From: Rhodanobacter sp. OK091 | GTDB taxonomy: Bacteria; Pseudomonadota; Gammaproteobacteria; Xanthomonadales; Rhodanobacteraceae | Assembly: GCF_900142825.1 (NCBI RefSeq) | Contig: NZ_FRCH01000001.1 | Coordinates: forward strand, 1-64,000 | Direction: 5' to 3' | DNA length: 64,000 nucleotides | Shown: piece after piece, positions 1 through 64,000 of the stretch | Layout: the number at the start of each line of letters is the position of its first letter | Numbering within the stretch: position 1 is the first letter of the stretch | Notes under the pieces: generated by a model | Databases searched by the model: none | What the model saw: only the letters and a program-made list of their open reading frames with translations | What the model was told of the DNA's origin: nothing | Made by a program: the position numbers and the translations under genes

Positions 1-73
1 ACCCCAACCACGACATCGCCCATCCGATAACGGCCAAGCCCAAGGCAAAGTTGGCAGCTGTCGTCCTCTTCAT
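1..73 (-). CDS. Partial hypothetical membrane protein, N-terminus only
   Basis: An ATG at 73 on the minus strand opens a frame that runs off the window edge. The 24 visible residues begin MKRTTAANFALGLAVIGWAM, a lysine/arginine start followed by a hydrophobic stretch, as in a first membrane helix or a signal peptide. Nothing more can be said without the upstream-contig sequence; a chance frame of this length is also possible. Confidence 0.35.
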   Translation of the reverse strand, partial: MKRTTAANFALGLAVIGWAMSWLG

Positions 74-446
74 ATGTTCAAGCCCTTAATTTCACCCGTG
101 AAATCGCACTATCTCGATCGGATAGGTTAGCGGTCCAACGTCCGTTATGGGTCGAAAACGGACATCGTCGAGCAACGCCCTGGACCACTTCATCACGACT
201 GCAAACGGCTGACCACTTTGGGCAGCGAACTGCCCACGGGGCAAATGGATGGCGAAGCTGGTCAGTTCATTGGCCTGAACTGGTCAGCTGTGATGGCAAT
301 GGGTGGTCGGTTCGGTGGCGATACGCAGAAATGATCCCAGGCACCTTTTCCCGACTTCATTAAACGCTCGGCTATCGGACGCCGACGGTTGTGGATGACT
401 AAGCCATGAGTGCCTAATTAACGTATCCGAAAAACCCGGGCCAGCT
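74..446. other. Gene-free stretch with short TGGTCAG repeats
   Basis: No convincing gene here. The stretch has several copies of TGGTCAG or its complement (about 209, 259, 281 and a weaker one near 303) and a perfect 7-bp hairpin at 219-236 (TGGGCAG, loop CGAA, CTGCCCA). Multiple short terminal repeats of this look occur at ends of IS21-family elements, so this may be an eroded IS end, but no transposase remnant was seen. Confidence 0.3.
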
Positions 447-484
447 CAGGCTCACTTATTGCCGTGAGAAAGTGACCTGACCCC
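447..484. repeat. Palindromic island element, copy 1 (inverted orientation)
   Basis: Imperfect copy of the element found at 2384, 7067 and 12220, in the opposite orientation: CTCACTTATTGCCGTGAGAA followed by AGTGACCTGACCCCGATC. It lies 50 bp downstream of the 3' end of the putative immunity gene. The two arms can form a hairpin. Confidence 0.6.
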
Positions 485-534
485 GATCTTTGTTTCAGGA
501 TCGAGGCAATACAAGACGCGCCCCTTTAATTTAT

Positions 535-888
535 CTACGCAGAGCACAAAAGCTTTAATTGAATATTCCTCAATGTTGCCTGTTCCGGCGTATCTATGGT
601 TCCTTCCGCTGTAACTCGATATGCTTGGCAGTCCTGCTCCGGACGCGGACGAATGAAGCAAGTGGCCGAATAAGTAAAATAGTGCAGTCCATCGCGATCA
701 TTACGGCGAACGGTTTCATTTTTACATGGCCCAAGAGTAGCTTTAAAAACATAATCTGTTGCTTTAATCTGCTTAATAAGCTCCATGCTGTTATTGTTAA
801 GATCAGGAGTGGAAGCTAACGCAACCGATTGAAAAAGCGCCGCGAATAAAAAGGCAGCCATGACACTATTAAAATAAATTTTAATCAT
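535..888 (-). CDS. Secreted cysteine-rich small protein, putative immunity protein for the Rhs toxin
   Basis: 117 residues. Residues 1-25 form a clear signal peptide (hydrophobic core FNSVMAAFLFAALFQSVALA, cleavage after ALA). The mature part has four cysteines (in GPCKN, ATCFI, QDCQA and LLCSA), enough for two disulfides, so a periplasmic fold is expected. It starts 21 bp after the stop of the Rhs-core gene and must share its transcript. Position directly behind a polymorphic-toxin C-terminus, plus export to the compartment where a peptidoglycan-cutting domain would act, suggests immunity. I recognise no family; function is inferred from context. Local base composition is AT-richer than in the core genes. 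Confidence 0.6.
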   Translation of the reverse strand: MIKIYFNSVMAAFLFAALFQSVALASTPDLNNNSMELIKQIKATDYVFKATLGPCKNETVRRNDRDGLHYFTYSATCFIRPRPEQDCQAYRVTAEGTIDTPEQATLRNIQLKLLCSA

Positions 889-909
889 AACAATTTCCTG
901 TAGAAAAAA

Positions 910-1866
910 TTACTGCTGACCTGCCTCATGAATATGATTTTGGTGATCCTCAGACACGCTAGGCAAAGGTTGTGAAACTCCGCCAGGGGTGTAAGTTTTT
1001 TCTTGGAATATTGGACCGAAATTTTCTTGAATATTTGGCTCATTCCTAAACGCATTCTGTAAAGAAGTAACGGCGTTATTGTTAGATTTATCGCCAACAT
1101 GTTCTCCATTAACTCTATTTATATCCACCGCTTTAGCAGAGTAATGATTACTGTGGATTGCATGTACGCCACCTGTAGTGCTATTAATATTAACAGATTG
1201 GACCCCCGATTTTGTAATAGCACTTTCAACCATGTTAGCAGTTTTTGTTGTCAGCGGTTGATTTGGGCTTGCTCCCGCCGGATTATCGTTCTTAAAAGTT
1301 ACGGCAGATACATACCCCGCTTGAACATTTCGGCCTATCGATGAATTTAGCTTGATGCCCTCCATTCCATTGACGGGTGGAGGCTGTGAATTCGCGCGAG
1401 GCAATACACTATCAATAGTTGAATGAACGCACATGCTGTCCACACATGTACTTTTACCAGTTGGGTCGGTATTCAAAATTGGGTTGTTGTTAACGTAATC
1501 GTACCGGCTGAAGTTGAAAACGTTACCAGGTGTCGGATCGATGGGGTCAGCACTCAGGAAGCGCCCCGTACTGGGATCGTAATAACGCGCCTGCATATAC
1601 ACGAGCCCAGTGTCCGGATCGTTCACATGCCCCGTATACCCAGGCCCGTTCGGCGCCGGGCTCATGCTCGCCACCGCAGTGCCATACGGCGCATAGTCGT
1701 AGGTGGCAATGATGGCGCCGCTGGCGTCGGCCTTAGCTAACACTGTGCCCTGCGGATCAGTGTAGTAGTAATGATGCGTCCCTGCGTGCAAAAAGCCAGA
1801 AGAAAACAGGACAAAAAAACCGCCAACCCACCGACGGCTAGACCACCTTTCCTTCCGATTGCACAT
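910..1866 (-). CDS. Short Rhs-core protein with C-terminal M15-like zinc peptidase domain
   Basis: 318 residues. Order: signal-peptide-like N-terminus (about 1-29, WVGGFFVLFSSGFLHA); a compact RHS-associated core (about 33-137) with the motifs GPGYTGHVNDPDTGLVYMQA, ARYYDPSTGRFLSADPID and DPTG, the usual junction of variable toxin tips; then a 180-residue C-terminus. That tip has H241-x6-D248 inside SNHYSAKAVDI and H311-x-H313 near the end, the zinc-ligand pattern (SxHxxGxAxD ... HxH) of D-Ala-D-Ala carboxypeptidase/M15-type murein peptidases. Full Rhs proteins are over 1000 residues, so this is an orphan core/tip with its own export signal. A good Shine-Dalgarno (AAGGGGAAGGG) precedes ATG 1866. 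Rhs core is certain; the peptidase call rests on motif reading. Confidence 0.75.
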   Translation of the reverse strand: MCNRKERWSSRRWVGGFFVLFSSGFLHAGTHHYYYTDPQGTVLAKADASGAIIATYDYAPYGTAVASMSPAPNGPGYTGHVNDPDTGLVYMQARYYDPSTGRFLSADPIDPTPGNVFNFSRYDYVNNNPILNTDPTGKSTCVDSMCVHSTIDSVLPRANSQPPPVNGMEGIKLNSSIGRNVQAGYVSAVTFKNDNPAGASPNQPLTTKTANMVESAITKSGVQSVNINSTTGGVHAIHSNHYSAKAVDINRVNGEHVGDKSNNNAVTSLQNAFRNEPNIQENFGPIFQEKTYTPGGVSQPLPSVSEDHQNHIHEAGQQ

Positions 1867-1905
1867 ATCCCTTCCCCTTGCATGCTCCGATGTCGTTGCA
1901 GGAGC

Positions 1906-1980
1906 CTACAACAAACTCTGACTTAAACTCTGACTTAGAATGCAAGTCGCCTCCCCCGTGAAGCGGATCTTGAACGTCAT
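1906..1980 (-). pseudogene. Truncated ParE/RelE-type toxin remnant
   Basis: An ATG at 1980 overlaps the antitoxin stop (ATGA). The frame begins MTFKIRFTGEAT, like the first strand of ParE/RelE toxins, then runs into unrelated sequence with a 12-bp direct repeat (AACTCTGACTTA twice) and stops after 24 codons. Family toxins have about 90-100 residues, so the toxin has lost its body, apparently at the junction with the Rhs locus. Confidence 0.5.
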
Positions 1981-2246
1981 ACCGAGACTTTCTTTGCCAT
2001 GGCCAATCGCGCTTCGAGCTTTTTCAGCACCGCACCCGACGAAAAGTACACCCCCGTACTCTTCGCCTGATCCCTCGAAGCCAGTCCACGGGAGATGAAG
2101 GCGGTCTGCTGCTGGCGCTGCTGAATGTGCGCCCGCAACGCGGACTCGACAAAGCCGGACAGACTTTCTCCGTCACGCAAGAGCTGTTCTGCAGCCTCGC
2201 GCAGAGCTGGCTCCACACGCAGCGAGGGGATGGTCGCGGTCTTCAT
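1977..2246 (-). CDS. Ribbon-helix-helix antitoxin-like protein
   Basis: 89 residues from the ATG at 2246, which follows an AGGAGG ribosome site. Sequence MKTATIPSLRVEPALREAAE opens like RHH/YlcI-YnfO-type antitoxins: a short N-terminal strand (TIPSLRV), a helix (LREAAEQLL), then GESLSGFVESALR, the second helix. The C-terminal tail is lysine-rich and would bind a toxin. Its partner at 1906-1980 is truncated, so it is now an orphan antitoxin; it may still repress its own promoter or neutralise a related toxin elsewhere. Confidence 0.7.
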   Translation of the reverse strand: MKTATIPSLRVEPALREAAEQLLRDGESLSGFVESALRAHIQQRQQQTAFISRGLASRDQAKSTGVYFSSGAVLKKLEARLAMAKKVSV

Positions 2247-2314
2247 GAAACCTCCTGATGCGATGCCATTGCGATACATAGTGGCGCATTCAGCGACAGG
2301 GGCCAATCGCACTG

Positions 2315-2367
2315 GCCCGGCATGGTATGTCGCCCGCTCCTCGCTCACGCCGGTTTGCGAACCGCGC
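2315..2367 (-). repeat. 53-bp sequence shared with the 3' end of the XAC0095-like gene
   Basis: 47 of 53 bases match 4167-4219. In both places one minus frame reads RGSQTGV-x-EERATYHAG. At 4167 this lies inside the gene; here it lies just upstream of the antitoxin, so it looks like the leftover 3' end of a deleted paralogue of that gene. Confidence 0.6.
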
Positions 2368-2383
2368 ACCTGTCGAGATCGCG

Positions 2384-2421
2384 GTCAGGTTCACTTTCTC
2401 ACGGCAGTAAGCGAACCTGAC
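2384..2421. repeat. Palindromic island element, copy 2
   Basis: 38 bp, arms GTCAGGTTCACTTTCTC and its imperfect complement around ACGGCAGT; preceded by GATCGCG. It sits 6 bp beyond the stop of the peptidase E-like gene and could act as its hairpin terminator. Confidence 0.75.
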
Positions 2422-2427
2422 CCTCTT

Positions 2428-3171
2428 TTAGCCCGCCGTCGGCAAGAACAATTTCCACTGGCCTTCGGAAACGACTTGAACGGCACCGTGATTCACGGCG
2501 ATGGCGGTCTGATCATCGATGGCATAGACCGGCGCCGGTATCTTGGCGGCCCATTTTTCAGCGTTCTCCAAGGAGGCATCCAGGTGATTCGGGTTATCGA
2601 GGTGCGGGATCAATGCAAAGTCGACCCACCCTGCTCCGTGGGCCGTGACCAGAAGGCTGGCGACCTCACCCTCTGCGGTGGTGAACGAGAAGTTCTCAGA
2701 CGTCAGCGCATCGCGATGACCACTGGGCGGCTGGGTGTAGTTTTCTGAAAATGTCGAAGACACCGCCATGCTCCCGGCGCTCACACCCACGTAAACCCAT
2801 TCATGTCGCAATGAAGGCAGCAGCTCGGCGAGGCCGGATCGACGCATCCAGTCAGCCAGATAGACAGGATCACCGCCCCACACCAACAGGGCATCCGCCT
2901 CCTCCACCAGGGGAACCCAATCTTCTTTGGCGAGGCTCGGCAAGGCGGTGAGTTCCAGAACGCCCAGCGACTTCCAGCCCAGTTCGCACAAAGGGCTTCG
3001 CGTTTTTCCAGCGAACGCCTGCCACGCCATGGCAGCATGGCGCGGATAGGCATACATGGCGGTGGGAATGAAGAGCGCGCTGCACTCGGCGATGGGCTTG
3101 CCCAACAGCTCGACCAGTGCGGCGTGGATGCTGGCGTTGGTGATGCCGCCAGACGTCAGAAGAAATTTCAT
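2428..3171 (-). CDS. Peptidase E-like (S51 family) protein
   Basis: 247 residues, the usual size for dipeptidase E / S51 class I glutamine-amidotransferase-like proteins. Visible motifs: LLTSGGIT at the N-terminus, LLVWGGDPVYLADWM, the nucleophile elbow GVSAGSMAVS with the serine at about 132, and a late histidine in LIPHLDN. Family members cleave Asp-X dipeptides or process small peptides in the cytosol; cyanophycinase relatives are alternatives. It is monocistronic here, with a 300-bp upstream stretch. Substrate is not deducible. Confidence 0.8.
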   Translation of the reverse strand: MKFLLTSGGITNASIHAALVELLGKPIAECSALFIPTAMYAYPRHAAMAWQAFAGKTRSPLCELGWKSLGVLELTALPSLAKEDWVPLVEEADALLVWGGDPVYLADWMRRSGLAELLPSLRHEWVYVGVSAGSMAVSSTFSENYTQPPSGHRDALTSENFSFTTAEGEVASLLVTAHGAGWVDFALIPHLDNPNHLDASLENAEKWAAKIPAPVYAIDDQTAIAVNHGAVQVVSEGQWKLFLPTAG

Positions 3172-3475
3172 GCGGTTTCCCTCGTTTCGGTGAGCGTGTT
3201 CAGCAACTCATAGGTCGACGAACGGCGTCTGCCGTATTCGACAAAGGGTCCGTTTTTCTTTTTCGGAAACCGGGGTCGGCGCGGTACACAGGGGAGGTGA
3301 TGTACCGCACCACCGGGTAGGCGCGTCAGGGGGGTAACGCGCCATGCCTTCAGGATCGAGGATGCGAGGACGTGAGCGAGGGCGAAAAACGTCGCTCAAA
3401 ACAAAACGGCCCCGGATGATTTCCGGAGCCGCTCTGATGATGCCAGCCATGCTGAGCGCTAGTCAGCAAACGGGG
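3172..3475. other. Gene-free stretch with hairpins
   Basis: Contains the promoter side of the peptidase E-like gene, an inverted pair GCGGTACA / TGTACCGC near 3275-3305 next to a CCGGGGTC motif, and the terminator at 3406-3430. A possible 80-codon minus frame here has arginine/proline-rich composition and no recognisable features, so I do not call it. Confidence 0.5.
3406..3430 (-). terminator. Rho-independent terminator of the 3476-3979 gene
   Basis: Stem CGGC-C-CCGG / CCGG-A-GCCG with loop ATGATTT, followed on the minus strand by GTTTTG. It lies 46 bp after the stop. The same stem with the same C-A mismatch terminates clpX at 63060-63085. Confidence 0.75.
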
Positions 3476-3979
3476 CTATTTCTTGCTCAGCTGTTCCGCG
3501 AGCTTGGTTCCAAAATCGACCATGTGCGCGACCTGATCGGGAGTGAAGCGGTATGCATCCTTGCAGATGCGAAGCTCGATTGACTTACTGCGTAGAAACC
3601 CGGCCAGCTGATCTGGCGTCAATGATCCCTGCCAGCGCTCTAGCACCTTTTTCGTCATCCGGACTTCATCGTAATAGAAGGGCGTCAGCTGCACGATCTC
3701 GCCGTCGACGAGCCAACGGGTGTCGTTGCATCGCAGATATCGCCAATGGTCACTTTTGAGCAGGATCTCCATATCGATGCGATGGACTTGCCCGTACTCT
3801 ACCCTGGCATCCCAGAGTATCAGCGGACCGCCCATGGCCAGCACATCAATAGACATTCGATCGCTTTCGACAAAGACCCTGCCAGGATCGAGCGTTAAGA
3901 CCCGTACGGTCGGCTGCCTCGCGATTGCCGCGAACGAGATGCTGAGCAAGATAGCCGCGAGAATGCTGGATAGCTTCAT
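3476..3979 (-). CDS. Hypothetical secreted protein
   Basis: 167 residues from ATG 3979 (ribosome site AGGGGAAA just upstream). Residues 1-21 (MKLSSILAAILLSISFAAIA) are a typical signal peptide with a cut before RQPTV. The mature protein has two cysteines (YLRCNDT and LRICKDA) and no membrane segment, so a periplasmic protein with one disulfide is likely. I do not recognise the family. It has its own terminator and a palindrome upstream, so it looks monocistronic. Confidence 0.65.
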   Translation of the reverse strand: MKLSSILAAILLSISFAAIARQPTVRVLTLDPGRVFVESDRMSIDVLAMGGPLILWDARVEYGQVHRIDMEILLKSDHWRYLRCNDTRWLVDGEIVQLTPFYYDEVRMTKKVLERWQGSLTPDQLAGFLRSKSIELRICKDAYRFTPDQVAHMVDFGTKLAEQLSKK

Positions 3980-4023
3980 GCCTATTTCCCCTGTGAGTTG
4001 TCCAGGGCGCACATTAATGGAAG

Positions 4024-4067
4024 CCGGGGTCGGAGTGCGCCGTTCTTTAAGGCAACACTGACCCCGG
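4024..4067. repeat. Palindromic CCGGGGTC element
   Basis: Arms CCGGGGTC-G-GAGTG and CACTGACCCCGG flank GCGCCGTTCTTTAAGGCAA. It resembles the 38-bp island element only in its GGTCAG/CTGACC ends and is probably a second REP-like family. It lies between two minus-strand genes, 38 bp past the stop of the upstream one. Confidence 0.55.
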
Positions 4068-4104
4068 TTTTGTCGGACGCCTGCTTCTCGTCTTGATGGA
4101 CCGG

Positions 4105-4749
4105 CTATTGGTAGGTAGGCAACTGCCGCGCGACATGCGACGCGTGGCCCGCGGGCAAACACGCTCGCCCCGCATGGTAGGTGGCCCGCTCTTCGCCCAC
4201 GCCGGTTTGCGAACCACGCGCGTGCCCGAGCCTCTGCGATTCCACCTGGCGGATGATCTCGCGCACCGCCCTCGCGTCGTTGAAGATGGCATCCCCCAAC
4301 ACCGACAGTGTGTGGTCGGCGAACTCGGCCTCATCACTGGCGATCACCACATCGCCATGGGCCACGATCATGGCGATCAGCCGGTTGAGCGTGTCGATCT
4401 GGTCCATGGTCATGCCGAAGCGGTAGCGCTCATCCGCGCCGCCGGGCATCTCCTCTGCAGGCTCCGCGCCGGCCTCGGCCCCAGCCGCAGCCTCGCTCTC
4501 GGACCGGTAGGCCGGCCACGACATCTCGTCCAACACCAGCCCCACCTGCTCGGCCAACAATTCCAGGCAGATCGCCACCTCGCCCACGCGAATCTCGGCG
4601 GTGCACTCCTGTTCCTCGTCCGCCCTCCGCGGTTGCGCCAGATGCGACAGGAATTCGGCATACTCGCGCAGCTTCTTCAGCCGCAGTTGGCTGTCCTCCG
4701 GCAGGAAATAGCCCATCGTTTCCAGATCTTCCGAATCGAACTTAGACAT
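4105..4749 (-). CDS. XAC0095-like cytosolic protein of unknown function
   Basis: 214 residues from ATG 4749, behind GAGGAGG. The N-terminal third (MGYFLPEDSQLRLKKLREYA, then EFLSHLAQPR) resembles the XAC0095 family of small Xanthomonadales proteins. The middle is acidic with an alanine/glutamate-rich linker (about 98-115) and then helices (MDQIDTLNRLIAMIVAHGD). The C-terminal 40 residues (RGSQTGVGEERATYHAG) match the leftover sequence at 2315. No catalytic motif is visible. It is preceded by a promoter and a structured leader that look like a C4 antisense-RNA arrangement, so its expression is probably controlled in trans or in cis by RNA. Confidence 0.65.
   Translation of the reverse strand: MSKFDSEDLETMGYFLPEDSQLRLKKLREYAEFLSHLAQPRRADEEQECTAEIRVGEVAICLELLAEQVGLVLDEMSWPAYRSESEAAAGAEAGAEPAEEMPGGADERYRFGMTMDQIDTLNRLIAMIVAHGDVVIASDEAEFADHTLSVLGDAIFNDARAVREIIRQVESQRLGHARGSQTGVGEERATYHAGRACLPAGHASHVARQLPTYQ
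4167..4219 (-). repeat. 53-bp sequence shared with 2315-2367
   Basis: Inside the 3' end of the XAC0095-like gene. See the partner entry: the pair suggests two former copies of this gene family in the island. Confidence 0.6.
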
Positions 4750-4802
4750 GGTCGCCTCCTCATTCCATCGAAGTGCCCGTCCACGGCATGACGACGGACG
4801 GG

Positions 4803-4974
4803 GTGTCGGGAGGTTCGAAACCGCTAAGAGCCGGCGGGCGTATTCCCCCGAAGGGTGTTGTATTAGCCGCCCTCCCGACGCAGGAATCACGTCGGCTTGC
4901 ACCTGCGAACAGGTACAAAAAACCCACCGGTTTGTCGGAGGTGGGTACCGCTCTTAGGGGAGTTTCGACGCTCC
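4803..4974 (-). ncRNA. C4-antisense-like structured leader RNA
   Basis: On the minus strand an early segment (4974-4944) reads GGAGCGTCGAAACTCCCC then TAAGAGCGGTACC. A late segment (4834-4803), ending about 55 bp before the start codon, reads GCTCTTAGCGGTTTCGA. They are complementary in two collinear blocks: CTAAGAGC with GCTCTTAG and TCGAAAC with GTTTCGA, 15 bp in all. Between them lies a hairpin (ACCCACC ... GGTGGGT, 4922-4946) with six Ts, a terminator. So a short RNA can end before the gene and carry two blocks able to pair with the gene's own leader, the design of phage C4 antisense RNAs. Confidence 0.5.
4922..4946 (-). terminator. Terminator inside the leader
   Basis: ACCCACC / GGTGGGT stem, loop TCCGACAAACC, then T6 on the minus strand (4917-4922). 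It would end the short leader RNA and allow readthrough into the XAC0095-like gene. Confidence 0.7.
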
Positions 4975-4983
4975 TTGAGTTGG

Positions 4984-5012
4984 AGTCTGCTATTGCAGCT
5001 GGAGGGTGTCAA
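4984..5012 (-). promoter_or_regulatory. Sigma-70 type promoter of the leader RNA
   Basis: Perfect -35 TTGACA (5012-5007), 17-bp spacer, weak -10 CAGACT (4989-4984). The predicted start near 4977 is just ahead of the GGAGCGTCG segment that begins the antisense-like part. Confidence 0.55.
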
Positions 5013-5075
5013 CAGCTGCGCTTTGTCCACTGCGCTGCGCACCTGACGCACAGAAGTGGGAACTCCTCGGAATTA

Positions 5076-5128
5076 TGCAAACGCCTGAACTAAGCCGCGC
5101 CGCGAAGCGGCGGCGGCTTGTGCATATT
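5076..5128 (-). repeat. Integron attC-like relic B
   Basis: Minus strand: AAGCCGCCGCCGCTTCGCGG then CGCGGCTTAGTTCAGGCGTT. This is very close, as I remember it, to the central hairpin and right arm of aadA-type attC sites (AAGCCG...CGCTTCGCGGCG...CGGCTTAACTCAAGCGTT). The outer core is degenerate (GTTTGCA instead of GTTRRRY), so recombination activity is doubtful. Confidence 0.5.
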
Positions 5129-5225
5129 CCACTCGAAAGTCGGCCAGTATGATTAGTCTCTGCCGACGCCAATCGGCAGAAACCGATCCGTTGCAGCCGG
5201 TGGCGAACGGCTTCTTTCGAGAAGA

Positions 5226-5291
5226 CCCGTCTTCAGCGCTGGAGTTAAGCGGCGGCGAAGCCCGAAGCCGTCCGCCTTGGACGAATAGTCA
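5226..5291 (-). repeat. Integron attC-like relic A
   Basis: Begins at the stop codon of the 116-residue gene. Minus strand: CTGACTATTCGTCCAAGG, a GC-rich hairpin, then CGCTTAACTCCAGCGCTGA. The left part parallels CTAACAATTCGTTCAAG and the right part CGGCTTAACTCAAGCGTTAGA of attC sites. Overlap of a gene's stop with the inverse core is typical of cassettes. Confidence 0.45.
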
Positions 5292-5639
5292 GGGATCAAG
5301 CGCGACATGCGCTGATGCTGCAGCAGCGATAACAGATTGCCAAGCGGTTAGCGAAAGGAGCTGCTCAACGTTGGGCACATGCTCCCCGATCTGCGTAAGT
5401 GCACTCTCAAACGCATTGTTGAAGTTACTTAGGATGACAATTTCTGTGGGGCTGAATGCCGAACGGAATAGTTTGCTGTCCGGATGAAAGTCATCGGCCC
5501 ACCAACAAGCAAACTCGTCGTAAGCATAGCCTTCGCTTTTGCAGACCTCAGTTTGAAATCTACGTTGCTCCTCAGCCGACGCGAAGAATTTCAGCAAGTG
5601 GATGCGCGACGTTCTAAACGTAAGTGCATGCTCATCCAT
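5289..5639 (-). CDS. Hypothetical protein, cassette-like gene
   Basis: 116 residues, ATG 5639. Soluble, with many aromatic residues (FACWWADDFHP) and no signal peptide or known motif. The sequence LSNFNNAFESALTQIGEH suggests an amphipathic helix near residue 75-90. Its start lies about 15 bp after a GTTGGGG core-like sequence and its stop merges into attC-like relic A, which is how integron cassette genes are arranged. Function unknown; small cassette proteins next to defence genes are sometimes anti-phage or regulatory, but nothing here shows that. Confidence 0.55.
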   Translation of the reverse strand: MDEHALTFRTSRIHLLKFFASAEEQRRFQTEVCKSEGYAYDEFACWWADDFHPDSKLFRSAFSPTEIVILSNFNNAFESALTQIGEHVPNVEQLLSLTAWQSVIAAAASAHVALDP

Positions 5640-5648
5640 TCAACTAGG

Positions 5649-5723
5649 CCCCAACGTTTGACATGAGCAGCCGCAAATGGGCGAAGTCCGCTTGTGAATG
5701 CCCGCTCGATGGGGGAGTTAACC
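5649..5723 (-). repeat. Possible attC-like site C between the ATPase and the small gene
   Basis: Minus strand: the ATPase stop is inside GGTTAAC, followed 66-75 bp later by CGTTGGGG and then the next gene. The interior has short complementary arms (GAGC/GCTC, GGGC/GCCC). Layout and spacing fit an attC, but the match to RYYYAAC/GTTRRRY is imperfect at both ends. Confidence 0.3.
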
Positions 5724-7031
5724 CACCCGTTCCGCCAGTGCGTGCAGGAAGCGAGCTTCGAACTCTTCGTGCATCGCGGTATCGGCTTGAAGCAATGACA
5801 CCACTTTATCAACAAGTTCGCTCTTGTTGTACGAGAGTCCGTTCCTAGAAATCACATCGCCAACAATCGTGATTTCGGAGCCTGCGCCAAAGATCTTGTC
5901 GATGATAGCGGGTGGGTAGTAGTACTCGATGCCATTCTTCGGCCAAACAACGATGTTCCCTGTGGGGATGCCCATCGCCACTAACTGGCCTGGTAGGCCA
6001 GCTGAGTGAACGGAGTCCAAAACAACAAAGATTCTGTCCTTATATGGGCTCCGCTGTATGTCGGAGAAGATCCCTTTGACGACGTTTAGAATTTCCTTGA
6101 TGCGGCTGTCCGAATTCGCGGAAATTACACTGACTTGAGATTCTGGATGCCGCAGAGAGACTACGCGCTCGATGAACTTGTCGTCGCACTTTCCTTCAAC
6201 GAGGACGATCGCCGAGGGCAAGTACAAGGTCTCGAATCGATTCCCAAGAAGGAAGAAATGAATTCCGTTGAAGTCCGACTGACTTTGGATCGGTTGAATC
6301 GAAATTTCATCGCCAACCTTTTGTACCGTGTAGTTGTTCGAAATTCGAGCCCGGTCTAGGAAGATCGTGGAATGCGTGGCGAATACTAGTGTCTTGATGT
6401 GAGGGAAGTACCGAGCGCGATGCTCCCGATCGAAGAGAAAGTCAGCCAGAATTCCTTGGGCTTCTGGACTGATCCCGAGTTCGGGCTCATCGATTAGGAA
6501 GGTATCGTAGTCAGCGTCAAGAAGACTCGTTACCAAAGTCGTGATCAGTCTGAATCCCGAACTTGTGTAAGAGATGTTGTGCCCGCCACACGAGATGTAC
6601 TTCTGAGACATCGAGTTATCTTCGACGGTTTGGCGCCATTCAAGCTCCACGCCTAGAAGTGTTTTGATGATCTCAGCGAGACGGATGCGCTGACCGTCAG
6701 AGAGCTCTGCGATAGCTTGTTGCAAGTTTACCGGCGAATTGTCGATGTTCTGCTGCTGCTGTTGCCACTGCTGCACGAACTGGCTCCATCTATCGCTTCG
6801 TCTATTCTGATTCGGCGTGAAGTGGCCAAGAAGATTGAAGTTTTGATAACGTGCGGGACCCAAATATGAGGCGGACTGCCCCCACTGTTGCGTCAATGAC
6901 TTCAAGAGGAACGACTTACCGCAATTGTTTCGCCCAACAAGTACGGAGTACTCCGAGTCGCGAATGGCTTGGAGTGAGGCGGCCGAAGAGTCGGCGAAAT
7001 GCGTTCCTGGTTTTTGGTCGTATTGGTACAT
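5718..7031 (-). CDS. OLD-like AAA/ABC-type ATPase with C-terminal TOPRIM-like region
   Basis: 437 residues from ATG 7031. Walker A GRNNCGKS (about 33-40), a glutamine-rich insert (WQQQQQ, about 90), ABC-signature-like LSDGQRIRLAE (about 110-120), Walker B FLIDEPELG (about 178-186) and the H-loop ATHST (about 218-222). The C-terminal third has VLVEGKCDDKF (about 277), the first motif of a TOPRIM fold, but the expected DxD is FVVLDSV. OLD-family nucleases combine exactly these two modules and many are anti-phage (Class 1 OLD, PARIS- or Gabija-like). It lies between cassette relics and the reverse transcriptase. Defence role is inferred; nuclease activity is uncertain because of the altered second motif. 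Confidence 0.7.
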   Translation of the reverse strand: MYQYDQKPGTHFADSSAASLQAIRDSEYSVLVGRNNCGKSFLLKSLTQQWGQSASYLGPARYQNFNLLGHFTPNQNRRSDRWSQFVQQWQQQQQNIDNSPVNLQQAIAELSDGQRIRLAEIIKTLLGVELEWRQTVEDNSMSQKYISCGGHNISYTSSGFRLITTLVTSLLDADYDTFLIDEPELGISPEAQGILADFLFDREHRARYFPHIKTLVFATHSTIFLDRARISNNYTVQKVGDEISIQPIQSQSDFNGIHFFLLGNRFETLYLPSAIVLVEGKCDDKFIERVVSLRHPESQVSVISANSDSRIKEILNVVKGIFSDIQRSPYKDRIFVVLDSVHSAGLPGQLVAMGIPTGNIVVWPKNGIEYYYPPAIIDKIFGAGSEITIVGDVISRNGLSYNKSELVDKVVSLLQADTAMHEEFEARFLHALAERVG

Positions 7032-7066
7032 GGACGCTCGCGAAGGGTGGGCTAACAAAGATCGGA

Positions 7067-7104
7067 GTCAGGTTCACTTTCTCACGGCAGTAAGTGAACC
7101 TGAC
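7067..7104. repeat. Palindromic island element, copy 3
   Basis: Best-preserved copy: GTCAGGTTCACTTTCTC, ACGG, CAGTAAGTGAACCTGAC, with GATCGGA in front. It lies 12 bp beyond the reverse transcriptase stop and 36 bp upstream of the ATPase start, exactly between the two defence genes. Confidence 0.8.
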
Positions 7105-7115
7105 CCTGATTGTCC

Positions 7116-8423
7116 TCAAGATCTATCCCGGGCGCGAATGGCGCGGTCAAGAGCCGACCACCGTCGCGCGACCTGTCCGGCAATGGCAGGGCTCTTCGCG
7201 ATTTTTGCGGCCCGATGAGCATAACTAACGAAATTCTGGTGCCCGGTGAATGTGTAGGCGCGATTCAATTTACCACGTTTAATCGACACACTAGTCTTCG
7301 CAAGACCCGCGTTCCTAGCCGCTTTAGACCGGGCAATGTCGGCCACGCGCACACCCTTTCGAAGACGACTGTAGAAACGACCAACACTGCCCGAACGAAG
7401 CAGTATTTTTTTCCCATTGAAGGTCAAACCCAGATATTGAAGTGGTTTTTGGATGCTTGTTCCGGGAGGGCCGAAAGTGCATTCTTCCAGCTTCTCCTTC
7501 TGTACTTCCAACTTGATTTCCGGGACGAGAGTTTCGATAAATGCTTTAGCGGCAACAGCGCGATGCGGCGGCACGACACACAGCACGTCATCGCAATAGC
7601 GACGGTAGAACCCGCCCCAAGCGAAAACCTGATTTGCCACGCGCTCGTCGAATTCAAGCATGTAGATGTTCGAAAGGGTGGCGCTGATGGGCGTGCCTTG
7701 GGGGATGCCTTTAGCATCGGGATTGACCTTCAGATGTTTGCCCTCCACGACGAGCTTACGAAATTGTTCGGGCGAGCAAATGCGCTTTCGGCCCGAGGCC
7801 TTCGGTGCATAGCGACTGATGCCAAACAAGGCGTAGAGCACGACTTGCTCGACCTTGGCATTACGGGTCAACGAGTGGTAGATGCTGTAATGATCGGCAG
7901 GTAGAGCATTCCTCCCTAACACCTCACTCCATTTCTTTTTCAGCAACTGATGGTCCAGAGCATCGAAAAAGCCGCTGATGTCATAGGCGAGCGCTGTGCA
8001 AGGGCGATGCGCTTCAATCCAGGTAAAAGCGTCGAGCGCAAAATGGACGTTGCAGCGGCCATCGCTAGTCCGAAATGCGGTCACGGCTTCTCCAAGCCCG
8101 CGAGCAGTGAGCAGCGCCTCGTAGCGTTTGGTGAGCTGCTGGGAGTAATAGGCATAGAGCGCCGCATCTCGGTGGGACGCGTAGCAGATGGGTCGCGTCT
8201 TTTTCTTGACTTGGAACCCGCTGGCATCCCGCCAAACCTTTTTCGTGGTCACGCTGGCCATAATCAAGGGCAGAAACTGCCACTTGGCCACGGTTGCCGG
8301 GGTCGAGACGAGTTTCAGCAGAGCTTCCCGGGGGATCCGCTCATCGAGGTGTAAATAGGACCTTGGGCGAAGTGGGTCGGCAGCCATGGGAGTTAACTGA
8401 GGGAGAGGGTCGCGGCAACCCAT
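7116..8423 (-). CDS. Antiviral reverse transcriptase, DRT2 (UG2)-like
   Basis: 435 residues. Start ATG 8423 is chosen because GAGGGAG sits 5 bp upstream; an in-frame TTG at 8495 would overlap the RNA. RT motifs: YLHLDERIP (about 23), KTRPICYASHRDAALYAYYS (about 76-95), YDISGFFDALDH with catalytic Asp (about 147-158), GIPQGTPISATLSNIYM (about 239-255) and YCDD (276-279), all catalytic residues present. There is no maturase or endonuclease domain, so it is not a group II intron or retron RT. The YLHxD opening and the ASHxD block fit the Unknown Group/DRT2 lineage as I know it. DRT2 RTs copy an upstream pseudoknotted RNA into tandem repeats that encode a toxic protein during phage infection. Exact DRT class needs a profile search. 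Confidence 0.75.
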   Translation of the reverse strand: MGCRDPLPQLTPMAADPLRPRSYLHLDERIPREALLKLVSTPATVAKWQFLPLIMASVTTKKVWRDASGFQVKKKTRPICYASHRDAALYAYYSQQLTKRYEALLTARGLGEAVTAFRTSDGRCNVHFALDAFTWIEAHRPCTALAYDISGFFDALDHQLLKKKWSEVLGRNALPADHYSIYHSLTRNAKVEQVVLYALFGISRYAPKASGRKRICSPEQFRKLVVEGKHLKVNPDAKGIPQGTPISATLSNIYMLEFDERVANQVFAWGGFYRRYCDDVLCVVPPHRAVAAKAFIETLVPEIKLEVQKEKLEECTFGPPGTSIQKPLQYLGLTFNGKKILLRSGSVGRFYSRLRKGVRVADIARSKAARNAGLAKTSVSIKRGKLNRAYTFTGHQNFVSYAHRAAKIAKSPAIAGQVARRWSALDRAIRARDRS

Positions 8424-8656
8424 ACTAGCTCCCTCAGCTTCCGGAATCCCGAAGGTATCCTCGAAAGTGGCACGCCACCAACACCGCGGTCGCAATCATA
8501 CTGATGATAAAGTCATCACTGAGGAAACTACTCGTGGACATCGCTGCCCATCTGATAGCTAGTCAGCTATTCGCCTTGATGTGGGCGGGCGGCGGGGTGA
8601 CCCCGTCGACCGTTGACATCGCAACAGACTCCCGCGTCACTGTTGCCGACGCGGTA
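8424..8656 (-). ncRNA. Candidate DRT2-type noncoding RNA upstream of the reverse transcriptase
   Basis: The 430-bp space between the RT and the divergent gene holds a strongly structured minus-strand segment. At its 5' end is a perfect H-type pseudoknot: CCGCGTC (8654-8648) pairs with GACGCGG (8638-8632), and GCAACAG in that loop (8646-8640) pairs with CTGTTGC (8627-8621). Further hairpins: CGGGG-TCA-CCCCG (8605-8593), ATAGCT-GACT-AGCTAT (8570-8555), TGATGA-CTTTA-TCATCA (8518-8502). A minus reading frame is open for 126 nt between stops at 8565 and 8436. DRT2 systems are known to have a pseudoknotted RNA just upstream of the RT. Ends are estimates. Confidence 0.55.
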
Positions 8657-8661
8657 AGCAA

Positions 8662-8690
8662 AAGTTAGGGGCTCACGGCGGCCACGTCAA
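8662..8690 (-). promoter_or_regulatory. Candidate promoter of the noncoding RNA
   Basis: -35 TTGACG (8690-8685), 17-bp spacer, -10-like TAACTT (8667-8662, 3 of 6 consensus). The start would fall at about 8655, right at the first strand of the pseudoknot. The weak -10 keeps confidence low. Confidence 0.35.
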
Positions 8691-8851
8691 CAACCTTCCT
8701 ACCCATGTGTCCCTATATCCATCCTTTTAACTTCCTCCGCCCCGGTTCCGACGTGGGTTTCGGCGTGTGAGACCTGCTCGCCTCAGGACGAGCCTTGTCA
8801 GTTCACTCCCAGTCCCCATGTGGACAGAGACCCCCATCGAACAGGGCAACG

Positions 8852-9772
8852 ATGACCACCATCTATCGCGTCGGCACTTGGCAGGAACTCTTTGCCCTCC
8901 CCAACTTTGAGAAGGATCCAGTGCATAAGGATCTGATCAGCAAGGGGGACCTCGTCAGTGAGTACGAGATGACGCCCAGCGACGGGCTCAGGCCATGCGG
9001 CATTCTCAAGTGCGAGACCGATCATCGTCACGGCTACATCGTTCGGCTCCCAGATCAGCGGTTGAGTCATGTGGGTCGAAATTGCGGGAAAACACATTTC
9101 GGCGAATCCTGGTCCCGCGTCCGCAAGGCCCTTACCGCTGCACAGAAACTGGCCGCCAAGACCAAGGCTATCGACGAACTCAAGGCCGCGATCCACACCG
9201 AATTGAATCGCTGGCCTGTGTTTGATGCACCGGCATTCCTGGCTGCACGATTGGCCCTGACCCACTTCGATCGCCTGCCAGAGAAACTTCGGTCCAGCCT
9301 GGAAAGCCGGGCTCAGAGCGGTGACGTCGCTGTTCATGGATGGCGCACACCAACGGACGAGGACAAGCGCCTAGCCAAACTGCATGACCAGAGGCTCCCC
9401 ACCTCCATCCGGTTTGATCGCGGCCCCCTTCAGGGGTTGCGCGGAATCAACCGCAAGACGCGGATCGACTACCTGATCGATCGGCACGGCCCATCGCTGA
9501 TCCAAGAAGCCCAGTCGCTGGTCGACGCACCGGACATTCGATCGGACGACTTGAACACGATGCTGCGTCGCCTCACTGCGTTTCCTGATGGCCTCGACAC
9601 CGGCATCAAGCACCTACTCACCTTCCTGACCGATGCCAACCTCAAGGTGGTTACGTACCTGCTGGCCGCCCAAGATCTCGGCATCGTCGGTCTTCGGTAC
9701 GATGTTGGTGATCAGAACGGCTTCGTTCTCTCGTACAAAACTTCCTCCATGTCTCCGCGCGCCACTCGATGA
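8852..9772 (+). CDS. Hypothetical protein with a Cys/His-rich N-terminal motif
   Basis: 306 residues from ATG 8852 (AGGG upstream). An N-terminal block contains RPCGILKCETDHRHGYIV and, about 20 residues on, SHVGRNCGKTHFGESW; the three cysteines and nearby histidines could bind zinc. The rest is helical with many charged residues and no membrane segment. I do not recognise the family. Its stop overlaps the start of the next gene (ATGATG), so the two are translationally coupled and probably function together. It is transcribed away from the DRT2-like unit. Confidence 0.65.
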   Translation: MTTIYRVGTWQELFALPNFEKDPVHKDLISKGDLVSEYEMTPSDGLRPCGILKCETDHRHGYIVRLPDQRLSHVGRNCGKTHFGESWSRVRKALTAAQKLAAKTKAIDELKAAIHTELNRWPVFDAPAFLAARLALTHFDRLPEKLRSSLESRAQSGDVAVHGWRTPTDEDKRLAKLHDQRLPTSIRFDRGPLQGLRGINRKTRIDYLIDRHGPSLIQEAQSLVDAPDIRSDDLNTMLRRLTAFPDGLDTGIKHLLTFLTDANLKVVTYLLAAQDLGIVGLRYDVGDQNGFVLSYKTSSMSPRATR

Positions 9773-10503
9773 TGCAAACACTGACTTCCCTCATCCCTGA
9801 CGTCGACGTGTTGGTTAGCCTCTCTCAGGAGGAGCTCGCAGGGGTCGTCCTGCAGTTGGCCAAAGAGCACCGACAGAACAACAAAATTCACATTCAGGCG
9901 ATCGCCTCACACATCAACGGCACGGTCGGAATGAACAACGGCTACCCGCAGAAGCGCCTCCAGGAGGCCGAGATCGCACTATCTGAAGCCTGGAACTGGC
10001 TCACCGTCCAAGGTCTTCTGATCCCCGAACTGGGAATTAATGGTAGCAACGGCTGGATGCTGCTCGGTCGACGTGCGGAGGCGCTGCTCGTCAACAACGG
10101 ATTTAAGAGCTACGCGCAAAGCGTGAACTTCCCAAAATCACTTCTGCACCCAGCAATTGCCGATGAGGTTTGGATTGACCTTGCGCGAGGCGATCTTGAA
10201 ACGGCTGTATTCAAGTCATTTCGAGCGGTCGAAATCGCGGTGCGCGCAGCGGGCAAATTTGAGGATACGGATGTGGGCACGCAGCTCATGCGCAAAGCCT
10301 TTGACAAAACAACAGGACCACTGACTGATCTCCAGCAGCCTGAGGGAGAGCGTGAGGCGTTGGCGCACCTTTTCGCGGGCGCCATCGCCTCGTACAAGAA
10401 TCCCCATTCACATCGTACCGTGACGATAAGTGACACGGGAGAGGCCCAAGAGATGGTGATCCTTGCAAGTCATCTGCTGCGCATCGTCGATAGCAGGCAG
10501 TGA
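9769..10503 (+). CDS. TIGR02391 (Ymh)-like protein with HEPN-like motif
   Basis: 244 residues. The C-terminal half carries VFKSFRAVEIAVRAAGKF and then ASYKNPHSHRTV, the hallmark of TIGR02391/Ymh-like proteins. The KNPHSH string matches the R-N-P-x-S-H form of the HEPN RNase RxxxxH motif with Lys in place of Arg. The N-terminal half looks like a winged-helix or helical sensor region (KIHIQAIASHINGTVG, then EAWNWLTVQGLLIPE). HEPN proteins of this type are often toxic RNases in defence systems. Overlap with the upstream gene suggests a two-component unit. Whether the Lys variant is active is unknown. Confidence 0.7.
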   Translation: MMQTLTSLIPDVDVLVSLSQEELAGVVLQLAKEHRQNNKIHIQAIASHINGTVGMNNGYPQKRLQEAEIALSEAWNWLTVQGLLIPELGINGSNGWMLLGRRAEALLVNNGFKSYAQSVNFPKSLLHPAIADEVWIDLARGDLETAVFKSFRAVEIAVRAAGKFEDTDVGTQLMRKAFDKTTGPLTDLQQPEGEREALAHLFAGAIASYKNPHSHRTVTISDTGEAQEMVILASHLLRIVDSRQ

Positions 10504-10625
10504 TCGCTAACTTCACCGCGAGGTAATTGGCGAAAAACCGCGTTGCGAAACGGGTCAGTGTGAGCTGGCCCTTGTTTGATGGATAAGCTTTATTACAACT
10601 GGTTCGTGGGCTCAAGGGTGTGCGG

Positions 10626-11933
10626 CTAATTATTTAAGTCTGCGCGCGCCGCCTTCAGAATGTCCTTCAACAATTCAGCAAATTTATCTGGCGACATTTT
10701 TTTAAGCACACGCGCTAATGCGTCATGAATCGGACTTACCGGCTCATCGTTTGCTATGACTCTGACCGGATTGGCGCCGAAGTTCTCAATAGCGGTACGT
10801 CGAAGCAAATCAAGCATCTCTTTATCTTCTCCCATCTCCGAACGGTACCCAACGAAGGAAAGCGCAGAGGCTTCCTTAAAGGCATAGTCTTCTGTGAGAC
10901 GGGAAAGTTGCCCGTGTTTCCTTGCCGCGAACCAAGTCAGCCAAATACCTGGACTGAGAATTAGTACGTGTGTCACATAAGTGAACACACGCTCAAGAGG
11001 TGGCGCTGCGGAAGCAGTGGATGTGTCTTTGATCGGGGACGCCAGAGCAATCGTCTTAAATCCAAATAATGCCAGAACATCTCCCAGCGATATCAGGGCT
11101 CCTAGGAACAAAAGAATCAATCCAGCGACAAATATTTTTGTCCAAATCGATTGATCTCGCTCCAAGCTTTCCCGCCGATCCTTGAATGATTTGGCGAGGC
11201 CAATCTTGCTGGCACCCTGAAGCGTTTCTTCAACAAAATTTCGCTTCCGTACAAACTCGTCAATCAGCTCTTTCTGAGTGCTGACGTCTCCGTTCAGGTC
11301 AGTGACCAAGTCATCAACCACAATCTTCGCTTGAGTTGCGGCTGAAGCGCTAGCAGTCGCGTTGGTCTGAGCATTACCAGCTTCGCGCTCGTGCCCCTGA
11401 ATTCTTGCTACCGATTCCTTGACCGCGCTTTCAAAGTTTGAAACAGCCCCTTGTGAGGATGTCGCAGCTTGTTGCGCGCTTACCGCTAACTGGGCGGCAT
11501 TTTGGATGAGCTGAACATTGGCTCTAACCTCCTTGATGGTCGGCGCTGTAACGATGCTTGAACCCTGTGTTGGATCCGGCGCAACCCACGCTATCAGTTT
11601 GCGAATTTCCCAAAGGGCGATCAGCATCAACTGAGGCCGATTATTCCCGAGGAACCAGTCGGGACCGTTTCCAATGCCTTGCTGCACGTAACTCTGGATA
11701 GTATTGATCTGCTGAGTGATGTTTGGCCAAGTCAACGACTTCATAGCGGGATCAACTTTATTAATTTCCGCGTATTGGAGGCCAGATATACAAAGCGTGA
11801 ACCAGTCCAAAATGCTTGATACCGGTATTTCATTGCCCCCCGAGTCTTTAATCACATTGGGTAACTTCGAGGCGAATTCCTCCCATTGGATTTTTAATCC
11901 AAGCAGCTCGTTGGCTTGCGGCATTTCACTCAT
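10626..11933 (-). CDS. Coiled-coil protein with two transmembrane helices
   Basis: 435 residues. The N-terminal 110 residues are soluble. Residues about 125-250 form a long alanine/glutamine/serine-rich coiled coil. Two membrane helices follow (about 268-290, IFVAGLILLFLGALISLGDV; about 320-345, VTHVLILSPGIWLTWFA). A cytoplasmic tail then has RLTEDYAFKEASALSFVGYR, a motif seen in several uncharacterised two-TM coiled-coil proteins (DUF6161-like, tentative). Its position beside defence genes suggests a membrane-acting effector or sensor, but no effector domain is visible. Upstream is an AT-rich promoter region. Confidence 0.6.
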   Translation of the reverse strand: MSEMPQANELLGLKIQWEEFASKLPNVIKDSGGNEIPVSSILDWFTLCISGLQYAEINKVDPAMKSLTWPNITQQINTIQSYVQQGIGNGPDWFLGNNRPQLMLIALWEIRKLIAWVAPDPTQGSSIVTAPTIKEVRANVQLIQNAAQLAVSAQQAATSSQGAVSNFESAVKESVARIQGHEREAGNAQTNATASASAATQAKIVVDDLVTDLNGDVSTQKELIDEFVRKRNFVEETLQGASKIGLAKSFKDRRESLERDQSIWTKIFVAGLILLFLGALISLGDVLALFGFKTIALASPIKDTSTASAAPPLERVFTYVTHVLILSPGIWLTWFAARKHGQLSRLTEDYAFKEASALSFVGYRSEMGEDKEMLDLLRRTAIENFGANPVRVIANDEPVSPIHDALARVLKKMSPDKFAELLKDILKAARADLNN

Positions 11934-12219
11934 AGATCCCCCGTTAGTATGACATGACTGGTGTGGGCTAATTTAACGTAAACTCTCGGCGAAAACGCTG
12001 GTTATCGCGCACTTGCAAACAGAGTTAAAAAAATGGTGTGAGATTTTTCTGTCATCTGAAAGAAAAAGTGGTATTCGAAAACTCGGGTAGCGAAAACTCG
12101 AGTCATTGTGCGCTTTTGAAGACTGTATAAACTGAGGAACACAGTTGGGAGGCCGTTTGTCGTCTGCACCCCTCTCACTCACCCCTCCAAACGATCAAAC
12201 CGCAGATCCGAAGATCGGG
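11934..12219. other. AT-rich gene-free stretch
   Basis: Contains the presumed promoter of the coiled-coil gene and a short direct repeat, CGAAAACTCG, about 12 bp apart near 12075-12102. Base composition is clearly lower in GC than the core genes. No gene is visible on either strand. Confidence 0.5.
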
Positions 12220-12257
12220 GTCAGATTAACTTTCCCATTGCAGGTAAGTGAACCTGC
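12220..12257. repeat. Palindromic island element, copy 4 (diverged)
   Basis: GTCAGATTAACTTTCCCATT then GCAGGTAAGTGAACCTGC, preceded by GATCGGG. More mismatches than copies 2 and 3. It lies 33 bp past the ChaN-like stop and marks the right edge of the island. Confidence 0.65.
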
Positions 12258-12289
12258 CCCAATAGTTTTCGCCACTGCGGCCAAAACCT

Positions 12290-13213
12290 TTACGGCGTCG
12301 CCTTCCCGGCCGGAAGCGCAGCTGTTATCGTCGATAACCAGAGCCTCACCACGGCCGGCCCCTTCGGTTCTGCAGAATCACTGACGAACTGCGGCAGGTT
12401 GCCTTTGGGCACATTCGTGCTGGTGTACGTATGGACAGCACAGCCATCCTGCTGGCAATTCCAGGTGGCGTTGGTCCGGGCGAACGGAAGCACGACGTAG
12501 GGGCGTTCGCTTGCCAGACGATCAACCACCGAGGGACCGAGCTTCAAAGATGGCGGGTTGTCGCTGCCATAGCGGGCATGGAAGTTGCCCATCAACGCAA
12601 TGACGAGCTGTCGCGAATCACTCTTGTCGACGGCGCGCTGAATTGCTTGAGCCATGCTGCTTTCCTTGAACTTCTGCGGGCCGCCCGCGCTCGCTATCGC
12701 GGCTTGATCGCCGTAGTCCGGCTCCATCGCGAAGACTTCCAGCTTGGCGCCCTCGGCGCGCAAGGCACGCGCCGTATCGATCAAGCGCAACATGGCCGTG
12801 CTGGAGCGGCCATCCTGCATTGACCAGAATGGGCTCTTCAGAAACATCGCCTGATCGGCGGCGCTGCCGGCAGATTGCAGGTAAGCGTCCAGGGGGGCCT
12901 GTTCGGAGCCTTGCATTTCCAGGCCGAGTCGCACCGTGCGCGTCGGCAGTGCCTCCCTCACGAGGGAGGCCACTAAATCAGGAGCTTCGTTACTGCCGTG
13001 GACTTCCCCGACGATCAGTAGGCGCCGGTCGGTGACAGCGCAGACGACGGCCTTGGCGGCTTGAGATAGCGACGTGACTTTTGCCGCACTTGCCGGTGCA
13101 CAGTGTCTCGAGTCGATATCGGCCGGTGGGCGCTTTGCTGCGTGGCTGCTTGGCGCCGTCAGCACCATCAGTGTCAACGTTGCCAGCCATTTGCGCGAAT
13201 TGAATCCGGTCAT
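12290..13213 (-). CDS. ChaN/TIKI-superfamily secreted protein
   Basis: 307 residues with a signal peptide (WLATLTLMVLTAPSSHA, cut near 25). The motif LLIVGEVHGSNEAPDLVASL (about 65-84) is the GExHG signature of the ChaN / erythromycin-esterase-like fold. Later conserved pieces are RLGLEMQG, VFAMEPDYGDQ and ALMGNFHARYG. E. coli-type ChaN proteins bind haem at the outer membrane, and other members are metal-dependent hydrolases; no lipobox cysteine is present here, so it is probably soluble periplasmic. It is transcribed in the same direction as fabV but with a 77-bp gap. Confidence 0.65.
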   Translation of the reverse strand: MTGFNSRKWLATLTLMVLTAPSSHAAKRPPADIDSRHCAPASAAKVTSLSQAAKAVVCAVTDRRLLIVGEVHGSNEAPDLVASLVREALPTRTVRLGLEMQGSEQAPLDAYLQSAGSAADQAMFLKSPFWSMQDGRSSTAMLRLIDTARALRAEGAKLEVFAMEPDYGDQAAIASAGGPQKFKESSMAQAIQRAVDKSDSRQLVIALMGNFHARYGSDNPPSLKLGPSVVDRLASERPYVVLPFARTNATWNCQQDGCAVHTYTSTNVPKGNLPQFVSDSAEPKGPAVVRLWLSTITAALPAGKATP

Positions 13214-13290
13214 CCGTCATCCCCCTGGTCCGTGGGCGCATTCGATCCGCGCTCCGGTCGATTCAATCGAAGGAGCGCAGATCTTTCAAG

Positions 13291-14493
13291 CTAAATCTCC
13301 AAACAATCAAACCGCCGATCCGCCTCCACCTCCGCCTCATAGTCCACATCCCCCCGGTCAAACCCGAACAGCTGCAAAAACTCGTGCTTGTAGCCGGCGT
13401 AGTCGGTGATCTGCTTGAGGTTTTCGGTGGTGACTGTAGGCCAGAGGGTTTTGCAGGGGATCTGCACGTCGTCGCGCAGCTCCCAGTCGTCCAGCCGCAG
13501 GCGGCCTTCGTCGTCGGTGGGTGCCGCTTTGCCATCAGCACGGTAGAGGCGGTCGTGGAAAAGGCGGTTGGCCTGTTCGATGGGGCCTTCGTGGATGCCC
13601 TTCTCCTTCATGATCTTGAAGGCGATGGACACGTACAGCGGGATCACCGGGATCGCGGCGCTGGCCTGGGTGACGACGGACTTCATCACGCCGACGTAGG
13701 CTTCGAGGCCGGGGTGGCGGCTGCGCAGTTGCTTGGCGGTGTTGTCCAGGTGCTGCTTGGCCTGGCCCAAAGTGCCGTGCCAGTACATCGGCCAAGTGAT
13801 CTCGGTGCCGATGTAGCTGTAGGCGACGGTCTTGGCGTGCTCGGCCAGTACGCCGGCGGCGCTCAGCGCGTCGATCCACAGCGCCCAGTCCTCGCCGCCC
13901 ATCACGGTGACGGTGTCCTTGATTTCCTGCTCGGTGGCCGGCTCGATGGTGGCCTCGATCACGGTGTCCTTGTTGGTGTCGACCGAGGTGTTGGTGAACG
14001 GCTTGCCGATGGTCTTGAGCGCCGAGCGCACCACTTCGCCGGTGTCCGGCAGCTTGCGCACGGGCGAGGCCAGCGAATAGACCACCAGGTCGATCTGGCC
14101 GCCCATCTCGTTCTTGATGATCTCGATCGCGCGGGCGCGGGTTTCGTTGGCGAACGCGTCGCCGTTGATCGACTTGCTGTACAGGCCGGCCTGCTTGGCC
14201 GCCTTGTCGAACGCGGCGGAGTTGTACCAGCCGGCGGTGCCGGTCTTCTCCGGGCTGCTGGGCTTCTCGAAGAACACGCCCAGCGTGGCCGCGCCGTAGC
14301 CGAACGCGGCGGTGATGCGCGAGGCCAGGCCGTAGCCGGTGGAGGCGCCGATCACCAGCACGCGCTTGGGACCCTTCGCCGCATCGTGGCCCGCGGCCTG
14401 GGTGACCTTGATCTGGTCGAGCACGTTGTGCTCGCAACCGACCGGGTGGGCGGTGATGCAGATGAATCCGCGGACTTTGGGCTTGATGATCAC
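13291..14493 (-). CDS. fabV: Trans-2-enoyl-ACP/CoA reductase FabV
   Basis: 400 residues from a GTG at 14493, chosen because AGGAG lies 8 bp upstream and the product then begins [20 protein letters not shown] as in FabV proteins. NADH-binding [12 protein letters not shown] (about 48-59). The catalytic Y-x8-K pair is in [10 protein letters not shown]. FabV does the last reduction in fatty-acid elongation and is triclosan-resistant. Length and all conserved blocks are intact. The upstream region is filled with REP-like repeats. Confidence 0.95.
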
Positions 14494-14587
14494 TCGATGG
14501 CTCCTGCTGCTGTTCGGCAATTCGCCATATTAACCAAGCTGGGGGGCCATGCGCTGCCGTAGGGAGGTTCGGGTGGCCCGTTTTACT

Positions 14588-14847
14588 CGTCATCCCGGCG
14601 AAGGCCGGGATCGCAGTTGCTCGTGCAGTTGCTCGTGCGAAAGACCGGATGGATGACTGGCTTTGTTGCTGAAGAGCGATTCCGGCCTTCGCCGGAATGA
14701 CGATATTCGGTTTTGCTCGTCATCCCGGCGGAGGCCGGAGAAGTGTTTCAACAGCGAAGCTGGTCATCGCCGTTGCTCGTGCGAAAGACCGGATGGATGA
14801 CTGGCTTTGTTGCTGAAGAGCGATTCCGGCCTTCGCCGGAATGACGA
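14588..14847. repeat. REP-like cluster with a perfect 76-bp direct duplication
   Basis: Hairpin units CGTCATCCCGGCGAAGGC and TCCGGCCTTCGCCGGAATGA alternate here. The stretches 14628-14703 and 14772-14847 are identical over 76 bp, separated by 68 bp. Part of the 420-bp gene-free interval upstream of fabV; no gene is visible in it. Confidence 0.8.
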
Positions 14848-14913
14848 CATGAGGGAACGAGGCATTCCGAGGGAGCGACTTCGACTGAAGCCCACTTCGG
14901 AATCGCCACACGC

Positions 14914-15249
14914 TCAGGCGACGTCATGCGGAAGCGGGACGAGGAAGTCCGCTACCGGCTCAAGGATGATTTCCGGCAGGCTTTCGGCAATGGCTCCACG
15001 CAGTTGGGCCCAGGCTTCGGGATCGACCGAGGGACGGGCCAGACCTTCCGCCTTGGCCTCGGCCGATGGCCACTGGGTGTAGCTGTACCAAATATCGTCG
15101 GGCCCGCGATGCAGACGCGAGCCCAGCGAGCCCCGTTCGCTCACCAGCAATGGAGTGACCCGCGACCAGGCCTGGACAAAGGCTTGTTCGGCCCCGGGGT
15201 GCAGGCGCCAGCGGTAGAGGGCGCAGAAAACAGTATGGGCGTTGCTCAT
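14914..15249 (-). CDS. Antibiotic-biosynthesis-monooxygenase-like small protein
   Basis: 111 residues. The layout VFCALYRWRLHPGAEQAFVQ, then GSLGSRLHRGPDDIWYSYTQ and SAEAKAEGL, fits the ABM ferredoxin-like dimeric fold. Such proteins range from quinol monooxygenases to enzymes with no known substrate, and nothing here fixes the reaction. Monocistronic, minus strand. Confidence 0.65.
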   Translation of the reverse strand: MSNAHTVFCALYRWRLHPGAEQAFVQAWSRVTPLLVSERGSLGSRLHRGPDDIWYSYTQWPSAEAKAEGLARPSVDPEAWAQLRGAIAESLPEIILEPVADFLVPLPHDVA

Positions 15250-15381
15250 GGACTCTCACTATGTTGTACACGGCGCATGCGGTTCGCAGCGCCAATGTTG
15301 GGATCAAGCAATGCCGGAAGGGTCTGCCTCGAACAAATGACTAGCCCGCAGGATCCCGTGTCTGAATCGCGCGGGTCACTT

Positions 15382-15780
15382 CTATTCCGGCATGGCGCCT
15401 ACGTGGAAGAGTCCCCAGCCATGGCCGTCCGGGTCGACAAAGCTGTGCGAGTACATGAAGCCCAGATCTTCCGGCTTGTCGTAGGTCGAACCGCCCGCGG
15501 CGAGCGCTTTGGCAACGAGGCTATCGACTTCATCGCGACTCTCGCACTGGAGGTTGAGCAAGACTTCGACAGCCTTGCTCGTGTCGCAGATGGCTTTGGG
15601 CGTGAACTCCTGAAACCTGGCGTGCGTGGTCAGCATCACCGAAATCGTGTCGCTGATGACGATGCACCCGCCAGTCTCATCGCCGAGCTGCGGGTTCCGT
15701 GAAAAACCGAGTGCCTCGAAGAAGGCCAGTGACTTCGGGAGGTCGACGACCGGGAGGTTGATGAATATTTGTTTGCTCAC
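15382..15780 (-). CDS. VOC-family (glyoxalase/bleomycin-resistance-like) protein
   Basis: 132 residues from a GTG at 15780 with GAGGA 7 bp upstream. It has the beta-alpha-beta pattern of VOC proteins: IFINLPVVDLPKSLAFFEAL at the start, GGCIVISDTISVML in the middle, and SHSFVDPDGHGWGLFHVG at the end with the usual metal-site Glu position replaced. These are often lactoylglutathione-lyase relatives or small resistance proteins. The substrate is not predictable. Confidence 0.75.
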   Translation of the reverse strand: MSKQIFINLPVVDLPKSLAFFEALGFSRNPQLGDETGGCIVISDTISVMLTTHARFQEFTPKAICDTSKAVEVLLNLQCESRDEVDSLVAKALAAGGSTYDKPEDLGFMYSHSFVDPDGHGWGLFHVGAMPE

Positions 15781-15836
15781 AGGTCGGTCCTCTGTGTTGA
15801 TGGTGGTGTGGATATCCGCTGCAGCCTAGTGCTGGA

Positions 15837-16360
15837 GTTAGGCCTCACCGCGATAGATACTCTGATCGCAGTGGTAACGATTGTCAGGGTTGAGCGCGCG
15901 CAGACGCTCCACTTCAGCCCAAGTCGAATCCCAGGATCCTTCGGCCGAGAGTGGCCTACCAGGATATTCGTCTTCGAGCTGCTGGAACACGCGCCATACC
16001 GGCAAGTCAGAAGCTGCGCTGGAATCAAAGTAGGCATCCAGGAAACCCGGAAACCAGCCTGAGTCCATGCCCATGGACATATGCTCCGTACCCCCGAGGA
16101 AGACCAAGCCCCAAGGGTTACGGGGACCGAAACCATTCTCGCAGTACGCGATGCCAGTGTTGGATGCCTTGTGTTCGAGCACAGACCAGCAAGGATAGGC
16201 TTCGTCGGCGGCACCGTAGTCCCAGCCGCGCATAACTGGGTTCGGCGAAACCAATAGTGCTCGCACATGAGCCACGACCCGAGCATCATCCAGCACGGCA
16301 AGTTCGGCTTCGACTATTTCGAGCAGTTGAGCAGCAGTGATAGTCACAGTGAGGCCTAAC
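15837..16360. repeat. 12-bp inverted repeats framing a small gene
   Basis: GTTAGGCCTCAC at 15837-15848 and GTGAGGCCTAAC at 16349-16360 are exact complements and bracket the gene at 15838-16347. Each contains GTTAGGC/GCCTAAC, the core pattern (GTTRRRY/RYYYAAC) of integron attC sites, but no full attC can be drawn. Confidence 0.6.
15838..16347 (-). CDS. Hypothetical protein, possible lone cassette gene
   Basis: 169 residues if the GTG at 16347 is used; this start lies 1 bp inside the GTGAGGCCTAAC repeat. A longer frame upstream has no better ribosome site. The sequence is acidic and tryptophan-rich (VMRGWDYGAADEAYPCWSVL, FLGGTEHMSMGMDSGWFPG, PVWRVFQQLEDEYPGRPLS) and soluble. I do not recognise it; SMI1/KNR4-like immunity proteins have a comparable look but no specific match is claimed. 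Confidence 0.5.
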   Translation of the reverse strand: MTITAAQLLEIVEAELAVLDDARVVAHVRALLVSPNPVMRGWDYGAADEAYPCWSVLEHKASNTGIAYCENGFGPRNPWGLVFLGGTEHMSMGMDSGWFPGFLDAYFDSSAASDLPVWRVFQQLEDEYPGRPLSAEGSWDSTWAEVERLRALNPDNRYHCDQSIYRGEA

Positions 16361-16499
16361 GCCAAGTAGATTTCGAAATGAAGTCTAATCCTGCAGCCTG
16401 TCTCAGAAGAACCAATTCCCTTGCGGACTTCGTTCTCAAAGCACCCATAGCCTGGTTGCCTTGTTGCAGCCTGAACCCGCCAACCCATCCCGCAGCAAG

Positions 16500-16640
16500 T
16501 CAGGGTGATGCAGCCGCGGCATTCAAAGCCGCGACCATGCCTCGTATCTGCTCGGCATCACTGCCCAGCTCGCTGCCTTCCATATCACTCAGCAGCGGTC
16601 GTCGATGGTGCATGCCCGACGGCAGCTGGTGTTTGGCGGA
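16500..16640 (-). pseudogene. Duplicated 3' end of cutC
   Basis: 46 codons reading SAKHQLPSGMHHRRPLLSD and on to a stop, nearly the same as the last 45 codons of the intact cutC at 16748, with scattered substitutions (GGELGSDVEQV to GSELGSDAEQI). The REP pair at 16649-16724 lies between the two copies. A fragment, not a gene. Confidence 0.75.
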
Positions 16641-16648
16641 TGACCACG

Positions 16649-16724
16649 GTGGGAGCGGCTTCAGCCGCGATGCTTTTGTTTGTGGGCTCTGAAGCAAGGG
16701 CATCGCGACTGAAGTCGCTCCCAC
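16649..16724. repeat. REP inverted pair (GTGGGAGC family)
   Basis: GTGGGAGCGGCTTCAGCCGC (16649 on) and its near-complement GACTGAAGTCGCTCCCAC (to 16724), each followed inward by GATGC/GCATC. This is the common Pseudomonas/Xanthomonadales REP arrangement (REPIN). Confidence 0.85.
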
Positions 16725-16747
16725 AGGGGCTGTGCAGGCCGCGAAAT

Positions 16748-17485
16748 TCAGGGGTTCTCATGGACCTGGGCTTGCAGTGCGACAACGAGCGCACGCACCT
16801 GCTCCACATCGCTGCCCAGCTCGCCGCCTTCCATGTCGCTCAGCAGCGGGCGCCGATGGTGCATGCCTGACGGCAGCTGGTGTTTGGCGGAGGCGTGGAA
16901 TTCATGCGCGCCGGTGGCGGCGGCCAGCGCGGCGATGTTCTGCGCGGTGACACCGGCGCCGGGCATCACGACAAGACGTCCCGCGGCTTGCACCACCAGC
17001 TGGCGGATCAGCGCCGCGCCATCCGGCGCGCTGGCCTGTGTGCCCGAGGTGAGGATGCGTTCGCAGCCTAGCGCCACGATATCTTCCAGCGCTTGCGCCG
17101 GTTCGCGGCTGAGATCGAACGCGCGGTGGAAGGTGATGCCCATGCCCTTGGCCGCGGCGATCAGCGTACGGCAGCGCGCCACATCCACGCCGCCATCGGC
17201 ATCGAGCGCGCCGATCACCACGCCATCGCAGCCCAGCGCAACGCAGACTTCGATGTCGCGCCGCATGGTCTCGCATTCCAGCTCGCTGTAGAGGAAGTCG
17301 CCGGCGCGCGGGCGTATCAGCACGTACAGCGGAATATGCAGGTGTTCGCGGGCCAGCGCGATCTGCGCCCGCGAAGGGGTCAGCCCGCCCAGCTCCAGTG
17401 CGGTGCAGAGTTCGACCCGCCCTGCTCCGCCTTCCTGGGCGGCCAGCGCGGAGGCGACGGAGTTCGCAGCGATTTCGAGGATCAT
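16748..17485 (-). CDS. cutC: Copper homeostasis protein CutC family
   Basis: 245 residues from ATG 17485, which overlaps the stop of the upstream gene (ATGA). TIM-barrel signature pieces: MILEIAANSVASALAAQEGG, GRVELCTALELGGLTPS, VLIRPRAGDFLYS, GITFHRAFD, RILTSGTQ and VMPGAGV. The name comes from an old copper-tolerance link; the true role is unclear. The C-terminal HQLPSGMHHRRPLL is duplicated downstream at 16500-16640. Confidence 0.85.
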   Translation of the reverse strand: MILEIAANSVASALAAQEGGAGRVELCTALELGGLTPSRAQIALAREHLHIPLYVLIRPRAGDFLYSELECETMRRDIEVCVALGCDGVVIGALDADGGVDVARCRTLIAAAKGMGITFHRAFDLSREPAQALEDIVALGCERILTSGTQASAPDGAALIRQLVVQAAGRLVVMPGAGVTAQNIAALAAATGAHEFHASAKHQLPSGMHHRRPLLSDMEGGELGSDVEQVRALVVALQAQVHENP

Positions 17486-18561
17486 GAGTAGTTCGTCGTG
17501 TAGACGCTCTGCGCGGGGATCAAACCGTCCTGCTTCTTCGCATCGCATACGGCGTAGGAGAAGCCGCGCTGGATCGCGTACGCGCCGACCTCGCCCGCGC
17601 GGTTCATCGCCAGGAAACCGACTTGCAGCGTCTTCGACGCCTCCGGGCGGCGACGGACGATGCGCATCACCGCCTCCTTGCACGCTTCCTGCGGCGAGCG
17701 GCCCTGGCGCATCAGCTCGACCACCAGGAAGCTGCCGGCATTGCGTATCACTTCCTCGCCGACTCCGGTGGAGGTGGCGCCGCCGATCTCGCCGTCCACG
17801 TACAGCCCGGCGCCGATGATAGGGCTATCGCCGACGCGGCCGCGCATTTTCCACGCCATGCCGCTGGTGGTGCAGGCGCCGGCCAGGCGGCCTTGCGCGT
17901 CGATCGCCAGCATGCCGATGGTGTCGTGGTTGTGGGCGCCGCCGGGCATGCCAGTCTTGCCCTTGCCATAGTCATGCACTTCGCTGTTGATCGAGGGCTG
18001 GTACTTCGCCGTCTTCTGCCACTCGTGCCAGGCCTTTTCGGATTCCGGCGTGAGCAGCTCTTCTTTCTTGAAGCCTTGTTCCAGCGCGAACTGCAAGGCG
18101 CCCTCGCCGACCAGCAGCACGTGCGGCGTGCGCTCCATCACCCGTCGCGCCACCGAGATCGGATGGGCGATGTGTTCGATCGCCGCGACCGCGCCGCAAT
18201 TGCCATCGGCATCCATGATGCTGGCGTCGAGGCTGACGTGACCATCGCGATCGGGATAGCCGGCCCTGCCGACGCTGTGATTCTTCAGGTCGGACTCGGG
18301 CACTTGCACGCCGGTCTCGACCGCGTCCAGCGCATGGCCGCCCTTGCCGAGGATCGCCCAGGCCGCCTGGTTCGCGGCGATGCCGAAGTCCCAGGTCGAG
18401 ATCACCCGCGCGGTCGTCGTTGGCGGCGTGCGAGGTGCGGGACCGGCGGCCAGCTTGCCGCTTTGGTCTATCGGTCCGGCGGCCAGCTTGCCGCCCCAGG
18501 CCAGCATCGAAGCGGAAGCTCCCAGTAGGGAAGCCTTGAGGAAACGTCGGCGATCAGTCAT
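17482..18561 (-). CDS. Tat-exported N4-(beta-N-acetylglucosaminyl)-L-asparaginase family protein
   Basis: 359 residues from ATG 18561. The start MTDRRRFLKASLLGASASML is a Tat signal with the twin-arginine motif. The Ntn-hydrolase features are present: HNHDTIGMLAI holds the nucleophile threonine that becomes the N-terminus of the beta subunit after self-cleavage, with GRVGDSPIIGAGLYVD and the GGATSTGVGEE substrate loop downstream. Family enzymes remove sugar-linked or plain asparagine/isoaspartyl groups; periplasmic export fits scavenging. Coupled to cutC by a 4-bp overlap. Confidence 0.85.
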   Translation of the reverse strand: MTDRRRFLKASLLGASASMLAWGGKLAAGPIDQSGKLAAGPAPRTPPTTTARVISTWDFGIAANQAAWAILGKGGHALDAVETGVQVPESDLKNHSVGRAGYPDRDGHVSLDASIMDADGNCGAVAAIEHIAHPISVARRVMERTPHVLLVGEGALQFALEQGFKKEELLTPESEKAWHEWQKTAKYQPSINSEVHDYGKGKTGMPGGAHNHDTIGMLAIDAQGRLAGACTTSGMAWKMRGRVGDSPIIGAGLYVDGEIGGATSTGVGEEVIRNAGSFLVVELMRQGRSPQEACKEAVMRIVRRRPEASKTLQVGFLAMNRAGEVGAYAIQRGFSYAVCDAKKQDGLIPAQSVYTTNYS

Positions 18562-18586
18562 CACTTTCTCCAGGTCACAAAGCAAA

Positions 18587-18609
18587 AACCCCGCACAGGA
18601 TGCGGGGTT
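18587..18609 (-). terminator. Terminator of the cold-shock gene
   Basis: AACCCCGCA / TGCGGGGTT stem with loop CAGGA and five Ts on the minus strand, 32 bp after the csp stop. Confidence 0.85.
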
Positions 18610-18640
18610 TCCTTCTTGCTGTACAAGGTTGCCTGGTTGA

Positions 18641-18844
18641 TCAGGCAGCTTCGACGGCCGAAGCCTGGGCGCCCTTCGGCCCCTGGGTGATGTCGAACTT
18701 CACGCGCTGACCTTCCTGCAGGCTGCGGAAGCCCTTGCTGGTGATCGCCGAAAAATGGACGAAAACGTCCGCCCCTCCGTCCTCAGGCGAGATGAAACCG
18801 AAACCCTTGGCGTCGTTGAACCATTTGACCGTACCAAAACTCAT
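18641..18844 (-). CDS. CspA-family cold-shock protein
   Basis: 67 residues, the standard length, from ATG 18844. RNA-binding motifs RNP1 [11 protein letters not shown] and RNP2 VFVHFSAI are intact; the start [17 protein letters not shown] is typical. It would melt RNA structure in the cytosol. The long leader region upstream (18845-19000) is usual for such genes; the paralogue type (cold-induced or constitutive) cannot be told. Confidence 0.95.
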
Positions 18845-19021
18845 TGCGCGAACCTCTGGATCCATGAATGGGTGCGCCAGGCTTCGCGCTGAACCACCTA
18901 CTTCCCCCGGTTCGCCGCCCTGGCTGGCGAAAAGTAGCAATATGTGAAGGCCGAGCGCAATACGAGAAATACCCGGGACACGCAAAGCCGGACGCCGTAC
19001 TCAGCTTTTCGGCATATGAAG

Positions 19022-19250
19022 AGTGTCGAAACTCAGCCATGCTTCTGCCGTTCGCCCCCGGATCAAGTCCGGGGCAGGCTCTGAGCGTAGGCCGTAAGGC
19101 CGCACGCGGGGAGTGGCCATGGATGGCCACGGCTTTGAGGAGCGAGGAAGTCGAAGGGCACCAGCGAAGAAGCGCTTCGACTCCGCTCGCTGACGCGAGC
19201 TACGCTCAGCGCGAACGGGGGGGTTCACTTTACGGCTGAGTTTCGACACT
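19022..19250. mobile_element. MITE-like element at the end of the methylthioinosine phosphorylase gene
   Basis: 229 bp with perfect 17-bp terminal inverted repeats AGTGTCGAAACTCAGCC / GGCTGAGTTTCGACACT. It is flanked by 15-bp direct repeats TCAGCTTTTCGGCAT (19001-19015 and 19253-19267); the right copy is the last five codons of the phosphorylase gene. No gene inside. Structure fits a non-autonomous element. Confidence 0.6.
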
Positions 19251-19252
19251 AA

Positions 19253-19996
19253 TCAGCTTTTCGGCATGGCGGCGAGGATGCGCGGCACCTCGGCGGTGGC
19301 TGCCGCCAGATGCGCGAAGATTTCTTCGATGCTGATTTCCGCCTCGTCGCCGCAACCGGCAGCGAAGTTCGCGACCAGCGCCAGACACGCGTAGTCGAGC
19401 ATCAGCTCACGCGCCAGCGCGGCCTCGGGCATGCCGGTCATGCCGACCAGATCGCAGCCGTCGCGCTTCATGCGGGCGATCTCGGCCCGCGTTTCCAGCC
19501 GCGGCCCCTGCGTCGCGCCGTAGCAGCCGCCGCCGATCACCGCGATGTCCGCCGCACGCGCCGCCGCCAGCAGTTGCAGGCGCAGCGACTCGGTATACGG
19601 CTCGCTGAAGTCGATGTGCTTCACCTCGGCGCCGTCGACATCGCAGTAGCTGGTGTAGCGGCCGTGGGTGTAGTCGATGAGTTGATCCGGCACCACGATT
19701 ACCCGCGGGCCCAGGTCGCCACGGATGCCGCCCACCGCATTGACGCCGATCACCCGGCGCGCGCCGAGACTGTGCAGCGCCCACAGGTTGGCGCGATAGT
19801 TGACCCGATGCGGCGGCAAGGTATGGCTCTCGCCGTGGCGAGCCAGAAACGCCAGGCGCTTGCCGGCGAAATCGCCGATCACCACGTCGCCCGAGGCTGT
19901 GCCGTAAGGCGTGTCCACGCTGTGACGCGACGCGTTCTCCAGGCCGGGCAAGTTGTACAAGCCGCTGCCGCCGATGACGGCCAGATCGATGTTCAC
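19253..19996 (-). CDS. S-methyl-5'-thioinosine/thioadenosine phosphorylase
   Basis: 247 residues of the PNP/MTAP family. Phosphate site GGSGLYNLPGL near residue 9; FLARHGESHTLPPHRVNYRA; and VGMTGMPEAALARE, where the GMTGMPE version matches methylthioinosine phosphorylases described in Pseudomonas rather than human-type MTAP. It splits methylthio-nucleosides in methionine and purine salvage. Same strand as the FMN reductase and hpt, and probably part of a purine salvage group. The stop is embedded in a MITE target repeat. Confidence 0.85.
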   Translation of the reverse strand: MNIDLAVIGGSGLYNLPGLENASRHSVDTPYGTASGDVVIGDFAGKRLAFLARHGESHTLPPHRVNYRANLWALHSLGARRVIGVNAVGGIRGDLGPRVIVVPDQLIDYTHGRYTSYCDVDGAEVKHIDFSEPYTESLRLQLLAAARAADIAVIGGGCYGATQGPRLETRAEIARMKRDGCDLVGMTGMPEAALARELMLDYACLALVANFAAGCGDEAEISIEEIFAHLAAATAEVPRILAAMPKS

Positions 19997-20042
19997 GGGT
20001 CAGTCCTGCTCTTGATGGATCGCGAGTTCGGAGATCGCACGC

Positions 20043-20597
20043 TCAACCACGCAGAGCGGCGAGCCGGGTCGCATAGCTTTGCAGATGGCGGGCCAGTGCG
20101 TCACGGGTGCGCTCGTCGGCCAGGCGGCCGTCGACGATCTTGGTATGCGCCTGAAACACCAGCACCTCGCCTAGCGGCTCCGTCTGCGCACCGGCGCGGC
20201 GCAGGACCAGGCGCAACTGGTCTTGCGCGCGCACCGTGCCGGTGATGCCGGGGCTGGCACCGGCGATGCAGACGATCTTGCCGGCCAGCACCGCCGTGTG
20301 GCGGTCCCTGCCCGATCGCGAGGCCCAGTCGATGGCGTTCTTGAGCACGCCGGTGATGCCGCCGTTGTATTCAGGGCAGGCCAGGAACAAGCCATCGGCG
20401 TTATCGATCGCCTGTTTCAGGGCGGCGACGGGTTCGGGATCACCTTGATCCTCGACGTCCTGATCGAACAACGGCAAGTCATGCAGTCGATGGATGGCGA
20501 TGGACATGCCGGCCGGCGCCAGTTCCTGCGCGGCATGCAACAAGGCGGTGTTGAAGGAGGCCGCGCGCAGGCTGCCGGAAATGCCGAGGATGTTCAT
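20043..20597 (-). CDS. NADPH-dependent FMN reductase family protein
   Basis: 184 residues from ATG 20597. Flavodoxin-like fold: MNILGISGSLRAASFNTALL binds the FMN phosphate, CPEYNGGITGVLKNAIDW is the family signature, and IAGASPGITGTVRAQDQL follows. Such proteins act as quinone or chromate/azo reductases using FMN. Located between the phosphorylase and hpt genes on the same strand. Confidence 0.9.
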   Translation of the reverse strand: MNILGISGSLRAASFNTALLHAAQELAPAGMSIAIHRLHDLPLFDQDVEDQGDPEPVAALKQAIDNADGLFLACPEYNGGITGVLKNAIDWASRSGRDRHTAVLAGKIVCIAGASPGITGTVRAQDQLRLVLRRAGAQTEPLGEVLVFQAHTKIVDGRLADERTRDALARHLQSYATRLAALRG

Positions 20598-20644
20598 GCA
20601 CGATAGTCCTGTTCTGTTCGCACGATGGGGCGTCGCGGGAGGAG

Positions 20645-21193
20645 CTACCTCAGCGCATAGATACCGGGGAGATTGCGGCCCTGTTCGTAGTAGTCCATGC
20701 CATAGCCGAACACGTAGCGATCCGGCAGCTCGACGCCGTTGAAATCGGAAGCGATGCCTTCGACCAGACGGTCGTGCCGCTTGGTGCACAGGCTGACGAT
20801 CAGCACCTTTTTCGCGCCGCGCACATAGCAGTCCTCGCGCACCGCCTTCAGCGTGTGGCCTTCGTCGAGGATGTCGTCGACCAGCAGCACCACGCGACCG
20901 GCCAGCGGCACGAGCGGTTCACGCAGCCAGTGCAGCTCGCTGCCGGAGGTGGCGCCGCGGTAGCGCGTGGCATGCACGTAGTCGAATTCCATATCGGTGC
21001 GGATAGACAGCGCCAGCTGGCCGGCGAAGATCAGCGCGCCGTTCATCACGGTGAGGAAGACCGCGCGTTCGCCATCCAGCGCGGCGTCGATGCGCCGGCC
21101 CATGTCGGCGATCACGGTGTCCAATTCGCCGCGCCCGTGCAGCAGATCCGACTGTGCCAGCGCATCGGCAAGCGAAGGTATGGGGGTATTCAT
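20645..21193 (-). CDS. hpt: Hypoxanthine-guanine phosphoribosyltransferase
   Basis: 182 residues. The PRPP-binding motif VVLLVDDILDEGHTL is intact and FLTVMNGALIFAGQL is near the start of the fold. It returns hypoxanthine and guanine to nucleotides. The start overlaps the nagZ stop by ATGA, so the order on the transcript is CYTH gene, nagZ, hpt. Confidence 0.93.
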   Translation of the reverse strand: MNTPIPSLADALAQSDLLHGRGELDTVIADMGRRIDAALDGERAVFLTVMNGALIFAGQLALSIRTDMEFDYVHATRYRGATSGSELHWLREPLVPLAGRVVLLVDDILDEGHTLKAVREDCYVRGAKKVLIVSLCTKRHDRLVEGIASDFNGVELPDRYVFGYGMDYYEQGRNLPGIYALR

Positions 21194-22206
21194 GCGATTC
21201 CTTGAACGGCGTGCAAGGCCGTGATGCGCGCCACGAAACGGTCGCGCTGCGGATTATTCGTGAGGCTGTCCCAGCTCGCGCCCAGTGCGCCACGCAAGGC
21301 TGCCAGTCGTGCCGGCATCGGCGACGCCTCGCCTTGCATCGCGGCGATCGCCTCGTCCACGACCTCGGGGAAGCAGGCCAGCACCAGATCGCAACCGGCG
21401 CCCCGATGCGCCCGCACACGCTCGCCCACGCTGCCGGCGGCGCCGGCGGCAGCCATGCTGATGTCGTCGCTGATCACCGCGCCGGCGAAGCCCAGCTCGC
21501 CGCGCAGGATCTGTCCTATCCATACTCTCGAATAGCCGGCCGGCTGGCTGTCCACCGCCGGATAGGTCACGTGCGCCATCATCACCGCCTCGACCCGCGC
21601 CTCGATGCACTCGGCGAACGGCAGCAAGTCGTCGCGGCGGATCTCGTCCAGGCCGCGCGGATCGATCGCCTGCGCCTTGTGCGTATCGGTGGCGACCGAC
21701 CCATGCCCCGGGAAATGCTTGAGCACCGCCGCCATGCCGCCCAGGTGCATGCCGCGCACGTAAGCCTGGGCCAACTCGGCGGTCACCGCCGGATCGGCGT
21801 GGAACGCGCGCAGGCCGATCGCCGCATTGCCGCGGGCCAGGTCGACCACCGGAGCGAAACTGAAATCGACGCCGCTGGCGCGCAGCTCGCTGGCCATCAC
21901 CCAGGCGTGCTCTTCCGCCAGCCGCACCGCTTCGGTCGGGTCACGCGCGTAGACCGCGCCGATCGCCGCCAGCGGCGGCAGCCGGGTGAAGCCGTCGCGG
22001 AAGCGTTGCACCGGACCGCCTTCCTGATCGACCGCGATCAACAACTCCTCGCCGCCGGCTTCGCGGATCGCATCGCATAGCGCGATCAGCTGCTCGCGCG
22101 ATTGATAATTGCGCGCAAACAACAGCACGCCGGCCACGCCCGGCGCGGTGAGCCAGCGCTTCTCATGTTCGGCCAGTTCCAGCGCGGCCACGCCGATCAT
22201 TAGCAT
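21190..22206 (-). CDS. nagZ: Beta-N-acetylhexosaminidase NagZ
   Basis: 338 residues. Start at ATG 22206 gives MLMIGVA as in relatives; a second ATG at 22200 overlaps the upstream stop. GH3 motifs: KHFPGHGSVATDTHKAQAID with the catalytic Asp/His loop, and DDISM carrying the nucleophile Asp. NagZ removes GlcNAc from muropeptides in the cytosol, feeding cell-wall recycling and AmpC induction. Confidence 0.95.
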   Translation of the reverse strand: MLMIGVAALELAEHEKRWLTAPGVAGVLLFARNYQSREQLIALCDAIREAGGEELLIAVDQEGGPVQRFRDGFTRLPPLAAIGAVYARDPTEAVRLAEEHAWVMASELRASGVDFSFAPVVDLARGNAAIGLRAFHADPAVTAELAQAYVRGMHLGGMAAVLKHFPGHGSVATDTHKAQAIDPRGLDEIRRDDLLPFAECIEARVEAVMMAHVTYPAVDSQPAGYSRVWIGQILRGELGFAGAVISDDISMAAAGAAGSVGERVRAHRGAGCDLVLACFPEVVDEAIAAMQGEASPMPARLAALRGALGASWDSLTNNPQRDRFVARITALHAVQGIA

Positions 22207-22721
22207 GCGGCATCCTCGGCAGCGCGCTCGGCCGGCGACCACTGCCGGTAGGGATGCGCGATCAGATTGACGTTGTAATAGCGCGTCAGCGTGCTCACCT
22301 CGCGGCCCAGCCATGCCGGCCGCGGAAACGGTGCATCGATCGCCGGCAATTCGATCTCGGCGACGATCAGCCCGTGGTTGTCGCCCTCGAACTCATCGAC
22401 CTCGAACAGCATGCCGTCGACCCGCACATGATGGCGCACTTTCTCCAGCACGCCATCGCACAAGCTGTCCAGCAAGGTCCTGGCATCGGCCACCGGTATC
22501 GGGTACTCGAACTCGGCGCGCGCGATGCCCGGCGTGGCCGCCTTGATATTCAGCCACGCCTGTTCACCGGCGAGGCGGGCGCGCACCGAAGCGCGCGCAT
22601 GGCCGTCGCGCAGCGCCTGTGCACCGACCAGGTAACCCTGCGCGATGGGCTCGCTGTGTTCCACGGCTGCACGCCAGGCGTCGCTGGCCAGCAGAAATTT
22701 TCGTTCGATCTCGATGGGCAT
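22200..22721 (-). CDS. CYTH-domain protein (inorganic triphosphatase-like)
   Basis: 173 residues. It begins MPIEIERKFLL, the ExExK motif that binds metal and triphosphate, and continues with RARLAGEQAWLNIKAATPG and LIVAEIELPA. Stand-alone CYTH proteins hydrolyse tripolyphosphate or thiamine triphosphate. Overlaps nagZ by 7 bp, so the pair is co-transcribed. Confidence 0.9.
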   Translation of the reverse strand: MPIEIERKFLLASDAWRAAVEHSEPIAQGYLVGAQALRDGHARASVRARLAGEQAWLNIKAATPGIARAEFEYPIPVADARTLLDSLCDGVLEKVRHHVRVDGMLFEVDEFEGDNHGLIVAEIELPAIDAPFPRPAWLGREVSTLTRYYNVNLIAHPYRQWSPAERAAEDAAC

Positions 22722-22729
22722 GGAGGTCA

Positions 22730-22880
22730 GGAGTGAGTGGAGAGAAGTGAGGAGTGCGAGAGGGCAAAGGCAGGCGCGTCAGGCGCACCCTGCCCCGCCC
22801 GAATCGACATGGCGACGGCGAACAGTGGCACGCGTTGGCTTTCTCTCACTCCTCACTCCTCTCCACTCGTTCCTCGCTCT
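22730..22880. repeat. Purine/pyrimidine inverted repeat
   Basis: GGAGTGAGTGGAGAGAAGTG (22730 on) faces CTCACTCCTCACTCCTCTCC (22845 on), forming a long imperfect hairpin between the CYTH gene and rlmD. A related pair lies at 42724-42800. Probably a lineage-specific REP-like element. Confidence 0.65.
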
Positions 22881-24218
22881 TCAGCGTTCGAACAGCGCGA
22901 TCGACTCGACGTGCGCGGTATGCGGAAACATGTCCATCACGCCGGCCGACTTCAGCTTGAAGCCATGCTGGTTGACCAGGATGCCGGCATCGCGCGCCAG
23001 CGAAGCCGGATGGCAGGAGACGTAGACGATGCGGTGCGTCTGCTTGTGCGGCAGATACTCCAGCACCTTGTCGGCGCCGGCGCGTGGCGGATCGAGCAGC
23101 AGCTTGTCCCACGGCTGGCGCGCCCAGTCCGCGGCGCGCTGATCCTCGAACAGGTTCGCCACCTGGAAGCGTGCGTTGTCGATGCCGTTGCGCGCGGCGT
23201 TCTGCGCGGCGCGTTCGACCAGGCCGTGCTCGCCTTCCACGCCCACCACTTCGGCGACACGGCGCGCGATCGGCAAGGTGAAGTTGCCCAGACCGCAGAA
23301 CAGGTCCAGCACGCGATCGGTCGGCTGCGGATCGAGCAGCTCCAGCGTGCGCGCCATCATGCGCTGGTTCATGTCGGCGTTGACCTGCACGAAGTCCAGC
23401 GGATGGAACTCCAGTTCGACGTCGGCGACGGCCGCGTCGCCACTGGCGATGCGGAACGCCAGCCGCGGGTTCTCGGGCCACAGCGGATGCACGCTGCTGT
23501 TGCCGCCCGGCTGCAGATAGATCGCCAGCCCGTGCTGCTGGCCGAACGCGGTCAGCGCCGCCAGATCGCGCTCGCTCAGCGGCTGCATGTGGCGGAACAC
23601 CAGCGCCATCAGCTCGTCGCCGGCGGCGAACTCGATCTGCGGGATGGTGTCGACCGCGTCCATCCCGCTGAGCAGGTCGGCGAGCAGGCCGACCTTGGGA
23701 CCCAGCGCCGGATGCATCACCTCGCACTGCTGGATCTCGGCGACGAAGCGCGGGTTCTGCTCTTCGCGGAAACCGACCAGCACGCGGCCCTTCTTCATCA
23801 CGTTGCGCACCGACAGACGACCTTTGCGCCGATAACCCCACGGCTCGCCGGTCAGTGGCGGCAGCCACAGCTGCGGGCTGACCTTGCCGATGCGTTCGAA
23901 GTTTTCCGACAACACGCGCTGCTTGGCCGCGATCTGCGATTCGGCATCCAGATGCTGCAGCGAGCAGCCGCTGCAATGCGCGAAATGCCGGCAGCGCGGT
24001 TCGACCCGATGCGGCGACGGCACGATCACTTCGACCACGTCGGCCTCGTCGAAATGGCGATGGCGTTTGCGCAGGCGGGCCATGACTTGTTCGCCCAGCA
24101 GCCCGCCACTGACGAATACCGTCTTGCCGTCGATGCGGGCCACGCCGCGGCCGTCATGGCTGAGGTCGGTGATGTGGGCTTCGAACGGAGTCGACGGAAC
24201 GGAGTTGGATCGGGACAT
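22881..24218 (-). CDS. rlmD: 23S rRNA (uracil-1939-C5) methyltransferase RlmD
   Basis: 445 residues. N-terminal TRAM domain (about 10-65, THVAR-like ISH motifs replaced by TDLSHDGRGVARIDGKTVF). Iron-sulfur cysteines in CRHFAHCSGCSLQH (about 87-100). SAM-binding LDLFCGLGNFTLPIARR and DPPRAGADK; catalytic cysteine in IVYVSCHPASLARD. Length is normal for RumA/RlmD. Monocistronic between repeat-filled gaps. Confidence 0.95.
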   Translation of the reverse strand: MSRSNSVPSTPFEAHITDLSHDGRGVARIDGKTVFVSGGLLGEQVMARLRKRHRHFDEADVVEVIVPSPHRVEPRCRHFAHCSGCSLQHLDAESQIAAKQRVLSENFERIGKVSPQLWLPPLTGEPWGYRRKGRLSVRNVMKKGRVLVGFREEQNPRFVAEIQQCEVMHPALGPKVGLLADLLSGMDAVDTIPQIEFAAGDELMALVFRHMQPLSERDLAALTAFGQQHGLAIYLQPGGNSSVHPLWPENPRLAFRIASGDAAVADVELEFHPLDFVQVNADMNQRMMARTLELLDPQPTDRVLDLFCGLGNFTLPIARRVAEVVGVEGEHGLVERAAQNAARNGIDNARFQVANLFEDQRAADWARQPWDKLLLDPPRAGADKVLEYLPHKQTHRIVYVSCHPASLARDAGILVNQHGFKLKSAGVMDMFPHTAHVESIALFER

Positions 24219-24318
24219 GAGGCTCGGATGGATAAGGCCGCTAGGGCTGGCCGCCGATTATCCCAGATCGGCCCGGATGACGCCTGGCGTCATCCGGGGC
24301 CTGCATGGAGCCCCTTTT

Positions 24319-24390
24319 TGTAGGAGCCCGCGTGCGGGCGATGCTTTTGGTGAATACGCGAAGAGCATCGCCCGCACGCGGGCTCCTACA
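24319..24390. repeat. GTAGGAGC-type REP pair
   Basis: A 27-bp perfect inverted repeat: TGTAGGAGCCCGCGTGCG... from 24319 and its complement ending GCGGGCTCCTACA at 24390, loop about 18 bp. Next to it (24277-24300) is a smaller palindrome, GGATGACGCC / GGCGTCATCC. Lies in the gap after ydbL. Confidence 0.85.
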
Positions 24391-24414
24391 CAGGAGCAGC
24401 GCGCGACCGCGCGC

Positions 24415-25023
24415 TTATTTCTTCTGCCAGGCCCCGGCGGCGTTCTGGTAGTACCAGCCGGCGCGCGCCTTATCGATCCAGGTCTTGGCGAAGGTGGCGC
24501 GGATCTGCGGTGCCCACTCGGGGTGGTTGTTGGCGTTGGCGATCTCGCCGTACAGCGCGGTGCGGTCGCGGTTTTCGTCGGCCACCGTGGCACTGGCCTG
24601 CGCGCGCTGGCTCAACGGCACCTTGGCGGCATCGCGCATGGCGACCATGCCGTCGTTGGTGAAACCGACCGCGCCGCTGTCCAGCAGATCGCCCAGCGGG
24701 CCCTGGAAGCGGTCGTGCATGCGTCCGCGAATCGCCTCGGTGGCAGGGGTCTGGATACGGATGTTCGGCGTGTCGGCGGCGTAAGCGGCCGGAATCAGCA
24801 AGTCAAGCAGCATCGCCGAGGGGGGCTGGGCATCGCTCTTCGCCGCCGGCTTCTGCTCTTTCGGCGCCGGTGTGGTGGCGGGACTAGCCGACTCCAGCAC
24901 GTTGCCGATGAACTGATCGGCGGCTTTCTGCGCCGCCGCCTCGGGGAAATACACGTTGATGGTGACGCAGCCGACCAACGCCACGGCCAGCGAGGTCAGG
25001 ATGACGTAGACGAGCTTGCGCAT
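24415..25023 (-). CDS. ydbL: YdbL-like DUF1318 lipoprotein with YnbE-like N-terminus
   Basis: 202 residues. Lipobox LVGC with Cys19, so the mature protein is lipidated; CVTINVYFPEAAAQKAADQF follows. A proline/alanine/lysine linker (about 50-70) leads to a C-terminal DUF1318/YdbL part (ENRDRTALYGEIANANNHPE, then TWIDKARAGWYYQNAAGAW). E. coli YdbL is about 110 residues with a plain signal peptide, and a separate small lipoprotein YnbE sits beside it; here both features are in one chain. Follows ydbH by 48 bp. Together they probably help move phospholipids across the envelope. Confidence 0.8.
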   Translation of the reverse strand: MRKLVYVILTSLAVALVGCVTINVYFPEAAAQKAADQFIGNVLESASPATTPAPKEQKPAAKSDAQPPSAMLLDLLIPAAYAADTPNIRIQTPATEAIRGRMHDRFQGPLGDLLDSGAVGFTNDGMVAMRDAAKVPLSQRAQASATVADENRDRTALYGEIANANNHPEWAPQIRATFAKTWIDKARAGWYYQNAAGAWQKK

Positions 25024-25071
25024 GACAGACTCCAGCGGTTTGGAATACGGAAAGAACAGACGACCCGTCGA

Positions 25072-27093
25072 TCAGCGGATTTGCGGGGCAGAGCCATTGA
25101 TGGCTTCGCGCAACCGTCGCACCAGCGTCGGCCAGTCGACCTGAGTCTGATGGCCGATCACTTGCAACCGCGGCAAGCCGCTGCCTTCGACGATAGTGTA
25201 GCCGTCGCCGGTGGTCTGCAGACCGCTCATCTGGCAGACCGTGCCCTGCAACGTGCAATTGAGGCCGATCTGTTTGTAGCCGAAGGTCTTGAACAGTTTC
25301 AGCATGGCGCCTTGCAAGCCGGCGGCGATGCCTCCGCCGCCGACGGCGGTGAGGTTGTTCACCGCGCGCTGGCTGATCCGTCCACCGCTGCCGGCGAGCA
25401 AGCTCGCCTTGAACGCAGCCGGACTCCAGTCGACCAGCCGCAGGTCGTCGATCGAGCCGTCCATCCGTCCGGTGATGCCGCCGAAATCGAACACGCTGGT
25501 GATCGCCGCCAGATCCAGCTGCTTCATGGCGATGTCGCCATTCAATACCGGGTTGGGCCCGAACGGCTGCTGCAGCGAAAGCCGGGTGACGTCGACGAAG
25601 CCGCCGAACAGGCTGGCCGACAGCCCGCCCTGCAATTCGAAGCGGTCATCGACCCAGCGCAGCGAGGGAATGGCGCCGCCCAGCGTGCCGGGAAATGCCG
25701 GCCAGCCCATCGCCTGGCTGAACGCTGTCATGTCCACGCCGGTCAGCACCGCCGATGTCGACAATCGCTGCCCTTTCGCCGCCGCCGGACGCCAATCCAG
25801 ATCGCCGATGCGCAGGCGTCCCTTCAACACCGGTACCTCGAGCGGTTGCTGCAGGCTGAGCGTGCCGGCATGACTGCGCCACTGCGACTGCGCGGCCCCG
25901 TTGAGCACCCGATAGAACTGCACGCTGCGCCAGGCCAGCGTGGTCGCCGGCCGTTCGCCCTGACTCGCCCAGTCCAGTCCACCGCGCAAGTTGTCGATCG
26001 CCAGCCGCCCATCGGCGTCAGCCAGATTCAGCCCATCGGTCGTGAACGCGAAGCCATGCGGACCATCCGCGCGCAGATCCACGCTGCCGCCGAGCTGACC
26101 GACGATATGCATGTCGCGCAGGCCCAATGTGGCCAGCCAGGCTTGGCCGTAGCGCTGGTAGGCTGCGGGGAAACTTGCGTGCAGGCGATCAAGCTTGAGC
26201 ATTTTCAGCTCGCCTTTCGCACCGAATGCCAGCGCGCCGTCGAGCTGCAGCGCATCGGCATCATTCACCCGCAACCGGCTCAATTCGATCGCGCCGTTCT
26301 GCGCATCGGCGTGCAGGCCAAGCTGCACCGGATGATCCGGCAACTTGGCGTAAAGCGGGCCCAGCAGCAACTCGCCGCCATGCAGGCTGGCATCCAGATC
26401 GATCCGGGCCGGCCCACCGGTGCTATCGAGGCTGAACCGGCCCGTGCCGTTCAGCCCCTGCCCGGCCAAGGTCCCGGTCGGGGTGTCGAAGCCCGCGCCA
26501 TTGAGCGTGAATTGGCCGGAGGATTGCAGTCCGGTATCGCGCAGATCCAGCGCCAGTTCGGCATCCACCCGGCCGCTGGTAGGACGGCCTGACCACACCG
26601 TGCTCAGCAGTCCCTGCAGCCATCCCGCGGGAAGATCGTTCAAGTGGATCTGCGCGTGCGTGGTTTGATCCAGCGGCAATGCGGCGCTCGCGTGCGTCTT
26701 GCCCTGCAGGATATCGATCAGCAAGGTATTGGCCGACGTGCTGAGCTGGACGTTCACATGGGCATCGCTCAGCGCCCCGCCCGGAGCGCCGGCCACACGT
26801 GCCGTGCCGTCGAGAGTCCAGAGCAGGTGTTGGTCCCGTTTCAGGTTGCCATCGAGGTTCAGGCCCAGCCGCCGCCAGCCCATCGCCGGCACGTCCGCCT
26901 GGCCGGCACGCAATTGCAGCTGAAGTCCGCCGGCAGTGTCCTCACCGAGCCTGACGGTCACCGTCTGCAAATGCACGCCAGGCAAGGTGATCGACTTCGC
27001 CGTCAGCAGCACGTCCGCCCGTGCGGGCAGCATCCAGCCCAGCCCCAACAGGAGGCAGCAACACAGCAAAAGATGGCTTGATGTCGGACGCAT
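25072..27093 (-). CDS. ydbH: YdbH-family AsmA-like envelope protein
   Basis: 673 residues from ATG 27093; the reading frame stays open far upstream but only this start gives an export signal (SHLLLCCCLLLGLGWMLPARA). Long beta-rich repeats of the AsmA/TamB type, with the YdbH-specific C-terminus (FGGITGRMDGSIDDLRLVDW, then [20 protein letters not shown] and TLQGTVCQMSGLQ). In E. coli YdbH is one of the redundant inter-membrane lipid-transport bridges and works with YnbE and YdbL. Its gene is divergent from the response regulator at 27127. Confidence 0.85.
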   Translation of the reverse strand: MRPTSSHLLLCCCLLLGLGWMLPARADVLLTAKSITLPGVHLQTVTVRLGEDTAGGLQLQLRAGQADVPAMGWRRLGLNLDGNLKRDQHLLWTLDGTARVAGAPGGALSDAHVNVQLSTSANTLLIDILQGKTHASAALPLDQTTHAQIHLNDLPAGWLQGLLSTVWSGRPTSGRVDAELALDLRDTGLQSSGQFTLNGAGFDTPTGTLAGQGLNGTGRFSLDSTGGPARIDLDASLHGGELLLGPLYAKLPDHPVQLGLHADAQNGAIELSRLRVNDADALQLDGALAFGAKGELKMLKLDRLHASFPAAYQRYGQAWLATLGLRDMHIVGQLGGSVDLRADGPHGFAFTTDGLNLADADGRLAIDNLRGGLDWASQGERPATTLAWRSVQFYRVLNGAAQSQWRSHAGTLSLQQPLEVPVLKGRLRIGDLDWRPAAAKGQRLSTSAVLTGVDMTAFSQAMGWPAFPGTLGGAIPSLRWVDDRFELQGGLSASLFGGFVDVTRLSLQQPFGPNPVLNGDIAMKQLDLAAITSVFDFGGITGRMDGSIDDLRLVDWSPAAFKASLLAGSGGRISQRAVNNLTAVGGGGIAAGLQGAMLKLFKTFGYKQIGLNCTLQGTVCQMSGLQTTGDGYTIVEGSGLPRLQVIGHQTQVDWPTLVRRLREAINGSAPQIR

Positions 27094-27126
27094 GTCGCGC
27101 CATTCTGCCAAATTAAGCTGAACGAC

Positions 27127-27876
27127 ATGGATTTCGTCATGACCAGCCATCCCGCCAGGCCCGATTTCGCCCCTACCGATGCCACCGGTCCACGCGTACT
27201 GGTGGCCGACGACGACCCCGGCAGCTGCCGTTTCCTGTGCGACGGGCTGCGTTCGCTGGGTGCCCGGGTGGAAACCTGCACGGATGGACGGGCGGCATGG
27301 GAACGCGCCCGCACCGAGGCGTTCGACCTGTTGTTGCTGGACTGCCGCATGCCCGGCGCCGGCGCCTTGTGGATTCTCGGCTCGCTGCGGGGCGACGCGC
27401 AGGCACGGTCGACCGACGGCGTGGCGGTGGCCACCACCGCCGAGCTGGACCCGGGCGACCGTCAGTCGCTGCTTGCGGCCGGCTTCAGCGAGATTCTGAT
27501 CAAGCCCTGCAAACTGGCCGATCTGCAACGCGTGCTGGCGCTGGTGCAGCCCGAGCAGGCTGATGCCTCTGTACTCGATAACCATGCCGCGCTGACCGCC
27601 ACCGGCGACGCCACCACCATGCAGGCGCTGCGGCTGCTGTTGCGCGAAGAGCTGGCCCTGCTCCATCAGGAACTGGACTCGCTGAGCCAGAACCATGCCG
27701 GCTTCAGCGAACGACTGCACCGGCTGCGCTCATCCTGCGGCTTCTGCGGCGCTACCGCGCTGTCATCGCAAACCATCCTGCTGCAGCAACAGCTGACGCA
27801 ACACGGCGCAACCCCGGCTGCACTGGCAAGATTCCGCAAGGCGCTGCTGGAGACGCTGCAGGCGCTCGATCACTGA
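27127..27876 (+). CDS. Response regulator with receiver and HPt-like C-terminal region
   Basis: 249 residues (ATG 27127; a second ATG at 27139 is possible). Receiver domain at about 22-135: VLVADDDPGSCRF with the acidic pair, the phospho-acceptor Asp in LLLLDCRMPG (about 73), and the switch lysine in ILIKPC (about 121). The C-terminus (about 155-249) is helical (LLREELALLHQELDSLSQNH, then FSERLHRLRSSCGFCGA) and may be an HPt domain, with the usual histidine position near LHRLRSSCGF. No DNA-binding domain and no adjacent kinase gene. Confidence 0.8.
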   Translation: MDFVMTSHPARPDFAPTDATGPRVLVADDDPGSCRFLCDGLRSLGARVETCTDGRAAWERARTEAFDLLLLDCRMPGAGALWILGSLRGDAQARSTDGVAVATTAELDPGDRQSLLAAGFSEILIKPCKLADLQRVLALVQPEQADASVLDNHAALTATGDATTMQALRLLLREELALLHQELDSLSQNHAGFSERLHRLRSSCGFCGATALSSQTILLQQQLTQHGATPAALARFRKALLETLQALDH

Positions 27877-27889
27877 GGATGCTCTGATC

Positions 27890-28010
27890 AACCTCTATTT
27901 TCGTCATTCCCGCGAAAGCGGGAACCCAGTGTCTTTCATCATGTAACACGTGGATACACAAAGGCACTGGATCCCGGATATCGCTTCGCGATTCCGGGAT
28001 GACGAGCAAA
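27890..28010. repeat. REP-like composite repeat
   Basis: TCGTCATTCCCGCGAAAGCG (27900 on) and GATTCCGGGATGACGAG (to about 28008) frame a 100-bp unit with inner CCGGATATCGCTTCGCGATTCCGG hairpins in parts. Located between the response regulator and the 3' end of recO; it may end both transcripts. Confidence 0.65.
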
Positions 28011-28022
28011 ATCAGACGTTCC

Positions 28023-28745
28023 CTAACGGTTCGTCGGTTGCCGCGAAACCGCCATCGCCAGCACGCGCCAGGCACGCAATTCGCCGCCGCCCAGATGAAA
28101 TCGAATGACGTCGCGCATCATGTCGCGCAGCGCTTTCAAGCCGATGTTGTCGGGCATCTCGTCCTGCTCCAGCGCCAGCAGGTCGCTGCCGCGCAGGGCG
28201 TGCGCGCTGCCGGGAGCACAACGCACGGCACCTTGCTCGACCATATAACGATAGGACGCCTCGGGCAGCAGGGCTTCGCCGGTGGCCGAGTCGTATTGCA
28301 GCTGCAGGCCGTAACCGATCGCCTCCAGCAGGTCGCGCTCGAACCGGCGCAGGCTCCACGCCAGCGATTCGCCGGCGGCCAGCCGCGCCAGCGTCTGCGC
28401 ATAAGCGTCGAACAGCAGCGGGAACGGGTCCTGCCGCTCGGTCAGGCGAACCACCAGTTCGTTGAGATACAGCCCGGCCAGACCGGCGTCGCCGGACAGG
28501 CGCACGGGGGCTCCCACCACCTCGACCGCAGTCAGCGTGGCCATCTCGCCACGCAACAGCAGATCCATCGCCAGCGGATGGAACGGTTCCAGCTGGGCGC
28601 GGCGCAGGCGCGCGCGTTCGCCACGCACGCCCCGGGCCACCACCCCGAGCCGGCCATGTTCGCGGGTCAGGCATTCCAGCAACAGCGACGTCTCGCGGTA
28701 AGGCCGCGCGTGCAGGACGTAGGCGGGTTGCTGTTCAAGGCGCAT
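28023..28745 (-). CDS. recO: DNA repair protein RecO
   Basis: 240 residues with the N-terminal OB fold (QQPAYVLHARPYRETSLLLE, then GVVARGVRGERAR) and the helical C-terminal half (LYLNELVVRLTERQDPFPLL). RecO loads RecA with RecR on SSB-coated DNA. Last gene of the lepA-lepB-DUF4845-rnc-era-recO block, 66 bp after era. Confidence 0.93.
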   Translation of the reverse strand: MRLEQQPAYVLHARPYRETSLLLECLTREHGRLGVVARGVRGERARLRRAQLEPFHPLAMDLLLRGEMATLTAVEVVGAPVRLSGDAGLAGLYLNELVVRLTERQDPFPLLFDAYAQTLARLAAGESLAWSLRRFERDLLEAIGYGLQLQYDSATGEALLPEASYRYMVEQGAVRCAPGSAHALRGSDLLALEQDEMPDNIGLKALRDMMRDVIRFHLGGGELRAWRVLAMAVSRQPTNR

Positions 28746-28811
28746 GGGGAACCGACAGTGACGAATCGGAACAACCCGGCATGGCCGTGGCGATTCCCGA
28801 CTCCATGGGGC

Positions 28812-29744
28812 TTAATCCGTATAGCCGAATTTCTTCAACATGTTCTCGTCGTCGACCCAGCCCTCGCGCACCTTCACCCAGAGCTTGAGGAACACCTTGC
28901 GCTCGAACATGCGCTCCATGTGGCGCCGGGCGCTGGTACCGATGGCCTTGAGCTGGGCGCCGCCGTTACCGATCACGATCGCCTTCTGGCCGTCGCGCTC
29001 GACCCAGATGATGGCGTGGATTTCGGCAATGCCGTCGGGACGGTCGTTGAACTGCTCGATCTCCACCGTGGTCGCGTACGGCAGCTCCTGATCGAGCCGC
29101 AGCATCAGCTGCTCGCGCACCATTTCGGCGGCGAGGAAGCGCTCGCTGCGATCGGTGACTTCGTCCTCGCCGTACACCGGTGGCTGCACCGGCAGGCGCT
29201 TCAGGATGGCCTGTTCCAGCTCCTTCAGGCCTTGCTCCTTGAGCGCGCTGACGTAATGAATTTCGTCGTAGCTGTGTTTCGCCACCAGATCGGCCACGAA
29301 CGGCAGCATCACCGTCTTGTCCTTGTTCAGATCGACCTTGTTGATCACCAGCAAGCGCGGCGACGATTGTTCGACCAGCGCGGCGTACAGCGCCTCGTCC
29401 TCGTCGGTGAAACGGCCGGCCTCGATCACCTGTACCACCAGGTCGACATCATTGATCGCCGAACGCGCGGCGCGGTTGAGGCTGCGGTTCATCGCCCGCT
29501 TGGCGCCACGGTGCAGGCCGGGCGTGTCGACATACATGATCTGGCCGGCTTCGGTGGTGTTGATGCCGAGGATGCGATGGCGCGTGGTCTGCGGCCGCGG
29601 GCTGATGATCGACAGGCGATATCCGATCAGCGCATTGAGCAGCGTGGACTTGCCCACGTTGGGACGGCCGGCCAAGGCGACCGTGCCGCAGCGGAAATTC
29701 TCATGCGGCAAGGTGCCGGCGGCTGGATCCAGTTCGTGGTTCAT
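28812..29744 (-). CDS. era: GTPase Era
   Basis: 310 residues from ATG 29744. G1 GRPNVGKST, G3 DTPGLH, G4 NKVD, G5-like VSALKEQGL; C-terminal KH domain with IVIGNGGAQLKAIGTSAR. Era binds 16S rRNA and assists 30S maturation. It lies 161 bp downstream of rnc, a wider gap than usual. Confidence 0.97.
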   Translation of the reverse strand: MNHELDPAAGTLPHENFRCGTVALAGRPNVGKSTLLNALIGYRLSIISPRPQTTRHRILGINTTEAGQIMYVDTPGLHRGAKRAMNRSLNRAARSAINDVDLVVQVIEAGRFTDEDEALYAALVEQSSPRLLVINKVDLNKDKTVMLPFVADLVAKHSYDEIHYVSALKEQGLKELEQAILKRLPVQPPVYGEDEVTDRSERFLAAEMVREQLMLRLDQELPYATTVEIEQFNDRPDGIAEIHAIIWVERDGQKAIVIGNGGAQLKAIGTSARRHMERMFERKVFLKLWVKVREGWVDDENMLKKFGYTD

Positions 29745-29905
29745 GACGTGATGTGCTCGACAAGTCGGATGGCAAGTGTAGTGCTTCGCCGGAAGCGGCA
29801 TGCTGCCGACGAGCGCGCATGCCGCGGCGGACGGCGGCGCAAGGCCCGCGCCGGCTGGCGCATGGATGAAGATGAACGCGTCAGGATCCGAGGCAGGGAT
29901 CCGGT

Positions 29906-30565
29906 TCAGGGTTTGCGCGGCTGCTCCAGCAACCGGTTCAGCACGATCTCGGCCGCGTCCTGCTCGGCGGCGCGGCGGCTGCTGCCGCGAGCCTCGGCCG
30001 CCAGCGGCAACGGCTCGTCGATCGCGCAGCTGACATCGAATGTCTTGGCATGATCATCGCCATGAGTGGCGGTCAGCTCGTATTGCGGCAGCGGCCAGCC
30101 ACCTGCCTGCAGATGCTCCTGCAGCCGTGTCTTGGCATCCTTGGAGGATCGCCGCAACGCCGCGATACGCTCGCCGAACAGCGCGCGCACGACATCGCGG
30201 CAGGCGTCGAAACCGCCATCCAGATACACCGCGGCGACCAGCGCCTCGAACGCGTCGGCCAGGATCGAATCGCGCCGGAAACCGCCGGTCTTCAACTCGC
30301 CGGGACCGAGTTTCAACTCGTCGCCCAGCTCGAGTTCGCGGGCGATCACCGCCAGTGCCTGGCCGTTGACCAACTGCGCGCGCAGCCGCGACAGTTCACC
30401 TTCGTTGGACTTGGGGTGAACTTCGAACAGCAACTCGGCGATGATGGCGCCCAGCAGCGCGTCGCCGAGAAATTCCAGACGCTCGTTGTTCGGTTTGCCG
30501 ATGCTGCGGTGGGTGAGCGCCAGCAACGCCAGCGCCGGATCGCGAAAACGATAATTGAGCTTCAA
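29906..30565 (-). CDS. rnc: Ribonuclease III
   Basis: 219 residues. Catalytic signature ERLEFLGDALLG (about 28-39), later catalytic residues in DAFEALVAAVYLDGG, and the dsRNA-binding domain (KTRLQEHLQAG ... GSSRRAAEQDAAEIVL). The start is TTG 30565, three bases after the stop of the upstream gene, without a clear ribosome site, so it is probably translated by coupling. An in-frame stop upstream excludes a longer form. Confidence 0.95.
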   Translation of the reverse strand: MKLNYRFRDPALALLALTHRSIGKPNNERLEFLGDALLGAIIAELLFEVHPKSNEGELSRLRAQLVNGQALAVIARELELGDELKLGPGELKTGGFRRDSILADAFEALVAAVYLDGGFDACRDVVRALFGERIAALRRSSKDAKTRLQEHLQAGGWPLPQYELTATHGDDHAKTFDVSCAIDEPLPLAAEARGSSRRAAEQDAAEIVLNRLLEQPRKP

Positions 30566-30568
30566 AAG

Positions 30569-30952
30569 TTACTGACTCACATTGCCCTGCAACGGCACGC
30601 TCTTGTTGAAGTGCAGCAGGAAGTCGATGTTGTACATGAACGGAATCTCCTTGTCGTAGGAGACCTGCAGCTGGCTGGCACCACCGGCATCGCGCTTGAT
30701 GGTGATGTCGGCGGGCTTGATGGTGGCGTCGTCGACGTACTGGAAGCCCATCTTGAACATCAGGCCACGGCGGATATCGTCCAGCGTCTTGCCGTTGGTG
30801 CCCTCGCTGGCGACCTGGTTCATCGCCTTGACCACACCCATGTATTCGGAATACGACGGCACCAACTTCATCGCCATGTAGCCGAGAAAGGCCACGATGG
30901 CCATGATGATCAGAAACCCGATCAGGGTGACGCCCGACTGCTTCGATTTCAT
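30569..30952 (-). CDS. DUF4845 single-span membrane protein
   Basis: 127 residues from ATG 30952. A type-IV-pilin-like opening MKSKQSGVTLIGFLIIMAIV gives one N-terminal membrane helix; the rest is extracytoplasmic. This is the DUF4845 protein always found between lepB and rnc in Xanthomonadales and Pseudomonas. Its function is unknown. Confidence 0.88.
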   Translation of the reverse strand: MKSKQSGVTLIGFLIIMAIVAFLGYMAMKLVPSYSEYMGVVKAMNQVASEGTNGKTLDDIRRGLMFKMGFQYVDDATIKPADITIKRDAGGASQLQVSYDKEIPFMYNIDFLLHFNKSVPLQGNVSQ

Positions 30953-31110
30953 AGTCCCCTCGCTATGCCGCATGGTGCGGCGTGCCCGTTGTCTGTGCCG
31001 ATCGCCCGCTCGATCCGCCTGTCGTGCCGATTATGCCGTGGATTCTCGCACTGTTAGCAGCCCGGCGTACGGGACGTTTCGACCCCGTCACGCTTTGGAC
31101 CATCGACAGC

Positions 31111-32022
31111 TCAATGGATCACCGTGCCCATCCGCGAGAAATCCACGCCACCGGTACCCCAACCCTTCCAGCTCATCCAGATCAGGAATGCCTTGCCGGC
31201 CAGGTTCTGTTCGGGCATGCAGCCCCACCAGCGGCTGTCGAGGCTGTCGTTGCGGTTGTCGCCCATCACCAGGTAGCAACCCGCCGGCACCTTCGAGGGC
31301 ACCCGGTCGTTCGGAATCGAGTTGGGCGTGGTGTAGGCCGGCATCTGCGCCGTGGTGTGGTTGACCACGCTGCCGTCCTCACGATGGAGGTGCTCGTTCC
31401 AGACCGTGGCCCCCATGTTCAGCATGATCTCGTCCACGCTGCGCTGCGGATTGCCCTGATACGGGCCGACTTCGTCCGCTTTCACGGGCTCGCCGTTGAT
31501 CAGCAGGTCGGCGCCATGCACCTCGATGCGGTCTCCGGGCAGGCCGATTACCCGCTTGATCCAGTTCTGCTGCTGTACCGGCGCATGCGGATCGTTGCAG
31601 CTCATGTCGCCGCTGCGCACCAGCGCGCCGCCGTCATGGCACAGATAGCCGGGAAAGCGGAATACCACCACGTCGCCGCGCTTGGGTTCGCCGAGATCGA
31701 CGAACTTGTTGTTGAACGCCGGCAGGCGAAGGCCATAGGCAAACTTGTTGACCAGGATGAAATCGCCCACGTCCAGCGTCGGCATCATCGAACCGGAGGG
31801 AATCCGAAAGGGTTCGGCTACGAACGAGCGCAGCAGCAACACCACCAGCACCACCGGGAACAGCGAACGGGCCCAGTCCACCGGCATCGGATCGCGATAC
31901 TCGGCACGCGCTGCGTCGAGGCGCGCCTTGCGCTTCTTGTACAGGAACAGGCGATCCAGACCCCATACCACGCCGAACAGCACGGTGAGGCCAAGCAGAA
32001 TCGCCGAAAAATCAAATTCCAT
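31111..32022 (-). CDS. lepB: Signal peptidase I
   Basis: 303 residues. An N-terminal membrane helix (ILLGLTVLFGVVWGLDRLFL), a second near 55-65 (LFPVVLVVLLLRSF). Catalytic serine in SGSMMPTL (about 77-84), catalytic lysine in KRVIGLPGD (about 150-158), and the conserved GDNRNDSLDSR box near the end. It removes signal peptides of exported proteins. Directly downstream of lepA. Confidence 0.97.
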   Translation of the reverse strand: MEFDFSAILLGLTVLFGVVWGLDRLFLYKKRKARLDAARAEYRDPMPVDWARSLFPVVLVVLLLRSFVAEPFRIPSGSMMPTLDVGDFILVNKFAYGLRLPAFNNKFVDLGEPKRGDVVVFRFPGYLCHDGGALVRSGDMSCNDPHAPVQQQNWIKRVIGLPGDRIEVHGADLLINGEPVKADEVGPYQGNPQRSVDEIMLNMGATVWNEHLHREDGSVVNHTTAQMPAYTTPNSIPNDRVPSKVPAGCYLVMGDNRNDSLDSRWWGCMPEQNLAGKAFLIWMSWKGWGTGGVDFSRMGTVIH

Positions 32023-32079
32023 GCCTTAACTCCAGGTTGCCAGGCAGATCATCGCTGATCATGCCTATTCAGATCGGGC

Positions 32080-33873
32080 TTATTTATCCACTCTCAGTAC
32101 GGCGAGGAAGGCTTCCTGCGGAATCTCCACCCGGCCGACCTGCTTCATGCGTTTCTTGCCTTCTTTCTGCTTTTCCAGCAACTTCTTTTTGCGGCTGACG
32201 TCGCCGCCGTAGCATTTGGCCAGCACATTCTTGCGCAGCGCTTTCACGGTGGAACGCGCGACGATCTGCGCGCCGATCGCGGCCTGGATCGCCACGTCGA
32301 ACTGCTGGCGCGGGATCAGATCCTTCATGCGGTCGACCAGCTCGCGACCCCGCCGTTCGGCATGCGTGCGATGCATGATCAGGCTGAGCGCATCGACGCG
32401 CTCGCCGTTGATCAGCACGTCGGTACGCACGAACGGACCCGCCTCGAAACGATCGAAGTGGTAGTCCATCGAGGCATAACCGCGCGAGACGGATTTGAGC
32501 CGGTCGAAGAAATCCATCACCACTTCGGCCAGCGGCATCTCATAGCTGATCTGCACCTGGGTCGCCAGATACTGGATCGAACGCTGCACGCCGCGCTTCT
32601 CCTCGCACAAGGTGATCACGTTGCCGATGTAATCCGGCGGCGTGAGGATATTGGCGACGATGATCGGTTCGCGGATTTCCTGCACCAGGCTGGAATTCGT
32701 CGGCAGCTTGGCCGGGTTGTCCAGCATCAGGATCGAGCCGTCGGTCTTGAGCACCTCGTACACCACGGTGGGTGCGGTGGTGATCAGGTTCAGATCGTAT
32801 TCGCGCTCCAGCCGCTCCTGCACGATCTCCATGTGCAGCATGCCGAGGAAGCCGCAGCGGAAGCCGAAGCCCATCGCTTCGGAGGACTCCGGCTCGAAGA
32901 ACAGTGCGGCATCGTTCAGACGCAGCTTGTCCAGCGCCTCGCGCATCGCCGGATAGTCGTCCGAGGACACCGGGAACAGCCCCGCGAACACGCGCGGCTG
33001 CATGGTCTGGAAACCGGGCAACGCCTTGTCGGCGGGCTTGCCGGCGTGGGTCAACGTATCGCCGACCGGCGCGCCGTGCACATCCTTGATCGAGGCGTTG
33101 ATCCAGCCCACCTCGCCGGCGCCGAGCTTGTCCAGCTTCTTGCGCTTGGGCGTGAATACGCCGACGTCGCCGACTTCGTGGGTCCGTCCGGTGGACATCA
33201 CCAGCAACTTGTCGCCCGGCTTGATCTCGCCCTGCATGATGCGCACCAGCGACACCACGCCAAGATAATTGTCGAACCAGGAGTCGATGATCAGCGCCTG
33301 CAGCCGGTCGGTATCACGCGGCTTCGGCGGCGGAATGCGGGCGACGATCGCCTCCAGCACCTCGACCACGTTCTGGCCGGTCTTGGCACTGATCGCCACC
33401 GCGTCGGTGGCATCGACGCCGATCACCGCCTCGATCTCGAGTTTCACTTTCTCGACATCGGCGGTCGGCAGGTCGATCTTATTGATCACCGGCACCACTT
33501 CCAGCCCCTGCTCCACCGCGGTATAGCAGTTCGCTACCGACTGCGCCTCGACGCCTTGCGCCGCGTCCACCACCAGCAGTGCACCTTCGCAGGCGGCCAG
33601 CGAGCGGCTGACTTCATAGGAAAAGTCGACATGCCCGGGGGTGTCGATGAAGTTGAGCTGATAGGTCTTGCCGTTGCGCGCGGTATACGGCAGCGACACC
33701 GACTGCGCCTTGATGGTGATGCCGCGCTCGCGCTCGATCGGATTGGTATCCAGCACCTGCGCTTCCATCTCGCGATCGGCCAGGCCGCCACAAAGCTGGA
33801 TGATGCGATCGGCCAGCGTGGACTTGCCGTGATCGATATGGGCAATGATGGAGAAGTTGCGGATCAATTCCAT
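32080..33873 (-). CDS. lepA: Elongation factor 4 (LepA)
   Basis: 597 residues, the usual length. G motifs [22 protein letters not shown] and NKIDLP; C-terminal LepA-specific part ends [18 protein letters not shown]. Back-translocating ribosomal GTPase acting under ionic or cold stress and in initiation. First gene of the lep block after mucD. Confidence 0.98.
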
Positions 33874-34069
33874 GGAGCGCTGGCGGCCTGTCGGGCTTGG
33901 GTTTCACTGCCGCGCACCATGCGCAGCAACACATCACCTGAGAATGATGCTAACCCGGCATTATCGCATGGAACCCGCCCCGCCCCGCCACCGCACCGCG
34001 CGGATGCGGCAGGCTAGCCATCCAACGGACGCGGATGGCTACCCTGCCGCTCGTTGCGACAGCGGTCGA

Positions 34070-35542
34070 TTACTTGTTGTCCGGTATCGTCAGGCCGATA
34101 AAGCTGCTCTGGTCGCCACGACGCACCAGCAACAGCACCGTGCTGCCTGGCTTCACTTCCTTGGTCGCCGCCTGGAACTCGGCGACACCGCCGACCTTCT
34201 GCTGGTTGACCATCAGAATCACGTCGCCAGCCTGCAAACCCGCCTGCGCCGCCACCGGGCCGGTGATGTCGCCAATCACCACGCCCTGCTCCGACTTCAG
34301 TCCCAGCTGCTTGCGGGTGTCGTTGTCCAACGGCTGCACGGTCAAGCCCAATGCCGTCGAACCGCTTCGGCCCGATGGCGGCATGACGCCCTTGTTGTTC
34401 ACCGCATTCTGATCGCGCGACGCCTCATTGACGGTGACCTCGAGCGTCTGCTTCTTGCCGTTGCGCAAGATATCCATGGGAACCTTGCTGCCCGGCTTGG
34501 TCATGCCGACCAGCGGAGGCAGGTCCGCAGCCTGCTGCAACGGCTGACCGTTATAGGACAAGATGATGTCGCCAGCCTGGATGCCGGCCTTGGCCGCACC
34601 GCTGCCCGGGGTGACGTCGACCACCGCAGCTCCCGCGCCGTTGTCGAGCTTGAACGCCTTGACGATATCGTCGCTGACCGGCTGCATCGTCACGCCGAGT
34701 TGGCCGCGCGACACGTAGCCCTTGCTCTTGATCTGCTGCACCGCATTCATCGCCACGTCGATCGGGATCGAGAACGACACGCCCATGTAATCGCCGGTGT
34801 TGGAATATATCTGCGAATTGACGCCGACTACGCGGCCCTGCAGATCGAACAGCGGACCGCCGGAATTGCCGCGATTGATCGGCACATCGGTCTGGATGAA
34901 CGAGGTATACGGCTGGTCCTGCTGGCCGAGGTTGCGCCCCACCGCGCTGACGATGCCCTGCGTCACGGTGTAGTCGAAACCGAATGGCGAGCCGATCGCC
35001 AACACCCACTGGCCCGGCTTCAGGCTGCGCGAATCGCCAAGGCTCACCGCCGGCAGGCTGCCGCCGGCATCGACTTTGAGCACGGCGATGTCATAGGTGG
35101 GATCGGTGCCGATCACCTTGGCGGTCAGCGTGCGCCTATCTTGCAGGCGCACGGTAACCACGTCCGCATGATCGACCACATGGTTGTTGGTAAGGATGTA
35201 GCCGTCGCTGGAGATGATGAAGCCCGAGCCCAGCGAGGTGCGCTTCTGCTCCTGCGGCGACGGCATCATCGGCATGCCGAAGAAACGCCGGAACATCTCG
35301 GCTTGCGGATCGTCCGGCATGCCCTGCCCGGGCATCGAATCGCCGCCGGTACTGCGGTTCGCACCTTGTTTTTCGCCGCTGTACTTGGCCTCGACATGCA
35401 CTACCGCGGGTGCATTTTTCTGCACGATGCCGGTGAAATCCGGCAACGTTGCCGCAGCCGGCGTCTGCGCCTGCACCGCGTTGACGCTGGCAAGACCCAG
35501 CAGTGCGCAGCACGTCAGCGTGCGCATGATGGAATGTTTCAT
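34070..35542 (-). CDS. mucD: Periplasmic serine endoprotease, DegP/MucD type
   Basis: 490 residues. Signal peptide (TLTCCALLGLASVNAVQA). The trypsin-like triad is intact: His in TNNHVVDHA, Asp in TYDIAVLKVD, Ser in GNSGGPL. Two PDZ domains follow (LGVTMQPVS ... and LGLTVQPLD ...). Position after rpoE-rseA matches the mucD gene of the alginate/envelope-stress operon. AAGGAGGAG gives a strong ribosome site. Confidence 0.95.
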   Translation of the reverse strand: MKHSIMRTLTCCALLGLASVNAVQAQTPAAATLPDFTGIVQKNAPAVVHVEAKYSGEKQGANRSTGGDSMPGQGMPDDPQAEMFRRFFGMPMMPSPQEQKRTSLGSGFIISSDGYILTNNHVVDHADVVTVRLQDRRTLTAKVIGTDPTYDIAVLKVDAGGSLPAVSLGDSRSLKPGQWVLAIGSPFGFDYTVTQGIVSAVGRNLGQQDQPYTSFIQTDVPINRGNSGGPLFDLQGRVVGVNSQIYSNTGDYMGVSFSIPIDVAMNAVQQIKSKGYVSRGQLGVTMQPVSDDIVKAFKLDNGAGAAVVDVTPGSGAAKAGIQAGDIILSYNGQPLQQAADLPPLVGMTKPGSKVPMDILRNGKKQTLEVTVNEASRDQNAVNNKGVMPPSGRSGSTALGLTVQPLDNDTRKQLGLKSEQGVVIGDITGPVAAQAGLQAGDVILMVNQQKVGGVAEFQAATKEVKPGSTVLLLVRRGDQSSFIGLTIPDNK

Positions 35543-35746
35543 GACTCCTCCTTGGTTGACTTCAATCGGGAAGACTTCGGGCTGATTGCTTCAGGCTGAT
35601 TGCCTCAGTCTGGTTGGATGACTTCAACGGCTGCGCGCCGCGGCGGATCCGGGCGCGCGCCTACCGCCCGCTGGTGCGGGTGGAGGGGCGGCGAAACCAT
35701 TGGGGGTGAGCGAGTGCGGGCAATCACACGCGAACTCGCTTGTTGC

Positions 35747-36445
35747 CTACTGCGCGACAGCCTGGCCCTGGCGCGAGGTGCCCGGTGCAGCCTGTTGTCC
35801 AGCCTGCTGCTCGGGGTCGAGCAACAGAAGATAGCTACCGTCCTTGTTGTCGAGCGTGCGGTAGCGCGGCATCGACGGATAGGTCGACAGACGACGCGCA
35901 TATGCCGGCTGGTTCTGACCGAAAGGCGCACCCAGCGTGGCCGAAGCCTGCTGGCTGAGCAGTCCGGCAGAATTGCCGCTCAGCCATGGCGGCACGGCGG
36001 CAGGAGCGGTCGGCATGCTGATCGGCCGCGCGGCGGCGACTGTGTTGGTCTGCCGTGTGGTCGATGCGGTCAGGCGCTCGGCATCGCCGGTAGGCTGACC
36101 GATCATCAGGGCGGCGGCGGCCACACTGGCGGCAATCGCGCCACCGGTCGACCAGCGCAGCCAATGGCTGCGCCTGGATATCGCCGCAACCGGCGCCGAC
36201 TCCTGCTCGATCGCCCACATCACCCGCGCCGCAAACCCGGCCGAAGCCATGGGTGGCAACTGCCGGCGCAGACTGTCACGGGCGATATGGTATCGAGCCC
36301 AGCTCCGCTGCAGCGACGGATCGTGATCGAGCCGACGCAGCAAGAAGCGCAGCTGCTCCTTCGACAACTCACCATCGATACCGGCGGAAAGGCTTTCCGA
36401 GGCATCTGGATTCAAGTCTTCTGGATTCATGCCTGCCTGATTCAT
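35747..36445 (-). CDS. rseA: Anti-sigma-E factor RseA
   Basis: 232 residues. The N-terminal anti-sigma domain (ESLSAGIDGELSKEQLRFLL, WARYHIARDSLRRQLPP), one membrane helix (about 99-117, GGAIAASVAAAALMIG) and a low-complexity periplasmic tail rich in Ala, Gln and Pro. It holds RpoE inactive at the membrane until proteolysis. Starts 9 bp after rpoE. No rseB gene follows; mucD comes next. Confidence 0.9.
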   Translation of the reverse strand: MNQAGMNPEDLNPDASESLSAGIDGELSKEQLRFLLRRLDHDPSLQRSWARYHIARDSLRRQLPPMASAGFAARVMWAIEQESAPVAAISRRSHWLRWSTGGAIAASVAAAALMIGQPTGDAERLTASTTRQTNTVAAARPISMPTAPAAVPPWLSGNSAGLLSQQASATLGAPFGQNQPAYARRLSTYPSMPRYRTLDNKDGSYLLLLDPEQQAGQQAAPGTSRQGQAVAQ

Positions 36446-36454
36446 GTCTGATCC

Positions 36455-37066
36455 TCAGCGGTCCGACAACAGGGGCCGCAGCTTTTCGTCGATCGCTTCA
36501 CGTGCCCGGAAGATGCGCGAACGCACCGTACCGATCGGGCAACCCATCGCTTCGGCGATTTCATCGTAGCTGAGGCCGTCCACTTCACGTAGCGTAATGG
36601 CTGTCCGCAGCTCTTCGGGCAAGGCTTGGACAGTGGAAAATACAGATTGTTCAATTTCCTGGCGCATCATCTCGCGCTCGGGTGTGGCGCTGTCGTGCAT
36701 GCGCTCGGCACCGGCCATGAACTCGGCGTCGTCGGCATCGATGTCGCCTGCCGGCGGACGCCGGCCCATTGCCACCAAGTGGTTCTTGGCGGTGTTCACC
36801 GCAATCTTGTACAGCCAGGTATAGAAAGCGCTGTCACCGCGAAACGAGCCGATCGCCCGCCACGCGCGGATGAACGATTCCTGTGCGATGTCCTCGCACT
36901 CGGCATGGCTTCTTACATAGCGCGACACCAGCCCGATCACCTTGTGCTGGTATTTGCGCACCAGCAGGTCGAAGGCCCGCTTGTCTCCTTGCTGGACACG
37001 CTCGACCAGCGCGCGATCCAGTTCGTTTTCGCCCATCCGGGCCGTATCCGTCGTCAATGCCGTCAT
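36455..37066 (-). CDS. rpoE: RNA polymerase sigma factor RpoE
   Basis: 203 residues. Region 2 (DLLVRKYQHKVIGLVSRYVR, AQESFIRAWRAIGSFRGDSA) and region 4 (LPEELRTAITLREVDGLSYD, GCPIGTVRSRIFRAREAI) are typical ECF sigma factor. It controls envelope-stress genes, here with rseA and mucD. ATG 37066 or 37036 are possible starts. A sigma-E-type promoter lies upstream. Confidence 0.96.
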   Translation of the reverse strand: MTALTTDTARMGENELDRALVERVQQGDKRAFDLLVRKYQHKVIGLVSRYVRSHAECEDIAQESFIRAWRAIGSFRGDSAFYTWLYKIAVNTAKNHLVAMGRRPPAGDIDADDAEFMAGAERMHDSATPEREMMRQEIEQSVFSTVQALPEELRTAITLREVDGLSYDEIAEAMGCPIGTVRSRIFRAREAIDEKLRPLLSDR

Positions 37067-37101
37067 CCGCTGCGGAGCTTGTTTTGAACTGAACGCGGCG
37101 C

Positions 37102-37128
37102 TCAGACCACAGTCGGGCGCCCGAGTTC
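37102..37128 (-). promoter_or_regulatory. Sigma-E promoter of rpoE
   Basis: GAACTC (37128-37123), 16-bp spacer, TCTGA (37106-37102). Consensus is GAACTT-N16-TCTGA. Transcription would start near 37095, giving a 30-nt leader and autoregulation. Confidence 0.65.
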
Positions 37129-37254
37129 AGCATGCGTGGGTATCGCCTCCACCATAACGCACCGCCTGTTGGCTGGTTGTCATGTGCGACCAGGCTCATC
37201 CCCCGGGCCCATCACGGACCCACATCCGCTGTTATGGGGACTCCGATCTCCGGC

Positions 37255-39819
37255 TCAAGCCGGCTCGGCCACGCGTCCTTCCAGCAGGCGCTGCCGCTCG
37301 GCCAGCAACTTGTCGAAGCTGATCGGCTGCAGCGGCCGGCAGAACAAGTAACCCTGCAGCTCATCGCAGCCATGGGTACGCAGGAACTCCATGTGCTGCT
37401 CGATCTCCACGCCTTCGGCCACCACGGCGCGCTTCAACCGATGGGCCATTTCGATGGTGGCGCGCACGATCGCTTCGTCGTCGGGGTCGACACCGATATT
37501 GCGTACGAAGCTCTGGTCGATCTTGATCCGGTCGGCCGGCAGGCGGCGCAGGTAATCCAGCGAGGCCGCACCGGTGCCGAAATCGTCGATCGCGATGTGG
37601 CAGCCCAACTTGTGCAGCGCGTGCAGGTTCTCCACCAGATTGGGGGCAGCCTTGATGCTGATGCTTTCGGTGACCTCCATCTCCAGCAAGGTGGGATCCA
37701 GGCCGGTTTCGCGCAGCACCTTGGCGACGGTATCCAGCAGTTGCGGTTCCATCAGCTGTACCGCGGACAGGTTCACGCCCAGACGCAGCCGCAATCCGTA
37801 GCGCTGCTCCCATTCCTTCGCCTGGCGGCAGGCGGTACGCATCACCCATTCGCCGATCGACACGATCAGCCCGGTTTCCTCCGCCAGCGGAATGAACACC
37901 GCCGGGCTGATCATGCCAAGCTCGGGATGCTCCCAGCGTATCAATGCCTCCATCCCGACGATGTCTTCGGTCTCGGTGTTGACCTGGGGCTGGTAGACCA
38001 CGCGCAGTTCACCGTTACCCTCGGCATGGCGCAGGCGGCTTTTCAACGCCATGCCATGTTCCCGCGCGTATTCCGGGCTGACTTCGTAGATCTGGAAATT
38101 GTTGCGGCCGAGATGCTTGGCCGCATACATTGCCTCGTCGGCATGCTTGAGCAGAGTCTGCGCATCGCCGGCATCGTCGGGGAAGAAGCTCAAACCCATC
38201 GATGCAGTCACCTGCAGTTCGGTGCCGTCCTCGAGATAAAGCGGCGTCTCCATCACCTGCACGATCTTCTCGGCCACGCGCAACACGTCGTCGTTCTTCA
38301 CGATATGCCGCAGCACGATGGTGAATTCGTCGCCGGCATAGCGGGCCACGGTGTCCGAGGCGCGTATGCTGCCGCACAGGCGCTCGGTGACTGTCCGCAG
38401 CACCTGATCGCCGGCAGCGTGGCCGTAGGTGTCGTTGACTGCCTTGAAGCGGTCGAGATCGACGAACAACACGGCGAAGCACTCGCCGTTGCGGATCGCC
38501 TCGCGGATGATCGTTTCCAGCCGGTCGTTGAACAACAGCCGGTTCGGCAAACCGGTCAATGCGTCGACCAGACCCTCGGCACGGCCCTGCTCGCGCGTGC
38601 GCCCCAGCTCCAGCACTTGCGCGAAACGGGCCGCAGCACAACGCAACACCGGCTCGATGATGCCCATCTCGCCGAAGCCCTTGCGGCTTCCCGCCAGCAT
38701 CGCACCGAGCACGGTATGGCGCTCGTCGTACAGCGGCAGACCGGCAAAGCCGGCCAGGTCGAGATGCTGCAGCAAGGGGTCGACCGGCGCCAGCCGTTTC
38801 GCATCGGACCGATACAGAATCGGCTTGCCGCCCAGCACCAATTGCAGGGAGCTTTGCAGTTGGGCTGGCGGCCATACCGGGTCGTCGCCGCTCCACAATT
38901 GCAGCGTCTGGGTCGGCGCATCGGCGCCGTCCTGACGCGCCGACCAGACGGCGAGATAATCCAGCCCCAGTTCGTCGAACAACAGACGTCCGGCGGCAAT
39001 CTGCGCATCGACGCCACTGGTCGAGGCAAACATCCGCGACAGCAGCGACAAGGCGGCTTCGGCGCGCAGGTCGGCGCGATCGCTGCGGAACATCAGCGCC
39101 AGCGCATCGCGCCCGGCATGCCGTATGCGCCGCACACTGGCCTGGCCGGTATCGGCTCCCTGTGCCGACCTGCGCTGACAGGGATGCCAGCTGCGGTCAG
39201 CCTCGGCCAGCACCTGCGCGATGGGAATGCCCTCGAAGCGCAGCACGCCGGTCAATGGCAGGCCTTCCCACTGACTGGCGTGCAGACGGCTATGCCGGGC
39301 CAGCGTCGGGCTGACCTCGAGCAGGCGATGGGTTTGCGCATCGGCAATCAGCCACTCGCTGTCGCCTTCTTCAAAGACATAGCGGTAATCCTCGGGTGCC
39401 CCATCGGCTGCCGCAGCGGCCGTCTGGCGCAGGCCCGGATCGCCACTTTGCGAGCGGCGCCAGCGTGCCACCAGTTCGGTGTCGATCCGTGTGGCAGAAA
39501 GCCAGTCCGCGATCCCTGCCGGCAGATCGGCCGGGCTGAGCGAGGCCTCCTCTGCGAGTACGGCAATCAGGGGCGTATCCGCCCCGCCCGGCAGGCGCCG
39601 CAATTGCTCGCAGCTGTTGCGAGCCTGCCGTTCGTCGCCGGCCAGCACCATCACCATCAGTTGCAACGGCGGTACCGGCGGCCGCCCCTCCAGCAGGATC
39701 GCCGCATGAGCCACATCACGTGCGCTGTAGATCTGCGGGTAACCCGCGTGATCGAGCGCATCGAACAGACTGCGACGCAACTCGCGCTGTGCAGCGACTA
39801 CCAGAATGCCGGAGTTCAT
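37255..39819 (-). CDS. Diguanylate cyclase/phosphodiesterase (GAF-GGDEF-EAL) with receiver-like N-terminus
   Basis: 854 residues from ATG 39819. N-terminus (1-120) resembles a receiver but the phospho-Asp position reads LQLMVMVLAGD, so it is degenerate. A PAS-like part (about 145-215), a GAF-like part (about 265-405), GGDEF at about 420-580 with RYAGDEFTI (AGDEF; the AGDEF form can be active), and EAL at about 590-845 with EALIRWEHP and the catalytic DDFGTG. Could make or degrade c-di-GMP; the intact EAL suggests degradation. Co-directional with the 175-residue gene before it. Confidence 0.9.
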   Translation of the reverse strand: MNSGILVVAAQRELRRSLFDALDHAGYPQIYSARDVAHAAILLEGRPPVPPLQLMVMVLAGDERQARNSCEQLRRLPGGADTPLIAVLAEEASLSPADLPAGIADWLSATRIDTELVARWRRSQSGDPGLRQTAAAAADGAPEDYRYVFEEGDSEWLIADAQTHRLLEVSPTLARHSRLHASQWEGLPLTGVLRFEGIPIAQVLAEADRSWHPCQRRSAQGADTGQASVRRIRHAGRDALALMFRSDRADLRAEAALSLLSRMFASTSGVDAQIAAGRLLFDELGLDYLAVWSARQDGADAPTQTLQLWSGDDPVWPPAQLQSSLQLVLGGKPILYRSDAKRLAPVDPLLQHLDLAGFAGLPLYDERHTVLGAMLAGSRKGFGEMGIIEPVLRCAAARFAQVLELGRTREQGRAEGLVDALTGLPNRLLFNDRLETIIREAIRNGECFAVLFVDLDRFKAVNDTYGHAAGDQVLRTVTERLCGSIRASDTVARYAGDEFTIVLRHIVKNDDVLRVAEKIVQVMETPLYLEDGTELQVTASMGLSFFPDDAGDAQTLLKHADEAMYAAKHLGRNNFQIYEVSPEYAREHGMALKSRLRHAEGNGELRVVYQPQVNTETEDIVGMEALIRWEHPELGMISPAVFIPLAEETGLIVSIGEWVMRTACRQAKEWEQRYGLRLRLGVNLSAVQLMEPQLLDTVAKVLRETGLDPTLLEMEVTESISIKAAPNLVENLHALHKLGCHIAIDDFGTGAASLDYLRRLPADRIKIDQSFVRNIGVDPDDEAIVRATIEMAHRLKRAVVAEGVEIEQHMEFLRTHGCDELQGYLFCRPLQPISFDKLLAERQRLLEGRVAEPA

Positions 39820-39864
39820 GCGCGGGTATGCCTCAAAAGTATCCGGCCTCAAAAGTATCCGGTC

Positions 39865-40392
39865 TCAAACCAGCCAACGGCCGTCGCGCAGGCGAAGACG
39901 CCGCGGCAGGCTGTCTTCACTGCTCAGGTGTACCGCCGCGTCCCCCAAATGTTCGGCCAGTGCCGCCGGCGCATCGATCAATACGACGCGGCGCAGGTAT
40001 TCCTTCGGTGCACGAGCCAGCTGGCGCAGCAACGTGGCATCCATCGCCGACAGCGGCAACTCCAGCCCCAGCAGGAAATAAACGCCGAAGTGCATGCTCT
40101 GCCGCATGTAGCGCAAGGCATTGCCCAACCGTTGGCAGTCCGGTACCCGTACATGGGCGTCGCGCAGGCTGCTCAGGCCGGTATCGGGCTGCCACAGATA
40201 TACCGCCTGCCCGGTATGCCGGGCGATCGCACGGACCTGGTCGATCAAGGCGTGGACGTCCTTGCTGTCCAGCACAACCAGACCACTGGGAGCCGCCAGA
40301 ATCCGCCCGAAAATCTCGGTGCCGGCTTGTGGTGGAACGGAGGCCATTGCGGAAGTCATTGCGTCCCCGTCCCGTAGCGTCAGCAGTGCCAT
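39865..40392 (-). CDS. Hypothetical protein upstream of the GGDEF/EAL gene
   Basis: 175 residues, no signal peptide or membrane span. Segments GLVVLDSKDVHALIDQVRAI and RVVLIDAPAALAEHLGDAAV look like a P-loop-less Rossmann or receiver-like fold. 45 bp before the c-di-GMP gene on the same strand, so probably co-transcribed and related in function. Family not recognised; an alternative start is Met12. Confidence 0.6.
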   Translation of the reverse strand: MALLTLRDGDAMTSAMASVPPQAGTEIFGRILAAPSGLVVLDSKDVHALIDQVRAIARHTGQAVYLWQPDTGLSSLRDAHVRVPDCQRLGNALRYMRQSMHFGVYFLLGLELPLSAMDATLLRQLARAPKEYLRRVVLIDAPAALAEHLGDAAVHLSSEDSLPRRLRLRDGRWLV

Positions 40393-40661
40393 GATGAATC
40401 GTCAGGCCAGCAATGGAACGTGTGACTTGTCGGGCATGGCCCGGCCGTTGCACGCTGCCCATTGAACCACGATGTGTCGCCGTTCAGCATGTGCGGCTCT
40501 TGCCGCAACCCCATGCCCCGCCCAGTCGGCCTTGGCAGGCCACCCGGCGGTTACCGGATTTCACACCGGCGCCACAGCGTGGTCAAGCGAGCCCGTCACA
40601 ACTCGCAATCAAGACCGCAGAAAGGTATGGTTCAGACCTCCTCCACCATGCCTTTATCCCC

Positions 40662-42722
40662 ATGTTCGAAGGATTGCGCTTCAACCACTGGAAGACCGGC
40701 GAAGGCGACGACGGCGTTGTCACACTGACGCTGGACCGCGCCAACAGCAGCGTCAATGCGATCTCGCGTGCGGTACTGGATGAGCTGGAGCAGATCGTCG
40801 AGCGGCTGGCGATCGAAAAGCCGGCCGGCGTCATCATCCATTCGGCCAAGCCATCGGGGTTTGCGGTGGGTGCCGACATCAAGGCATTCGTCGAATACGC
40901 CAGACACGATACCGTGCTGGAGAACATCGAGCACGGCCAGCGCGTCTATGAATCGCTGGCGCGGCTGTCCTGCCCCACGGTAGCCGCCGTCCATGGCGCC
41001 TGCATGGGCGGCGGCACCGAGCTGATCCTGGCCTGTCGCCAGCGCATCGCCGCTGACGACGACAAGACCCGGATCGGGCTGCCCGAGGTGATGCTCGGCA
41101 TTCATCCCGGCTGGGGCGGTACCGCCCGCCTGCCTCGTCTGATCGGCGCGACCGAAGCACTGCCGCTGATGCTGACCGGCAAATCGCTGTCGGCCAAGCG
41201 CGCGCTGGCGTTGGGTGTAATCGATCGTATGGCGCGCCCCGAGGAACTGCTGGTCGAGGCACGCTTGTTGCTCCGCCACCCGCAACCCCGCCCCTTCGCC
41301 CGGCGCGCCGTGGCGTGGCTCAGCAATACCTGGCTGGCACGGCAGATCCTCGCGCCGATGGTGTTCAAGCAGACCGCCGCGAAAGTACGCAAGGAGCATT
41401 ACCCCGCACCGTTCGCGATGATCGACGTGTGGAAGCGTGGCGGCTCGGACATCCGGCAGCGGCTGAAGATCGAAGCACGCTCGGTGGCTAAGCTGGCGAA
41501 AACACCGACCGCGCAGAACCTGATACGCATCTTCTTTCTGCAGGAGCGGCTGAAGGGTCAGGCTGGCGATACGGATCCCGGCATCAAGCACGTGCATGTC
41601 GTCGGTGCCGGGGTGATGGGCGGCGACATTGCCGCCTGGGCCGCGTTCAAGGGCTTCGACGTGACCTTGCAGGACCGCGAGATGAAATACATCCAGCCCG
41701 CGCTGGATCGCGCCCGTCAGTTGTACGAGAAGAAGCTGCATACGCCCGAGAAAGTCGAGGCCACCGTCCGCCGTCTGCGCGCCGACGTCGACGGCAGCGG
41801 CATCGCTTCGGCCGATCTGGCGATCGAGGCGATCTACGAAAATGCCGCGGCCAAACGTGAGCTGTATGGAAAGATCGAGCCGCAGTTCCGAGCGGACGAG
41901 ATCCTCGCCACCAACACGTCCAGCATTCCGCTGGATCAGCTGCGCGAGGGCCTCGATGCACCGCAGCGCTTCCTCGGCCTGCATTTCTTCAATCCGGTAG
42001 CGCAGATGCCGCTGGTCGAAGTGGTACGCCATGACCGGCTCGACCCGGCCATCGAGAAACGCGCACTGGCCTTCTGCAAGGCGATCGGCAAACTGCCGGT
42101 GGCGGTCAAGGGCACGCCGGGCTTCCTGGTCAACCGCATCCTGATGCCGTATCTGCTCGAGGCGATACGCCTGTACAGCGAGGGCGTGCCGGGCGCGGTG
42201 CTGGACCGCGAAGCGAGGAAATTCGGCATGCCGATGGGCCCGATCGAACTTGCCGACACCGTAGGGCTGGACGTCTGCGTATCGGTTGGCAAGGGGCTCG
42301 CGCCGTTCCTCGGACTGGAAGTGCCGCTGGGCCTGGACGACAAAATCGAAGCCGGCAAGCGCGGCAAGAAAGACGGCCAGGGCCTGTATGTCTGGCAGGA
42401 CGGCAAACCGGAGAAACCCGAAGTCGACAAGGACTACACGATGCCGCCGGACTTGCAGGAACGCATGATCCTGCCGATGGTCAACGAGGCCGTCGCCTGC
42501 CTTGCCGATCGCGTGGTCGACGATGCCGACCTGCTCGATGCCGGCGTGATCTTCGGCACCGGCTTCGCGCCGTTCCGCGGTGGCCCGATCCAGTACGCGC
42601 GCAGCGAAGGCGTCGACAAGCTCAAAGCCAGGCTGGAACAGTTGGCCCAGCGTTACGGCAAGCGCTTCAGCCCGAAAAACGGCTGGGATAACCCGGCATT
42701 GGCACCTGACAGCGAGCCATGA
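40662..42722 (+). CDS. FadB/FadJ-type 3-hydroxyacyl-CoA dehydrogenase / enoyl-CoA hydratase
   Basis: 686 residues from ATG 40662. N-terminal crotonase domain (KPSGFAVGADIKAFVEYA, ACMGGGTELILACRQRIA, GIHPGWGGTARLPRLIG), then an NAD-binding hydroxyacyl dehydrogenase domain (HVVGAGVMGGDIAAWAAFKG, LHFFNPVAQMPLVEVV, GTPGFLVNRILMPYLLEA) and a C-terminal dehydrogenase domain (GTGFAPFRGGPIQYA). It performs two steps of beta-oxidation. No thiolase (fadA) gene is adjacent, unlike the usual fadBA pair. Plus-strand island between minus-strand genes. Confidence 0.93.
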   Translation: MFEGLRFNHWKTGEGDDGVVTLTLDRANSSVNAISRAVLDELEQIVERLAIEKPAGVIIHSAKPSGFAVGADIKAFVEYARHDTVLENIEHGQRVYESLARLSCPTVAAVHGACMGGGTELILACRQRIAADDDKTRIGLPEVMLGIHPGWGGTARLPRLIGATEALPLMLTGKSLSAKRALALGVIDRMARPEELLVEARLLLRHPQPRPFARRAVAWLSNTWLARQILAPMVFKQTAAKVRKEHYPAPFAMIDVWKRGGSDIRQRLKIEARSVAKLAKTPTAQNLIRIFFLQERLKGQAGDTDPGIKHVHVVGAGVMGGDIAAWAAFKGFDVTLQDREMKYIQPALDRARQLYEKKLHTPEKVEATVRRLRADVDGSGIASADLAIEAIYENAAAKRELYGKIEPQFRADEILATNTSSIPLDQLREGLDAPQRFLGLHFFNPVAQMPLVEVVRHDRLDPAIEKRALAFCKAIGKLPVAVKGTPGFLVNRILMPYLLEAIRLYSEGVPGAVLDREARKFGMPMGPIELADTVGLDVCVSVGKGLAPFLGLEVPLGLDDKIEAGKRGKKDGQGLYVWQDGKPEKPEVDKDYTMPPDLQERMILPMVNEAVACLADRVVDDADLLDAGVIFGTGFAPFRGGPIQYARSEGVDKLKARLEQLAQRYGKRFSPKNGWDNPALAPDSEP

Positions 42723-42723
42723 G

Positions 42724-42801
42724 TGCGTGGGAGTGAGAAGCGAGTGAGAGCGGACATATAGCCCACTCGTTTCTCACTCCTCTCCACTCACTCCTCGCCC
42801 C
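42724..42801. repeat. Purine/pyrimidine inverted repeat, second copy
   Basis: GGGAGTGAGAAGCGAGTGAG faces CCACTCGTTTCTCACTCCTC across a short loop, as in the element at 22730. It sits between the converging fadB-like gene and DUF2058 gene and may stop both transcripts. Confidence 0.65.
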
Positions 42802-42802
42802 A

Positions 42803-43396
42803 TCACCACATCAGATCGTCAGGCACGCCGTCGTCACCCACCCCACCCGCGTTCGGATCGACCAGCAGCGCCACCAGATGCGCATCGATGGCCTGCACCC
42901 GTTCGGCGATCTCGCGACTGATCAGCAGATAACGACCGCCCTGCTGCACCACACCCAGCTCGCCGGCATTGAGCGCCGCCAGTTGCGCCGCATCGACATG
43001 CACCCGACGGATCTTGCCGCCGTATTCGAAATTGCGTGCCTGGTCGGCGTCGGCCTTGTTCAATGCCTTGCCGTCGAGCAATTGTTGAATCTGCAATTTG
43101 CGCTCGCGCCGCAGCCTGGCCTGTTCGGCGGCTTCCTGCTCTACCCGCTTGCGTTCGTTCGCTTCGGTCTGCGCGCGTATCGCATACGCCTTGGCCAGAT
43201 CGATTTCTTCCCGGCTCTGGGCCGACGGCCGTGCCGGGCGTGACTGCGCATACGGCTTGCCACCTTTGCGTGCAGGCTTGCTGGACGGCGGCGGCGGGCG
43301 CTTCGGTTCGCGCATCCGGTCTTGTTGAACCCGGTCCTGTTGAACTTGTTTCACGATGCCGCTCTTGAGCAGTTGATCGCGCAGGGAATCGGCCAT
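42803..43396 (-). CDS. DUF2058 (YaiL-like) protein
   Basis: 197 residues, highly charged. Start MADSLRDQLLKSGIVKQVQQ and the coiled middle (EEIDLAKAYAIRAQTEANER) and the ending HVDAAQLAALNAGELGVVQQ are typical of DUF2058. Function unknown; nucleoprotein or ribosome association has been suggested for relatives. Precedes no partner; slyX lies 27 bp upstream in the transcript. Confidence 0.85.
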   Translation of the reverse strand: MADSLRDQLLKSGIVKQVQQDRVQQDRMREPKRPPPPSSKPARKGGKPYAQSRPARPSAQSREEIDLAKAYAIRAQTEANERKRVEQEAAEQARLRRERKLQIQQLLDGKALNKADADQARNFEYGGKIRRVHVDAAQLAALNAGELGVVQQGGRYLLISREIAERVQAIDAHLVALLVDPNAGGVGDDGVPDDLMW

Positions 43397-43423
43397 GCTG
43401 ATGTTCCGTGATCGGTATGAGTA

Positions 43424-43648
43424 TCAGTAGTGCGGCGGCGGCGGCTCGTTGTGCGGATCATCCGCCGGCCCCGTGCGCATCGACGAGAGTTCACCGCGCA
43501 GGTCGCGCAACGCCCGCTCCAGCGCGGCAATGCGTTGCGATTGGTCGGCATCCGCCGCCGTCAACGCCTGCACCGCGTCGTCGATGAAGGTCAGCTTGAC
43601 CTCCATCTCGTTGAGTCGCTGTTCGATCGTCTCGTCGCGACCATTCAT
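43424..43648 (-). CDS. slyX: SlyX family protein
   Basis: 74 residues, a short coiled coil ([20 protein letters not shown], then [15 protein letters not shown]) and the [10 protein letters not shown] tail that defines SlyX. Role unknown. Its start overlaps the ugd stop by ATGA. Confidence 0.9.
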
Positions 43649-44991
43649 CGACGCATCTGCAGGCTGCGGCCACGACCGATACCGTAGTAGGCCAGGCCTG
43701 CCTCCTCTACCGTGGCCGGCTCATACAGATTGCGTCCGTCGAAGATGGCCGGCTCGGCCAGTGCGGCGCGGATACTCGCAAAATCCGGACTGCGAAACGC
43801 CTTCCATTCGGTGACCACAGCCAGTACGTCGGCACCTTGCAGAGCGTCGTTGGCGTGCTCGCACAGCACCAGGTCATCGCGATCGCCGTACAGTCGATGG
43901 GTCTCTTCGCGCGCTTCCGGATCGAACGCGCGCACTTTCGCGCCGGCATTCCACAATGCCTCCATCAACTGTCGGCTGGAGGCTTCGCGCATGTCGTCGG
44001 TATTCGGCTTGAACGCCAAACCCCACAACGCGATCGTCTTGCCCGCCAGTTCGCCGTTGAAGTGGTGCGAGATCAATTCGAACAGCTTGGTCTTCTGCTG
44101 CCGGTTGACCGCCTCGACCGCACCGAGCAGGCGCGCTTCGTAGCCGTAACTGTGAGCCGTGCGCTCCAGTGCCTGCACATCCTTGGGGAAACACGAACCG
44201 CCGTAGCCGGCACCGGGGTAAATGAAGTGGTAGCCGATCCGCGGATCCGAGCCGATGCCCTGACGTACCAGCTCCACATCGGCACCGACCCGTTCGGCGA
44301 TGTTCGCGATCTCGTTCATGAAACTGATCTTGGTCGCCAGCATCGCATTGGCGGCGTACTTGGTCAGCTCGGCGGAGCGCTCGTCCATCACCACCATGCG
44401 ATCGTGGTTGCGATTGAACGGCGCATACAGCTTGCGCAATACCGCTACCGCGCGCGCACTGGAGGCGCCCACGATGATGCGGTCCGGCCGCAGGCAATCG
44501 TCCACCGCCGCGCCTTCCTTCAGGAATTCCGGGTTGGACACGACGTCGAACTCGACGGTCGCATGGCGTGCAGCCAGCTCCGCGGCAACCGCTTCACGCA
44601 CGCGATCGGCAGTACCGACCGGCACGGTCGACTTGTTCACCACCACGGCATAACGATCCAGATGCCGGCCAATGGCCCTAGCCACCGCCAGCACGTACTG
44701 CAGGTCCGCGCTGCCATCCTCGTCCGGCGGCGTACCGACAGCGATGAAGATCAGCTCGCCATGCGCAATCGCCGGCGCGGCATCGGTGGTGAAATCCAGT
44801 CGGCCACTGGCATGGTTGCGCCGGACGATCGCCTCCAGACCGGGCTCGAAGATCGGAATCTCTCCGCGCCTCAGGCGTTCGACCTTGGCCGTATCGATAT
44901 CGACGCAAACCACGTGATTGCCCATTTCGGCCAGGCAGGCACCGGTGACCAACCCGACATAGCCGGTACCGAAAATCGTGACCCTCATCAT
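43645..44991 (-). CDS. ugd: UDP-glucose 6-dehydrogenase
   Basis: 448 residues. NAD-binding [31 protein letters not shown], the conserved lysine block [20 protein letters not shown], and the catalytic cysteine in [10 protein letters not shown]. Makes UDP-glucuronate for polysaccharide or LPS-sugar synthesis. Translationally coupled to slyX. Confidence 0.96.
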
Positions 44992-45074
44992 CGTCGTGGC
45001 GACTCCATCGAAAACCAGCCGTCTATTCTAACCGTGTAGCACCGAGCAAAGACTGCAGACGGTCCCTACAAAAG

Positions 45075-45106
45075 CAGAAGGGCGCGAATCGCTTCGCGCC
45101 CTTCTG
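45075..45106 (-). terminator. Terminator of the FKBP gene
   Basis: 14-bp perfect stem CAGAAGGGCGCGAA, loop TCGC, complement; then CTTTTGT on the minus strand. 33 bp after the stop. Confidence 0.85.
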
Positions 45107-45138
45107 GTTCGCACGGTCGTGAAACCGTGACTGATCTA

Positions 45139-45891
45139 TTACTTGCCGCCCGGAGCAGGACCGGCCGCGGTCGGACCCGTGCTGACCAAGGTCACGTCGA
45201 AGATCAACGTGGCATTCGGCGGCATCGGCGGCTGCGGCTCGGCACCGTAGGCCAGCGACGACGGAATGAACAGCTTGTAATGACCGCCAATCTGCATCAG
45301 CTGTAGACCTTCGCGGAAGCCCGGAATCACGCCAGCCAGCGGGATCTTGGCCGCACCCGGCGGATTGTGCTTCGCAGAAGCATCAAACACCGTACCGTCG
45401 ACAAAGGTACCGGTGTAGTTGATCTCAACCGTATCGTTCGGACCCGGACGGGCACCCGTACCCTGGCTGATCACCTGGTACTGCAGGCCCGAGGCCGTGC
45501 TCTTCACGCCAGGAGCGGTCTTGTTCTTGGCCAGGAAAGCGTCGCCTTCGGCCTTGTTCTTGGCGCCGAGCTTGGTCATCTCAGCCTGGTACTTGGCCTG
45601 GATCTTCGCCATGAAAGCGTCGTGCACCTGCTTGGCTTCGGCATCGCTCATGGTCGGCTTCTGGCCAGACAGGGCGGCCTTGACTGCATTCGCCACGGCA
45701 TTCGGGTCCAGTTCGTCGCGCATGATCGGCGGAACCTGGGAAGCAATTTCCCAACCCACTACGTAGCTGGCCTTGGCTTTGTCGACGGTACCGGCAGCGG
45801 CGCCGGCCGTCTGGGCGGACACGCCCGCCGTCATGCCCAGCGCAACGGCCATCGCGACCGCCGTCAGCGTGGGACGCAGAAAATGCTTCAT
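45139..45891 (-). CDS. FKBP-type peptidyl-prolyl isomerase (FkpA/Mip-like)
   Basis: 250 residues from ATG 45891. Signal peptide (AVAMAVALGMTAGVSAQ), an N-terminal helical dimerisation part (about 30-115) and the C-terminal FKBP domain (GPNDTVEINYTGTFVDGTVF, GVIPGFREGLQLMQIGG, IPSSLAYG). Acts as a periplasmic folding catalyst. The tail TGPTAAGPAPGG is a short Pro/Gly extension. Confidence 0.92.
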   Translation of the reverse strand: MKHFLRPTLTAVAMAVALGMTAGVSAQTAGAAAGTVDKAKASYVVGWEIASQVPPIMRDELDPNAVANAVKAALSGQKPTMSDAEAKQVHDAFMAKIQAKYQAEMTKLGAKNKAEGDAFLAKNKTAPGVKSTASGLQYQVISQGTGARPGPNDTVEINYTGTFVDGTVFDASAKHNPPGAAKIPLAGVIPGFREGLQLMQIGGHYKLFIPSSLAYGAEPQPPMPPNATLIFDVTLVSTGPTAAGPAPGGK

Positions 45892-46056
45892 TCGTAACTC
45901 CCTCAGGTTTGGATATGCCGGCATTGCCGACCGGAGCGCCCCCCCTATGGAGGCAGGCCTCGCATTGTGCGGTGCTTGTCCGGTCTTGGCAACGATTCAG
46001 GGTTCTGACCGTCATCCGGCAGAAAGGTTCACCTCCCGTCATCGCGGCCTGATCGG

Positions 46057-47823
46057 TCAACCGGTGCCGTGTCCGGGAGACCCCGGCTTGTCTAGCGTTT
46101 CCTTCAACGCGGCCTGCAAACGCGCGTGCATCTTCACCAGGCTACGCCACAATATGACAGCCAGCACCACGCCGAGCACCACCAGTGACAACGCGATACC
46201 GCGCGGCGGCAGGATCGCCGAGCCCAGTGCGCTGACAAGCAACGCCAGTGCCAGCAAGGTGACCAGCGGGATGATACGGGCCAGCACGTTGCGGATGGCT
46301 TGGGTGTACGAACCGGCAAACCGTTCGCGTATGCCGATCTCGGCCAGCAGCATGCCCAGCGCTTCGGCCTTGCGATATATCGCGATCAGCATCGGCAGCG
46401 ACAGGAACAGCGCACACGCCCAGATCAGCGTGTGGCGCAGATCACGATCAATGCCGAAAATCGAGAACCAGTTCCAGTTGTGTGCATTGACGTAGGCACC
46501 CATCGTGAACAACGTCACCACCAACAGGATGTTGATCGCGATATGCCACAGCAGTCGCCGGAAAATGGCGGCGATCGCCGCGTTCTCGTTGACCGGTTTG
46601 AGATTTTCCAGCCAGCCGCTGTAGCTGCCCGCGAGCAACTTCACCGAACGCGGGGTCACCCGGCTCAGGCCATTCGCGAGTCCGCCGGCCGAGCGGGTCA
46701 GATACGGCGATGCCGCCATGCACAGCACCGACACCGCTACTGCAATCGGATAGATAAAAGGACTGATCACGTGGAGCGACAGCCCCAGCGTGGCGATCAC
46801 GAACGAGAATTCACCGATCTGCGCCATGCCCAGACCCGAGCGCAACGCGGTGCGTGCGTCGTGACCGACCACGAAGATGCCCAGACTGCACACCAGCGTC
46901 TTGCCGACAATGACCACCGCCGCGATGAGCAACGCCGGCAGCGCGTATTGCAGCAGCATGGCAGGGTCGATCTTCAAGCCGATGGCCACGAAGAACAGCG
47001 CCGCGAACATGTCACGCAATGGCTCGACCAGATGCAGCACGCGCCCCACGCTGCGCGATTCGGCCACTACCGCTCCCGCCAGAAAAGCGCCCAGTGCCAC
47101 GCTGAAACCCATCCAGGCCGCCAGCAGGCTGGCGCCGAAACAGATGCCCAACACGCTGACCAGCAGTGTTTCGTCGCGATCGAAACCGGCCACGTAATCC
47201 ACCAGCCGCGGCAGCAGCAGCAGGCCGAGAATCATCCCGACAACCACAAAAAGCCCCAGATGACCGATCAGCGTGAACGCCGCTTCCGCCTGCACCGAGC
47301 CGCCGATCGCCACCGCGGTAAGCAGCGTGAGCATGAGGATGGCCAGCACGTCCTCGGCGACCAGCAACCCCACCACCAGATGGGCAAACGGCTGCCGCCG
47401 CTGCCCTCCCTCGGTCAGCGTGCGCGTGGCCACCATGGTCGAGGACAGCGAGATGATCGCGCCCAGAAACAACGCGTCCATGCCGGTCCAGCCAAACAGC
47501 CCACCGAGGCCATAGCCGATCCACAACATCAAACCGACCTCGCCCACCGCCACCACCAATACGCCGATGCCAACCTCACGCAACTTGCGTAGGCTGAACT
47601 CCAGGCCCAGCGTGAACATCAGCAGCACGACACCAAGATTGGAGATGTCATCAATCGCACGCGGATCGTCCACCAGCATGCCCGGCGTATGCGGCCCGAT
47701 CAGCACACCGGCGAGGATGTAACCCAGCAGTACCGGTTGGCGCAGGCGCTGGAACAGGATCGTGGTGGCGCCGGCCACGATCATCACCACCGCCAGATCG
47801 CGGATGAAACCGATTTCGTGCAT
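46057..47823 (-). CDS. Kef-type monovalent cation:proton antiporter (CPA2)
   Basis: 588 residues from ATG 47823. About 12 membrane helices in the first 390 residues, with LGYILAGVLIGPHTPGML, LSSTMVATRTLTEGGQRRQP and GFSVALGAFLAGAVVAES as CPA2 landmarks. The last 200 residues hold further hydrophobic spans (LLWHIAINILLVVTLFTMGA) and no RCK/TrkA-N nucleotide-binding domain, so it is closest to the ybaL/KefB group without the regulator. Potassium or sodium export is expected. Confidence 0.88.
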   Translation of the reverse strand: MHEIGFIRDLAVVMIVAGATTILFQRLRQPVLLGYILAGVLIGPHTPGMLVDDPRAIDDISNLGVVLLMFTLGLEFSLRKLREVGIGVLVVAVGEVGLMLWIGYGLGGLFGWTGMDALFLGAIISLSSTMVATRTLTEGGQRRQPFAHLVVGLLVAEDVLAILMLTLLTAVAIGGSVQAEAAFTLIGHLGLFVVVGMILGLLLLPRLVDYVAGFDRDETLLVSVLGICFGASLLAAWMGFSVALGAFLAGAVVAESRSVGRVLHLVEPLRDMFAALFFVAIGLKIDPAMLLQYALPALLIAAVVIVGKTLVCSLGIFVVGHDARTALRSGLGMAQIGEFSFVIATLGLSLHVISPFIYPIAVAVSVLCMAASPYLTRSAGGLANGLSRVTPRSVKLLAGSYSGWLENLKPVNENAAIAAIFRRLLWHIAINILLVVTLFTMGAYVNAHNWNWFSIFGIDRDLRHTLIWACALFLSLPMLIAIYRKAEALGMLLAEIGIRERFAGSYTQAIRNVLARIIPLVTLLALALLVSALGSAILPPRGIALSLVVLGVVLAVILWRSLVKMHARLQAALKETLDKPGSPGHGTG

Positions 47824-47993
47824 GCACCGACTCTTCATCTACGCAAGTCACTGCAGCTTAAACGAACCACGGACAACTGCCGCCGGCCGATGACCTGGTG
47901 GCACGAACCGGGGCCGATTCCTTGCGTCATCCACCGTGAAAAAAAGCTTGACGGATATCGGGTCCGACCCTATTCTTCTCGGCTTCCAGCGGC

Positions 47994-48069
47994 GGGGCCA
48001 TAGCTCAGCTGGGAGAGCGCCTGCATGGCATGCAGGAGGTCGGCGGTTCGATCCCGCCTGGCTCCACCA
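47994..48069 (+). tRNA. tRNA-Ala (GGC anticodon)
   Basis: 76 nt including the encoded CCA. Acceptor GGGGCCA / TGGCTCC with the G3:U70 wobble that identifies tRNA-Ala; anticodon loop CATGGCATG; T-loop GGTTCGATCCC. First of three tandem tRNAs. Confidence 0.97.
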
Positions 48070-48078
48070 ACTTGAATT

Positions 48079-48154
48079 GTCCCCATCGTCTAGAGGCCTA
48101 GGACATCACCCTTTCACGGTGGCGACCGGGGTTCGAATCCCCGTGGGGACGCCA
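48079..48154 (+). tRNA. tRNA-Glu (TTC anticodon)
   Basis: 76 nt with CCA. Acceptor GTCCCCA / TGGGGAC, anticodon stem-loop CACCCTTTCACGGTG, T-arm GGGGTTCGAATCCCC. 9 bp after tRNA-Ala. Confidence 0.97.
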
Positions 48155-48184
48155 AGTTGGCTCGCAAAGCTGGAAAAGAAATGT

Positions 48185-48261
48185 GGAGCGGTAGTTCAGT
48201 TGGTTAGAATGCTGGCCTGTCACGCCGGAGGTCGCGGGTTCGAGTCCCGTCCGCTCCGCCA
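48185..48261 (+). tRNA. tRNA-Asp (GTC anticodon), copy 1
   Basis: 77 nt with CCA. Acceptor GGAGCGG / CCGCTCC; anticodon loop CTGTCAC. Copy 2 lies inverted at 59665. Confidence 0.97.
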
Positions 48262-48276
48262 CTACGAAACGGAAAG

Positions 48277-48297
48277 CCCGCCTTGTGCGGGTTTTTT
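48277..48297 (+). terminator. Terminator of the tRNA-Ala-Glu-Asp transcript
   Basis: CCCGC / GCGGG stem, loop CTTGT, T6. 16 bp beyond the tRNA-Asp CCA end. Confidence 0.9.
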
Positions 48298-48336
48298 GTT
48301 GCCTGTCGTTTCGTCATCGCCCATGCGGTAAGCAGG

Positions 48337-48798
48337 TCAATCCTCGCGCTCCAGCGTACCGATGGAATGCCCCTGCTCGACCAGATACTCCAGCCAGCGC
48401 GACAGAAATCCGTTCATGCGCAGGCGATGCTGGAACACGGTATGGGCCGGCGGAAACGGCCCCAGCACCTGCCATAGGTGTCGTCCGGGATGACAATGCA
48501 GTGCTTCGGCCACATGCGCGTCGGTGTACATGCGCAACTGCGCCGACGGCGCGCGCTGACCCGTGTGCGCATCGACGAAGTCGTAGGTGAGTTCCAGCTC
48601 CAGCGTATACGGATGGCATTCCTGCACGTGCAGATGCACCGCCAGCCCATCATCGACATCCGAAACGTAGCGACCCGGAGCGAGCTGCTGTGGCGCGAAC
48701 AGCCGAGTCAGCCGGTGATAGTTCTCCGCATACAGCCCCATCAGGAACTCGAAGCGTCCCGGCAGCAGGCTATTGCGATTGTCCAGTACGGCACTCAT
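48337..48798 (-). CDS. DUF1249 (YqiB-like) protein
   Basis: 153 residues from ATG 48798. Conserved parts FLMGLYAENYHRLTRLF, HPYTLELELTYDF and PDARLRMYTDAHVAEALHC-like (QLRMYTDAHVAEALHC) fit DUF1249. Cytosolic, function unknown. 26 bp after ppsR on the same strand, so perhaps co-transcribed. Confidence 0.85.
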   Translation of the reverse strand: MSAVLDNRNSLLPGRFEFLMGLYAENYHRLTRLFAPQQLAPGRYVSDVDDGLAVHLHVQECHPYTLELELTYDFVDAHTGQRAPSAQLRMYTDAHVAEALHCHPGRHLWQVLGPFPPAHTVFQHRLRMNGFLSRWLEYLVEQGHSIGTLERED

Positions 48799-48824
48799 GA
48801 AAAGTGTGGCGACTCCAGTGGTAA

Positions 48825-49640
48825 TCAGAACATGGTCCGCTCGATGCCGAAGCGGTCGAAGATCTTGCTGGCGATCTCCTCGATCGACACATGCGTGGTG
48901 TTGAGGCTGGGAATACCGGCCTGGCGCATCAGCCGATCGGCCTGTTCCAGCTCCCAACGGCATTGTTGCAAGGTCGCATAGCGGCTTCCGGCACGACGCT
49001 GTTCGCGAATCTGCGCCAGCCGCTGCGGATCGATGGTCAACCCGAACAGCCGATCCCGGTACGGGCGCAGACGTGCAGGCAGTTCGAGTTTCTCGAGGTC
49101 ATCGTCGGTCAGCGGATAGTTGGCGGCACTGACGCCGTAATGCAAGGCCATGTAGAGGCAAGTGGGCGTCTTGCCCGAACGCGACACGCCGACCAGGATC
49201 AAGTCGGCATCAGCGTAATTCACGTCGATGCCATCGTCGTGCGATAGCGCGTAATTGGTCGCGTTGATGCGCGCCTCGTACTTGTCGAAGTCCACCATGC
49301 CATGCGAACGATTGACTGCGCCGGAACGCTTGGCGCCCAGTTCGTCTTCCAGCGGACCGATGAACGGTGCGAACACATCCAGCATCAACGCCCCACTGCT
49401 GGCCACGATCTCGCACAGCGCACGCTCGGCCATGGTGTTGACAACGATGGGCCGCTGGGCGCTTTGCGCGTAGTGCGTCTTGATGCGCAACGCGGCCGCC
49501 TCTGCCTTCTGCGCGTTATCGGTGAACGGCAGCCGGTGCTTGTCGAACTGCACGCCCTCGAATTGCGCCAGGATGCTGTTGCCGATCGTCTCCGCGGTAA
49601 TACCAGTGGAGTCTGAGATGAAGAAAACCGTGCGCTGCAT
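48825..49640 (-). CDS. ppsR: PEP synthase regulatory protein (bifunctional kinase/phosphorylase)
   Basis: 271 residues from ATG 49640; a longer open frame upstream has no fitting features. DUF299 signature: VFFISDSTGITAETIGNSIL at the start and P-loop GVSRSGKTPTCLYMALHYG (about 150-168). It switches PEP synthase off and on by ADP-dependent phosphorylation and Pi-dependent dephosphorylation. Divergent from ppsA, its target. Confidence 0.95.
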   Translation of the reverse strand: MQRTVFFISDSTGITAETIGNSILAQFEGVQFDKHRLPFTDNAQKAEAAALRIKTHYAQSAQRPIVVNTMAERALCEIVASSGALMLDVFAPFIGPLEDELGAKRSGAVNRSHGMVDFDKYEARINATNYALSHDDGIDVNYADADLILVGVSRSGKTPTCLYMALHYGVSAANYPLTDDDLEKLELPARLRPYRDRLFGLTIDPQRLAQIREQRRAGSRYATLQQCRWELEQADRLMRQAGIPSLNTTHVSIEEIASKIFDRFGIERTMF

Positions 49641-49872
49641 ACCGTATCCCGATCGCGTAGGTGCGTTTGTTCGCACCTTAACCCAAGCGGAAAACGCTGT
49701 CGCCGATTGACTGCCGGCTGACTGGTATGCCGTTGGAATGTGATCTGGAGTCAATGGTCTTCTTGTGCTGCGCACCATCGGCAGCGGACAATACCAGTCC
49801 TTTGCAGCCCGCTTCCGGCCTGCCTGCCGCACCCATACCTTTATCCCACTGAATGCTCTTGAGGAGACACCC

Positions 49873-52245
<2,373 letters not shown>

Positions 52246-52345
52246 GCCGCCCATCCGGTCGAAGCTGGCGTATGTCCTGCATGCTTGTCACGACCGGAAG
52301 CACCGCGTAAACTTGCCGGCTCGCGTTGACCATGCGAACCCCTTC

Positions 52346-52489
<144 letters not shown>

Positions 52490-52732
52490 CGTGGACGAAC
52501 CCTCCCGGGTTCGACAAATTCGTCCGGAACGAATTTGGACAGCCGCAGGCTGGCCCCGCAGCGCAGCGGAGGGGTTCGGCCCAAGGATGGGCCGAACAAT
52601 CCATTGAAACGTCCAAACACCTCGAGGTCCCACTGAGAACCTCTTTTTGCATTAGCAACTTTCCCCCACGATTCTTTTGCGCCCATCCCCCACATCCGGC
52701 ATGCTGCACCCATTCGCCTCACCAGACCCGCC

Positions 52733-53434
52733 ATGATCGAATTCGGACACGGAACCCATGTCGGCCTGCGCCGCACGCGCAATGAAGACACCTATTACGC
52801 TGATGCGTCACTCGGCCTGTTTCTGGTGGCCGACGGCATGGGCGGTCATCAGCACGGCGAAGTGGCGTCGGCGCTGGTGCGTGACGCGGTGGTCGATCTG
52901 GTCACCCGCGGGCGCAGCCTGATCGAGGCGGTGCACGGCGCAGCCGAGCAACTGCTTGCGCATGCCCGGCACACCGCCGACGACCTGCCGATGGGTACCA
53001 CTATCGCCGTACTGCGGACCGCCAGCGACAGCTACGAGGTCGCCTGGGTGGGTGACAGCCGTATCTACATGTGGAAGCAGGAATTACGGCAGATCAGCCA
53101 CGACCATTCGCTGGTCCAGGCGCTGGTCGAGGCCGGCCAATTGGATCCGGCGCAGGCCTCGAAGCATCCGCAACGCAACGTGCTGACGCAGGCACTGGGC
53201 GTGACGGCTCCCGAACAACTGCATATCGGCATGGCGCGCGGCTCGCTGGAGCCCGACATGGGCTTTCTGTTGTGCAGCGACGGATTGACCGAAGACGTCA
53301 ACGACACGGTGATCGCAGGCACAGTGGCGCGTACCGACCTGGCTGCACAGGAATGTGTCGATCAACTGCTGCTGAGTGCGCTCGACGGCGGTGGCGACGA
53401 CAACATCAGCGTGATCATCGTACGCTCCTGCTGA
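52733..53434 (+). CDS. PP2C-type serine/threonine protein phosphatase
   Basis: 233 residues, the size of bacterial Stp1/PrpC enzymes. Motifs: GLRRTRNEDTYY (motif 1), LFLVADGMGGHQHGEVAS (motif 2), AWVGDSRIYMWK (motif 6), LLCSDGLTEDV (motif 8) and GGGDDNISVIIV (motif 11); all metal-binding aspartates are present. No partner kinase gene nearby. Acts in the cytosol, possibly on type VI or Hanks-kinase substrates, but that is only family knowledge. Confidence 0.93.
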   Translation: MIEFGHGTHVGLRRTRNEDTYYADASLGLFLVADGMGGHQHGEVASALVRDAVVDLVTRGRSLIEAVHGAAEQLLAHARHTADDLPMGTTIAVLRTASDSYEVAWVGDSRIYMWKQELRQISHDHSLVQALVEAGQLDPAQASKHPQRNVLTQALGVTAPEQLHIGMARGSLEPDMGFLLCSDGLTEDVNDTVIAGTVARTDLAAQECVDQLLLSALDGGGDDNISVIIVRSC

Positions 53435-53459
53435 GTCTTGCCCGCGGCGGCATGGCTCC

Positions 53460-54170
53460 TCAGCCCGGTCGACGCCACACACTCCGGCCATCCGCGTTCT
53501 TGTCCAGCGCATCCAGGCAGCGTTCGTGCTGCAACAGCTCCTCTGGCGATGCACGCAGCACGAATGGACGCGTGTGCATGACCACCGGCGCAATCACTGC
53601 CACCGCATTGACTTGCCCGGCGGCGCCTTCAAAGCCCAAGTCGAACGCCACTTGCCCCGAGGTCATCGCCAGATAGACGTCGGCCAGCAACTGGGCGTCG
53701 ATCAGACCGCCATGCAGATCACGCCGTGAGTTGTCCACGCCGAGCCGTTTGCACAGCGCGTCCAGGCTGTTACGTTGGCCAGGATAGCGTTCGCGCGCCA
53801 TCGCCAGGGTATCCAGCACACTGCAACGGTCGCCGATGCGACCAGCGCCGTTATCCAGCCGCGCCAGTTCGGCATCCAGGAATCCGATGTCGAAACTGGC
53901 GTTGTGGATGATCAGTTCCGCACCGTCGATGAAGGCGAGGAACTCCTCTACTACCTCGGCGAAACGCGGCTTGTCGAGCAGGAATTCGTCCTCGATACCG
54001 GTCACCAGCCGGGCACCTTCGTCGATCGCCCGGTCCGGGTTGAGATAAGTCTGATAATGCCGGCCGGTGAGCCTGCGCTCGACCATCTCGACGCAGGCGA
54101 TTTCCACCAGCCGATGGCCCTGGCGGACTTCCAGACCGGTGGTTTCGGTATCGAGAACGATCTGCCTCAT
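53460..54170 (-). CDS. dnaQ: DNA polymerase III epsilon subunit
   Basis: 236 residues from ATG 54170, overlapping the rnhA stop (ATGA). DEDDh exonuclease motifs: LDTETTGLE (ExoI), [17 protein letters not shown] (ExoII) and [14 protein letters not shown] (ExoIII with His). The C-terminal 50 residues bind the polymerase subunit. Proofreading. The rnhA-dnaQ pair is conserved in gammaproteobacteria, usually divergent; here it is one transcript. Confidence 0.95.
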
Positions 54171-54610
54171 ATCCCGGCCTTCATCAGCTCGGCCTGTTCG
54201 CGCGCAGCCACATCGACCCGTTCGTTCTCGATGTGGCCGTTGTGGCCCTTCACCCATTTCCAGCGCACCTGGTGGGTGCTGACCGCCTCGGACAGACGTT
54301 GCCACAGGTCCTGATTCTTGACCGGCTTCTTGTCTGCAGTACGCCAGCCATTGGCGCGCCACTTCGGCACCCACTGCTCGATGCCCTGCATCACATAGCG
54401 CGAGTCGGTGATGAGCATCACTTGGCAGGGCCGTTTCAATGCCTCGAGCGCGCCGATCGCCGCCATCAATTCCATCCGATTGTTGGTGGTGGCGGGATCG
54501 CCGCCCACAACCATGCGTTCACTGCCCTTGGCACGCAACAGCGCGGCCCAGCCGCCCGGGCCCGGATTGCCCAGACAGGCACCGTCGGTAAATGCTTCCA
54601 CTTCGCTCAT
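54167..54610 (-). CDS. rnhA: Ribonuclease HI
   Basis: 147 residues. Catalytic D9 ([15 protein letters not shown]), E47 (NNRMELMA), D69 ([10 protein letters not shown]) and D133 (ERVDVAARE) are present, as is the basic handle [20 protein letters not shown]. Removes RNA from RNA-DNA hybrids. Confidence 0.97.
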
Positions 54611-54635
54611 CGTTGCTCACGTATTCCATTGAAAG

Positions 54636-55322
54636 TCACAGTGCCGAACTGCGCCGCGCACCCGGCGATAGTTGACTGTTGGGCGGCACGCGTACCGGCA
54701 CCGGCTTCAGTCGCAGCGGCGTGGCCATGCGTCGGCGCTTGCGCGCGATCAGCACATAGCCGCCCCCAAGCGGGTTGGCCGCCGTCACATGCGGCTGCGT
54801 CAGGCCGGGCCACAGGCGGCCGACCCGCTGCACCCGCTCGACCTCCATCCCGTCCTGCTGCAGGAGGTGTCCCAGCCGCAGCGGCGTCTGCAATGCCCGC
54901 AACTTGCTGCGGGCGCGCCAGCAGAACCACGGTGCCCATCCACTGATCGGATGCACCCCGGTCAGCGCAAGTACGCCGCCCGGCGCCAGAATGCGAACGG
55001 CTTCTGCAAGCAGGGCAGATGCGCTCGGCGCCACTTCCAGCACGTGCCGCAGCAGCACCAGCTCGAACGCGTCATCGAGGAACGGCAGCGGCTCATCCGC
55101 CGCCGCCCGCAGATCACCCCGATAGCTGCCGTCCTTCAGGTGCAATGTGGTCCAGGAACCGAGCATCGGCAACGCTGGCGGCGCATCGTCGCCGGAAGCA
55201 GCCAGCAACAACGCATGCGTACCGAAGCAGCGCTGCAGCTCGGGCGTCAACACGCGCGTCTGCTCATCCAGCAATCGGCGCAACGGCGCACTGGCATAGA
55301 TGTCGTTATCGCGTTGATGCAT
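54636..55322 (-). CDS. SAM-dependent methyltransferase (YafS-like)
   Basis: 228 residues. Class I fold: the SAM site is weak at the start (HALLLAASGDDAPP), but LPFLDDAFELVLLRHVLEVA and EAVRILAPGGVLALTGVHP are clear motifs II and III. The neighbourhood gloB / methyltransferase / rnhA / dnaQ is the E. coli yafS order. Substrate unknown. C-terminal tail is arginine/proline-rich. Divergent from gloB. Confidence 0.85.
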   Translation of the reverse strand: MHQRDNDIYASAPLRRLLDEQTRVLTPELQRCFGTHALLLAASGDDAPPALPMLGSWTTLHLKDGSYRGDLRAAADEPLPFLDDAFELVLLRHVLEVAPSASALLAEAVRILAPGGVLALTGVHPISGWAPWFCWRARSKLRALQTPLRLGHLLQQDGMEVERVQRVGRLWPGLTQPHVTAANPLGGGYVLIARKRRRMATPLRLKPVPVRVPPNSQLSPGARRSSAL

Positions 55323-55572
55323 GCCCTACCCGCTCTTTATCTATGCTCAGAGTGTAATGGCTGCGAGCCATCGGCAGCAGATCACAGGCCAGACGGAACT
55401 GTCGCACGCGGCTGAACAGTCCGTTGCCGGGTTAACGCTCTTCTAACGAGCGGCCGGCGAAGCCACTTTATAGTCCATCGCTTCACGCGCGCCCCGGATG
55501 GCAGCGTCCGTCGTTGAGCCGGGAAATAGTGCCCGACCTGTCGGCTGTTCCTCGAACGCAGCGGAGCTCGTC

Positions 55573-56337
55573 TTGCATCTCATACCGTTACCGGCGCTGG
55601 CCGACAACTACATCTGGCTGCTGCACGACGACGATGGCAACGCCATCGTGGTCGATCCGGGCGATGCCGCCGTCGTCGAGCACGCGCTGACTGCGCGGCG
55701 ATTGGCATTGCGGGCGATCCTGCTGACCCACCATCACCCCGATCACATCGGTGGCGCTGCGGCGCTGCGTGCGCAGCATGGTGTCCCGGTATATGCGCCC
55801 GTGGATGAACGCATCGCCGAGGCGACCGAACAGGTGCGCGATGGCGACTGGATCGAACTAGCGTTGCCGCATGTCCGCTTCCAAGTGCTCGCGATTCCCG
55901 GCCACACCCTCAGCCACATTGCCTACGTCGGGGCTGGCCTGCTGCTGTGTGGCGACACCTTGTTCAGTCTAGGCTGTGGTCGGCTGTTCGAAGGCACGCC
56001 AGCCCAGATGCTTGCCTCGCTGGACCGATTGTCGATGCTGCCGGGGGAAACATGGGTGTGCGGCGGCCACGAATACACCGAGGCCAACGGACGTTTCGCG
56101 CGCACCATCGAACCGGCCAATCCCGAGCTGCAGCAGCGGCTACAGGATGTTGCCGAATTGCGCGCCCGGCACCGACCCACCTTGCCGGTGGCGCTCGCCG
56201 GTGAACTGGCGACCAACCCCTTCCTGCGTGTCGACACCGATGCGGTTGCCGAGTGGTGCCGGCGGCAAGGCGTTGGCACCGACCGCGTTGCGCGCTTTGC
56301 AGCGGTGCGCGCAGCCAAGGATGGATTCCACGGATGA
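55573..56337 (+). CDS. gloB: Hydroxyacylglutathione hydrolase (glyoxalase II)
   Basis: 254 residues from TTG 55573, preceded by GGAG; this gives MHLIPLPALADNYIWLLHDD, the family start. Metallo-beta-lactamase motif LLTHHHPDHIGG, later metal ligands in IPGHTLSHIAYVG, LLCGDTLFSLGCGRLFEG and CGGHEYTEAN. Hydrolyses S-lactoylglutathione in methylglyoxal detoxification. Stop overlaps the mltD start. Confidence 0.96.
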   Translation: MHLIPLPALADNYIWLLHDDDGNAIVVDPGDAAVVEHALTARRLALRAILLTHHHPDHIGGAAALRAQHGVPVYAPVDERIAEATEQVRDGDWIELALPHVRFQVLAIPGHTLSHIAYVGAGLLLCGDTLFSLGCGRLFEGTPAQMLASLDRLSMLPGETWVCGGHEYTEANGRFARTIEPANPELQQRLQDVAELRARHRPTLPVALAGELATNPFLRVDTDAVAEWCRRQGVGTDRVARFAAVRAAKDGFHG

Positions 56338-57542
56338 GAAAACATTTCCGACCCTTACCGCTGCTGCTGCCGCTCCTGTTGGCCGCGTGCGTGGGCGCGC
56401 CGACACGCTCACCACACCAGCCGGCCATCAAGCCACCGACGACCGTGCTCACCACTCCCGGGATACAGGTCGCGCCTCCCATCGATAAGCCATCGGTGCC
56501 GCCGTCGGCCGATGTGTGGGATCAGTTGCGTAGCAGTTTTGCCATGGCCGACTGCGATGCCGATCCATCGGTGCAAGCCTGGGCCAGACGTTACACGCAG
56601 AACCCGAAACAGTTCGAAGATCAACTGCAGGAAGCGCTGCCACGACTGATCTACGTGCAACAGGTCGCGGCACAATACGACGTCGCCGGTGAGTTCGTGT
56701 TGCTGCCCTGGGTGGAAAGTCATTTCCAGTCGCTTCCCATCCGCCGGCGTCAACCGGCCGGCATGTGGCAGATCATGCCGGTCACCGCGGGAGCGATGGG
56801 GCTGCGCGTCGATGGCCACTACGACGGTCGTCTCGATGTTCCTGCCGCCGCCCACGCCGTGATGAAGCTGCTCAAGCAGTATCACGATCAATTTCATGAC
56901 TGGCGAGTGGCTGACTATGCCTACAATGCCGGCGAATTCTCGGTGCGAAAAATCATCCAGAAACACGGCATGCCCGCGGATGAACCGGTGATTCCGAAGT
57001 GGCCGGTTCGAAACGTGACCCGCGAGCATCTCACCAAACTGCTGGCCATGGCCTGTGTGGTGCGCGAGCCGGCTCGCTTCAACGTCAGCCTGCCCACGCT
57101 GGCGGACGAAGAGCACCTGGTGCAGGTGAAAATTACCCAGTCGATGCCGATCGCGCGAGCCGCCGATCATGCCGGTATGTCAGTGGGTACGCTGAAGAAT
57201 CTCAATGCAGCGTTCCGCAATGACATGATCGATGCCGACGCCGCTTCGTATCTGATGTTGCCGGTCAGTCACGCCCAGCAATTCCGCAACGCCTTGCTGG
57301 AGCAGCCACAGACAACCGCCAACGACGATCGTCGCAACAGCGGTACCAGCAAAATGACTGTCACCTCTGTGCCGGTCGCAAAAGTGCAGCAGAAGACCCA
57401 TACCGTCCGGCGAGGAGACAGCCTGTGGCAGATCGCCCGCGATTACTCGGTGGATGTCACCCAGCTGCGGAGCTGGAACCATTTGAACGGAAACACGCTC
57501 AAGCTTGGCCAGATGCTGCAGGTGAGTGGCGCCGCGGACTGA
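56334..57542 (+). CDS. mltD: Membrane-bound lytic murein transglycosylase D
   Basis: 402 residues from ATG 56334 (ATGA overlap with gloB). Lipobox LLAAC at about 15-20, then an SLT domain with the catalytic Glu128 in LLPWVESHFQSLP, GMWQIMPVTAGAMGL and YAYNAGEFSV. One C-terminal LysM (about 355-402, HTVRRGDSLWQIARDYSVDV); a second LysM-like segment (about 265-305) is degenerate. Cuts the glycan strand at the outer membrane. Confidence 0.95.
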   Translation: MRKHFRPLPLLLPLLLAACVGAPTRSPHQPAIKPPTTVLTTPGIQVAPPIDKPSVPPSADVWDQLRSSFAMADCDADPSVQAWARRYTQNPKQFEDQLQEALPRLIYVQQVAAQYDVAGEFVLLPWVESHFQSLPIRRRQPAGMWQIMPVTAGAMGLRVDGHYDGRLDVPAAAHAVMKLLKQYHDQFHDWRVADYAYNAGEFSVRKIIQKHGMPADEPVIPKWPVRNVTREHLTKLLAMACVVREPARFNVSLPTLADEEHLVQVKITQSMPIARAADHAGMSVGTLKNLNAAFRNDMIDADAASYLMLPVSHAQQFRNALLEQPQTTANDDRRNSGTSKMTVTSVPVAKVQQKTHTVRRGDSLWQIARDYSVDVTQLRSWNHLNGNTLKLGQMLQVSGAAD

Positions 57543-57575
57543 CCGATATCTAAACCAAGCCGACTCGCATCGCCC

Positions 57576-57615
57576 AAAAAGAAGAGGGCGGCCCATGGGC
57601 CGCCCTCTTCTTTTT
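57576..57615. terminator. Bidirectional terminator between mltD and ppiD
   Basis: A perfect 40-bp palindrome, A5-GAAGAGGGCGGCCC on one side and its complement with T5 on the other, so it ends both converging transcripts. Confidence 0.95.
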
Positions 57616-57627
57616 GAATCGAGGCCC

Positions 57628-59529
57628 TTACAAGCGACCGGTGTTGATCTTGATTTTGACCTTTGCCTTGAGCAGACCAATCAGTTCGCGCGTCGTTTCC
57701 GAGCCATACGCCTGAGCCATCTGCTGACGCAACGACTCGCGCTGTTCCGCAGGCACCTTCGACAGATCGCCCCCTTGCACCTTGTCCACGGCGAGCAGTG
57801 CATAGCCGCCGTCCTGCATGTCCACCGCGGCAAACTCCGCTTTACCCGTCGCCGGATGCGGCAGCAGGAATGCCTGTGCCAACAACGGCGCCGGCACCTG
57901 GGACTGCCGCGTAGCCTCGCTCAGACTGGTCACCGTGGCACCGAGCGATGTCGCCACCGCCGGCATCGGCTCGCCCTTGCGCAGGCGCCCCAGTGCTTCA
58001 TCGGCCTGCTTCTTCTCGGTCGCGGCAACGCGCTCGTCGAGAATCTTCTTCTGCACATCGGCATGCACTTCCGTCAATGGACGGGCCGCCGCCGGCACAT
58101 GCTTGTCGACATGAATCACCAGCGAGTGGTTGTTGCCCAGGTCGATCAGGCTGGAATTGTTGCCTTGTACCAGGACATCATCGCCAAACGCCGCAGCGAC
58201 CACCTTGGGGTTCGCGGCGAGACCGTCGCCACCTTTGCGCGAGAACAGCGCGGTGCTCTTGATCGGCAGATTCAATGCTACCGAAGCCGGCTCCAGCGAT
58301 GACGGATTCTGGTAGGTGTTGTCGGACATCTTGCCGGCGACTTCGTTGTACTTGCGATCGCGCTCGGCAGCCGATGCTTCCTTGGCGAGCTGGTCACGCA
58401 CTTCCTCAAACGGCTTGGACTGGCCGCTGCGCAAATCACGCAACCAGATGACGTGATAACCGTCGGATGACAATACCGGCTTGGAGATCTGGTTCTTCTG
58501 CAAAGCGAACAGCGCCGCATCAAAAGCCGGGTCGGTCACGCCCTTTTCCAGCCAGCCCAGATCGCCGCCTTGGCGCTTGGAACCCAGATCCTGCGAATTC
58601 TGTTCGGCCAGCTTGGCGAAATCGCCGGGATTGGCGTCGGCGGCAATCTTTTCGGCTTTGGCCAGTGCCGCCTTCTGCTGCTCCGGCGTGGCATTGGCCG
58701 GCACGTTGATCAGGATGTGCGACGCGAGCCGCTGTTCCGGCTGCACAAAACGCTGCTTTTCGTCCGCGTAGCGCTTCTTCAGGTCCTCATCGCTAGGCGC
58801 GGCATCCAGCGGGAGATCGGCACCGTTGACCTCGATGTACTTCACCGAGACCTGCTCGGGATTCATGTATTCGGCCAGATGCGCCTTGTAATACGTCTCG
58901 ATCTGGGCATCGCTGACCTGATTGTCAGCCAGCGTGGGCCGCGGCAACAGGAAATAGCGCAAGTTGCGGCGCTGGGTAAGCAGGCTCAGGAATTGATCGA
59001 CCTGCGCATCGCTGATGATAGTGCTGTCGTTGATCGCATCCGGCAGCAGTTGCGTCGCCAGCGAGGAGCGCACCTCGTCCTCGAACATGCCTGGCGTCTT
59101 GCGCTGACTGGTGAGCCAGGCGCTATAGCTGGTCGCGTCAAACTGGTTGTTGACCTGGAACGCCGGAATCGCTGCGATGTAGTCGCGTACGGCCTGATCG
59201 GATACGCGCATGCCCCAGTCCGTATTGGCCGCCAGCAGCAGTTGCTGGTCGACCATGCCGTCGAGCACGCGCTGCTTCGTCTCGGGTTTCTCGAAAATGC
59301 TGGCATCGAAATGCTCGCCCTGTTCGGCGCTTGCCTGCTGCCGCAACTGGTTCATCCGATCCTGATAGGCGTTCTGGCTGATTTCATGCTTGCCGACTTT
59401 CGCCACGAACGACTCGTCACGCGACGTGAAGTAGCTCTCCATGCCGAACAGCGACATCGCGAAAACGCAAACACCAAGAAGGATGATGGATGGCCATCCG
59501 TGCATCTTGTTACGCATTGCCTGCAGCAT
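57628..59529 (-). CDS. ppiD: Periplasmic folding chaperone PpiD
   Basis: 633 residues from ATG 59529. One N-terminal membrane anchor (IILLGVCVFAMSLFG), SurA-like N-terminal helices, a parvulin domain at about 255-360 (QRLASHILINVPANATPEQQ, GDLGWLEKGVTDPAF, DGYHVIWLRD) and a long C-terminal part. Holds newly exported proteins at the Sec translocon. The clpX-lon-hupB-ppiD order is conserved, here with tRNAs inserted between hupB and ppiD. Confidence 0.94.
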   Translation of the reverse strand: MLQAMRNKMHGWPSIILLGVCVFAMSLFGMESYFTSRDESFVAKVGKHEISQNAYQDRMNQLRQQASAEQGEHFDASIFEKPETKQRVLDGMVDQQLLLAANTDWGMRVSDQAVRDYIAAIPAFQVNNQFDATSYSAWLTSQRKTPGMFEDEVRSSLATQLLPDAINDSTIISDAQVDQFLSLLTQRRNLRYFLLPRPTLADNQVSDAQIETYYKAHLAEYMNPEQVSVKYIEVNGADLPLDAAPSDEDLKKRYADEKQRFVQPEQRLASHILINVPANATPEQQKAALAKAEKIAADANPGDFAKLAEQNSQDLGSKRQGGDLGWLEKGVTDPAFDAALFALQKNQISKPVLSSDGYHVIWLRDLRSGQSKPFEEVRDQLAKEASAAERDRKYNEVAGKMSDNTYQNPSSLEPASVALNLPIKSTALFSRKGGDGLAANPKVVAAAFGDDVLVQGNNSSLIDLGNNHSLVIHVDKHVPAAARPLTEVHADVQKKILDERVAATEKKQADEALGRLRKGEPMPAVATSLGATVTSLSEATRQSQVPAPLLAQAFLLPHPATGKAEFAAVDMQDGGYALLAVDKVQGGDLSKVPAEQRESLRQQMAQAYGSETTRELIGLLKAKVKIKINTGRL

Positions 59530-59632
59530 TGAAATCTTCCCGCAACGTGGTTGAAAGCGCGTGGTGCGTGGGTGGTGCAAGCCGCGTGTCCGATCGCTCA
59601 GGAAGCTGCACGAACACGCAACGCTCAAATGA

Positions 59633-59657
59633 CAAGGGCGCCACTCGGGCGCCCTTG
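59633..59657 (-). terminator. Terminator-like hairpin after the tRNA-Val/Asp pair
   Basis: CAAGGGCGCC / GGCGCCCTTG stem with loop ACTCG; T-run on the minus side is weak. Confidence 0.5.
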
Positions 59658-59664
59658 CGAACTG

Positions 59665-59741
59665 TGGCGGAGTGGACGGGACTCGAACCCGCGACCTCCG
59701 GCGTGACAGGCCAGCATTCTAACCAACTGAACTACCACTCC
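59665..59741 (-). tRNA. tRNA-Asp (GTC anticodon), copy 2
   Basis: 77 nt with CCA. Identical to copy 1 at 48185 apart from one acceptor pair: GGAGTGG / CCACTCC here, GGAGCGG / CCGCTCC there, a compensated change. Confidence 0.97.
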
Positions 59742-59751
59742 GCATTTTTTC

Positions 59752-59826
<75 letters not shown>

Positions 59827-59845
59827 AAAACCAAGCGTCAGCCGC

Positions 59846-60118
59846 TTAGTTTAAGGCATCCTTCAGGGTCTTGCCAGCTTTGAACGCGGGCACTTTCGAG
59901 GCCTTGATCTTGATCGCTTCGTTCGTGCGCGGATTGCGTCCGGTACGAGCCGCGCGCTTGCGCACAGTGAACGTGCCGAAACCCACCACCGAGACGTCCT
60001 CGCCCTTCTTCAACGACTTCTGCACAGCCTCCAGATAAGCTTCGAGGGCACGGCCCGCGTCGGCCTTGGTCAGCTCGGCCTTTTCGGCGATGGCATTGAT
60101 CAGATCGGTTTTATTCAT
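59846..60118 (-). CDS. hupB: Histone-like DNA-binding protein HU-beta
   Basis: 90 residues. Start [20 protein letters not shown] and the arm [20 protein letters not shown] with the intercalating proline are the HU pattern. Bends and compacts DNA. Follows lon on the minus strand. Confidence 0.97.
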
Positions 60119-60460
60119 TGAGAAAACTCCCTTGTTCGGATTTCGCCAGCATGGTCCGTCCGGAGACGGGACAACACCGGCATGGATGGTTGGCTCTTGC
60201 TAGGCGCCGTAACGCAACCCCGCATCGCTGCGCTGACAAACAAACGCCGGGACTGCGGTAGCGCCTTTATACCAGTGCCTTGCCGGAGTCCGCAACACAA
60301 GCCACAGCAACGTTTTCGCAAGATCTGCCATCCATGAGACCGCTTGCAAAAAGGACGCCGAAGGACTACAGCAAAACTTCGCCGACTGACGGCGAAAAAT
60401 ACAAAAAGAACGCCCTGACGAGTCAGGGCGTTTTCGAAAATATATCGGGTGCCGAGCGGA
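60119..60460. other. Intergenic region between lon and hupB
   Basis: Contains the lon terminator at its right end and the hupB promoter region. Possible short hairpin GCCGACTGACGGC near 60381-60393. No gene; frames here are arginine/serine-rich shadows. Confidence 0.6.
60411..60430 (-). terminator. Terminator of lon
   Basis: CGCCCTGA / TCAGGGCG stem, loop CGAG; followed on the minus strand by TTCTTTTTGT. Confidence 0.88.
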
Positions 60461-62938
60461 TCAATGGGTGAGCGAGTGCGACTCCGTTGACTCGCCGCTT
60501 GCCACTGCAGCAGGTGTCTCGCCCTTGACCGGATTGGGCCGTAGCGGGCGTTCCAGAGCAATATCCAGCACCTCGTCAATCCAGCGCACCGGATGAATCT
60601 CCAGCGAAGAGGTGATGTTGGCCGGCATGTCGGCCAGATCCTTCTTGTTGTCCTCCGGGATGATCACCGTGGTAATCCCGCCTCGATGTGCCGCCAGCAG
60701 TTTCTCCTTGAGTCCACCAATCGGCAACACGCGACCGCGCAAGGTGATCTCACCGGTCATCGCCACTTCGGAGCGCACCGGCACCTTGGTCAGCACCGAT
60801 ACCAGCGCCGTGCACATCGCAACGCCTGCGCTGGGTCCATCCTTCGGCGTGGCTCCTTCGGGCACGTGGATGTGCACGTCCAGTTTCTGATGGAACTCGG
60901 GATCGATGCCGAGTTGATCGACGCGTGCGCGCACCACGGACAACGCGGCCTGGATCGATTCCTTCATCACATCGCCGAGCTGACCGGTATTCACCAATCG
61001 ACCCTTGCCCGGTACGACCGAGGCTTCGATGCTGAGCAGTTCGCCACCGACCTGGGTCCAGGCCAGCCCGGTCACCAGACCCACTTCGTTCTGCAGTTCC
61101 TTGCGGCCGAAATCGAAGCGGCGCACACCCAGATAGTGTTCCAGATTGGCCGAATCCACCTTGATCCGACCGGCATCCGCCTTCGTCTTGGCCTTGCCGG
61201 TCTTGGCGGGTGACGCTTTCGCCTTGGCCTTTTTCACTTGCGACAAGGTCAGCTCCTTGACCACCTTGCGGCAGATCTTGGAAATTTCGCGCTCGAGGCT
61301 GCGTACGCCCGACTCGCGCGTGTAGTAACGCACGATGTCGCGCAGTGCCTCTTCGCCCACACTGAGCTCCTCAGGCTTCAAACCGTTCGCCTTGAGTTGC
61401 TTCGACAGCAGGTATTTCTGCGCAATGCCGAGCTTCTCGTCCTCGGTATAGCCGGGAATGCGGATGACCTCCATGCGGTCAAGCAGCGGGCCCGGGATGT
61501 TCAGCGAGTTCGCGGTGGCGATCCACATTACCTCGGACAGGTCCAGATCGACCTCGAGGTAGTGATCGTTGAACGCGTGGTTCTGCTCCGGATCAAGCAC
61601 TTCCAGCAGCGCCGACGACGGGTCACCACGAAAATCCATCGACATCTTGTCGATCTCGTCCAGCACAAACAGCGGATTCTTGGTGCCCACCTTGTTGATG
61701 TTCTGCACGATTCGGCCAGGCATCGAACCTATGTAGGTGCGCCGATGACCACGGATCTCGGCCTCGTCGCGCACGCCACCCAGGCTCATGCGCACGAATT
61801 TCCGGTTGGTCGCCTTGGCAATCGACTGTCCCAGCGACGTCTTGCCCACGCCGGGCGGACCGACCAGGCACAGGATCGGCCCCTTCATCACCGACACGCG
61901 CTGTTGCACCGCGAGATATTCAAGGATGCGGTCCTTGACCTTCTCCAGCCCGAAGTGATCGGCATCGAGTACTTCCTGCGCCACCTGCAGATCCTTGCGC
62001 ACCTTGCTGCGCTTCTTCCACGGCACACCGACCAGCCAGTCGAGGTAGTTGCGCACCACGGTCGCCTCGGCGGACATCGGCGACATCTGCTTGAGCTTGC
62101 CGAACTCCTGCCGCGCCTTGGTCAGCACGGCCTTCGGCATACCGGAGGTCTCGATCTTCTTCTGCAGCTCCTCGGTCTCGTTCGGGCCCTCCTCGTTGTC
62201 GCCGAGCTCCTTCTGGATCGCCTTCATCTGCTCGTTGAGGTAGTACTCGCGCTGGCTCTTCTCCATCTGCGACTTGACCCGGCCGCGAATACGCTTCTCG
62301 ACCTGCTGCAGGTCCATCTCGCCATCGACCAGCCCGATCAGCAGCTCCAGGCGCTGACCCACATCGGCGGTTTCCAGCACCTTCTGTTTGTCAGCCATAC
62401 GCACGGAAAGGTGCGCGGCGATGGAGTCGGCGACGCGCGACGGGTCGTCGATCCCCGACAAGCTGGCCAGCACTTCCGGCGGCAGCTTGCGGCTCTGCTT
62501 GACCAGTTGCTCGAACAACGAGATCAGCGTGCGCGAAACGACGTCGAGCTCGCGCTCTTTCGCGTTGTAGACCGGCTCGATCAGACGTGAGCGAGCCATC
62601 AGCATGCCATTTTCGTCGTGGAAATCCTCAACGGCCACGCGCGACTGCCCCTCGACCAGCACTTTGACCGTGCCATCGGGCAGCTTCAGCAGTTGCAGCA
62701 CACCGGCCAGCGTGCCGACCTGGTGCAGATCGGCGATACCCGGATCATCGACATCCGGACTTTTCTGCGCTACCAGCAGGATCTGCCGTTCGCCTTCCAT
62801 GGCGCGTTCGAGCGCACGCATGGATTTGTCGCGTCCGACAAACAACGGGATGACCATATGCGGATAAACCACCACGTCGCGCAGCGGCAATACCGGAAGA
62901 GCGTCCAGCGCAGGGGGTAAGGGGGCATTCTTGGCCAT
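60461..62938 (-). CDS. lon: ATP-dependent protease Lon
   Basis: 825 residues. N-terminal LonB-type substrate domain (LPVLPLRDVVVYPHMVIPLF), Walker A GPPGVGKTSLGQSIA (about 357-371), Walker B LFVLDEIDKM, and the Ser-Lys dyad (serine in DGPSAGVAMCTALVS, lysine in PIGGLKEKLLAAHRGG). A lysine/alanine-rich insert of about 25 residues precedes the protease domain near 580-605, longer than in E. coli. Degrades misfolded and regulatory proteins. Confidence 0.98.
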   Translation of the reverse strand: MAKNAPLPPALDALPVLPLRDVVVYPHMVIPLFVGRDKSMRALERAMEGERQILLVAQKSPDVDDPGIADLHQVGTLAGVLQLLKLPDGTVKVLVEGQSRVAVEDFHDENGMLMARSRLIEPVYNAKERELDVVSRTLISLFEQLVKQSRKLPPEVLASLSGIDDPSRVADSIAAHLSVRMADKQKVLETADVGQRLELLIGLVDGEMDLQQVEKRIRGRVKSQMEKSQREYYLNEQMKAIQKELGDNEEGPNETEELQKKIETSGMPKAVLTKARQEFGKLKQMSPMSAEATVVRNYLDWLVGVPWKKRSKVRKDLQVAQEVLDADHFGLEKVKDRILEYLAVQQRVSVMKGPILCLVGPPGVGKTSLGQSIAKATNRKFVRMSLGGVRDEAEIRGHRRTYIGSMPGRIVQNINKVGTKNPLFVLDEIDKMSMDFRGDPSSALLEVLDPEQNHAFNDHYLEVDLDLSEVMWIATANSLNIPGPLLDRMEVIRIPGYTEDEKLGIAQKYLLSKQLKANGLKPEELSVGEEALRDIVRYYTRESGVRSLEREISKICRKVVKELTLSQVKKAKAKASPAKTGKAKTKADAGRIKVDSANLEHYLGVRRFDFGRKELQNEVGLVTGLAWTQVGGELLSIEASVVPGKGRLVNTGQLGDVMKESIQAALSVVRARVDQLGIDPEFHQKLDVHIHVPEGATPKDGPSAGVAMCTALVSVLTKVPVRSEVAMTGEITLRGRVLPIGGLKEKLLAAHRGGITTVIIPEDNKKDLADMPANITSSLEIHPVRWIDEVLDIALERPLRPNPVKGETPAAVASGESTESHSLTH

Positions 62939-63059
62939 GGAAGACGGGTTCCTCGGAATTCAGGATCAGGTTTCGTCCCGACACTGCGCCGGGTACATCA
63001 TCAGGTCAAGTGGTGACGGATGGACGTTCACTCAAGGTTTGCGGGTGCCGAAAACAGAA

Positions 63060-63085
63060 CGGCCCCGGCAAAATCACCGGAGCCG
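63060..63085 (-). terminator. Terminator of clpX
   Basis: CGGC-C-CCGG / CCGG-A-GCCG stem with loop CAAAATCA, then GTTCTGTTTT. Same stem as at 3406-3430. Confidence 0.8.
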
Positions 63086-63110
63086 CTGTCATGACAGGCC
63101 TGCGAGTGGA

Positions 63111-64000
63111 TCAGGCGGCGGCGTCGCCGCCCTCGCCCGCCACGCGTTGCTGCAGGTTGCCGCGATAGATCAGGTAGGGCTCGGCCTGGCCGTCGATCAC
63201 GGCATCGTCCACCACCACCTTGCTGACGTGCTCCAGCGAGGGTAGCTCGTACATCGTATCGAGCAGCACTTGTTCCAGGATGGTGCGCAGACCACGTGCG
63301 CCAGTTTTCCGCTTGAGCGCCTTCTTGGCGATCGCCTGCAGCGCCTCGGGACGGAACTCCAGTTCCACCTCCTCCATCTCGAACAGCTTCTTGAATTGCT
63401 TGGTGACGGCATTCTTCGGCTCGGTGAGAATCTTCACCAGCGCTGCTTCGTCAAGCTCGTCCAGCGTGGCCACTACCGGCAGACGCCCCACAAATTCGGG
63501 AATCAGACCGAAGCGCACCAGATCGGACGGTTCCACATCGGCCAGTACCTTGCCCAGGTTCTCGGTGCGCTCCTTGCTGCGCACCTCGGCCGAAAAACCG
63601 ATGCTGGTGTTCTCGGAGCGCTGCTGGATGACTTTTTCCAGGCCGGCAAATGCGCCACCGCAGATAAACAGGATGTTCTTGGTGTCGACCTGCAGGAATT
63701 CCTGCTGCGGATGCTTGCGGCCGCCCTGCGGCGGCACCGAGGCCAAGGTGCCTTCGATCAGCTTCAGCAGCGCTTGCTGCACGCCCTCACCCGACACATC
63801 GCGGGTGATCGACGGGTTCTCGCTCTTACGCGATATCTTGTCGATCTCGTCGATGTAGACGATGCCCGACTGCGCCTTTTCGACGTCGTAGTCGCACTTT
63901 TGCAACAACTTCTGAATAATGTTCTCGACATCCTCGCCAACGTAGCCAGCCTCAGTCAGCGTGGTAGCGTCGGCGATCGTGAACGGCACATTAAGCAGGC
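63111..64000 (-). CDS. clpX: ATP-dependent Clp protease ATP-binding subunit ClpX (3' part)
   Basis: About 296 residues visible; the 5' end, with the zinc domain and Walker A, is beyond the window. [20 protein letters not shown] opens the visible part, followed by Walker [10 protein letters not shown], the pore-2 region [15 protein letters not shown], the sensor NPSITRD and the C-terminal small domain ([20 protein letters not shown]). Unfolds substrates for ClpP. lon follows, as in most gammaproteobacteria. Confidence 0.97.

What the first reader, a model, noticed from the sequence alone, without database searches (positions are those of the whole stretch)
7116..8690. DRT2-like antiviral reverse transcriptase with an upstream pseudoknotted RNA
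The RT has intact YCDD and catalytic Asp motifs, no maturase domain, and the YLHxD / ASHxD blocks I associate with the DRT2 (UG2) defence group. Right upstream, on the same strand, is a perfect H-type pseudoknot of two 7-bp helices (8654-8621) with a -35-like TTGACG placed so that transcription would begin at the pseudoknot. DRT2 systems are known to use a neighbouring pseudoknotted RNA as template for tandem-repeat cDNA that assembles a toxic gene. A Xanthomonadales example would extend that biology to a GC-rich host with a different RNA.
Basis: partly seen in the sequence, partly recalled or inferred. Interest (0 to 1): 0.85.

Follow-up and report, generated by a model that had tools for sequence, protein, structure and literature searches.

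The report
DRT2 anti-phage system with hidden gene
A bacterial anti-virus reverse transcriptase of the known DRT2 kind sits next to an RNA whose antisense copy, repeated end to end, is predicted to build a promoter and an endless protein gene that the chromosome does not contain, using a copying signal different from the one described for the best-studied member.

Summary
The reverse transcriptase (RT, 7116-8387, minus strand) is a genuine DRT2: NCBIfam Drt2 466.8 bits, cut-off 390; PADLOC Drt2 E=1.5e-142. A conserved RNA lies upstream, about 8655 to 8390, also in three homologues 59-65% identical. The pseudoknot shared with K. pneumoniae DRT2 is another one, in the 3' domain (8487-8483 with 8416-8412). 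New here: a predicted template at 8624-8496 (129 nt), flanked by TTGCGA copies where the published system has ACA. Head-to-tail antisense copies would join TTGACA-N18-TAAAGT and open one stop-free, hydrophobic 43-codon frame in all four loci. 0 of 3000 shuffles of the window's upstream sequence scored as high; the same rule hits 26 of 45 DRT2 loci against 2.55 expected. I read this as a DRT2 neo-gene system in a clade with a variant jump motif. No RNA or cDNA was measured, and sister locus L042 gave no unit.

The parts
7116..8387 (-). DRT2 reverse transcriptase, 423 aa, ATG 8387-8385, stop codon at the low end
   Evidence: NCBIfam NF041746 Drt2 466.8 bits vs cut-off 390; PADLOC Drt2 E=1.5e-142; phmmer to solved Drt2 chains, E about 1e-92; YCDD invariant in 4
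8662..8690 (-). putative ncRNA promoter TTGACG-N17-TAACTT
   Evidence: TTGA invariant in 4 of 4 loci; TAnnnT at N17 in 2 of 4; start not mapped
8388..8655 (-). predicted DRT2 ncRNA, about 265 nt; ends not mapped
   Evidence: conserved block from the 5' hairpin to the RT start in 4 loci
8632..8654 (-).
   Evidence: 100% of cells paired, 3 of 7 pairs with a change on both sides
   Evidence: 70.4% of cells; shuffles
8496..8624 (-). predicted template region (129 nt) copied into tandem-repeat cDNA
8619..8624 (-). jump motif 1, TTGCGA
8490..8495 (-). jump motif 2, TTGCGA
8613..8618 (+). -35 TTGACA of the predicted junction promoter
   Evidence: same in 4 of 4 loci
8508..8513 (+). -10 TAAAGT of the predicted junction promoter, 18 nt from the -35 only after concatenation
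   Evidence: TATACT in L039, TAAACT in L040 and L041
8496..8624 (+). one 43-codon unit of the predicted stop-free neo frame (frame begins at 8498); putative GAGG 8521-8524 and GTG start 8534-8536
8483..8487 (-). 5' strand of the 3'-domain pseudoknot, GCGGT
   Evidence: corresponds to Kp G155-C159 by position after jump motif 2
8412..8416 (-). 3' strand of the 3'-domain pseudoknot, GCCGC, in the loop of the long hairpin
   Evidence: corresponds to Kp G250-C254
8395..8439 (-). long 3' hairpin ('tower'-like), 11-bp stem 8439-8429 / 8405-8395
   Evidence: 100% of cells paired in 4 loci, 9 of 11 pairs unvaried

Best explanation
This is a DRT2 (UG2) anti-phage system. A promoter at 8690-8662 makes an RNA of about 265 nt that binds the RT through a 5' handle hairpin and a 3' scaffold (long hairpin plus pseudoknot). 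On infection the RT copies the template 8624-8496. When it reaches TTGCGA at the template's 5' end, the new cDNA end (TCGCAA) re-pairs with the second TTGCGA at 8495-8490 and another round begins, giving antisense repeats of 129 nt. In double-stranded repeats each junction sets TTGACA 18 nt from TAAAGT, so the array is transcribed, and a stop-free frame gives a long, hydrophobic Neo protein that stops the cell. Shown here by sequence: RT identity, conserved RNA, the two motif copies, the junction promoter sequence, the open frame, its hydrophobicity and the 3' pseudoknot. Inferred from the K. pneumoniae system: RNA binding, priming from the RNA 3' end, phage triggering, second-strand synthesis, transcription, translation and growth arrest.
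For: RT profile matches. Window, L039, L040, L041 form one clade (100/99) inside a 19-row group (84/94, drawn open) that also holds the Kp-like E. coli RTs. Conserved RNA in 4 loci. One of three frames, the same one, is open across the junction in 4 of 4 loci with 129-nt units. Scan score reached by 0 (window), 9 (L039), 1 (L040), 1 (L041) of 3000 shuffles. Of 592 half-overlapping 430-nt segments of the window, both strands, 14 had any hit and 3 scored 15 or more; the one at 16 is this locus. Positive control: E. coli L051, whose RT scores 571 bits to solved Drt2 chains, gives ACA, 117 nt, TTGACA-N17-TATAAT. 26 of 45 DRT2 loci hit vs 2.55 expected; L044, mis-anchored there, hits too once re-anchored (ACAG, 111 nt, TTGACA-N17-TATAAT). 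Hydrophobicity, not used in the scan: Neo GRAVY 1.15 in the window, reached by 0 of 500 random open frames; L039 0, L040 7, L041 0 of 500. 3' pseudoknot in 14 of 15 chosen loci vs shuffled mean 6.4, maximum 13 in 2000.
Against: Codon positions vary equally (20, 19, 19 variable columns): no synonymous bias that would show selection on the protein. A frame open in all four arises in 816 of 20000 column shuffles, so openness alone is weak. The -10 is TAAAGT (4 of 6), spaced 18 not 17. L039 shares only TTG between its motif copies at fixed register. Sister locus L042 gave no unit by default or looser rules. The scan was written after I had read the four loci by eye, and the 16-18 spacing and TAnnnT demand were set then. 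The four loci are related, so their counts are not independent. Hydrophobicity is not special in all other loci (L003 70, L012 81, L047 43, L051 29 of 500). No RNA or cDNA data.
Confidence: 0.85

Rival explanations
1. A DRT2-clade RT that makes tandem-repeat cDNA from this template, but the cDNA itself acts and the open frame is incidental, as in DRT9- or DRT10-like systems.
For: No synonymous bias; an open frame alone is not rare (816 of 20000); DRT9 and DRT10 make repetitive cDNA described without a neo gene (PMC12632851, passages).
Against: Junction promoter, open frame and hydrophobicity coincide in four loci; the RT scores 473.7 bits to Drt2 and 48.0 to Drt9.
Confidence: 0.07
2. One reading: the 5' pseudoknot 8654-8621 is the functional DRT2 pseudoknot.
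For: Perfect in the window; 53 of 20000 shuffles equal it; it sits at the predicted template 5' boundary.
Against: Second helix not conserved: 70.4% of cells, no two-sided change; the published DRT2 pseudoknot maps to the 3' domain and a counterpart is present there.
Confidence: 0.04
3. A decaying DRT2 locus: RT intact but the ncRNA/neo unit no longer works in this genome.
For: Rare and patchy: 5 of 233 genomes of the family hold a match; sister L042 shows no unit.
Against: Motif copies match in 6 of 6 positions in the window; RT open over its full length.
Confidence: 0.04

Closest known systems
K. pneumoniae DRT2 (KpDRT2; PMC12039810, PMC11100668, PMC12596737)
   Same: RT family and length (423 vs 425 aa); RNA just upstream, about 265 vs 280 nt; 5' handle hairpin; template in the middle; matching short motifs at both ends; TTGACA and -10 joined only at the repeat junction; unit divisible by three with one open, hydrophobic frame; five-pair pseudoknot just after jump motif 2.
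   Different: Jump motif TTGC(GA)/TTAC in place of ACA; 129-nt unit (Kp 120; 129 also occurs among the 42 published close homologues); 18-nt spacer (Kp 17) and weaker -10; GTG start; 5' handle loop of 8-10 nt (4 nt in the folds of L002-L004, L011, L050, L051) that in the window pairs with jump motif 1.
E. coli DRT2 loci L050 and L051
   Same: Same layout by the same scan.
   Different: ACA motif, 117-nt unit, N17 spacer.
DRT9, DRT10 (UG17) and telomerase RNA
   Same: Repetitive reverse transcription from a bound RNA; a stem-loop or pseudoknot as template boundary element is a telomerase RNA feature (PMC12632851, passages).
   Different: Different RT families: 48.0 bits (Drt9) and 80.1 (UG17) vs 473.7 for Drt2.

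Membership tests
DRT2 (UG2) RT family | RT above the curated Drt2 model cut-off | tested here: met
   466.8 vs 390 bits; both PADLOC Drt2 models rank first
DRT2 (UG2) RT family | Intact RT active site, no extra domain | tested here: met
   YCDD invariant in 4; only RVT_1 in Pfam
DRT2 (UG2) RT family | Conserved ncRNA directly upstream with 5' handle, long 3' hairpin and pseudoknot after the template | tested here: met
   layout from PMC12039810 and PMC12596737
DRT2 neo mechanism | Matching motifs at both template ends | tested here: met
   TTGCGA twice, 129 nt apart
DRT2 neo mechanism | Promoter sequence formed only across the repeat junction | tested here: met
   TTGACA-N18-TAAAGT; function not tested
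DRT2 neo mechanism | Unit length divisible by three with one stop-free frame | tested here: met
   129 nt, one frame of three open in 4 of 4 loci
DRT2 neo mechanism | Tandem-repeat cDNA, its transcription, toxic Neo, phage defence | not testable with these tools
   needs experiments
KpnDRT2-type ACA-jumping subgroup | ACA at both jump sites | tested here: not met
   TTGCGA in the window; ATTGCA, ATTAC and TTG in relatives; not filed in this subgroup
KpnDRT2-type ACA-jumping subgroup | SL2 stem whose right half is jump motif 2 | tested here: inconclusive
   no shared stem seen by eye; not scored
Retron | RT above a curated retron model | tested here: not met
   retron St85 model 42.6 vs cut-off 235
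Group II intron maturase | RT above the group II model cut-off | tested here: not met
   61.5 vs 300 bits

The most novel reading that the evidence does not exclude
The DRT2 jump signal is not a fixed ACA but any short word kept identical at both ends of the template, so it drifts by clade (TTGC/TTAC here, AGAT in Photobacterium, CAG in Mannheimia, GTTG in Paenibacillus). In this clade the 5' copy is also held by the loop of the 5' handle, a pseudoknot that would act as a template boundary element like that of telomerase RNA. If so, divergent DRT2 loci whose neo gene could not be annotated may carry one that can be read once the motif demand is relaxed.
Probability: 0.4. Interest if true: 0.65.

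Novelty: new variant of a known kind. Interest (0 to 1): 0.55.

Why it matters
The preprint that described neo (PMC11100668, section 10) predicted RNAs in more divergent DRT2 clades but found Neo annotation more challenging there and suggested alternative mechanisms. Here an RNA outside the ACA pattern yields a full predicted neo unit once the ACA demand is dropped. That makes a direct test possible: is it the matching of the two copies, not their sequence, that programs the jump? It also gives a checkable hidden gene in a bacterial family where DRT2 is rare (5 of 233 genomes, 4 of 26 genera). My searches found no paper joining DRT2 with Xanthomonas (0 papers); UG2 with reverse transcriptase and Xanthomonas gave one paper, on another subject by its listing.

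Tried and rejected
A jump between the ATGTC repeats 78 nt apart (4 of 4 loci): a frame is open, but I saw no -10 at a usable distance from TTGACA in the printed junctions (by eye). Widening the unit to 45-240 nt gave no higher score in the four loci; in L039 the loose form gave one tie at 14. Rfam at gathering scores has no match at 8388-8700; the permissive mode was not run. The IMG/VR scan with the clade alignment gave one distant relative. L042 and Pseudomonas L008-L010 gave no unit by the default rule; the looser rule anchored on the 3' pseudoknot gave only two weak candidates in L009. AlphaFold2 of the RT from four sequences was poor (pLDDT 41.3) and was not used. AlphaFold2 of one Neo unit gave one helix, residues 2-32, pLDDT 73.5, pTM 0.37: a weak hint only. 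A partnership with the ATPase at 5718-7058: tblastn finds it in 0 of the other 50 loci, but many loci hold little flanking DNA.

Rows dropped. The scan used 45 of the 51 loci; L033, L035-L038 (partial or weak matches) and L046 were left out. L044 was cut at a wrong place, so its 'no hit' there is void; re-anchored it hits, and its RT in the tree lacks the N-terminal part. L028, L029, L032 and L034 were cut 78-111 nt inside the RT, so their misses rest on about 330-360 nt upstream. Near-copies (L004, L005, L007, L015) are among the 26 hits. For one search I used 15 loci: 14 of the 26 hits plus L006 (a unit only by the looser rule); left out were L005, L007, L015 and L017, L019, L020, L022, L025, L026, L027, L043, L045.

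Full report
What is there. The minus-strand RT at 7116-8387 scores 466.8 bits to NCBIfam Drt2 (cut-off 390) and E=1.5e-142 to PADLOC Drt2, against 80.1 bits for the best other family. It aligns over residues 6-408 or 6-409 with three solved Drt2-type sequences at E 1e-92 to 2e-90 (that these are the K. pneumoniae protein is recalled, supported by the 425-aa length). YCDD and the catalytic Asp block are invariant in the window clade.

Relatives. 233 genomes of the family were searched (up to 400 asked); 5 hold a match at E<=1e-30, the window's own among them. Samples of 398 genomes of the order and 369 of the class gave 4 and 3 matching genomes, the window's own among each. Genome contigs gave 37 loci, plasmid records 28 and phage records 3, of which I fetched three plasmid stretches. 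In a tree of 45 RTs the window, L039, L040 and L041 form one clade (100/99) with L042 as sister (100/99, but L042 is a flagged long branch), inside a 19-row group (84/94, drawn open) that also holds the Kp-like E. coli and the Oxalobacteraceae loci.

The RNA. Upstream DNA of the four loci is conserved from the 5' hairpin to the RT start, and TTGA is invariant about 35 nt before it. The first helix sits where K. pneumoniae has the 5' handle (PMC12039810, section 4 read whole).

The pseudoknot shared with DRT2. PMC12596737 (section 14 read) places the DRT2 pseudoknot at G155-C159 with G250-C254; the second ACA is at about 149-151 by the template limits 29-148 given in PMC12039810. In the window the matching place gives GCGGT 8487-8483, which can pair with GCCGC 8416-8412 in the loop of the 11-bp 3' hairpin; CGCGG/CCGCG one step over is an alternative. 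Such a pairing exists in 14 of 15 loci (shuffled loops: mean 6.4, maximum 13 in 2000), with matched changes GTGGC/GCCAC in L002 and L006 and GACTG/CAGTC in L049; L048 is the miss. The 15 are a chosen subset, set out under Tried and rejected.

The hidden gene. In K. pneumoniae the template lies between two ACA motifs, and its concatenated antisense copy forms TTGACA-N17-TATAAT and one stop-free frame. Reading the four loci by eye I saw TTGCGA twice, 129 nt apart, in the window, with TGTCAA (antisense TTGACA) just inside the first. The shared words are ATTGCA in L040, ATTAC in L041 and only TTG in L039. The junction gives TTGACA-N18-TAAAGT (TATACT in L039, TAAACT in L040 and L041). One frame of three, the same one, has no stop in any of the four; the other two have stops in all four. 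The unit is 43 codons; the four units are 43-45% identical to the window's. GTG 8534-8536 with GAGG 8521-8524 is a plausible start.

Controls. I then wrote a scan: TTGACA in at least 5 of 6, spacer 16-18, TAnnnT with at least 4 of 6, shared word of at least 3 nt, unit 90-156 nt divisible by three, open frame. Its rules were set after I had seen these loci. Dinucleotide shuffles reached the observed score in 0 (window), 9, 1 and 1 of 3000. Across 45 DRT2 loci it hits 26 against 2.55 expected. Near-copies are among the 26, and eight of the hits are individually weak, their score being reached by 11-30 of 400 shuffles (L003, L019, L025, L026, L027, L043, L045, L049). L051, whose RT is close to the solved Drt2 chains (571 bits), gives the published ACA layout. 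Hydrophobicity was not in the rules and is what PMC12039810 reports for Neo: the window unit has GRAVY 1.15 against -0.57 and -1.39 in the other frames, and 0 of 500 random open frames reach it; L039 0, L040 7, L041 0 of 500. In other loci it is less marked (of 500: L003 70, L012 81, L047 43, L051 29).

Against. Codon positions vary equally, so selection on the protein is not shown, and a frame open in all four is expected in about 4% of column shuffles. L042 shows no unit. The four loci are not independent. Nothing was measured in cells.

Verdict. A DRT2 by the RT and RNA features tested, but not of the ACA-jumping subgroup. How it works is taken over from the K. pneumoniae system: handle-bound RNA, copying of 8624-8496, jump by matched TTGCGA words, tandem repeats, junction promoter, toxic Neo. 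The pairing of the handle loop with jump motif 1 in the window is a lead for a telomerase-like template boundary, not a result; the telomerase comparison rests on passages of PMC12632851.

Literature. No paper in the held library joins DRT2 and Xanthomonas, and the word 'Xanthomon' occurs in neither PMC11100668 nor PMC12039810. Of PMC11100668 I read sections 7 and 10 and passages; of PMC12596737 section 14 and passages. The final Science version of the neo preprint is not held and supplements could not be read, so this clade may already be in a published tree. The host family is my inference from an sRNA-Xcc1 match and an XAC0095 domain.

Noticed in passing
446-475 (inverted), 2376-2424, 7059-7107, 12212-12260: A 49-nt palindromic REP-like repeat in several copies (the last only 65% alike); one copy lies between the RT and the ATPase.
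   Followed up: no
1-12000: G+C of 48-63% per kb, under 59% in 10 of 12 kb, against 58-68% from 12 to 20 kb: island-like composition around the RT.
   Followed up: no
5718-7058 (-): AAA_21 ATPase with weak matches to AriA, Old, GajA, PtuA and the retron Eco8 effector, next to the RT on the same strand; found in 0 of the other 50 loci.
   Followed up: partly
4797-4879 (-): Rfam sRNA-Xcc1 match (76.4 bits) inside the XAC0095-domain frame 4105-4902.
   Followed up: no
910-1866 (-): RHS-repeat-like fragment (read by eye).
   Followed up: no
14625-14706 and 14769-14850: Two 82-nt copies 98% identical, with inverted repeats beside them.
   Followed up: no
L047, L012, L019, L022, L008-L010: Other DRT2 loci show other jump words (AGAT, CAG, GTTG by scan; CAA in Pseudomonas by eye only), hinting that the word drifts by clade.
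   Followed up: partly
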